A stretch of 22,549 bases of DNA from positions 1 to 22,549 of IMG/VR virus record IMGVR_UViG_3300027754_000470; one strand, written 5' to 3'. Made by a program: the position numbers and the translations under genes. Positions within the stretch are counted from its first letter, which is position 1. Every line of letters begins with the position of its first letter. The DNA comes from a virus. Shown here one piece after another: positions 1-22,549 of the stretch. The notes below the pieces were generated by a model, which was not told the DNA's origin, did no database searches, and was given only the letters and a program-made list of their open reading frames with translations.

Positions 1-64
1 GATCTACAGGAAGCGGGGACGGAAGAGTAAGGCCTGTCTTAACCTTAAAATTCTTGTCAGCCAT
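1..64 (-). CDS. Partial tail-fibre-type structural protein (N-terminus only)
   Basis: The start codon lies at 62-64 on the minus strand and the frame stays open to the window edge, giving only about 21 residues that begin MADKNFKVKTGLTL. This matches the N-terminus of the 133-aa fibre protein at 6327-6728 (MSVKDFKIKSGLVI), so the two share an FKxK(T/S)GL attachment-type start. GAGGTAATAATG gives a GAGG ribosome site. It directly follows the 115-aa gene, as the next member of the fibre cluster. Role inferred from similarity and position; the rest is outside the window. Confidence 0.6.
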   Translation of the reverse strand, partial: MADKNFKVKTGLTLPSPLPVD

Positions 65-86
65 TATTACCTCAGATCAAATTAGA

Positions 87-434
87 TTATGGAGCTACTA
101 CTTCTTGCCAATTCAAATCTGCTTCAACCCATGTAAACATTTTGCCCTCTACTACAGGCATAGGTGTTGGAGCATCCCAAACACATGTCTGCTCATCTAG
201 AACCCATGAAGGATATGGCTTTGGTGCAATAAATGCATCGCGTACACGATCAAACTTCATTCCAATTCCAGCGTAATTCTTTCTCATGTTTCCGTTATAG
301 GATGTTTGTACCCATGTGCCACCAAGTCCAAGATCATCTGCAAGGAATTCTTGTCCTCTGTGTTCTTGATCATTTCCTACAACAAGTACTCTTACTACAA
401 TGTCGTTCTCATCTACTTCTGCGAAATGTGCCAT
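87..434 (-). CDS. Conserved phage protein of the MAHFAxVD family, tail-fibre associated
   Basis: This 115-aa protein begins MAHFAEVDENDIVVRVLVV and has the centre motif QTSYNGNMRKNYAGIG, followed by an APKPYPSWVLDE segment and a W-rich end. I recognise this arrangement from a small protein common in marine and freshwater phages, usually next to tail or adhesin genes and without a defined function. It is soluble, with no signal peptide or membrane segment. A ribosome site AAGGAGA lies just upstream (TAAGGAGATATAAAAAATG). It is 13 bp downstream of the 78-aa gene and belongs to the same transcript. It may be a fibre accessory or cement protein; that is inference. Confidence 0.7.
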   Translation of the reverse strand: MAHFAEVDENDIVVRVLVVGNDQEHRGQEFLADDLGLGGTWVQTSYNGNMRKNYAGIGMKFDRVRDAFIAPKPYPSWVLDEQTCVWDAPTPMPVVEGKMFTWVEADLNWQEVVAP

Positions 435-447
435 TTTTTATATCTCC

Positions 448-684
448 TTAGATTACTAGTACTGCTGCTTCTTCAGCAGTCAATGGTTGTCCAGCAATAA
501 GTTTAGCTTTTGCTGATTCTTTTAAGGCCGCTTTTGCTGCCTCATCTGATTCACGAGCAGTTCTTGCTTCTTCTGCTGCCGCCATGTCGATCACACGCTG
601 TGCGATTTCTTCGGCGGTCAATGGAACAATAGACTGTACTCCTGTTGAGCAATCTACTATTACTTTTGTTAATTCTTCTGACAT
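448..684 (-). CDS. Small alpha-helical fibre accessory protein (78 aa)
   Basis: The protein has a short N-terminal part (about 1-22) and then a long Ala/Glu/Lys-rich helix (about 23-78). Its C-terminal stretch KLIAGQPLTAEEAAVLVI resembles the ends of the 82-aa and 86-aa proteins at 3261-3509 and 4587-4847, which also finish in a helix of the type LG(I/L)-(T/S)-x-EE-hydrophobic. All three sit beside large fibre genes, so they are probably paralogous fibre accessory or assembly proteins. GGAGG is well placed before the ATG, and an extended -10 promoter lies at 715-723. The function is not proven. Confidence 0.6.
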   Translation of the reverse strand: MSEELTKVIVDCSTGVQSIVPLTAEEIAQRVIDMAAAEEARTARESDEAAKAALKESAKAKLIAGQPLTAEEAAVLVI

Positions 685-714
685 TTTATGCCTCCATTAT
701 TTCTAATATCTACC

Positions 715-723
715 ATTTTACCA
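715..723 (-). promoter_or_regulatory. Extended -10 promoter TGGTAAAAT
   Basis: Read on the minus strand the site is TGG-TAAAAT, a TGn extended -10. It lies in the 66-bp gap between the 832-aa adhesin and the 78-aa gene, with the start codon about 30 bp downstream. No good -35 box is visible. The same TGGTANNAT pattern occurs in four other minus-strand intergenic or gene-end positions in this window. Confidence 0.4.
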
Positions 724-750
724 TTTATGTAATGATAAAGCTATTAAATT

Positions 751-3249
751 TTATACTGGATATCTAACTATAACTATTCCTGAACCGCCGTTTCCACCGA
801 ATCGGAATGAATTTGGATACCAGGAACCAGCACCGCCACCGCCACCGCCAGTGTTTGCAACTCCTGTAAGTCCAACACCAAATATTCCTCCTGCAGCGCC
901 TCCGCCAGAACCTCCAGCACCTATGTTGCCACCATTACGAGAACCACCGCCGCCACCTCCAGCAATATATCCAGAAACACCAGAACCTGTTGCAGTTAGA
1001 ACTCCAGATAAAGATCCCCAGTTAGTAACAGAATTTGTACCTGGGCCACCAGCTCCAGTCTGACCAGAAAGAGCAGTCTGACCCACTCCTCCAGCACCTC
1101 CACCACCGCCTGCGTATTGACCTGAATGTCCATTTCCACCTGCAAATCCTTGACCAGAAGTTCCAGCACCACCAGATAAACCAATTGCTTGATCTCCTTC
1201 TCCGCCTCCGCCAGAACCTCCAGCACCTGCTCCTTGTACAGATCCATCTGATGTACTTGCACCGCCACCGCCGCCAACAGCAGCAGTTAATGAACCGAAT
1301 TGTGAATTAGAACCATTTTTTGGTGATGCTGTTACTACTGTTTGTCCAGTTGCACCAGCTCCAATTGTAACAGTGATAGGTGATGATAGACTTTGAGATG
1401 CAAAAGCAATTACACCACCTGCGCCTCCTCCGCCTGCACCACAATAGCTATTAACTGATCCTCCTCCGCCACCGCCACCTGCAACAACTAATACATCTGC
1501 AGTAATAGCTTGAGTTGGAGTAAATGTTGATGATGAATTAAATTTGTGATACCAATAAGTACCATCTGTATTTATAATTCCTCCAGTTGCTTTAGCAGAA
1601 AGATTAGAGATATAAAAAGTGTCAGATGAAGTAAAAGTATGAATTGTGTTTCCGCCTGATGTAGTTATAGTTCCGCCAAATCCTCTTTGAGATCCCGCAT
1701 AGCTAAGTACAACAATTCCTGAACCACCATTTCCGCCACGGGCAACGGGTTGATTAGTTTGTGCATCAGCTCCTCCACCACCGCCGCCAGTATTTATGCT
1801 ACCATCTCCACCACTGGAAGTTACAGTTGTAGCACCAGCTCCGCCGCCGCCAGAACCCCCTGCTCCACCTGTTCCACCTGAAGGAATATAAGTTGTTCCT
1901 CCGCCTCCTCCTGCATAAGTAACTGATGCACCTGAAATTGATACTGAAAGACCAGCACCGCCAGCTCCACCACTACCTGATGTATCGCCTCCAATACCAC
2001 CAGCACCTCCGCCGCCTGCACCTCCATAAGGACCTGAAGAAGCAGTGCTGTGTCCTCCTCGATATCCTTGAGTTGGTGATGCAGCGGCTCCTCCATTTGA
2101 TCCGCTATTAAAATTACGAGCTCCACCGCCACCAGAACCACCTGAAGCACCAGCTGCTCCACCATTTGACAAATCTGATGCTCCTCCGCCACCGCCTGTT
2201 GCTGTAATAGTTGAGAATGTAGAATTACTACCGCTAAATGTTGATGGCGCTAATGCATTTCCGCCAAATTGACCCAGTCCGCCCGATCCAATTGTTACTG
2301 TATAAGTAGTACCTGGCTGAAGGGTTAATGCAGATTCTAATGCCGCTCCTCCGCCTGTTGCCGTAACGGTTGAACGTAAACCACCAGCTCCGCCGCCGCC
2401 TGCTTTTTGACTACCTCCTCCACCGCCACCTGCAACTACTAAATAATTAACTACTAAAGCGGATTGTGGTATTACACTATTACTTGCAGCACTTGCTGCA
2501 GACGTTCCATTTGCATTAGTTGCAGTTACTGTAAATGTGTAAGATGTTCCATCTGTTAAACCTGAAACTGTAATTGGAGATGATCCTGTACCTGTAAATC
2601 CTCCTGGACTAGAAGTTGCAGTATATGTTGCAGCTGCACCACCTGTTGCTCCTGCTGTATATGCTACGGTAGCACTTGCAGCACCTGATATAGCAATTCC
2701 AATTGTTGGGGCTTGAGGAACTGTTGTTGCTGTAACGCCTGATGAGGCGGAACTTGCAGAAGATGTTCCATAATTATTTGATGCAATAACTGTATATGTA
2801 TATGATGTGCTAGATTGTAAACCTGTTATAACAACAGGAGATGTTGAGCCTGTTGCTGTATATGAACCAGGGGAAGATGTAACTGTATATGATCTTCCTA
2901 AAACTGTACCTGGGGTAAATGAGATTGAAGCTGAACCATTATTATATGCCCGCCCGCTTGGTGCATTTGTTGCAGTAACTGAAGTTACCGTTGAAGCAAT
3001 TCCACCAATTTGTTCCCAACCATATGTTGCGCCTGAATAAACTTCTAAAAATCCTGTTTGTGTATTTGAATAGATGTCGCCAGTTGCTGGAGATGCTGGG
3101 CGAGATGCAGTATTTCCTCTTACAGGAGTTGCTGCAATTGCCGCATTTCTATTTGTAACTTCTGTAGCAATAAGAGCAGCCGTTTCTGTATCCGTCGCCA
3201 AAGTTGTGGCGGTGGATAGAACATTTGCTACATCTCTAGCTCTTGTCAA
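751..3249 (-). CDS. Tail adhesin with two FN3 domains and two glycine-rich lobes
   Basis: This 832-aa protein has five parts. Residues 1-40 are a helical Thr/Ala-rich start. Residues 42-83 are an attachment-type segment (RPASPATGDIYSNTQTG...GWEQIGG). Residues about 88-175 and 178-262 are fibronectin type III-like domains containing SYTYTVIASNNYGTS and SYTFTVTATNANGTS. Two long glycine-rich lobes follow (about 265-530 and 570-832), each opening with LVVAGGGGGG and closing with GGNGGSGIV(V/I). Such Gly-rich regions form polyglycine sandwich folds in receptor-binding adhesins such as the S16 gp38 tip. It is probably a tail-tip receptor-binding protein. The two lobes look like an internal duplication. 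It lies at the distal end of the fibre cluster. Confidence 0.8.
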   Translation of the reverse strand: MTRARDVANVLSTATTLATDTETAALIATEVTNRNAAIAATPVRGNTASRPASPATGDIYSNTQTGFLEVYSGATYGWEQIGGIASTVTSVTATNAPSGRAYNNGSASISFTPGTVLGRSYTVTSSPGSYTATGSTSPVVITGLQSSTSYTYTVIASNNYGTSSASSASSGVTATTVPQAPTIGIAISGAASATVAYTAGATGGAAATYTATSSPGGFTGTGSSPITVSGLTDGTSYTFTVTATNANGTSAASAASNSVIPQSALVVNYLVVAGGGGGGSQKAGGGGAGGLRSTVTATGGGAALESALTLQPGTTYTVTIGSGGLGQFGGNALAPSTFSGSNSTFSTITATGGGGGASDLSNGGAAGASGGSGGGGARNFNSGSNGGAAASPTQGYRGGHSTASSGPYGGAGGGGAGGIGGDTSGSGGAGGAGLSVSISGASVTYAGGGGGTTYIPSGGTGGAGGSGGGGAGATTVTSSGGDGSINTGGGGGGADAQTNQPVARGGNGGSGIVVLSYAGSQRGFGGTITTSGGNTIHTFTSSDTFYISNLSAKATGGIINTDGTYWYHKFNSSSTFTPTQAITADVLVVAGGGGGGGSVNSYCGAGGGGAGGVIAFASQSLSSPITVTIGAGATGQTVVTASPKNGSNSQFGSLTAAVGGGGGASTSDGSVQGAGAGGSGGGGEGDQAIGLSGGAGTSGQGFAGGNGHSGQYAGGGGGAGGVGQTALSGQTGAGGPGTNSVTNWGSLSGVLTATGSGVSGYIAGGGGGGSRNGGNIGAGGSGGGAAGGIFGVGLTGVANTGGGGGGAGSWYPNSFRFGGNGGSGIVIVRYPV

Positions 3250-3260
3250 TTACTTGCCCC

Positions 3261-3509
3261 TTAACTTAAAAGTAGTTTTGCTTCTTCTTCTGTAATGCCA
3301 AGTTTTTCTAGCAGTGCTGTTTTTGCTGTTGAATTATAAGCAAGTGTTATTGGATTATGTGCTGCAAGACCAGCCGCGGCTTGTTCTTGTGTTAAACTTC
3401 CACCAATAATTAGTTTATTACCAACAATATAAACTTCATTACAGCCCAGCTCTTCTTTAAGCTGTGTTCCATTAATTTTATTTGGTATTTCAAATTCATA
3501 AAAATTCAT
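3261..3509 (-). CDS. Small fibre accessory protein (82 aa)
   Basis: The protein has a mixed alpha/beta N-terminal half (MNFYEFEIPNKINGTQLKEE...YIVGNKLIIGGSLT) and a helical C-terminus (LLEKLGITEEEAKLLLS). The overall plan, a short strand, then INGxxLxxE, then a strand pair and a C-terminal helix, is also seen in the 86-aa protein at 4587-4847 (NGDLLTQE...VVYAGDLVEFNG...KLASVGLSIEELK). Both sit next to C1q-like fibre genes, so they appear to be duplicated partners of the fibres. The start is supported by GGAGCTTAAAATG; the GGAG lies 1 bp from the stop codon of the preceding fibre gene. Function inferred only. Confidence 0.6.
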   Translation of the reverse strand: MNFYEFEIPNKINGTQLKEELGCNEVYIVGNKLIIGGSLTQEQAAAGLAAHNPITLAYNSTAKTALLEKLGITEEEAKLLLS

Positions 3510-3510
3510 T

Positions 3511-4428
3511 TTAAGCTCCTAAGTATGTAAACGAACATCTTGCTCTATCTATTGTATTAGTTCCACCACCTGCAGATTGAACAACAATATTCCAGTTGAA
3601 ATAATCAGTTGCCACACCAGTAACAACCAGCCCAACATTTAGCGTATCGCCTTGTCCGTAAGCATTTGCTTGACGAACTATTTGACCGTTAACTAGTCCA
3701 TCTGCAGAAACAAGTTTTGAACCATTTTTTAATATGTAAATATATAAATCTGGATTGTGAGAAGCCAAACCAATATTTAGTTGGATTAGATACTTGCCAT
3801 CATAGCCAGTTGGAATAGTAAAACGTGAAGGGTTGGTTACTGTTGAGTGAAAGTTGTGAGTATCTACTAATTCAGTCTGAGCAAAAGGAATAGCAACTTC
3901 GGTTCCAACTGAAGTAAATGGTGTATTTTGATCACTATTAATTGCAATACATCCAATAAAAGTTGGAGTTGTTGAAGCAGGGGTTGCCCATACTGGAATT
4001 CCCCCTGAAACTTTTAATATCTGGTCTGTGCTTCCAATTCCTAATCTAGCAGGTGTATTAGCAGCTGATGCATATAATATATCACCAGTTGTAGTCATAG
4101 TTGAAATACTTGGTGTAGTTAAAACTGGAGATGTTAATGTTTTATTAGTTAAAGTTTGTGCAGTTGTTTTATCTACTACAACTGAAGTATCTATTGCAAG
4201 AGTAGCTGATCCACTTGTTGACCCGCCGCTTAATCCTGTGCCTGCTACAACTGCTGTTATATCACCATCTGTTGCTGTATAGGCTAATGAGGTCCATGCT
4301 GTTGATCCGTCTCCGACCTTCATTTTCTTAGTGTCTGATTCAAATCCTATTTCGCCAGCTGTTAATACAGTATTGGCTGAAGTCCAGGCTGCTGCCGTTC
4401 CTCTTTTAACTTGAATTACTGTTGCCAT
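3511..4428 (-). CDS. Tail fibre with Mtd-like N-terminus and C1q-like tip
   Basis: Residues 1-52 (MATVIQVKRGTAAAWTSANT...GEIGFESDTKKMKVGDGSTAW) match the N-terminal domain of phage major tropism determinant and related fibres, which docks onto the tail. Residues about 55-110 are Thr/Ser-rich shaft. Residues 112-148 hold a linker containing ANTPARLGIGSTDQ. Residues about 156-305 form a beta-sandwich of C1q/TNF type ending CSFTYLGA. The linker and tip are closely related to those of the 392-aa fibre at 4849-6027, while the N-termini differ, so the tip module has been duplicated onto two stalks. The start overlaps the stop of the 49-aa gene by one base (TAATG). Probable receptor-binding fibre. 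Confidence 0.75.
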   Translation of the reverse strand: MATVIQVKRGTAAAWTSANTVLTAGEIGFESDTKKMKVGDGSTAWTSLAYTATDGDITAVVAGTGLSGGSTSGSATLAIDTSVVVDKTTAQTLTNKTLTSPVLTTPSISTMTTTGDILYASAANTPARLGIGSTDQILKVSGGIPVWATPASTTPTFIGCIAINSDQNTPFTSVGTEVAIPFAQTELVDTHNFHSTVTNPSRFTIPTGYDGKYLIQLNIGLASHNPDLYIYILKNGSKLVSADGLVNGQIVRQANAYGQGDTLNVGLVVTGVATDYFNWNIVVQSAGGGTNTIDRARCSFTYLGA

Positions 4429-4577
4429 TATACTGTTCCTCCATCAAATGTGTAACTTCCTGTTGTATCTATTGTACTATAAACATTACTATCATCTATT
4501 GCTCCTACTGTTCCGCCGTCCAAATTAGAAGTGGGCGGGATCGAAGAATTATCAGCTATTGCTCTTGCTTTACTCAT
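4428..4577 (-). CDS. 49-aa DGGTV-repeat protein between fibre genes
   Basis: This short gene starts at 4575-4577 after a strong AGGAGATATT ribosome site and ends TAA at 4428-4430, sharing one base with the next ATG. It contains two DGGTV motifs, NLDGGTVGAIDDS in the middle and FDGGTV at the C-terminus. The same DGG(T/S)(A/V) signature ends the 153-aa fibre protein at 9996-10457 (MDGGSASSDYS...IIDGGTA), so it is probably a free-standing copy of that tail. There are no membrane segments. Function unknown. Confidence 0.65.
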   Translation of the reverse strand: MSKARAIADNSSIPPTSNLDGGTVGAIDDSNVYSTIDTTGSYTFDGGTV

Positions 4578-4586
4578 AATATCTCC

Positions 4587-4847
4587 TTATAAGCCTAGTT
4601 CTGTTTTTAATTCTTCAATAGACAAACCAACTGATGCTAGTTTTTCTGCTACGGTTGGCTCTGTTGGAACAGGAGCAATATGAGCATCTAAGATTTGAAT
4701 TGCTGTTGCAGTATCTGCTTCATCAACACCATTAAATTCAACTAAATCACCTGCATATACAACTACATCAGTTATGAATCCAGCATTTGCAAATTCTTGT
4801 GTTAGTAAATCTCCATTAATGTTTTTATTAAAAGGTATTTTTATCAT
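4587..4847 (-). CDS. Small fibre accessory protein (86 aa)
   Basis: An N-terminal beta-rich part (MIKIPFNKNINGDLLTQEFANAGF...VVYAGDLVEFNGV) is followed by helix (about 45-60), a Pro-rich break (APVPTEPT) and a C-terminal helix SVGLSIEELKTELGL. Its layout matches the 82-aa protein at 3261-3509 and its end resembles the 78-aa protein at 448-684. It lies 1 bp after the C1q-like fibre at 4849-6027, and the 82-aa relative lies 1 bp after the C1q-like fibre at 3511-4428, so a fibre plus accessory pair appears to have been duplicated. A chaperone or structural partner is plausible. Confidence 0.6.
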   Translation of the reverse strand: MIKIPFNKNINGDLLTQEFANAGFITDVVVYAGDLVEFNGVDEADTATAIQILDAHIAPVPTEPTVAEKLASVGLSIEELKTELGL

Positions 4848-4848
4848 G

Positions 4849-6027
4849 TTAAGCCCCCAGGTATGTTAATGTAACAGTGGACTGCGCCCTAATAGATGAG
4901 GCATTTCCATTATCTGTTCTTGTGTGAAATGTTATGTAGTCTGCAACAGATAAATCTAACACTGCTGACATTTGTAAAACAGTATTATTATTTCCTGTTG
5001 GTGCGCCACCAGGTGTATTTACAAATAATGCTTTGCCATAATCTCCTAAGTCTAAACCATTCTTTTTAACGTAGAATTGAATATAGCCAACTGCGCCATT
5101 TGGATTATCTATTCCAAGTTGTCCAGTAATTAACCACTTTCCTGCTTTTCCTGAAGGAACAGTAAATCTATCGTTATTACTAGAAGTGCTATGTATGCTA
5201 CTTGTATCAAAATTATTTGTAGTATATCCAATTGCATATACTGTTGCACCATTAGCAATAGTTTGTGAATTAATATAAGAAGAACACCCAACAAATGCAG
5301 TTGCAGAAGAGGTGCCCCAAACAGGAACACCACCACTAACTTTTAATACCTGATCTGTGCTTCCAATTCCGAGTCTAGCAGGTGTATTTGCTCCTGATGC
5401 ATAAATAATATCGCCTGTAGTAGTAGTTAATGTTTTTGCAATTGCTCCATTTGCCAGATCATATGCAGATTTTACTGCAGTTGGAGTTGCTGCTAAAACT
5501 GATGATGTTGTAGATGTTGAGTCAGATAATTGAACAGAGCCTCTTTGAGATGTAGATGCTTCTTGAATTCCTACTGTTAATGCTCCAGTTGATCCTCCGC
5601 CTGTTAATGGGGAAGTTGCTGTAACTGATTCAATATCTCCTGCTAATGTGACGGTTCCACCGAGAGATATAGCAGATCCATTTATTGTAATTGCTGAATT
5701 CGCCAATTGTGCATTTGTGACTGTACCAGTAATATTTTGAGCGGGAACTGAAGCAACACTAAAATTATTATAGCAATTTACTTGAACATAATCTGATGCT
5801 GCTAATGCTGATAAACCCGTAATAGATGTACCATTTGTAGCTGTATAATCATCTCCTCTTACTAGGAGGATTCCGTTCAAATATACTTGTTCTTGTCCAG
5901 GAGTATATGAAAGAGCTTGTGAAGCATTATCATATCCTGATAAACTTGTTTCCGCCCCGCTCATTGTTTTACGCCAAATAAGGCTTGTTAATACTCCATT
6001 AGGACTTGGATAAGATTCTATACTCAT
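4849..6027 (-). CDS. Tail fibre with C1q-like C-terminal domain (392 aa)
   Basis: Residues 1-90 form a beta-rich N-terminus (SLIWRKTMSG...YLNGILLVRGDDYT...DYVQVNCYNNF), a pattern common in phage fibre base domains. Residues about 95-200 are a Thr/Ser/Gly-rich shaft with repeats of the SPLTGGGSTGALTVG kind. Residues 202-238 carry the linker ANTPARLGIGSTDQ, and 244-392 a C1q/TNF-like beta-sandwich (DRFTVPSGKAGKWLI...YIQFYVKKNG...VTLTYLGA). Linker and tip are paralogous to 3511-4428. Translation is coupled to the upstream 100-aa gene by an ATGA overlap. Likely receptor-binding fibre; a trimeric state would be expected for the family. Confidence 0.75.
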   Translation of the reverse strand: MSIESYPSPNGVLTSLIWRKTMSGAETSLSGYDNASQALSYTPGQEQVYLNGILLVRGDDYTATNGTSITGLSALAASDYVQVNCYNNFSVASVPAQNITGTVTNAQLANSAITINGSAISLGGTVTLAGDIESVTATSPLTGGGSTGALTVGIQEASTSQRGSVQLSDSTSTTSSVLAATPTAVKSAYDLANGAIAKTLTTTTGDIIYASGANTPARLGIGSTDQVLKVSGGVPVWGTSSATAFVGCSSYINSQTIANGATVYAIGYTTNNFDTSSIHSTSSNNDRFTVPSGKAGKWLITGQLGIDNPNGAVGYIQFYVKKNGLDLGDYGKALFVNTPGGAPTGNNNTVLQMSAVLDLSVADYITFHTRTDNGNASSIRAQSTVTLTYLGA

Positions 6028-6326
6028 GCTGTCTCAACCCCCGAAATATGAAATTTAACATCTGTAGCTGTGGCAAATCCTGCGATAATCTTAGTTGTAG
6101 CAATTACTGTTTTAAACTGAAAGTTAATTACTGAGTTTGCAGAAATTGGAACAGCGGGAACTAAGTTAATTCCGTCTACTGTAATTGTAACATACTGTTG
6201 GTTTGCAGATGTATTAGATATTACTATATCTGTTAAAACTGATGTTGTTGAAGATGGTACAGTATAAAGAGTAGCAGAACTTGTTGCTGCCGCTCCTCTA
6301 TAGAATAACTTTGGTGTAGCTGCCAT
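6024..6326 (-). CDS. Small beta-sandwich tail protein (100 aa)
   Basis: This is an all-beta protein: LYTVPSSTTSVLTDIVISNTS, then YVTITVDGINLVPAVPISANSVINF, then a strand pair ending FHISGVETA. That arrangement resembles small tail or baseplate beta-sandwich proteins found in many phages. There is no signal peptide. It begins directly after the stop of the 133-aa gene and overlaps the next fibre gene by four bases, so the three are translationally coupled. It may be a connector between the tail and the C1q-like fibre. The specific role is not known. Confidence 0.6.
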   Translation of the reverse strand: MAATPKLFYRGAAATSSATLYTVPSSTTSVLTDIVISNTSANQQYVTITVDGINLVPAVPISANSVINFQFKTVIATTKIIAGFATATDVKFHISGVETA

Positions 6327-6728
6327 TTAAAATGCTCCCATCAGGCTATATACTTCTGAATTTCCGCCACCTACTGTAATGCTTGTGGTATCTGATCCTG
6401 CATCATCTGTTAATGTAGCACCTACAAAATTTAAATTACGGCGGGGAGTTACAGAAACACCAGAATCTTGAATTAACTGGTTATACAGCTTAGCCCAAGA
6501 TACATTTGTACCATCTGATTGTATCGTATAGTTTATAGTCCCACCGTTTTGAATTGGTAGTAATGCATTAAGGGCATTATTTGCTGTAGTCTGTCCAGTT
6601 CCACCGCTTGAAAGCGGTATAGTAGAAGTAGAAGAAATATTTCCACTAGAATCTGTTGTAATTACGCCAGCAGAAGACAAAGAGCCTATTACTAGGCCTG
6701 ATTTAATCTTAAAGTCTTTAACTGACAT
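6327..6728 (-). CDS. Short tail-fibre protein with FKxKSGL start (133 aa)
   Basis: The N-terminus MSVKDFKIKSGLVIGSL is shared with the partial gene at 1-64. It is followed by a Ser/Thr-rich shaft with the fibre motif IPLSSGGTGQTTANNALNAL (about residues 37-56), typical of phage fibres, then INYTIQSDGTNVSWAKLY and a beta-rich end (NFVGATLTDDAGSDTTSITVGGG). Much shorter than the other fibres, it may be a shaft segment or baseplate attachment piece. A GGAG ribosome site precedes the ATG (TTAAGGAGTAATTAATG). Confidence 0.65.
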   Translation of the reverse strand: MSVKDFKIKSGLVIGSLSSAGVITTDSSGNISSTSTIPLSSGGTGQTTANNALNALLPIQNGGTINYTIQSDGTNVSWAKLYNQLIQDSGVSVTPRRNLNFVGATLTDDAGSDTTSITVGGGNSEVYSLMGAF

Positions 6729-6738
6729 TAATTACTCC

Positions 6739-9700
6739 TTAAAGTGCTACTTTGCTAAATTTAACTGTTACATTTGTAGTTGCTGCATCTGTTACAGTTA
6801 ATTGTAATACTCCATTTGTAGAAGCTGTTGTAGCTGATACTACTACTCCTGCAATTGTTCCGCCAGTTTCTGTAATTGCAAACTCTGTCATATCTACAGA
6901 AGTTCCGTCTGTTTGAACAACTACTTTAGATGTTCTTACCTTTGAACCTTGCTTTAATGAAACCATGTATTCAATTGATGTAAATGCTGACAATGCTGTT
7001 GTATCTACAGTGGTTGCAGTATTTGCTGATACTGTTGCAGTTCCAGTTGTAATTGGCACTACTAGAGTTCCCCAGGATGCCGATGTTCCATTTGTAGTTA
7101 GATATTTTCCTGAATTTCCTGTTTGAGAAGGAAGTGTAATTGGTGCCGCCGCCCAAGATGGTACTCCTGAAGCAAGAGTTAATATATATCCGTCAGTTCC
7201 TGCTGCAAGTTTAGATAAAGTATTTGTGGCTGAAGAATAAAGAAGATCACCAGTTGTATATGATGTTAATCCTGTTCCTCCATTTGTTGTAGCAATTGCA
7301 GTTCCAGACCATACGCCTGTTGCAATTGTTCCAAGTGTTGTAATGCTTGAACTTCCTGCCCATGTTGATAATGCTGTATTTTCAACATTGCCTAAACCAA
7401 CCATAGTTTTTGTGATTCCTGATACTGTCCCAGTAAAAGTAGGTGAGGCAATTGGAGCATATGTTGATGCCGCATTTGACTGAGTTAAATATGTAGAAGC
7501 AGCAGTACTAGAAGCTAATGCATCTGTAATGCCATATCCTGATAATGTTGTAGGAGTAGATGATATCTTCGACCATGCTAATCCTGTAATCCATGAAGGA
7601 TTTGAATATGTACCAGTTGTAACAACGCCATTTGTTGCTGTATCTGCATTTCCTGCAGTTGCTGCTTTTCCTGTATATGTTGTTGTTGATAATACTTCTG
7701 TTCCCGCAATTTTTAATACTTTACCTGATGCTAAATCAAGATTTTCTGATGATGTCCAGGCGGAAGTTCCAGAAACCCAGTTGAATGTTTTATTAGTAGC
7801 ACCGTTTAATGTAATTCCTCCACCATTTGCAGTTATATCTGTTGGTGTTGCTGTATCTCCAAGAACAATATTTTTATCTTCAATAACTAAATTAGTTGTA
7901 TTAAGATTTGTAGTTGTTCCATTTACAGTCAAATTTCCAGATAGGGTTAAATCTGCTGCGGATACTGTTCCAGTAAATGTTGGTGAAGAAAGTGGTGCTT
8001 TATCTCCTAGTTGTGTTTGAATTGCTGATGTCACACCATCAAGATATCCTATTTCAGTATCTGTTACTCCAGATACTCTTAATTGAATAACTGATGAATC
8101 AACTGTAATTGTATTTGAAGCATCTGTATAGGTTAATCCGCTTCCAAGGATTGCTCCTACAGCATCTTGAGCTGCCTCATTGAAATCTAAAATTGTTGAA
8201 GCTGTTTGTGAACCTGTATGATTTGCACGAGCTAAAGGATCTGTTGCTAGTTTAGATAATGCAATTGCTGCAGATGCATTAATATCAGCATCTAAAATTG
8301 TTCCGTCTAAAATCATTGAAGAGGTAACTGTTCCCAATGGAAGAACTACTGTACCAGTAAATGTAGGAGAAAGTAATGGAGCTTTTAGGTCAAGCGCTGT
8401 TTGAGTTGCAGTTGATACTGGTTTGCCAGCATCGGTTGTATTATCAACATTGCCTAGACCAACCATTGATTTTGTTATACCAGACACGGTACCAGTAAAG
8501 GTTGGTGAGGCGATTGGTGCTTTTGTTCCTACCAATGTGGCAAGAGTTGCAGCGGTTGCTTCGTCGGCAGTAAGGGCTGCAGCTAATTCTCCAAGGGTGT
8601 CTAGAGCAGCTGATGCTCCGTTTACAAGGGCGGTTACTTCTCCTCTAACAAACGCAGTAGTTGCAACCTGTGTTGTGTTGGTTGCGGCTGCTGCGGTTGG
8701 CGCAGTTGGTGTTCCTGTTAATGTTGGTGAGGCTAGCGGTGCCTTAAGATCAAGAGCCGTTTGAGTTGCAGTTGATACTGGTTTGCCAGCATCGGTTGTA
8801 TTATCAACATTGCCTAGACCAACCATGGTATTTGTAATACCAGACACGGTACCAGTAAAGGTTGGTGAGGCTAGCGGTGCCTTAAGATCAAGAGCCGTTT
8901 GAGTTAATGTTGAAATTGGCTTAGCGGCATCGGTTGTATTATCAACATTGCCTAAACCAACCATTGATTTTGTTATACCAGACACGGTACCAGTAAAGGT
9001 TGGTGAGGCGATTGGTGCTTTTGTTCCTACCAATGTGGCAAGAGTTGCAGCGGTTGCTTCGTCGGCAGTAAGGGCTGCAGCTAATTCTCCAAGGGTGTCT
9101 AGAGCAGCTGATGCTCCGTTTACAAGGGCGGTTACTTCTCCTCTAACAAACGCAGTAGTTGCAACTTGTGTTGTGTTGGTTGCGGCTGCTGCGGTTGGCG
9201 CAGTTGGTGTTCCTGTTAATGTTGGTGAGGCTAAAGGAGCTTTTGTATCAATTTGTGTTTGAATTGCAGATGTTACTCCATCTAAATATCCAATTTCTGT
9301 ATCTGTAACATTTGCTACACGAGCTTGAATTGTTGATGTGTCTACTGATATTGCACCAGTTGTATCATTATATGATAGCCCTGTGCCTAAATTATTTCCA
9401 ATTGCATCTTGTGCATTTTCATCATTATATGTCTGTGCACCTGTTAATGAAATTGCATTGCCAGCATCATTATATGATACTGAAATATTTGTGTGTGTGC
9501 CTGCTGCTAAAGCTGTAGCAACTGCATCTTGTGCTCTTTCGTCTGTAAAATATTTATTTGTTGATCCTTCAGAAAGCGAATCTGTACTTGAAGGAATATC
9601 TGATGTAAATGCTACTGTTCCATCAGCATTTTTAAATGTAATTGTTCTATCTGCTGTAGGGTTTATTACTGTAAGAGTTGTTTCAAATGAATTATCTGTT

Positions 9701-9993
9701 GAGCCTTCTACTATAATAGAGGATCCTGGGATTAAGGCATTTTTGCTATTGTCTAAACCTACAACTCCATCTACCGCCCCAATATCAGTAACTAGTACAT
9801 AGTCTCCGATAGTTAAGTTGCCGTCGGGAACAATATTCATGTATGCTGTTATTTGTGTCCATGTGCTTGATCCGTTACCGAGCTTCATCTTTAAGGTATC
9901 TGTTTCAATACCAATTTCGCCTTGACGTAAGACTGGATTACTTGATACCCAATTTGCTGCGGTATCTCTTCTAAGTTGAATTCTAATTGCCAT
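6739..9993 (-). CDS. Giant tail fibre with repeated shaft modules (1084 aa)
   Basis: Residues 1-52 are an Mtd-like N-terminal domain (MAIRIQLRRDTAANWVSSNP...GEIGIETDTLKMKLGNGSSTW), paralogous to that of 3511-4428. The shaft carries TEIGYLDGVTSAIQTQ repeats, phage tail-fibre repeats (TNTTQVATTAFVRGEV, about 265-285 and 430-450) and many SPTFTGTVSGITxxMVGLGNV(D/E)NT repeats. Two blocks (about residues 254-355 and 420-521) are almost identical at DNA level. A T4/cyanophage-style segment NLTVNGTTTNLNTTNLVIEDKN comes near residue 690. A linker GDLLYSSATNTLSKLAAGTD resembles the C1q-fibre linkers, and a beta domain ends the protein. It is probably the long side fibre. The repeats suggest length change by recombination. 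Confidence 0.8.
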   Translation of the reverse strand: MAIRIQLRRDTAANWVSSNPVLRQGEIGIETDTLKMKLGNGSSTWTQITAYMNIVPDGNLTIGDYVLVTDIGAVDGVVGLDNSKNALIPGSSIIVEGSTDNSFETTLTVINPTADRTITFKNADGTVAFTSDIPSSTDSLSEGSTNKYFTDERAQDAVATALAAGTHTNISVSYNDAGNAISLTGAQTYNDENAQDAIGNNLGTGLSYNDTTGAISVDTSTIQARVANVTDTEIGYLDGVTSAIQTQIDTKAPLASPTLTGTPTAPTAAAATNTTQVATTAFVRGEVTALVNGASAALDTLGELAAALTADEATAATLATLVGTKAPIASPTFTGTVSGITKSMVGLGNVDNTTDAAKPISTLTQTALDLKAPLASPTFTGTVSGITNTMVGLGNVDNTTDAGKPVSTATQTALDLKAPLASPTLTGTPTAPTAAAATNTTQVATTAFVRGEVTALVNGASAALDTLGELAAALTADEATAATLATLVGTKAPIASPTFTGTVSGITKSMVGLGNVDNTTDAGKPVSTATQTALDLKAPLLSPTFTGTVVLPLGTVTSSMILDGTILDADINASAAIALSKLATDPLARANHTGSQTASTILDFNEAAQDAVGAILGSGLTYTDASNTITVDSSVIQLRVSGVTDTEIGYLDGVTSAIQTQLGDKAPLSSPTFTGTVSAADLTLSGNLTVNGTTTNLNTTNLVIEDKNIVLGDTATPTDITANGGGITLNGATNKTFNWVSGTSAWTSSENLDLASGKVLKIAGTEVLSTTTYTGKAATAGNADTATNGVVTTGTYSNPSWITGLAWSKISSTPTTLSGYGITDALASSTAASTYLTQSNAASTYAPIASPTFTGTVSGITKTMVGLGNVENTALSTWAGSSSITTLGTIATGVWSGTAIATTNGGTGLTSYTTGDLLYSSATNTLSKLAAGTDGYILTLASGVPSWAAAPITLPSQTGNSGKYLTTNGTSASWGTLVVPITTGTATVSANTATTVDTTALSAFTSIEYMVSLKQGSKVRTSKVVVQTDGTSVDMTEFAITETGGTIAGVVVSATTASTNGVLQLTVTDAATTNVTVKFSKVAL
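8430..8734. repeat. Copy A of a ~305-bp near-identical direct repeat inside the long fibre gene
   Basis: This copy matches 8928-9232 with an offset of 498 bp and only scattered mismatches (for example GCCTAGACC versus GCCTAAACC and GCAACCTGTG versus GCAACTTGTG). It encodes one tail-fibre repeat plus the LVNGASAALDTLGELAAALT helix region and an SPTFTGTVSGIT unit. By eye it is clearly richer in G+C than the flanking fibre sequence. A further half-unit, sharing the SPTFTGTVSG part, lies between the copies at about 8735-8927. Confidence 0.85.
8928..9232. repeat. Copy B of the ~305-bp direct repeat inside the long fibre gene
   Basis: This is the partner of 8430-8734, in frame with it (498 = 3 x 166), so duplication or deletion between copies would add or remove exactly 166 residues without breaking the fibre. 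Confidence 0.85.
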
Positions 9994-9995
9994 TT

Positions 9996-10457
9996 TTATG
10001 CCGTCCCTCCGTCAATTATATCATTATTTGGTGCTGAAGAGTAGTCTGAACTAGCACTTCCGCCATCCATTGAAACTAAATAATTACCAAATTCTACGTA
10101 ATTACCATAATCTACATATTTAACAGATCCATCTCCTGCATAATGTTGATGGTCAAGTAATTCTTTTGGACCAGCAACATCATACCAAATCTCTCCGTTA
10201 TAAACTTTTACTGTATTTTCAGAAGAATCAAAATAGGTTCTTCCTTGTGCTGGTGAAGCTGGTGACTCTGCAAGAACTTCAAATGAATTTGATGTCCCAG
10301 ATCCTCCTCCTGATCCTGTTAATAAAGACCAAGTTGAACCATTAAAAATCTTTAATGCACCAGAAACAGTATTATAGTATATCTCTCCCGCATACGTACC
10401 ACTTGGGTCTGTAGCTAAAGATGGCGGGGCAATCGTAGTTTTAAATTGCTTTGCCAT
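9996..10457 (-). CDS. Tail-fibre/collar-type protein with DGG(S/T)A tail (153 aa)
   Basis: Two similar copies of a small beta unit are visible: GTYAGEIYYNTVSGALKIFNGSTWSLLTG (about 18-46) and AQGRTYFDSSENTVKVYNGEIWYDVAG (about 69-95). Such (Y/F)N-x-x-x-W units occur at the base of many phage fibres. The C-terminus contains YVDYGNYVEFGNYL and two DGG(S/T)A motifs, related to the 49-aa protein at 4428-4577. It lies 2 bp after the 553-aa fibre and 2 bp before the long fibre, so the three are one translational unit. Likely a fibre connector. Confidence 0.65.
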   Translation of the reverse strand: MAKQFKTTIAPPSLATDPSGTYAGEIYYNTVSGALKIFNGSTWSLLTGSGGGSGTSNSFEVLAESPASPAQGRTYFDSSENTVKVYNGEIWYDVAGPKELLDHQHYAGDGSVKYVDYGNYVEFGNYLVSMDGGSASSDYSSAPNNDIIDGGTA

Positions 10458-10459
10458 GA

Positions 10460-12121
10460 CTATCCTGTAATTACTACTCTATATGCTCCTGCTGTTGGTG
10501 CGGCTGCAAATGTTAATGTTACAACGCTTGTTGATGTATGATCAACATCTACTTCAACTTCTCCATATGGTGAAGAATTTGAATAAACTGAAACAACTAC
10601 ATCCCGTGTACCTAAATTATGTGTTGCTGTAAATGTATAAGGAGAAACTTCTGTTGTTGTTACATTAGAAGACCATTTACGTGCAATTGAGTGGTAGTTA
10701 GTGCCATCATTTGTAAGCCCCCATGTTGTTGCAGCTTGGTATGAGCCAGCTGATTCTCTCCATAGGATTTCTGTGTCTGCAGATGTTCCACGCTCTACTC
10801 TTACTCCAGCATCTACTGTTGGGGTTCCTGTAAAGTCGGTATTAAGGTTAATTTTATTATCAACAATATTTACCTGAGTGGTATTTACTGAGTTAATTGT
10901 TCCAGTTACGTTTAGGTTACCACCGACTGTAAGATTGTTGGTAATTGTTACGTCATCTGGCAAACCAATTGTAATTGCTGCTGTTTCCCCACCTGAACCA
11001 GATACTGTTACCTCGTTTGCTGTTCCAGCAACTGTAGCAATATATGCTCCAGTTGTATCTGTTCCAAGGGCAACTGAATTTGGTTCAACAGTTGTTGTAA
11101 TTGTTACATTGCCTAGATTTGTAATGGTTCCAGAACCAGTTACATCTCCAGAGAGAGTAATGGTTGGATCATTAACATCAAAATTGAGTTTTCCAAGTGT
11201 GTCGTCATAAGTTACGCTAATACCATTTTCAGTATTACCTGAAACCATTGCTCCAACAACATCTTCAACGGCTTCTGTAAAGTCGTTTACCTGTGTAGAT
11301 GGGATTGAAATATTTTGCTCTGCAGCAGAAGTTAACTGACCCTGAGCATTAACTGCAACTGTTGTAGTCTTAGTTGCAGATCCATATGTACCTGCAGATA
11401 CTCCAGTATTCGTAATATTAATTGTTTCTGTATTTCCAGCATCGTTATAAGTTGCTGTAATTCCAGTTCCGCTTTGTACCAAAGCACCAACAATATCTTG
11501 TACACGCTCAGCATTTAATGTTACTGCTGCTGATGTTACTGTAAAGTCTGTTGAATCAAATGAAGCAACACCCTTTTGGGACGCTGTAGCATTTTTTGCA
11601 GTAATTGTAATTGTATTATCTGTTACCGCTGTGTCAATTGCGCTATCTCCAGTTACTGTTAATGTATCTGTTAATAGGTTTACTGTATCTGTACCAGTTT
11701 CTCCAGCAATAGAAAGTGCTGTTGCTACTGTTACTGTTCCAGCTGCAGTTAATCTACCTTGAGCATCTACTGTAAATGTAGGAATTGCTGTTGATGAACC
11801 GTATGAACCAGCGGTTACTGCTGTATTATTTAATGATAAAGTTGTAGTTCCTGCGGCATCATTATATGTTGATGTTAATGCTGTGCCTGCAAGTACGGAT
11901 GCACCAATAATATCTTGGACAACTTCCGTTGATCCTGACATTGGCATCCATGGGCCGTCGGGTGAAGATAATCCATTGTAGTAGTACATCTTGTAATCAG
12001 ATGTATCGTAGTAAATCTGTCCAGTTACTGGGCTAGATGGGGCAGCGCCTAAGTTCTGGATTCTAGCATTAAGAAGCTCATTCTTGTTGAGATCAACGCT
12101 AACTAAAAATTTTCTTGCCAT
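10460..12121 (-). CDS. Tail fibre with triplicated VQDI(I/V)GA shaft repeats (553 aa)
   Basis: The N-terminus (LLNARIQNLGAAPSSPVTGQIYYDT...YYYNG...PWMP) is a common fibre-base unit. The shaft contains three VxD(I/V)(I/V)GA...TYND repeats (about residues 91, 209 and 288), each followed by beta strands, then NNLTVGGNLNVTGTINSVNT, a segment typical of T4-like and cyanophage fibres. The C-terminal domain (TATHNLGTRDVVVSVYSNSS...VVTLTFAAAPTAGAYRVVITG) has the same HNLG layout as the end of the 145-aa protein at 12134-12571, so that tip domain is shared. Ribosome site AAGGGAG before ATG. Likely a structural tail fibre. Confidence 0.75.
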   Translation of the reverse strand: MARKFLVSVDLNKNELLNARIQNLGAAPSSPVTGQIYYDTSDYKMYYYNGLSSPDGPWMPMSGSTEVVQDIIGASVLAGTALTSTYNDAAGTTTLSLNNTAVTAGSYGSSTAIPTFTVDAQGRLTAAGTVTVATALSIAGETGTDTVNLLTDTLTVTGDSAIDTAVTDNTITITAKNATASQKGVASFDSTDFTVTSAAVTLNAERVQDIVGALVQSGTGITATYNDAGNTETINITNTGVSAGTYGSATKTTTVAVNAQGQLTSAAEQNISIPSTQVNDFTEAVEDVVGAMVSGNTENGISVTYDDTLGKLNFDVNDPTITLSGDVTGSGTITNLGNVTITTTVEPNSVALGTDTTGAYIATVAGTANEVTVSGSGGETAAITIGLPDDVTITNNLTVGGNLNVTGTINSVNTTQVNIVDNKINLNTDFTGTPTVDAGVRVERGTSADTEILWRESAGSYQAATTWGLTNDGTNYHSIARKWSSNVTTTEVSPYTFTATHNLGTRDVVVSVYSNSSPYGEVEVDVDHTSTSVVTLTFAAAPTAGAYRVVITG

Positions 12122-12133
12122 TTGCTAACTCCC

Positions 12134-12571
12134 TTAAGACAGGTACGCTGTCCCTGAGAATGGTTGAGCCATTGTCAGTGTAATTGTGTTATTACTATTA
12201 TAATCTATTCCTGTTTCTAAAACATCTCCTGCGCTTGATTTAATCGTAACATTTGGCTTCATGCCAAGATTATGATTAATTACGACAGAATATACCCCAT
12301 TTACTGGGCCTGTTACTTGCGTAAGCTCCCATGTAACTTCTAGGGTCATATTTAGAAGGTAGCTTGTGGCTCCCGCCCAAGTTATATCTGTTGGCTTTGG
12401 ACCATAGAATCTTGTTGTACTTTTATCATAGTAGAAGTCTCCTTCAATTCCGAAGTTTTCAGATGGAGCGCCTGTCCCATTAAGAATACTTTTTCCTCTT
12501 GGGCCCTGTGGGCCAGGAGTAGATACTACTACTTCATTGCTTGGAATCGTTACAACAACTGTTTCTACCAT
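12134..12571 (-). CDS. Collagen-like tail-fibre base protein with HNLG domain (145 aa)
   Basis: After a beta N-terminus (MVETVVVTIPSNEVVV) comes a short collagen-like segment, TPGPQGPRGKS, then IEGDFYYDKSTTRFYGPKP and a C-terminal beta domain (VVINHNLGMKPNVTIKSSAGD...TITLTMAQPFSGTAYLS) matching the tip of the 553-aa fibre. The ATG shares one base with the stop of the 115-aa gene (TAATG). The collagen-like triplets suggest trimerisation. It is probably a head-proximal fibre or baseplate connector. Confidence 0.7.
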   Translation of the reverse strand: MVETVVVTIPSNEVVVSTPGPQGPRGKSILNGTGAPSENFGIEGDFYYDKSTTRFYGPKPTDITWAGATSYLLNMTLEVTWELTQVTGPVNGVYSVVINHNLGMKPNVTIKSSAGDVLETGIDYNSNNTITLTMAQPFSGTAYLS

Positions 12572-12918
12572 TAGATTGTCACCGATCTGCTAAGGGTTAT
12601 AAATCCCTCTAGCAATTTAATTTTGTTTGCGTTTGAATCCGTCACCATAATGTCATATGATGATTTTGGATAGAACAGTTTATTTGTTTGAGTAGGGGTC
12701 ATCTTGATAGTTAGTTTACCAAGTAGCGGGGTTATTACAATTCCACCTGATGGAGATGTTAGACTAAATGCTAATTTGCTTCCGCCTTTTGTATCACGGA
12801 CTTGCATCTTTGCTGTTGAGCCTGTTAAGTCAATAGGTGATCCATTATTGTCTTTATATTCAACAATAAATGAGAAAGTGGCATTTTGATCCACTTCGAA
12901 ATTCTTTTGTCCTGCCAT
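12571..12918 (-). CDS. Tail/baseplate protein with BppU-N-like fold (115 aa)
   Basis: The sequence pattern VDQNATFSFIVEYKDNNGSPIDLTGSTAKMQVRDTKGGSK, followed by IVITPLLGKLTIKMT and YDIMVTDSNANKIKLLEGFITLSRSVT, is characteristic of a widespread family of small phage tail proteins resembling the N-terminal domain of lactococcal phage BppU, which anchors fibres to the baseplate. It is the first gene after the 12938-12969 terminator. The ribosome site AGGAG is 9 bp from the ATG. It probably begins the fibre operon. Confidence 0.75.
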   Translation of the reverse strand: MAGQKNFEVDQNATFSFIVEYKDNNGSPIDLTGSTAKMQVRDTKGGSKLAFSLTSPSGGIVITPLLGKLTIKMTPTQTNKLFYPKSSYDIMVTDSNANKIKLLEGFITLSRSVTI

Positions 12919-12937
12919 TTGCTAGTACTCCTAAATA

Positions 12938-12969
12938 GGAAAACTCCTATGCTTATTTTAGCACAGGAG
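12938..12969 (-). terminator. Rho-independent terminator between holin-like gene and fibre operon
   Basis: On the minus strand a 10-bp stem (CTCCTGTGCT pairing with AGCATAGGAG, one G-U pair, 6-nt loop AAAATA) is followed by TTTT. Downstream, the sequence AGGAGTTTTCCT could form a small competing hairpin, so read-through or attenuation into the fibre operon is possible. I see no clear promoter between this site and the fibre gene start at 12918. Confidence 0.7.
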
Positions 12970-12992
12970 CTATCCTAACAGTAACTTTTAAA

Positions 12993-13229
12993 TTACTTGT
13001 TTGTAAACCCGAATTCTTTATTTGCTGGGCTTAGAGCCTTAAGAATAACTGGAGCCACTGCGGCAAATCCACCCATCAAAAGATCTCTTGGACTGGTATT
13101 GCCAGTCATGTATAGAGCAATTGCTGCTGAAAGAAATGCACGTGCATAAGTTCCTAGCGCTGCTAAAATCTGTTCTGTCATAACAACTTTCCCATCTTTG
13201 TTTAAATCTGCTTTTGCAAATTTAGTCAT
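12993..13229 (-). CDS. Holin-like membrane protein with EF-hand-type loop (78 aa)
   Basis: Residues 8-15 (DLNKDGKV) match the start of a calcium-binding EF-hand or dockerin loop (D8, N10, D12). Two hydrophobic segments follow, about 22-43 (ILAALGTYARAFLSAAIALYMT) and about 50-66 (LLMGGFAAVAPVILKAL), with a short polar turn NTSPRD, and a charged C-terminus. The size and two-segment layout fit phage holins of actinobacterial type. It lies near the lysin gene, though on the opposite strand. AGGAG is 7 bp upstream of the ATG, and an inverted repeat (13244-13262) lies immediately before it. Holin is the best call; a small tail membrane protein is an alternative. Confidence 0.6.
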   Translation of the reverse strand: MTKFAKADLNKDGKVVMTEQILAALGTYARAFLSAAIALYMTGNTSPRDLLMGGFAAVAPVILKALSPANKEFGFTNK

Positions 13230-13243
13230 TTTGTCATCTCCTA

Positions 13244-13262
13244 ACAGGACACCGTGTCCTGT
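13244..13262. promoter_or_regulatory. 19-bp palindrome ACAGGACAC-C-GTGTCCTGT before the holin-like gene
   Basis: A perfect 9-bp inverted repeat around a single central base lies directly upstream of the AGGAG of the holin-like gene and inside the leader of the promoter at 13287-13315. It could be a dimeric repressor operator, or form an RNA hairpin next to the ribosome site. There is no T-tract, so it is not a simple terminator. Confidence 0.5.
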
Positions 13263-13286
13263 GAATTTGGCTTTTACGCCAATACT

Positions 13287-13315
13287 ATTCTACCACTAAG
13301 CGGAAATATCCACAA
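13287..13315 (-). promoter_or_regulatory. Promoter TTGTGG-N17-TAGAAT with extended -10
   Basis: On the minus strand TTGTGG (13310-13315) is 17 bp from TAGAAT (13287-13292), which is preceded by TGG, giving an extended -10. The promoter lies at the very end of the reductase gene and would start transcription about 50 bp before the holin-like gene. The string TGGTAGAATAG recurs exactly before the reductase gene. Confidence 0.6.
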
Positions 13316-15230
13316 GCTCACAATTTCCATCTGAGCTGCAGGCAAGCGTGGCATTGGTAGAAGTGCCATCTTCTGTCTCATAAAAAGATAAATCTTCCCA
13401 TCGGATATCCTTTGGCATCTTTTCAACGAGAGCATCATATTCTGTTTTATCTACTTCTTGATAAGGGGCTTGCTTATACGAGTGATCTGAATGGGGCAAG
13501 AATGAAATTCCAGATACCTCATCAAAATGCTTATATACCCAAGCACCAACTTCCATCCATTCATCTTCTTTTACAGAAACCGTAATAGAAGGCTTATGCT
13601 CACACCATGCACGTTGGTAAACCAACCAAATATCTAGGTGCTCAATAGCAGTAAGATCATTTCTAACAATTGCACCCTCTGGTGCTTTAATTGGAAATGA
13701 AAATACGTATGTATCGTTTGGCTTCATAACATCATCTTCTACAGGAATTCCGACTTCCTTCAAAAATGTAGAGATTGGATCTCCTTTTGCTCCACGAACT
13801 GTACGAATGTAATATGGAGAATGCCAAGCATGCATTCCTGAAGATACCCCGACCAATTGAGATACTGTTCCTGATGGCTTTACACATGTAATAGCGGCAG
13901 ACTCAGGAATCCCAATTTTCCCAGCCTCATCTTTATTCTTTGCTCTTGCTGATTCCCTAAGAGTCATTAAGAAAGTCTCTAGCGAGACAAGATCTTCTTT
14001 GCCTGACATAAACTTATGTCCGAATTGACCAGTTAGAGAAACACCTAGCAGGCGTTCTTCTTCTGTGTTGTCTTTCCAAATCTTTCTAAGATACTTAAAA
14101 TCAGTAAGGGTAGACTGCCATGTTCCAAGAATGGTAGCAAGCTCTACCTTGCGTTCAATCTCTTTCTTTGTATCATTTTCACGTAGTACGACTTCTGAAA
14201 GATTACAAAACTGGTAAGGACGTAAGATAATCTCTGAGCACGGGTTAGTTCCGTAGTGTATATCTGGATCTCTTCTTCCATACTTGGCTGCTTGGGCTTG
14301 AGCTGCGGCCACATTGTATATGCCTCGTTCTCCTGACTTTGAATCATATAAAGATTTCCATTCTGCAATAAACTGCTCCATGTCTGGCTTGCGTGAGTAC
14401 GCAACAGAGTTATTAGACAAAGCACGTTGTGTATTTGCTTCCCACCAATTGCCTGACTTAGCTTGTGCCATTTCAATATCGTTGATATTAGAAAGAGAAA
14501 TCATTGCTGATCGACGAACTCCGCCTACAACAACTACTTCACCAATTTTGCACATAATATCGTGGCATTCAATTGGCTTAAGGTTTCTTCCTGTTGCATT
14601 CTTAAACTTTGCAATTGTAAAATCAAATAAGTTAATAAGTGGTTGCGGTCCTGATGATCTTCCACCCATTGTCTTAAGTCTTGCACCTGCTGGTCTTACC
14701 TTAGAAACATCAATTGCTGGAATTTGTCCAGACCAAAGTAGTGCTAGAAGTTCACGATATGCTTTTGCCCATCCTTGTTTTGAATCTTCTACTGTAATTA
14801 CCGTAGTTGATTTTTCTAGTGATTCTGGGACGGCAGGAAGTTTATTAATATACTTATACTCAACAGAAAATCCTACTCCTGTACCACACATAAGAATATA
14901 CATAGTTTCGTCAAATGAACGTGCAGAGTCAACTGGAAGAAATGCACAGTTATATCCTGCAACGTTATCTCTTTCTAATGCTACTCCTGAAGTCATAACA
15001 GAGCGCATAGAGGGCATGACATTTCGTTCGAATACACCATTTTTTAATTCCGCAACAAGCTTATCATTTGGAATGTAATTATAATTCTCTTTTAGATGGT
15101 TTAGCATAAAGCTAAAATATCTATCTACTGTCTCACCCCATGTCTCACGGCGATTATCTTCTGATATCCATCTTGCATATCGGGATAACGCAATAAAATT
15201 TTCGTATGGGTTTGCAATAGTCTTAGACAT
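13296..15230 (-). CDS. nrdJ: Adenosylcobalamin-dependent ribonucleoside-triphosphate reductase, class II
   Basis: This enzyme reduces ribonucleotides to deoxyribonucleotides for phage DNA synthesis using a thiyl radical made with coenzyme B12. The 644-aa sequence follows the monomeric Lactobacillus leichmannii type. C95 (AGYNCAF) and C342 (QFCNLSEV) form the reducing pair. C331 in NPCSEI is the radical cysteine, with N329 and E333. The C331-C342 spacing of 11 equals that in L. leichmannii (C408/C419). Other landmarks are the MCGTGVGFS loop (114-122), VRRSA (238-242) and VKPSGTVSQLVGVSSGMH. The C-terminal swinging pair is C631 and C637 (CSSDGNC). It is about 95 residues shorter than L. leichmannii RTPR. 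It sits among late genes rather than with nucleotide metabolism. Confidence 0.92.
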   Translation of the reverse strand: MSKTIANPYENFIALSRYARWISEDNRRETWGETVDRYFSFMLNHLKENYNYIPNDKLVAELKNGVFERNVMPSMRSVMTSGVALERDNVAGYNCAFLPVDSARSFDETMYILMCGTGVGFSVEYKYINKLPAVPESLEKSTTVITVEDSKQGWAKAYRELLALLWSGQIPAIDVSKVRPAGARLKTMGGRSSGPQPLINLFDFTIAKFKNATGRNLKPIECHDIMCKIGEVVVVGGVRRSAMISLSNINDIEMAQAKSGNWWEANTQRALSNNSVAYSRKPDMEQFIAEWKSLYDSKSGERGIYNVAAAQAQAAKYGRRDPDIHYGTNPCSEIILRPYQFCNLSEVVLRENDTKKEIERKVELATILGTWQSTLTDFKYLRKIWKDNTEEERLLGVSLTGQFGHKFMSGKEDLVSLETFLMTLRESARAKNKDEAGKIGIPESAAITCVKPSGTVSQLVGVSSGMHAWHSPYYIRTVRGAKGDPISTFLKEVGIPVEDDVMKPNDTYVFSFPIKAPEGAIVRNDLTAIEHLDIWLVYQRAWCEHKPSITVSVKEDEWMEVGAWVYKHFDEVSGISFLPHSDHSYKQAPYQEVDKTEYDALVEKMPKDIRWEDLSFYETEDGTSTNATLACSSDGNCELVDISA

Positions 15231-15286
15231 TTTATAGTACCTTTTTCTCCGCCCAGCGGTTAATTTAAATTTAGTGTGAAGATCCT

Positions 15287-15295
15287 ATTCTACCA
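15287..15295 (-). promoter_or_regulatory. Extended -10 promoter TGGTAGAAT before nrdJ
   Basis: TGG-TAGAAT on the minus strand is identical, including the following AG, to the site before the holin-like gene. Transcription would start about 50 bp upstream of the nrdJ ATG. The -35 region (TTCCCC at 17 bp) is poor. The leader also has a small CCGC/GCGG hairpin before an AAGG ribosome site. Confidence 0.5.
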
Positions 15296-15318
15296 AAGAA
15301 CAGTTAAAAGGGGAAGCC

Positions 15319-16323
15319 CTAAGAAAACTTTTTAGATAATCTTTCAAAAGCTTTCTTGGTCAACTGATCCCAATTATAATCTTCATGTATTTTAGTTGAC
15401 TGAGCAAAATAATAACCAGAGTAAGCATTATAATTACTTGATACTTCTAGCATTAGATCTTCTAAATGTTTTGCATCAGGTTTAAACATTTTTCCTATAT
15501 GTCCATCAGATATAAAGTTTGGCATAGTCTCATCTGTAAGTTTAGATTTTAATTTAAGCGGTCCCATATAGTCCACATAGTGAGACCAATCATATGTAGA
15601 TATAACGGGCATACCTGTTGCTAATCCTTGTAATGGAATAAAGCCGAAGCCTTCTCCCCATGTGGGATAAATTAAAACATGATGATCATGATAAAGCTTT
15701 ACAAGATCATCTTCACTAAGCTCGTCAGTAATCATATCTATATTGCTATATAATTCGTGGGGAAGACCAATAATACTTTCTTCATCATCATATACTCTAA
15801 CTGTACTAAACTTGTGAGCTTTAATTGTTAAATGATAGTCTGGATTATTGCCAAAGAGTTTTATAAAAGTATTTACTACTAATTGCCCGTCTTTTCTAGG
15901 TGAAGGTTCTCCAACATGTAAAAATTTTATTGGCTGTCCTGCATTAACAAATCTTTTCTTTGGAGTCCAGGTATCTTCAATGCCATGCGGGTATACATAT
16001 ATTGGTTTAGTTATTCCATTATCTTTAAATACTTTAGCGCACCAATCTGAAGTAGTCCAAACTTCGTCGCATGCATTAAATCTTTCAACCCACTCTGGCT
16101 TCATTTCTGTTGATTCCCATGGGGTATATGAAATTTGATATTGTTTTCTGTGAAGCTTAAAATGTTGTGGCTGAGTAAAGCTTAATTGAATATCAGCTTT
16201 AGGATCAGCAAAAGTTACGTAATGTCCTAGATTATTTAAAGACTTAACTATATTTTTCCCCGCGTAGCCATAACCAACCGCAGGATTAAGTCCTGACTGA
16301 ATAGTATAATAAGATATATTCAT
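15319..16323 (-). CDS. GT4-like glycosyltransferase (334 aa)
   Basis: Two Rossmann-like halves are visible. The N-terminal half has a start strand MNISYYT, an acceptor-side G-rich turn (NPAVGYGYAGKN) and YTPWESTE. The C-terminal half begins with FLHVGEPSPRKDG (135-146), corresponding to the donor-phosphate-binding G-x-x-x-x-RK region (R143, K144), and has YPTWGEGFGFIPLQGLATG (219-237), the signature of GT4 retaining transferases using nucleotide sugars. In the usual E-x7-E motif the second Glu is replaced by Gln (E224, Q232). It may glycosylate virion proteins or the host surface, or modify DNA; the target cannot be told from sequence. The ribosome site AGGAAG precedes the ATG. It is transcribed away from the lysin gene. 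Confidence 0.8.
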   Translation of the reverse strand: MNISYYTIQSGLNPAVGYGYAGKNIVKSLNNLGHYVTFADPKADIQLSFTQPQHFKLHRKQYQISYTPWESTEMKPEWVERFNACDEVWTTSDWCAKVFKDNGITKPIYVYPHGIEDTWTPKKRFVNAGQPIKFLHVGEPSPRKDGQLVVNTFIKLFGNNPDYHLTIKAHKFSTVRVYDDEESIIGLPHELYSNIDMITDELSEDDLVKLYHDHHVLIYPTWGEGFGFIPLQGLATGMPVISTYDWSHYVDYMGPLKLKSKLTDETMPNFISDGHIGKMFKPDAKHLEDLMLEVSSNYNAYSGYYFAQSTKIHEDYNWDQLTKKAFERLSKKFS

Positions 16324-16345
16324 GTTTTCTTCCTAGTTGACTGGC

Positions 16346-16375
16346 TTGACAGGCTTATCCTATCAATGTTATGAT
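16346..16375 (+). promoter_or_regulatory. Sigma-70-type promoter of the lysin operon
   Basis: TTGACA (16346-16351) is followed after 18 bp by TATGAT (16370-16375). Transcription would start near 16382, between the divergent glycosyltransferase start and the lysin ribosome site AGAGGAGG (16393-16400). This rules out the upstream ATG at 16337 as a start from this promoter. Confidence 0.7.
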
Positions 16376-16408
16376 TGTAGTTCGTTATCTCTAGAGGAGG
16401 AAATGCCA

Positions 16409-16960
16409 ATGGAGAAAATAAAACAACAGGTGAGTGATCTGGCTCACAATATAGTTACAATAGTAATGATAACATTATTTTTGTTTCCTGTACAGCCAGC
16501 AAGCGCACTAATAGTAAAACCTTTAGTGAAAACTGAAGCCCAACTAAAGCAAGAAGTCTTAGATAGTTTTAGTAAAGAGATTTACAAGCCATCTGAGATG
16601 CTTACAGACAAAGAGCTAGTTCTACTACTCAAGACTGTAGGATTCGAAGGGGCAGGCCTTAAGAAAGCTTGGTCCATAGCAAAGCGTGAATCTAATGGAA
16701 GACCGCTTGCATATAACGGGGATAAGAAAACTGGAGATAGTTCCTATGGAATATTCCAGATAAACATGATTGGAGATCTCGGTCCAAAAAGACTAGAGAA
16801 ATTCAACCTAAAGAGTAACAAAGAGTTATTCGACCCAGTAACTAACGCAGAGATAACGTACTACATGACTGATGGCGGCTCAGATTGGTCAAGCTGGAAG
16901 GGTATGACCCAAAAGGCTAAGGAATGGCTTACGCAATTCCCAACTGATGCAAAGAAGTAG
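16409..16960 (+). CDS. Secreted lysozyme/SLT-like endolysin
   Basis: I choose the ATG at 16409 (183 aa) because AGGAGG ends 8 bp before it. The ATG at 16403 is only 2 bp from the SD, and the one at 16337 lies before the promoter. Residues 1-8 are charged, 14-28 hydrophobic (NIVTIVMITLFLFPV), and ASA at 31-33 fits a signal peptidase site. The catalytic domain (about 66-183) is lysozyme/soluble transglycosylase-like: SIAKRESNG with catalytic E94, then DSSYGIFQINM (110-120), FDPVTNAEI and SDWSSWK. It would cleave the glycan strands of host peptidoglycan at the end of infection or during entry. A signal peptide suggests export by host Sec rather than strict holin dependence. Confidence 0.85.
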   Translation: MEKIKQQVSDLAHNIVTIVMITLFLFPVQPASALIVKPLVKTEAQLKQEVLDSFSKEIYKPSEMLTDKELVLLLKTVGFEGAGLKKAWSIAKRESNGRPLAYNGDKKTGDSSYGIFQINMIGDLGPKRLEKFNLKSNKELFDPVTNAEITYYMTDGGSDWSSWKGMTQKAKEWLTQFPTDAKK

Positions 16961-16965
16961 GATAG

Positions 16966-17175
16966 ATGCAGATACAATACGTATCTAAGTACATAGCCTT
17001 ATCAGAAGAGGGCCTTGTTCCTAGACTTGAATGTCCAATGGATCAAGGTCCTCTTTTCCCTAACCAGGACGGTGAGGACAAGGTATTTATTTATTGCCTA
17101 TCCTGTGAATATAAAAAATTCCTTGGAACAAAGGATTATGACGATATAGTAAGGGCGGTAGAAAATGCTAGATGA
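16966..17175 (+). CDS. Zinc-ribbon-like microprotein (69 aa)
   Basis: Four cysteine or near-cysteine positions suggest a ribbon: LECPMDQGP near residue 23 and YCLSCEYKK near 44-47, with FIY between. Only three cysteines are certain, so zinc binding would need another ligand such as D or H. It lies 5 bp after the lysin with AGGA upstream of the ATG, and overlaps the next gene by 11 bp. No function assigned; small cysteine-rich proteins are common in phages. Confidence 0.65.
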   Translation: MQIQYVSKYIALSEEGLVPRLECPMDQGPLFPNQDGEDKVFIYCLSCEYKKFLGTKDYDDIVRAVENAR

Positions 17176-17368
17176 ATGTAAAAATGGGCAATGCGCCTGC
17201 GAGCAAGAAGAAAACTTCTTTCATGTTAAAGTGATTCCGCAAAATAGTGCAAAAATAAGTGCGGCGGGAGAAGAGAGCTTTTCTTCATATGAGTTTGAAG
17301 CAACTACCCTATTAGAGAAAGACTCTATGGGGCGTGAAATATTTTGGAATGATATGGGGAGGCCCTAA
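17165..17368 (+). CDS. Cys-rich N-terminus microprotein of unknown function (67 aa)
   Basis: Begins MLDECKNGQCACEQEENFF, with cysteines 5, 10 and 12, followed by a mostly beta, acidic body (HVKVIPQNSAKISAAGEESF) ending FWNDMGRP. It overlaps the preceding gene by 11 bp and shares one base of its stop with the next start (TAATG), so it is translationally coupled. I do not recognise the family. Confidence 0.6.
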   Translation: MLDECKNGQCACEQEENFFHVKVIPQNSAKISAAGEESFSSYEFEATTLLEKDSMGREIFWNDMGRP

Positions 17369-17574
17369 TGGAAGAAAAAGAATCTCAATCAATAGAAGAT
17401 AACTTGCCTATGGTGAATTATATAATGCTTCACCGTATTTATGACATGCTTACAATCATGGCAAATAAAGCAGATCCTGAAAAGACAGCTAAAATGATTG
17501 AATATCATGAACAAGGATTCCTTCTTGGACCTGCACCATCATTTACCCCACCTGAAGAAGAACAAGTCAACTAG
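17368..17574 (+). CDS. Conserved small phage protein (68 aa), unknown function
   Basis: The core NLPMVNYIMLHRIYDMLTIM is an amphipathic helix region, followed by a second helix (DPEKTAKMIEYHEQG) and a Pro/Glu-rich tail (GPAPSFTPPEEEQVN). The start overlaps the preceding stop by one base. It is the last gene of the lysin operon; the following promoter at 17580 begins 6 bp after its stop. Function unknown. Confidence 0.6.
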   Translation: MEEKESQSIEDNLPMVNYIMLHRIYDMLTIMANKADPEKTAKMIEYHEQGFLLGPAPSFTPPEEEQVN

Positions 17575-17579
17575 GATGC

Positions 17580-17608
17580 TTGACATATAAAATAATCCAT
17601 ATTACAAT
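17580..17608 (+). promoter_or_regulatory. Consensus promoter TTGACA-N17-TACAAT of a small RNA
   Basis: TTGACA at 17580-17585 and TACAAT at 17603-17608 are separated by exactly 17 bp. This is the best match to a sigma-70 promoter in the window. No good ribosome site plus long frame follows; instead structured sequence and a terminator end at about 17709. Confidence 0.75.
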
Positions 17609-17614
17609 TAAGAT

Positions 17615-17709
17615 GTGTAGGTGATGGCGGCAACGTCTCCCTATATAATGTGTAGTAATACACTAGAAATGCCCAATCGGATCCGCCTCTGATTGGGATT
17701 TTTTCTTTT
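17615..17709 (+). ncRNA. Putative ~95-nt structured small RNA
   Basis: The predicted transcript from the 17580 promoter to the terminator is about 95 nt and folds into three hairpins: 17620-17640 (GG-GATG with CGTC-CC, loop GCGGCAA), 17650-17663 (GTGTA-GTAA-TACAC) and the terminator stem 17672-17697. The loop GCGG (17627-17630) is complementary to CCGC (17683-17686) in the terminator loop, allowing a loop-loop contact. An open frame of 22 codons (17624-17692) exists but has no properly spaced ribosome site, so I favour RNA. No match to a known RNA family is recognised. Confidence 0.55.
17672..17709 (+). terminator. Rho-independent terminator of the small RNA
   Basis: CCCAATC (17672-17678) pairs perfectly with GATTGGG (17691-17697), and a T-rich run ATTTTTTCTTTT follows. 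It would also stop read-through from the lysin operon. Confidence 0.8.
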
Positions 17710-17990
17710 ATATAGATAGTATATGGACAATACGGACATATAGTGCAATAAGTGCGAAAAAAGTGCTTCGGCGAAAGAACAGCCCATATCCCCATCTGCA
17801 ACATTTTTTAGAATATGCCTTATAAGCCCTCTACGGGGGTTTTAGAGCCCTACTGGGTAATATTTGGTATCTCCGTAACAATGCACCCTTAAAAGGGCGG
17901 GAGAAAAAAGATATGGGAATTACTTTTAGTATTATAGATTTAATGCAATATGCTCAATGTAACCAAGATAGCTAGTAGAGACCAGAAGTA
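17710..17990. other. Intergenic region between converging transcripts
   Basis: There are no convincing genes apart from the 20-codon frame at 17913-17975. It holds several short inverted repeats (CTCTA...TAGAG near 17827-17845; CCCT-TAAA-AGGG near 17886-17897), and on the minus strand a weak CTT...AAG hairpin followed by TTTTTT near 17755-17785, which could end the small-gene transcript coming from the right. None is a strong feature. Confidence 0.4.
17913..17975 (+). CDS. Possible 20-aa micro-ORF with good ribosome site
   Basis: MGITFSIIDLMQYAQCNQDS starts 9 bp after GGGAG. It is in an otherwise empty stretch, with no promoter obvious to me. It may be spurious; kept because of the ribosome site. 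Confidence 0.25.
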   Translation: MGITFSIIDLMQYAQCNQDS

Positions 17991-18155
17991 TTATAGATCT
18001 TCCTTATCAATATCTTCATCTAGGTCAAAATCAAATATTTCCATCTGTCCCGCCCATTTTAAAAATTTAGACAAAGCTACACCTGATAAGATTGCTGTCG
18101 CAATTAACATAACTAAAGCTGAGATAGACTTTGTCTTACGTTGTATCTTCTTCAT
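17991..18155 (-). CDS. Single-pass membrane microprotein (54 aa)
   Basis: Starts MKKIQRKTKS (strongly basic), then one membrane span about 11-31 (ISALVMLIATAILSGVALSKF), then a very acidic tail (FDFDLDEDIDKEDL). The positive-inside rule predicts N-terminus in the cytoplasm. The ATG overlaps the stop of the 43-aa gene (ATGA), so it is coupled to it. Function unknown; phage inner-membrane microproteins of this shape often act on host functions, but nothing here shows which. Confidence 0.6.
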   Translation of the reverse strand: MKKIQRKTKSISALVMLIATAILSGVALSKFLKWAGQMEIFDFDLDEDIDKEDL

Positions 18156-18283
18156 TTGGATTCTTCTTTAGATCTCATTATATGGGCATACTCCATGCCA
18201 TGTGCCATACAGTAACCAATAGATGGATCATCTTTTCTGGTTACCAATATTGGCAATTTGCATGTAGGTGAGTAACAGTTCAT
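18152..18283 (-). CDS. Zinc-ribbon-like microprotein (43 aa)
   Basis: C3 and C8 (MNCYSPTCK) with C25 and H28 (GYCMAHG) give a CX4C...CX2H pattern that could bind one zinc ion. The same C...C...CxxH layout occurs in the 36-aa protein just upstream (18304-18414). The start lies 6 bp after a TATAAT box with no ribosome site, suggesting a leaderless message. Confidence 0.6.
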   Translation of the reverse strand: MNCYSPTCKLPILVTRKDDPSIGYCMAHGMEYAHIMRSKEESK

Positions 18284-18289
18284 AATATT

Positions 18290-18298
18290 ATTATACCA
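18290..18298 (-). promoter_or_regulatory. Extended -10 TGGTATAAT six bases before an ATG
   Basis: On the minus strand TGG-TATAAT is followed by AATATT and then the ATG of the 43-aa gene. Transcription would start at or next to the A of the ATG. A weak -35 (TTGCAG) lies 16 bp upstream. Confidence 0.5.
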
Positions 18299-18303
18299 TA
18301 ATC

Positions 18304-18414
18304 CTAGTCAACTGCAATTCTATCAGCATGATCATCACAATAATAGATCTTTTTGCCATCCATAGTTACTTTAGATGTATATGAGAGATTATCACAGTAT
18401 GTACAGAATTTCAT
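18304..18414 (-). CDS. CxxC...CxxH zinc-ribbon microprotein (36 aa)
   Basis: MKFCTYCDNL has C4 and C7, and YYCDDHADR has C26 and H29, a compact zinc-ribbon pattern. The ATG overlaps the stop of the HNH gene by four bases (ATGA), so the two are co-translated. It is related in layout to the 43-aa protein downstream. Function unknown; such mini-ribbons often bind nucleic acid or partner proteins. Confidence 0.6.
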   Translation of the reverse strand: MKFCTYCDNLSYTSKVTMDGKKIYYCDDHADRIAVD

Positions 18415-18695
18415 TTTTCCTTCTTCCCGTTTTTTCTCATATATGTTCTTGCTCTATGACAGTTTGAACAAACTATCTCACACTTGGCTATTTCTTCATC
18501 CAGTCGTTTCTTAGATAACGTGTTGATGAGTTCTGCCACATTTGCTTGCTTAGTTCCACGCACATGATCAAAATCCATCATGTAGTACGGATAAGATATC
18601 TTACAATCCATACATGGGTTTTTTTCTTTTAAATCTTTTAAATATTGTGCCAGATGTTCTTTTTGTTTCTTGATTGATATCTTCTCTGGAGACAT
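18411..18695 (-). CDS. Small HNH endonuclease (94 aa)
   Basis: After a Lys-rich helix (1-25), C28-x2-C31 and C76-x2-C79 form the structural zinc site. MMDFDHVRG provides D43-H44, the metal-finger histidine, and SNCHRART gives N78 and H80. This is a complete HNH core of the phage type seen with FDHVRG...CANCHRxRT. It cuts DNA or acts as a nickase; roles in phages include terminase help, host DNA attack or homing. It is free-standing and not in an intron here. The start at 18693-18695 lacks a ribosome site but follows TATAAT by 6 bp. Confidence 0.85.
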   Translation of the reverse strand: MSPEKISIKKQKEHLAQYLKDLKEKNPCMDCKISYPYYMMDFDHVRGTKQANVAELINTLSKKRLDEEIAKCEIVCSNCHRARTYMRKNGKKEK

Positions 18696-18701
18696 AGCAT
18701 A

Positions 18702-18707
18702 ATTATA
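18702..18707 (-). promoter_or_regulatory. TATAAT box six bases before the HNH start
   Basis: TATAAT, TATGCT, ATG is the order on the minus strand, the same spacing as at 18283-18295, and fits a leaderless start. The -35 is not clear. Confidence 0.35.
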
Positions 18708-18716
18708 TAATACTTT

Positions 18717-18947
18717 TTATTCGACTACAGGCTCCAAAGGAATTACAATATCAGAATTCTTTTTATCTTTCTTGGTAAGCTTGTTTCCTTTATAGACCTG
18801 CATTGAGTCCATGAAAGTAACTTCTCTAGATGTTACATATCCACCCTTATCATCTAGTTGATCTCTAGCGGTTATTTCATCTGCCGCCAAGATCTGAATA
18901 ATCATTTCTACCTTGTAAGTAAAACAAGATGTGTTTTCGTTTGACAT
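18717..18947 (-). CDS. Unknown protein with beta/alpha N-terminus (76 aa)
   Basis: Residues 9-30 (FTYKVEMIIQILAADEITARDQ) read as a beta strand followed by a helix, a pattern seen in small phage proteins of unknown role. The C-terminal part is Lys-rich (KGNKLTKKDKKNSD) and ends in IVIPLEPVVE. AGGA is 7 bp from the ATG. It is the first gene of the leftward small-gene group; the promoter at 19256-19285 lies about 300 bp upstream. I do not recognise it. Confidence 0.6.
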   Translation of the reverse strand: MSNENTSCFTYKVEMIIQILAADEITARDQLDDKGGYVTSREVTFMDSMQVYKGNKLTKKDKKNSDIVIPLEPVVE

Positions 18948-19255
18948 ATATATATCCTAGTCGACTGCTTTTTAAGATTCTATTAAATGTTAATAAAATA
19001 TTTTTTTAGACTTATAGCTTCTATATTTGCTTTTATCTTTTTAATGATAACTTCCAGAATTTAAGCATACAACCCCTATACCCCAATAAAGAAAAATTTA
19101 TTAGGCACCCCGAAATTATCCTGTTATAAGCAAGTAATTCATCGGTTAGAGCTGTAGCTTTTATCTGAAAGTAATTGTATACTTACAACTTCCGTCATCA
19201 TCGCACTTGAAGTTTAACCCCTTGATATTATCTCCGAAAACTGTCCAAGGTGTTT

Positions 19256-19285
19256 AGTATACCATTTGGAATTTTCGCAAGTCAA
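19256..19285 (-). promoter_or_regulatory. Minus-strand promoter TTGACT-N18-TATACT
   Basis: TTGACT (19280-19285) and TATACT (19256-19261) are separated by 18 bp, with TGG before the -10 (extended). It would transcribe leftward from about 19249 toward the 76-aa gene, giving a leader of about 300 nt. Confidence 0.6.
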
Positions 19286-19403
19286 TAGATCAAAGTCACT
19301 TTTGAGAAAATGTTAATATATTTTTAATTTGTATGATACACACATTTATAAATGTCCGTTTTGCCCGATACCGCGCCCATGACCCCCTGACCTTGAGCGT
19401 GAG

Positions 19404-19419
19404 TGTGACCCTTATCACA
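19404..19419. promoter_or_regulatory. CRP/GlxR-type operator, copy 1
   Basis: TGTGA-CCCTTA-TCACA is a perfect match to the TGTGA-N6-TCACA consensus of CRP and of the actinobacterial homologue GlxR. The centre is about 75 bp upstream of the start predicted for the promoter at 19458-19490. Confidence 0.7.
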
Positions 19420-19457
19420 TAAATAGTTTAACAATACTCATGAGTAACCCCCCTATT

Positions 19458-19490
19458 TGTCAGTCCCCCCTGCTAGGATAAGAGTATAAA
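19458..19490 (+). promoter_or_regulatory. TGTCAG-type early promoter, copy 1
   Basis: TGTCAG (19458-19463), 10 bp (TCCCCCCTGC), TAGGAT (19474-19479), then GTATAAAGAAAA. It has the same order and spacing as copy 2 at 20700. No -35 box is present at 17 bp. It drives the 62-aa gene. Confidence 0.6.
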
Positions 19491-19494
19491 GAAA

Positions 19495-19513
19495 ATCAAG
19501 AAAGGTTCTTGAT
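19495..19513 (+). promoter_or_regulatory. Leader hairpin ATCAAGAA-AGG-TTCTTGAT
   Basis: A perfect 8-bp stem with a 3-nt loop lies between the promoter and the AAAGGA ribosome site of the 62-aa gene. A differently sequenced hairpin (AGAGG...CCTCT, 20741-20759) holds the same place before the 55-aa gene at 20777. Confidence 0.6.
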
Positions 19514-19530
19514 AAAGAAAGGAAAACAAA

Positions 19531-19719
19531 ATGTTTTCATTGAATTACACAGTAGGTTTATCATCTAGCACCTGCCTAGTCCCTAGCGAGGAATACGCTA
19601 ACGAGTTTCTAGACCTAGTCGCTAAGACTAGAGTCATAGACACAGTAACTCTAACCGAGTTACCTAACTACAAGCCTAGCAAGCGTGTAGTGTTCGCTAC
19701 TACTAGAAGTTGGGAGTGA
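19531..19719 (+). CDS. Unknown early protein (62 aa)
   Basis: MFSLNYTVGLSSSTCLVPSEE continues into an amphipathic helix (YANEFLDLVAKTRV), a strand (IDTVTLTEL) and an Arg/Lys-rich end. It is single-gene-sized with its own promoter, CRP/GlxR-type site, leader hairpin and AAAGGA ribosome site. The stop codon lies inside a GTGAG-GTAA-CTCAC hairpin. Family not recognised. An early host-takeover role is plausible from its position only. Confidence 0.6.
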   Translation: MFSLNYTVGLSSSTCLVPSEEYANEFLDLVAKTRVIDTVTLTELPNYKPSKRVVFATTRSWE

Positions 19720-19740
19720 GGTAACTCACACTCAACCTAA

Positions 19741-19780
19741 CGGCGTGTCGCTTGATAATGTCACCCCTATACGCTACAAT
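19741..19780 (+). promoter_or_regulatory. CGGCGTGTCG element plus TGTCAC-type promoter, copy 4
   Basis: CGGCGTGTCG (19741-19750) is followed after one base by TTGATA (19752-19757), a 17-bp spacer containing TGTCAC (19759-19764), and TACAAT (19775-19780); TGTCAC is 10 bp from TACAAT. TTCCTACTATAA follows, as in copy 3. This copy has both a -35 and the TGTCAC element. Confidence 0.65.
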
Positions 19781-19814
19781 TCCTACTATAACTACTAACG
19801 AAAGGAGTCACACA

Positions 19815-19982
19815 ATGACTCAACCTAAACTCTCTCCTCGCTTAGAGGAGATACGCATAGCGCAACAGGCTCGCTATGCTGAACAGCGTGAAGCCTTTGC
19901 TAATCGTGAATTACTTAACACACTTAATCGTGCTAATCAAACTCTAAATAATCTATACCTACTAACGAAAGAAGAAAACTAA
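19815..19982 (+). CDS. Helical microprotein of unknown function (55 aa)
   Basis: The start at 19815 is chosen because AAAGGAG is 8 bp upstream and the promoter at 19752-19780 lies between it and the upstream ATGs. The protein is nearly all helix, with heptad-like spacing in LEEIRIAQQARYAEQREAF and LLNTLNRANQTLNNLYLL, so it may form a coiled coil. It opens a five-gene set joined by TAATG overlaps up to 20545. Function unknown. Confidence 0.65.
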   Translation: MTQPKLSPRLEEIRIAQQARYAEQREAFANRELLNTLNRANQTLNNLYLLTKEEN

Positions 19983-20134
19983 TGACTATCACTTACTCAC
20001 TATGGGACGGCGCACAATTACTAGGCGCAGGGCTTACCGCTAATAGCGCAGACGAAATGAATAAGGTTGTAGCAGACCTACAAAAAGTTTCCACTAATGT
20101 AGTGGCACACATGCGAAAGGTAACACAAAACTAA
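19982..20134 (+). CDS. Unknown microprotein (50 aa)
   Basis: MTITYSLWDGAQLLGAGLTA forms a beta hairpin, then a helix NSADEMNKVVADLQKV and a basic end. The start shares one base with the preceding stop (TAATG) and its own stop shares one with the next start, so translation is coupled. Not recognised. Confidence 0.6.
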   Translation: MTITYSLWDGAQLLGAGLTANSADEMNKVVADLQKVSTNVVAHMRKVTQN

Positions 20135-20298
20135 TGATGACTAAATGGGACACTATCCAATTAGATGTAGCAGACCAATACATCTACATAGATGAAGAAG
20201 AAGCCTATAATAAGGCACTAGCAGAAGGCTTAGAAGTAAGCACACAATATGATGAAGATGAAATGTCTAAGTCCCTTACACTAGATTGGAATGACTAA
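20134..20298 (+). CDS. Acidic microprotein (54 aa)
   Basis: Very acidic: IDEEEAYNKALAEGLEVS and YDEDEM. The strand DVADQYIYID precedes the helix. Such charge suggests DNA mimicry or protein binding, which is speculation. Overlaps both neighbours by one base (TAATG). The ATG ATG pair leaves one codon of uncertainty in the start. Confidence 0.6.
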   Translation: MMTKWDTIQLDVADQYIYIDEEEAYNKALAEGLEVSTQYDEDEMSKSLTLDWND

Positions 20299-20435
20299 TG
20301 AAAATAGAATTAGATAGCTTTGGATTTATGTTTAATACAGAATGGGCTTATGTATCCCTATCGTGGGAATTACTAATTGCTAGCGTTTTGCTAGGTGTTG
20401 CTTATAAGTTTTATAAAATAAGAAAGGCTAAGTAA
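20298..20435 (+). CDS. Single-span membrane microprotein (45 aa)
   Basis: An N-terminal soluble part (MKIELDSFGFMFNTEWAYV) is followed by a hydrophobic segment LSWELLIASVLLGVAYKFY (about 21-39) and a basic end (KIRKAK), so the C-terminus should be cytoplasmic. Coupled by TAATG to both neighbours. Unknown role. Confidence 0.6.
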   Translation: MKIELDSFGFMFNTEWAYVSLSWELLIASVLLGVAYKFYKIRKAK

Positions 20436-20545
20436 TGACTACTAGTCGCATACTAACTACACTAGTACAAGTAGGTATCGGTATTCCCGCCCTACTTATG
20501 CTACGCCTAGTAATTCGTGATCTAATTCACAATAAATTAAACTAG
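20435..20545 (+). CDS. Hydrophobic microprotein (36 aa)
   Basis: One membrane-length helix, LTTLVQVGIGIPALLMLRLVI (about 7-27), is followed by RDLIHNKLN. It is last in the TAATG-linked operon and follows another membrane microprotein, so the two may act together at the membrane. Unknown. Confidence 0.55.
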   Translation: MTTSRILTTLVQVGIGIPALLMLRLVIRDLIHNKLN

Positions 20546-20550
20546 GATAA

Positions 20551-20591
20551 CGGCGTGTCGCCTTGACAAGGGCGGCATCTGCCCCTATCTT
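20551..20591 (+). promoter_or_regulatory. CGGCGTGTCG element with TTGACA-N17-TATCTT promoter
   Basis: CGGCGTGTCG (20551-20560), CC, TTGACA (20563-20568), 17 bp, TATCTT (20586-20591). The transcript would begin with the DnaA-box hairpin (20596-20638). A second promoter for the same gene lies at 20700. Confidence 0.55.
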
Positions 20592-20600
20592 TTGTGGGCG

Positions 20601-20632
20601 TTATCCACAGGCTATTAAGGATCTGTGGATAA
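20601..20632. promoter_or_regulatory. Two perfect DnaA boxes in inverted orientation
   Basis: TTATCCACA (20601-20609, plus) and its reverse complement TGTGGATAA (20624-20632) are separated by 14 bp. Together with CAG/CTG and outer GGGC (20596-20599) and GCCC (20635-20638) they form a long hairpin. Both boxes match the strongest bacterial DnaA consensus. The A-rich sequence with a CRP/GlxR-type site follows. No T-tract, so a terminator is unlikely. Confidence 0.6.
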
Positions 20633-20644
20633 GTGCCCTGAAAA

Positions 20645-20660
20645 TGTGAGATTAATCACA
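20645..20660. promoter_or_regulatory. CRP/GlxR-type operator, copy 2
   Basis: TGTGA-GATTAA-TCACA is a perfect consensus match. The centre is about 75 bp upstream of the start predicted for the promoter at 20700-20732. Confidence 0.7.
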
Positions 20661-20672
20661 AAAAAAAGATTT

Positions 20673-20684
20673 CCGACACGCCCG
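20673..20684 (-). repeat. Inverted copy of the CGGGCGTGTCG element
   Basis: CCGACACGCCCG reads CGGGCGTGTCGG on the minus strand, matching 21456-21466 and, with one fewer G, the other copies. It is the only minus-strand copy seen and lies between the CRP/GlxR-type site and the promoter. Confidence 0.55.
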
Positions 20685-20699
20685 AAAAACAGGTCAAAA

Positions 20700-20759
20700 T
20701 GTCAGACCCCCCTGCTATAATTCCAGTATAAAGAAAAACAAGAGGTAAAGAAATCCTCT
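20700..20759 (+). promoter_or_regulatory. TGTCAG-type promoter, copy 2, with leader hairpin
   Basis: TGTCAG (20700-20705), 10 bp (ACCCCCCTGC), TATAAT (20716-20721), then GTATAAAGAAAA and a hairpin AGAGG...CCTCT (20741-20759). This parallels copy 1 closely in order and spacing. The AAAGGA ribosome site follows. Confidence 0.65.
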
Positions 20760-20776
20760 AAAGAAAGGAATTCAAA

Positions 20777-20944
20777 ATGAATTCAATGTTCGAAAAGTTC
20801 GCTACTGTTAGCGATTATCCTAGAGGTTTAATGAACCTCTGCCCTTGTGGACAGGTTGTCCTCGCTCCTGCTAAGTATCACGCAGGTTTCGCTTGGTGGG
20901 AAAATCCCAACAAGTGTAAAGAATTATTTGAGGGGGTCAAGTAA
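20777..20944 (+). CDS. Cys-rich microprotein (55 aa), possible zinc ribbon
   Basis: LCPCGQVVLAP has C22 and C24, then H35 (KYHAGF) and C47 (NKCKEL), a possible CxC...H...C metal site. AAAGGA lies 8 bp before the ATG. It has a CRP/GlxR-type site, two predicted promoters and a leader hairpin upstream. The stop shares one base with the next start (TAATG). Function unknown. Confidence 0.65.
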   Translation: MNSMFEKFATVSDYPRGLMNLCPCGQVVLAPAKYHAGFAWWENPNKCKELFEGVK

Positions 20945-21117
20945 TGACTATCTCAACAATGTGCAAAGAGCACAACCCAATGAAATCTGCTATCTCAGAA
21001 ATTGGAGATGAGCAATTTACTTTCTGTCAAGATTGTGAAAATAACATTGAACGTTACTACTATGATGGTGACCCTGAGCAACTTCCTATGTGGACAGATT
21101 GGTATGTGTCTAAATGA
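20944..21117 (+). CDS. CxxH...CxxC zinc-ribbon-like microprotein (57 aa)
   Basis: C7-x2-H10 (MCKEHNP) and C28-x2-C31 (FCQDCENN) form a likely four-ligand zinc site, followed by an aromatic acidic tail (YYYDGDPEQLPMWTDWY). It overlaps the next ATG by four bases (ATGA). It resembles the 36-aa and 43-aa ribbons of the leftward group only in metal spacing. Unknown role. Confidence 0.65.
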   Translation: MTISTMCKEHNPMKSAISEIGDEQFTFCQDCENNIERYYYDGDPEQLPMWTDWYVSK

Positions 21118-21308
21118 AATCACAATTTGAATTAGATTTAGAAATCAAAGAAAGTTTTATTGATTTATTAAATGATGTTTATCCTACTGTAAAAATTGGT
21201 TACTCTACTTTTACTCCCGCCGAAATTTTAGAATGTTGCGACCCAATCGCATTTTCTATCGGTTTAATTGAACATGAAGATTATTTAGCAGAAATGGAAA
21301 ATGAATAA
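21114..21308 (+). CDS. Acidic helical phage protein (64 aa)
   Basis: MKSQFELDLEIKESFIDLLNDVYPTVKIGYSTFTPAEILECCDPIAF has alternating helices with an acidic end (EHEDYLAEMENE). The motif AEILECCDPIAF followed by a short helix is familiar from small conserved phage proteins without function. Coupled upstream by ATGA and downstream by TAATG. Confidence 0.65.
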   Translation: MKSQFELDLEIKESFIDLLNDVYPTVKIGYSTFTPAEILECCDPIAFSIGLIEHEDYLAEMENE

Positions 21309-21403
21309 TGGAATTTTATGGATTTGAATCTGCAATTGAATTGGATCATCTTACCGATGAGCAAATTTTACAATTAGAAAAAATATTTGAAGATTATGAA
21401 TAA
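21308..21403 (+). CDS. 31-aa acidic micro-ORF
   Basis: MEFYGFESAIELDHLTDEQI plus a helix ending FEDYE. It shares one base with the preceding stop (TAATG) and ends just before the CGGCGTGTCG cluster. Coupling and amino-acid composition support it; too short to classify. Confidence 0.5.
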   Translation: MEFYGFESAIELDHLTDEQILQLEKIFEDYE

Positions 21404-21407
21404 ATAA

Positions 21408-21517
21408 CGGCGTGTCGGCTTGACAAAAGCTGATGCGCCCACAAGGGTGCGGCGTCGGGCGTGTCGTTACTTGATCGTTATAAAATTCCCTGAAATTTAC
21501 GGCGTGTCGATTTGACA
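21408..21517 (+). repeat. Cluster of three CGG(G)CGTGTCG elements
   Basis: Copies at 21408-21417, 21456-21466 and 21500-21509. The first and third are followed after two bases by TTGACA (21420-21425, 21512-21517), the second after four by TTGATC. TGTCG-N4-GACA makes a small inverted repeat in the copies with TTGACA. I see no matching -10 boxes for the first and third, so these TTGACA sequences may be part of a protein site rather than promoters. Confidence 0.6.
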
Positions 21518-21536
21518 GACAAAACGGACATTTGCG

Positions 21537-21552
21537 TGTGACTTTTATCACA
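21537..21552. promoter_or_regulatory. CRP/GlxR-type operator, copy 3
   Basis: TGTGA-CTTTTA-TCACA is a perfect consensus match. The centre is about 85 bp upstream of the predicted start of the 21601 promoter, about ten bases (one turn) further than in copies 1 and 2. Confidence 0.7.
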
Positions 21553-21577
21553 CGGCTTGAGCGTCTCATTATTTGGA

Positions 21578-21593
21578 ATTACTGGCTAGTAAT
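21578..21593. promoter_or_regulatory. Inverted repeat ATTACT-GGCT-AGTAAT
   Basis: A 6-bp hyphenated palindrome sits between the CRP/GlxR-type site and the TGTCAG promoter; it is absent from the other two regions. Possible second operator. Confidence 0.4.
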
Positions 21594-21600
21594 GTGAAAA

Positions 21601-21622
21601 TGTCAGCGGGTTCGTGTATAAT
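21601..21622 (+). promoter_or_regulatory. TGTCAG-type promoter, copy 3
   Basis: TGTCAG (21601-21606), 10 bp, TATAAT (21617-21622), then TCCATTATAACC. The -35 region (GTGAAA) is poor. The downstream AACGAAAG leader is shared with copies 4 and 5. Confidence 0.65.
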
Positions 21623-21653
21623 TCCATTATAACCAAACGAAAGAAGGAAAGAA

Positions 21654-21881
21654 ATGTCAGCAAATGTCTATACTATCGAGGATTTACTTATCGGTAAAAA
21701 CTATCGCTCTCGCTCAGTAGAGGGAGAAATTATCTCAGCAGAAAAGCACCCTGCTTGTGTTCACTATGACGGCGCGGAAGCGTATCTTGTAGAGGTTCGC
21801 CCTGCTTATTCAACGACTAGCGGAAAATCACGCTGGTTCGGAAATAGTGTTTATCGCACTCTAGCCGTAAAGGTAGGTTAA
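21654..21881 (+). CDS. Unknown early protein (75 aa)
   Basis: MSANVYTIEDLLIGKNYRSR... has the look of a small beta domain: EGEIISAEKHP, AYLVEVRPAYST and SVYRTLAVKV are successive strands, giving an SH3-like or OB-like impression without a clear family match. AAGGAAAG precedes the ATG. It is the first gene after a regulatory region with three CGGCGTGTCG elements and a CRP/GlxR-type site. Confidence 0.65.
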   Translation: MSANVYTIEDLLIGKNYRSRSVEGEIISAEKHPACVHYDGAEAYLVEVRPAYSTTSGKSRWFGNSVYRTLAVKVG

Positions 21882-21888
21882 TAATAAA

Positions 21889-22011
21889 ATGAACCTAGAC
21901 GAATTCAAAAAACACGTTATTGCACAACGTGAGGAAAGCAAGGCGAAAGCCTTGTCAGTCCTATCTGCTACAATTACAATTCAACCAAACGAAAGGGAAA
22001 ACCTAAAATGA
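21889..22011 (+). CDS. 40-aa helical micro-ORF carrying a promoter within it
   Basis: MNLDEFKKHVIAQREESKAKAL reads as a charged helix. The stop overlaps the next ATG (ATGA). The ribosome site is weak. The TGTCAG promoter copy 5 (21953-21974) and the AACGAAAGGG leader occupy its 3' half, so either the protein tolerates a promoter inside its gene or the frame is chance. The good N-terminus and ATGA coupling favour a real gene. Confidence 0.45.
   Translation: MNLDEFKKHVIAQREESKAKALSVLSATITIQPNERENLK
21953..21974 (+). promoter_or_regulatory. TGTCAG-type promoter, copy 5
   Basis: TGTCAG (21953-21958), 10 bp, TACAAT (21969-21974), followed by CAACCAAACGAAAGGG, very close to the copy 3 leader. No CRP/GlxR-type site is upstream. 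It drives the genes from 22008 on. Confidence 0.6.
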
Positions 22012-22172
22012 GTAAAATGAAAGAGTATGTCGAAATTATCGCGGCAAATTGCGATGAATGCGGTGGCGCTGGATTTGTATTTTTCGGTGACGAAAATAAT
22101 TACGATGTAGAGCCTTGCGAATGTATTGCAGATTTATCCGATGAATTAACAATAGATTGGGTAAATGAATAA
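22008..22172 (+). CDS. DnaJ-type zinc-motif microprotein (54 aa)
   Basis: C15-DE-C18-GGAG is the CxxCxGxG motif of the DnaJ cysteine-rich domain, and C37-E-C39 (EPCECIA) could complete a zinc site. DnaJ uses four such repeats; here there is one, so it is a mini zinc finger rather than a chaperone. AAAGGG lies upstream, and the start overlaps the preceding stop (ATGA). The stop shares one base with the next start. Confidence 0.65.
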   Translation: MSKMKEYVEIIAANCDECGGAGFVFFGDENNYDVEPCECIADLSDELTIDWVNE

Positions 22173-22375
22173 TGTATAAAATAACTTGCGCCTATGATAG
22201 CAACGCACCGCATTGGTCTGCCGAATACGAAAACGAATTTGGTGCATGGGAAAACTTTTTCTTATTTATCGATTGGGGATTTGCAGATGAATACTCAACT
22301 GTTAATCTTTACACGCCAACAGGCAAATGCTATACAAAAGTTTTTTATCGTAATGGAATGGTGGCAGTAAAATGA
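22172..22375 (+). CDS. Aromatic-rich unknown protein (67 aa)
   Basis: MYKITCAYDSNAPHWSAEYE, then FGAWENFFLFIDWGFADEY and a beta end (YTKVFYRNGMVAVK). Highly aromatic, no membrane segment. Coupled by TAATG and by ATGA to its neighbours. Not recognised. Confidence 0.6.
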   Translation: MYKITCAYDSNAPHWSAEYENEFGAWENFFLFIDWGFADEYSTVNLYTPTGKCYTKVFYRNGMVAVK

Positions 22376-22549
22376 TGACACGTAAAGATTATGTAGCGGT
22401 TGCAGAAATTCTAAACTATGCAAGCGATAAAACGCACCCTGCTTTATTTTCTAAAATCGTAAATGATTTTGCGGAAATGTTTGCGGTTGATAATCCTAGA
22501 TTTGACATAACTAGATTTCATAAGGCGAGTGGGTATAATGTTCCTAACT
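22372..22549 (+). CDS. Conserved small phage protein of the RKDYxxVAxIL type (partial)
   Basis: The visible 59 residues MMTRKDYVAVAEILNYASDK...IVNDFAEMFAVDNPRFDITRFHKASG belong to a family often seen in phages (TRKDYxxIAxxL...DNPRFDxxRFxxA), with no known function. ATGA overlap with the previous gene. The frame runs off the window end. The start may be the first or second ATG. Confidence 0.75.
   Translation, partial: MMTRKDYVAVAEILNYASDKTHPALFSKIVNDFAEMFAVDNPRFDITRFHKASGYNVPN

Follow-up and report, generated by a model that had tools for sequence, protein, structure and literature searches.

A recurrent phage promoter unit joining a CRP/GlxR-type palindrome to a PafBC-type core, likely activated by host CRP/GlxR

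Perfect copies of the palindrome TGTGA-N6-TCACA precede TGTCAG elements in a viral DNA stretch of 22,549 nucleotides (IMG/VR record IMGVR_UViG_3300027754_000470, positions 1 to 22,549), which as a whole is called the window here. This raises the question of which proteins read the two motifs, and whether they come from the phage or from its host. A first-pass annotation, made from the sequence alone, had proposed that early phage genes are controlled here by host CRP/GlxR or by a phage-encoded homologue. The reading favoured here is that PafBC-type promoters of the phage are activated by host CRP/GlxR bound at class-I positions. We consider this likely (probability about 0.72), with binding, cAMP dependence, PafBC dependence, early timing and the host all inferred.

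Palindromes and core promoters in the window

Three exact TGTGA-N6-TCACA sites were found in the window and no further one (Table 1), against a chance expectation of 0.06; none of 100 shuffles reached three. The first-pass annotation had reported these three sites as the only ones and had given their distances to TGTCAG, and both claims held. It had overlooked a fourth, degenerate unit at 19715, whose counterparts in two related loci (L005 and L020) are perfect in both operator and core. When the transcription start is assumed to lie 7 nt past the -10 element, the operator centres of the four units are predicted to precede it by approximately 65, 75, 75 and 85 bp. This agrees with the earlier values of about 75, 75 and 85 bp for the exact sites, although no start has been mapped.

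The promoters had also been said to lack a good -35 box. This held for the classical element, but it had not been recognised that TGTCAG is the “-26” motif of PafBC-type promoters. The “TGTCAG element” is part of a core, TGTCRG-N10-TAnnnT, known from mycobacteria as the motif of PafBC (DNA-damage) promoters. The published definition tolerates AG and AC variants, with TGTCAC allowed in M. tuberculosis (PMC8151990), and the window cores meet the resulting criterion of TGTCRG (or TGTCAC)-N10-TAnnnT. Among eight downstream proteins tested against Pfam, only DUF932 was recognised, and no Rfam match to a structured RNA was obtained in the region.

Table 1. Operators, core promoters and neighbouring features of the window
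Feature	Position	Strand	Remark
CRP/GlxR-type operator 1, TGTGACCCTTATCACA	19404..19419	+	exact palindrome, 38 bp 5' of TGTCAG; binding inferred
PafBC-type core promoter 1, TGTCAG-N10-TAGGAT	19458..19479	+	matches motif definition of PMC8151990
62-aa ORF, 3' of promoter 1	19531..19719	+	no known domain
Degenerate operator 2, AGTGAGGTAACTCACA (AGTGA-N6-TCACA)	19715..19730	+	one mismatch, 28 bp 5' of core 2
PafBC-type core promoter 2, TGTCAC-N10-TACAAT	19759..19780	+	TGTCAC variant
55-aa ORF, 3' of promoter 2	19815..19982	+	
Inverted pair of perfect DnaA boxes, TTATCCACA-N14-TGTGGATAA	20601..20632	.	12 bp 5' of operator 3; arrangement recurs in related loci
CRP/GlxR-type operator 3, TGTGAGATTAATCACA	20645..20660	+	exact palindrome, 39 bp 5' of TGTCAG; binding inferred
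PafBC-type core promoter 3, TGTCAG-N10-TATAAT, extended -10 (TGC)	20700..20721	+	
55-aa ORF, cysteine-containing, 3' of promoter 3	20777..20944	+	
CRP/GlxR-type operator 4, TGTGACTTTTATCACA	21537..21552	+	exact palindrome, 48 bp 5' of TGTCAG; binding inferred
PafBC-type core promoter 4, TGTCAG-N10-TATAAT	21601..21622	+	
75-aa ORF, 3' of promoter 4	21654..21881	+	widespread marker gene; used for finding relatives
PafBC-type core without CRP-type site, TGTCAG-N10-TACAAT	21953..21974	+	no site at 0-2 mismatches within 130 bp upstream

Recurrence and helical phasing in related phages

Conservation in related phages had been set beforehand as a refutation test, and it was passed in 40 of 40 records. 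The relatives comprised 79 independently found loci with a total of 1.25 Mb, in which the palindrome occurred 359 times versus 2 for the reversed control, and the core motif 733 times versus 16. Palindrome versions with N5 or N7 were absent from these loci. Site and core combined into 287 pairs. Not a single pair was obtained with N5 or N7 palindromes, with any site reversed or scrambled, or with the core reversed, and N8 gave one. Copy number ranged from 1 to 11 palindromes per phage, concentrated in one region. The relatives thus support the proposed control by host CRP/GlxR, of which binding, cAMP dependence and early timing are still inferences.

The compound unit recurs across hundreds of environmental contigs from related actinophages; at least 120 stretches of IMG/VR carry it (3 for the reversed control), and the genes it precedes, most of them small, fall into at least 74 families. 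A bacterial origin of the unit was rejected: a search of 85,000 bacterial genomes (257 Gb) returned 12 matches in unrelated organisms, which is about chance level (our own estimate was ~30). Both the conservation of the unit and its presence in phages but not in bacterial genomes are hereby shown.

The one-turn phasing claimed for the three exact sites also held and is shown for the relatives. In the non-redundant set, the site-to-core spacer peaked at 18, 28, 38, 48, 59 and 70 bp, or ~10.4 bp per step, with a phase concentration of 0.64 versus a maximum of 0.31 among 2,000 random sets. One-mismatch sites, treated as a separate class, gave identical peaks, and within one gene family the promoters differed by whole turns (across the 74 downstream gene families). 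The sites were mostly found 17-71 bp upstream of the core, in phase over six turns and never overlapping it. As in class-I CRP promoters, the sites stand a whole number of turns ahead of the core. The exception is an out-of-phase class, ~7% of pairs (26/383), in which a spacer of 33 or 34 bp puts the site half a turn off. For several of these, a second site was located one site-length further upstream at an in-phase 49 bp; others had no such site. The optima of E. coli class-I promoters lie about 3 bp downstream of the predicted centres at -65, -75 and -85, and this offset might reflect either uncertainty in the start site or the geometry of PafBC.

Candidate regulators and rival explanations

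A phage-encoded CRP, the alternative left open by the first-pass annotation, was unsupported and was rejected, as no cyclic-nucleotide-binding protein was detected in any of 74 distinct phage records, which may be incomplete. A phage-encoded WYL/PafBC was likewise rejected, with no WYL protein in 25 records. Both regulators are present in actinomycetes: the PafC domain was found in 383 of 395 (PafC only; PafB was not counted separately) and CRP/GlxR in 42 of 43 small actinomycete genomes. The recognition helix of the small actinomycete CRPs, GASRETVNKALADF, is identical to that of M. tuberculosis Crp (3D0S). TGTGA-N6-TCACA is the GlxR consensus, and improving a site to a perfect match has been shown to increase binding and expression (PMC7999487). 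At least 11 small actinomycete genomes have the PafBC motif in front of recA. Neither exact palindromes nor those with one mismatch were enriched in the small actinomycete chromosomes examined; if those are the hosts, phage sites therefore far outnumber host sites. The actual host was not identified. Nanopelagicales or a similar group is possible as a conjecture.

In the proposed mechanism, host RNA polymerase carrying the housekeeping sigma factor would recognise the core, often with an extended -10, together with the host's activator PafBC. This activator, which single-stranded DNA switches on, inserts between sigma domain 4 and the DNA at the “-26” motif. A host CRP/GlxR dimer, presumably cAMP-bound, would occupy the palindrome further upstream. 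Positions one helical turn apart would keep CRP/GlxR on the same side of the helix, and from this preferred face it most likely recruits polymerase class-I-like through the flexibly tethered alpha C-terminal domain; this step is inferred from the spacing only. Transcribed from these promoters would be short operons, whose genes are mostly small and probably serve early host takeover. A perfect CRP site placed whole turns upstream of a DNA-damage-type promoter suggests a virus that reads two host signals, and with two host regulators at the promoters, expression would depend on the host cAMP state as well as on single-stranded DNA or damage. The sequences themselves are shown; the identity of the binding proteins, AND-like logic, early timing and the host are inferred. 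Activation is also an inference: no evidence separates it from repression, and transcription starts are unmapped.

The strongest rival, though unlikely, retains CRP as activator and leaves PafBC out. TGTCRG would then be recognised by another factor, either a sigma factor or WhiB-type protein encoded by the phage or else sigma-A unaided on an extended -10, and its resemblance to the PafBC motif would be coincidental or ancestral. WhiB proteins are encoded by 17 of 25 relatives, and the extended -10 TG, which is able to bypass a -35 element, is present in 67-80% of cores. Against this, the whole six-base, ten-base-spaced motif fits the PafBC definition down to its tolerated AG and AC variants, the same motif precedes recA in small actinomycetes, and PafC is near-universal in actinomycetes.

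Very unlikely is a second rival, in which the palindrome is a repressor operator, bound by a phage-encoded non-CRP protein or by host CRP acting negatively, and serves as an immunity or timing switch. The clustering of up to 11 copies in one region does resemble multi-operator repressor systems. Repressor operators usually overlap the core, however, whereas these sites never do, and their phased upstream positions are the pattern that tethered activation predicts; moreover, the inner spacing is exactly N6, not N5 or N7, as in the GlxR consensus. Highly improbable, and the least likely of the three rivals, is a chiefly replicative role, in which CRP or another factor would act alongside DnaA at an origin of the phage and the link to promoters would be secondary. 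Inverted DnaA-box pairs do occur near a CRP-type site in the window and in several relatives, and 277 DnaA boxes were counted (13 in controls), 120 of these no more than 100 bp from a CRP-type site. Against this, a phased core promoter was present within 70 bp for 125 of 214 sites, and the sites precede 74 gene families.

Significance and comparison with known systems

Class-I CRP activation and PafBC sigma adaptation are each already known. No report of either mechanism as a standard phage promoter design, or of both combined, was found in the open-licence literature searched. Phasing over six helical turns and 74 gene families provides an unusually clear natural experiment on the positions permitted to an upstream activator. 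If host CRP/GlxR does activate these promoters, infection by a large group of uncultivated actinophages would be tied to cAMP and DNA-damage signalling of the host, a directly testable prediction for hosts whose regulation is little known. A bolder version, towards which the balance of evidence does not quite tip, is that a standard promoter module evolved in this group, in which CRP/GlxR conveys cAMP, PafBC conveys single-stranded DNA and the two signals are integrated in an AND-like way. Phage expression would then be tuned to the energy state and the damage or replication status of the host, and sigma adaptation by PafBC with assistance from CRP would constitute a new activation mode.

Among known phages, Stanwilliamsviridae (e.g. 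Streptomyces phage PinkiePie) and Rhodococcus phage Grayson resemble the phages studied here in having a glycosyltransferase next to ribonucleotide reductase, a divergent block of small genes and a WhiB gene. Inheritance from such phages was rejected, as neither CRP-type palindromes nor an enrichment of PafBC motifs was found in PinkiePie (all) or in the first 50 kb of Grayson. The GlxR regulon of Corynebacterium glutamicum and Crp of M. tuberculosis share the identical consensus operator, and the recognition helix is common to small actinomycete CRPs, but the targets here are phage promoters, and small actinomycete chromosomes hold few perfect sites. Mycobacterial PafBC-dependent (RecA-NDp) DNA-damage promoters have the same core, as upstream of recA, whereas the phage units add a CRP operator and precede small genes mostly of unknown function instead of repair genes. 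Class-I CRP/CAP promoters of the E. coli lac type (-61.5 and one-turn steps upstream) likewise combine TGTGA-N6-TCACA upstream of the core, one-turn positions and a weak or missing -35 element; the phage units differ from them in their PafBC-type core, the six successive turns and the extra half-turn class.

Compound units in the window and in related phages

The window carries tail, ribonucleotide reductase and glycosyltransferase genes within 22.5 kb of viral sequence, and its reductase has its best matches in Streptomyces phages. These features identify it as an actinophage. WhiB, an actinobacterial gene, was found in 17 of the 25 longer relatives.

The first-pass annotation had claimed three exact copies of the palindrome TGTGA-N6-TCACA and no others in the window, with gaps of 38, 39 and 48 bp to TGTCAG elements, and all of this held. 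By chance 0.06 copies would be expected, and shuffled sequences never contained three; when two mismatches were tolerated, matches occurred at background frequency. TAnnnT follows exactly ten bases after TGTCAG at all three promoters. A further site with one mismatch, AGTGAGGTAACTCACA, lies 28 bp upstream of TGTCAC-N10-TACAAT, and because both parts of its counterparts in two related environmental phage contigs (L005 and L020) are perfect, the window holds four units rather than three.

The promoters had been described as lacking a good -35 box. They were re-identified by sequence as PafBC-type, since their core matches the PafBC motif TGTCGG-N10-TA-N3-T, for which TGTCAG and TGTCAC are tolerated variants (PMC8151990). 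PafBC is activated by single-stranded DNA, inserts between DNA and sigma domain 4, and allows the housekeeping holoenzyme to use promoters with a '-26' motif (PMC11804915). The motif precedes recA in at least 11 small actinomycete genomes and, at a distance of 24 bp, a carD-like gene in five genomes of one group (L254, L258, L269, L271 and L272).

Conservation in relatives had been set beforehand as a test. Related loci (79; 1.25 Mb) were gathered through the 75-aa protein encoded downstream of the last unit, a choice independent of the motif. They contained 359 palindromes (718 matches on two strands) against 2 in the reversed control, 733 cores against 16, and no N5 or N7 version of the palindrome. 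Site and core lay within 150 bp of each other in 287 pairs, compared with none for N5, N7, all reversed or scrambled sites and the reversed core, and one for N8. All 40 records examined carry 1 to 11 sites; where site positions were available, these fall together in a single stretch shorter than about 11 kb, including in contigs longer than 100 kb. Across IMG/VR, the compound unit of site and core occurred at least 120 times against 3 in the reversed control, whereas bacterial and archaeal genomes totalling 257 Gb gave 12 occurrences in unrelated taxa, about the chance level. The compound unit is thus a phage feature.

Helical phasing of the spacer

After removal of near-duplicates, the spacers of 383 site-core pairs peaked at 18, 28, 38, 48(-49), 59 and 70 bp, a step of about 10.4 bp, or one turn of B-DNA. 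Between these peaks the distribution was almost empty, apart from a smaller 33/34-bp class and thin scatter at about 62-67 bp. Phase concentration in the motif-independent set was 0.64, whereas none of 2,000 random sets exceeded 0.31, and one-mismatch sites, which were not used in finding loci, gave the same peaks. Pairs were de-duplicated by shared 6-mers, which leaves some of them related, and they are a partial sample of the units in IMG/VR. Among 74 downstream families, single families occupy several whole-turn positions, with one 46-member family showing spacers of 18, 28, 38, 48 and 59 bp. For the 75-aa gene, whose non-redundant promoters numbered 32, the closest site was mostly at 28, 37-40 or 47-49 bp; for a DUF932 protein, among the commonest products of compound promoters (64 members, in L066 and related loci), the site was mostly at 38 bp. 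Such a whole-turn pattern would be expected if an upstream activator on a fixed helix face touches the polymerase through a flexible tether. The 33/34-bp spacers are recurrent (26 of the 383 pairs, e.g. in the phage loci L012, L022, L051 and L124) and half a turn out of phase; several have a second, abutting site at the in-phase 49 bp, and others have none.

Other elements of the regulatory region

Coordinates of features in and around the regulatory region of the window
Feature	Position	Strand	Remark
HNH endonuclease-like ORF, small	18411-18695	-	adjoins regulatory region
AAATGTCCGTTTTG / ATGTCCGAWTT repeat	~19352-19366, 21522-21536
Exact CRP/GlxR-type sites	19404-19419, 20645-20660, 21537-21552
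One-mismatch CRP/GlxR-type site	19715-19730
GGCGTGTCG copies	19742, 20552, 20674(-), 21409, 21458, 21501
Perfect inverted DnaA boxes, TTATCCACA-N14-TGTGGATAA	20601-20632		12 bp upstream of CRP-type site
Additional TGTCAG-N10-TAnnnT	21953		without CRP-type site

DnaA boxes numbered 277 in the relatives (control, 13) and frequently formed inverted pairs a short way upstream of CRP-type sites. The pair in the window may mark a phage origin or a DnaA-controlled promoter. The same arrangement was seen in the related loci L124, L125, L128, L157 and L166. The repeated GGCGTGTCG shares the region (309 copies in relatives; control, 4), often within GGCGTGTCG-NN-TTGACA, a TGTC-N5-GACA palindrome. Its opposite strand contains GACAC. 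GACAC is the WhiA core, and its presence would fit the phage WhiB genes. ATGTCCGAWTT was found 170 times in relatives (control, 1); in many, this element or AAATGTCCGTTTTG lies between CRP-type site and core.

Candidate regulators, hosts and known systems

While the sequence, conservation, phasing and distribution of the unit are shown, its binding proteins, CRP/GlxR and PafBC, are inferred from established consensus motifs without binding data. Activation, dependence on both regulators and early timing are likewise inferred, the early-gene assignment resting on small ORFs, position and synteny. A phage-encoded CRP/GlxR homologue, proposed earlier as an alternative, found no support, as 74 distinct phage records contained no cyclic-nucleotide-binding domain. 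WYL domains were absent from the 25 records searched for them. Positive controls were detected in both searches. As for CRP/GlxR and PafBC in actinomycetes, 383 of 395 genomes carry a PafC domain, and 42 of 43 small actinomycete genomes a CRP of about 230 aa. The nearest solved structures to this CRP are those of M. tuberculosis Crp (3D0S, 3I54), and the recognition helices are identical. For GlxR, TGTGA-N6-TCACA is the stated consensus, and converting a natural site into a perfect match increased binding and expression (PMC7999487). The small actinomycete chromosomes examined showed no palindrome enrichment, which counts against a simple picture; either the hosts are other organisms, or the regulon of the host relies on few or imperfect sites whereas those of the phage come close to the ideal. 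The environmental lineage looks freshwater and might infect Nanopelagicales-like hosts, a tentative suggestion without habitat or host data.

The cultured relatives PinkiePie (Streptomyces phage) and Grayson (Rhodococcus phage) share with the window a small-gene block diverging from the glycosyltransferase and ribonucleotide reductase genes but, unlike it, show neither motif in the sequence examined, which was all of PinkiePie and the first 50 kb of Grayson. The module was therefore either gained in, or is confined to, the environmental lineage. The open-licence literature searched contained no paper in which promoters of the CRP/GlxR or PafBC type are described as a design used by phages. The CRP/GlxR site and the PafBC promoter are each already known, whereas their compound unit, its restriction to phages and its multi-turn phasing appear to be new.
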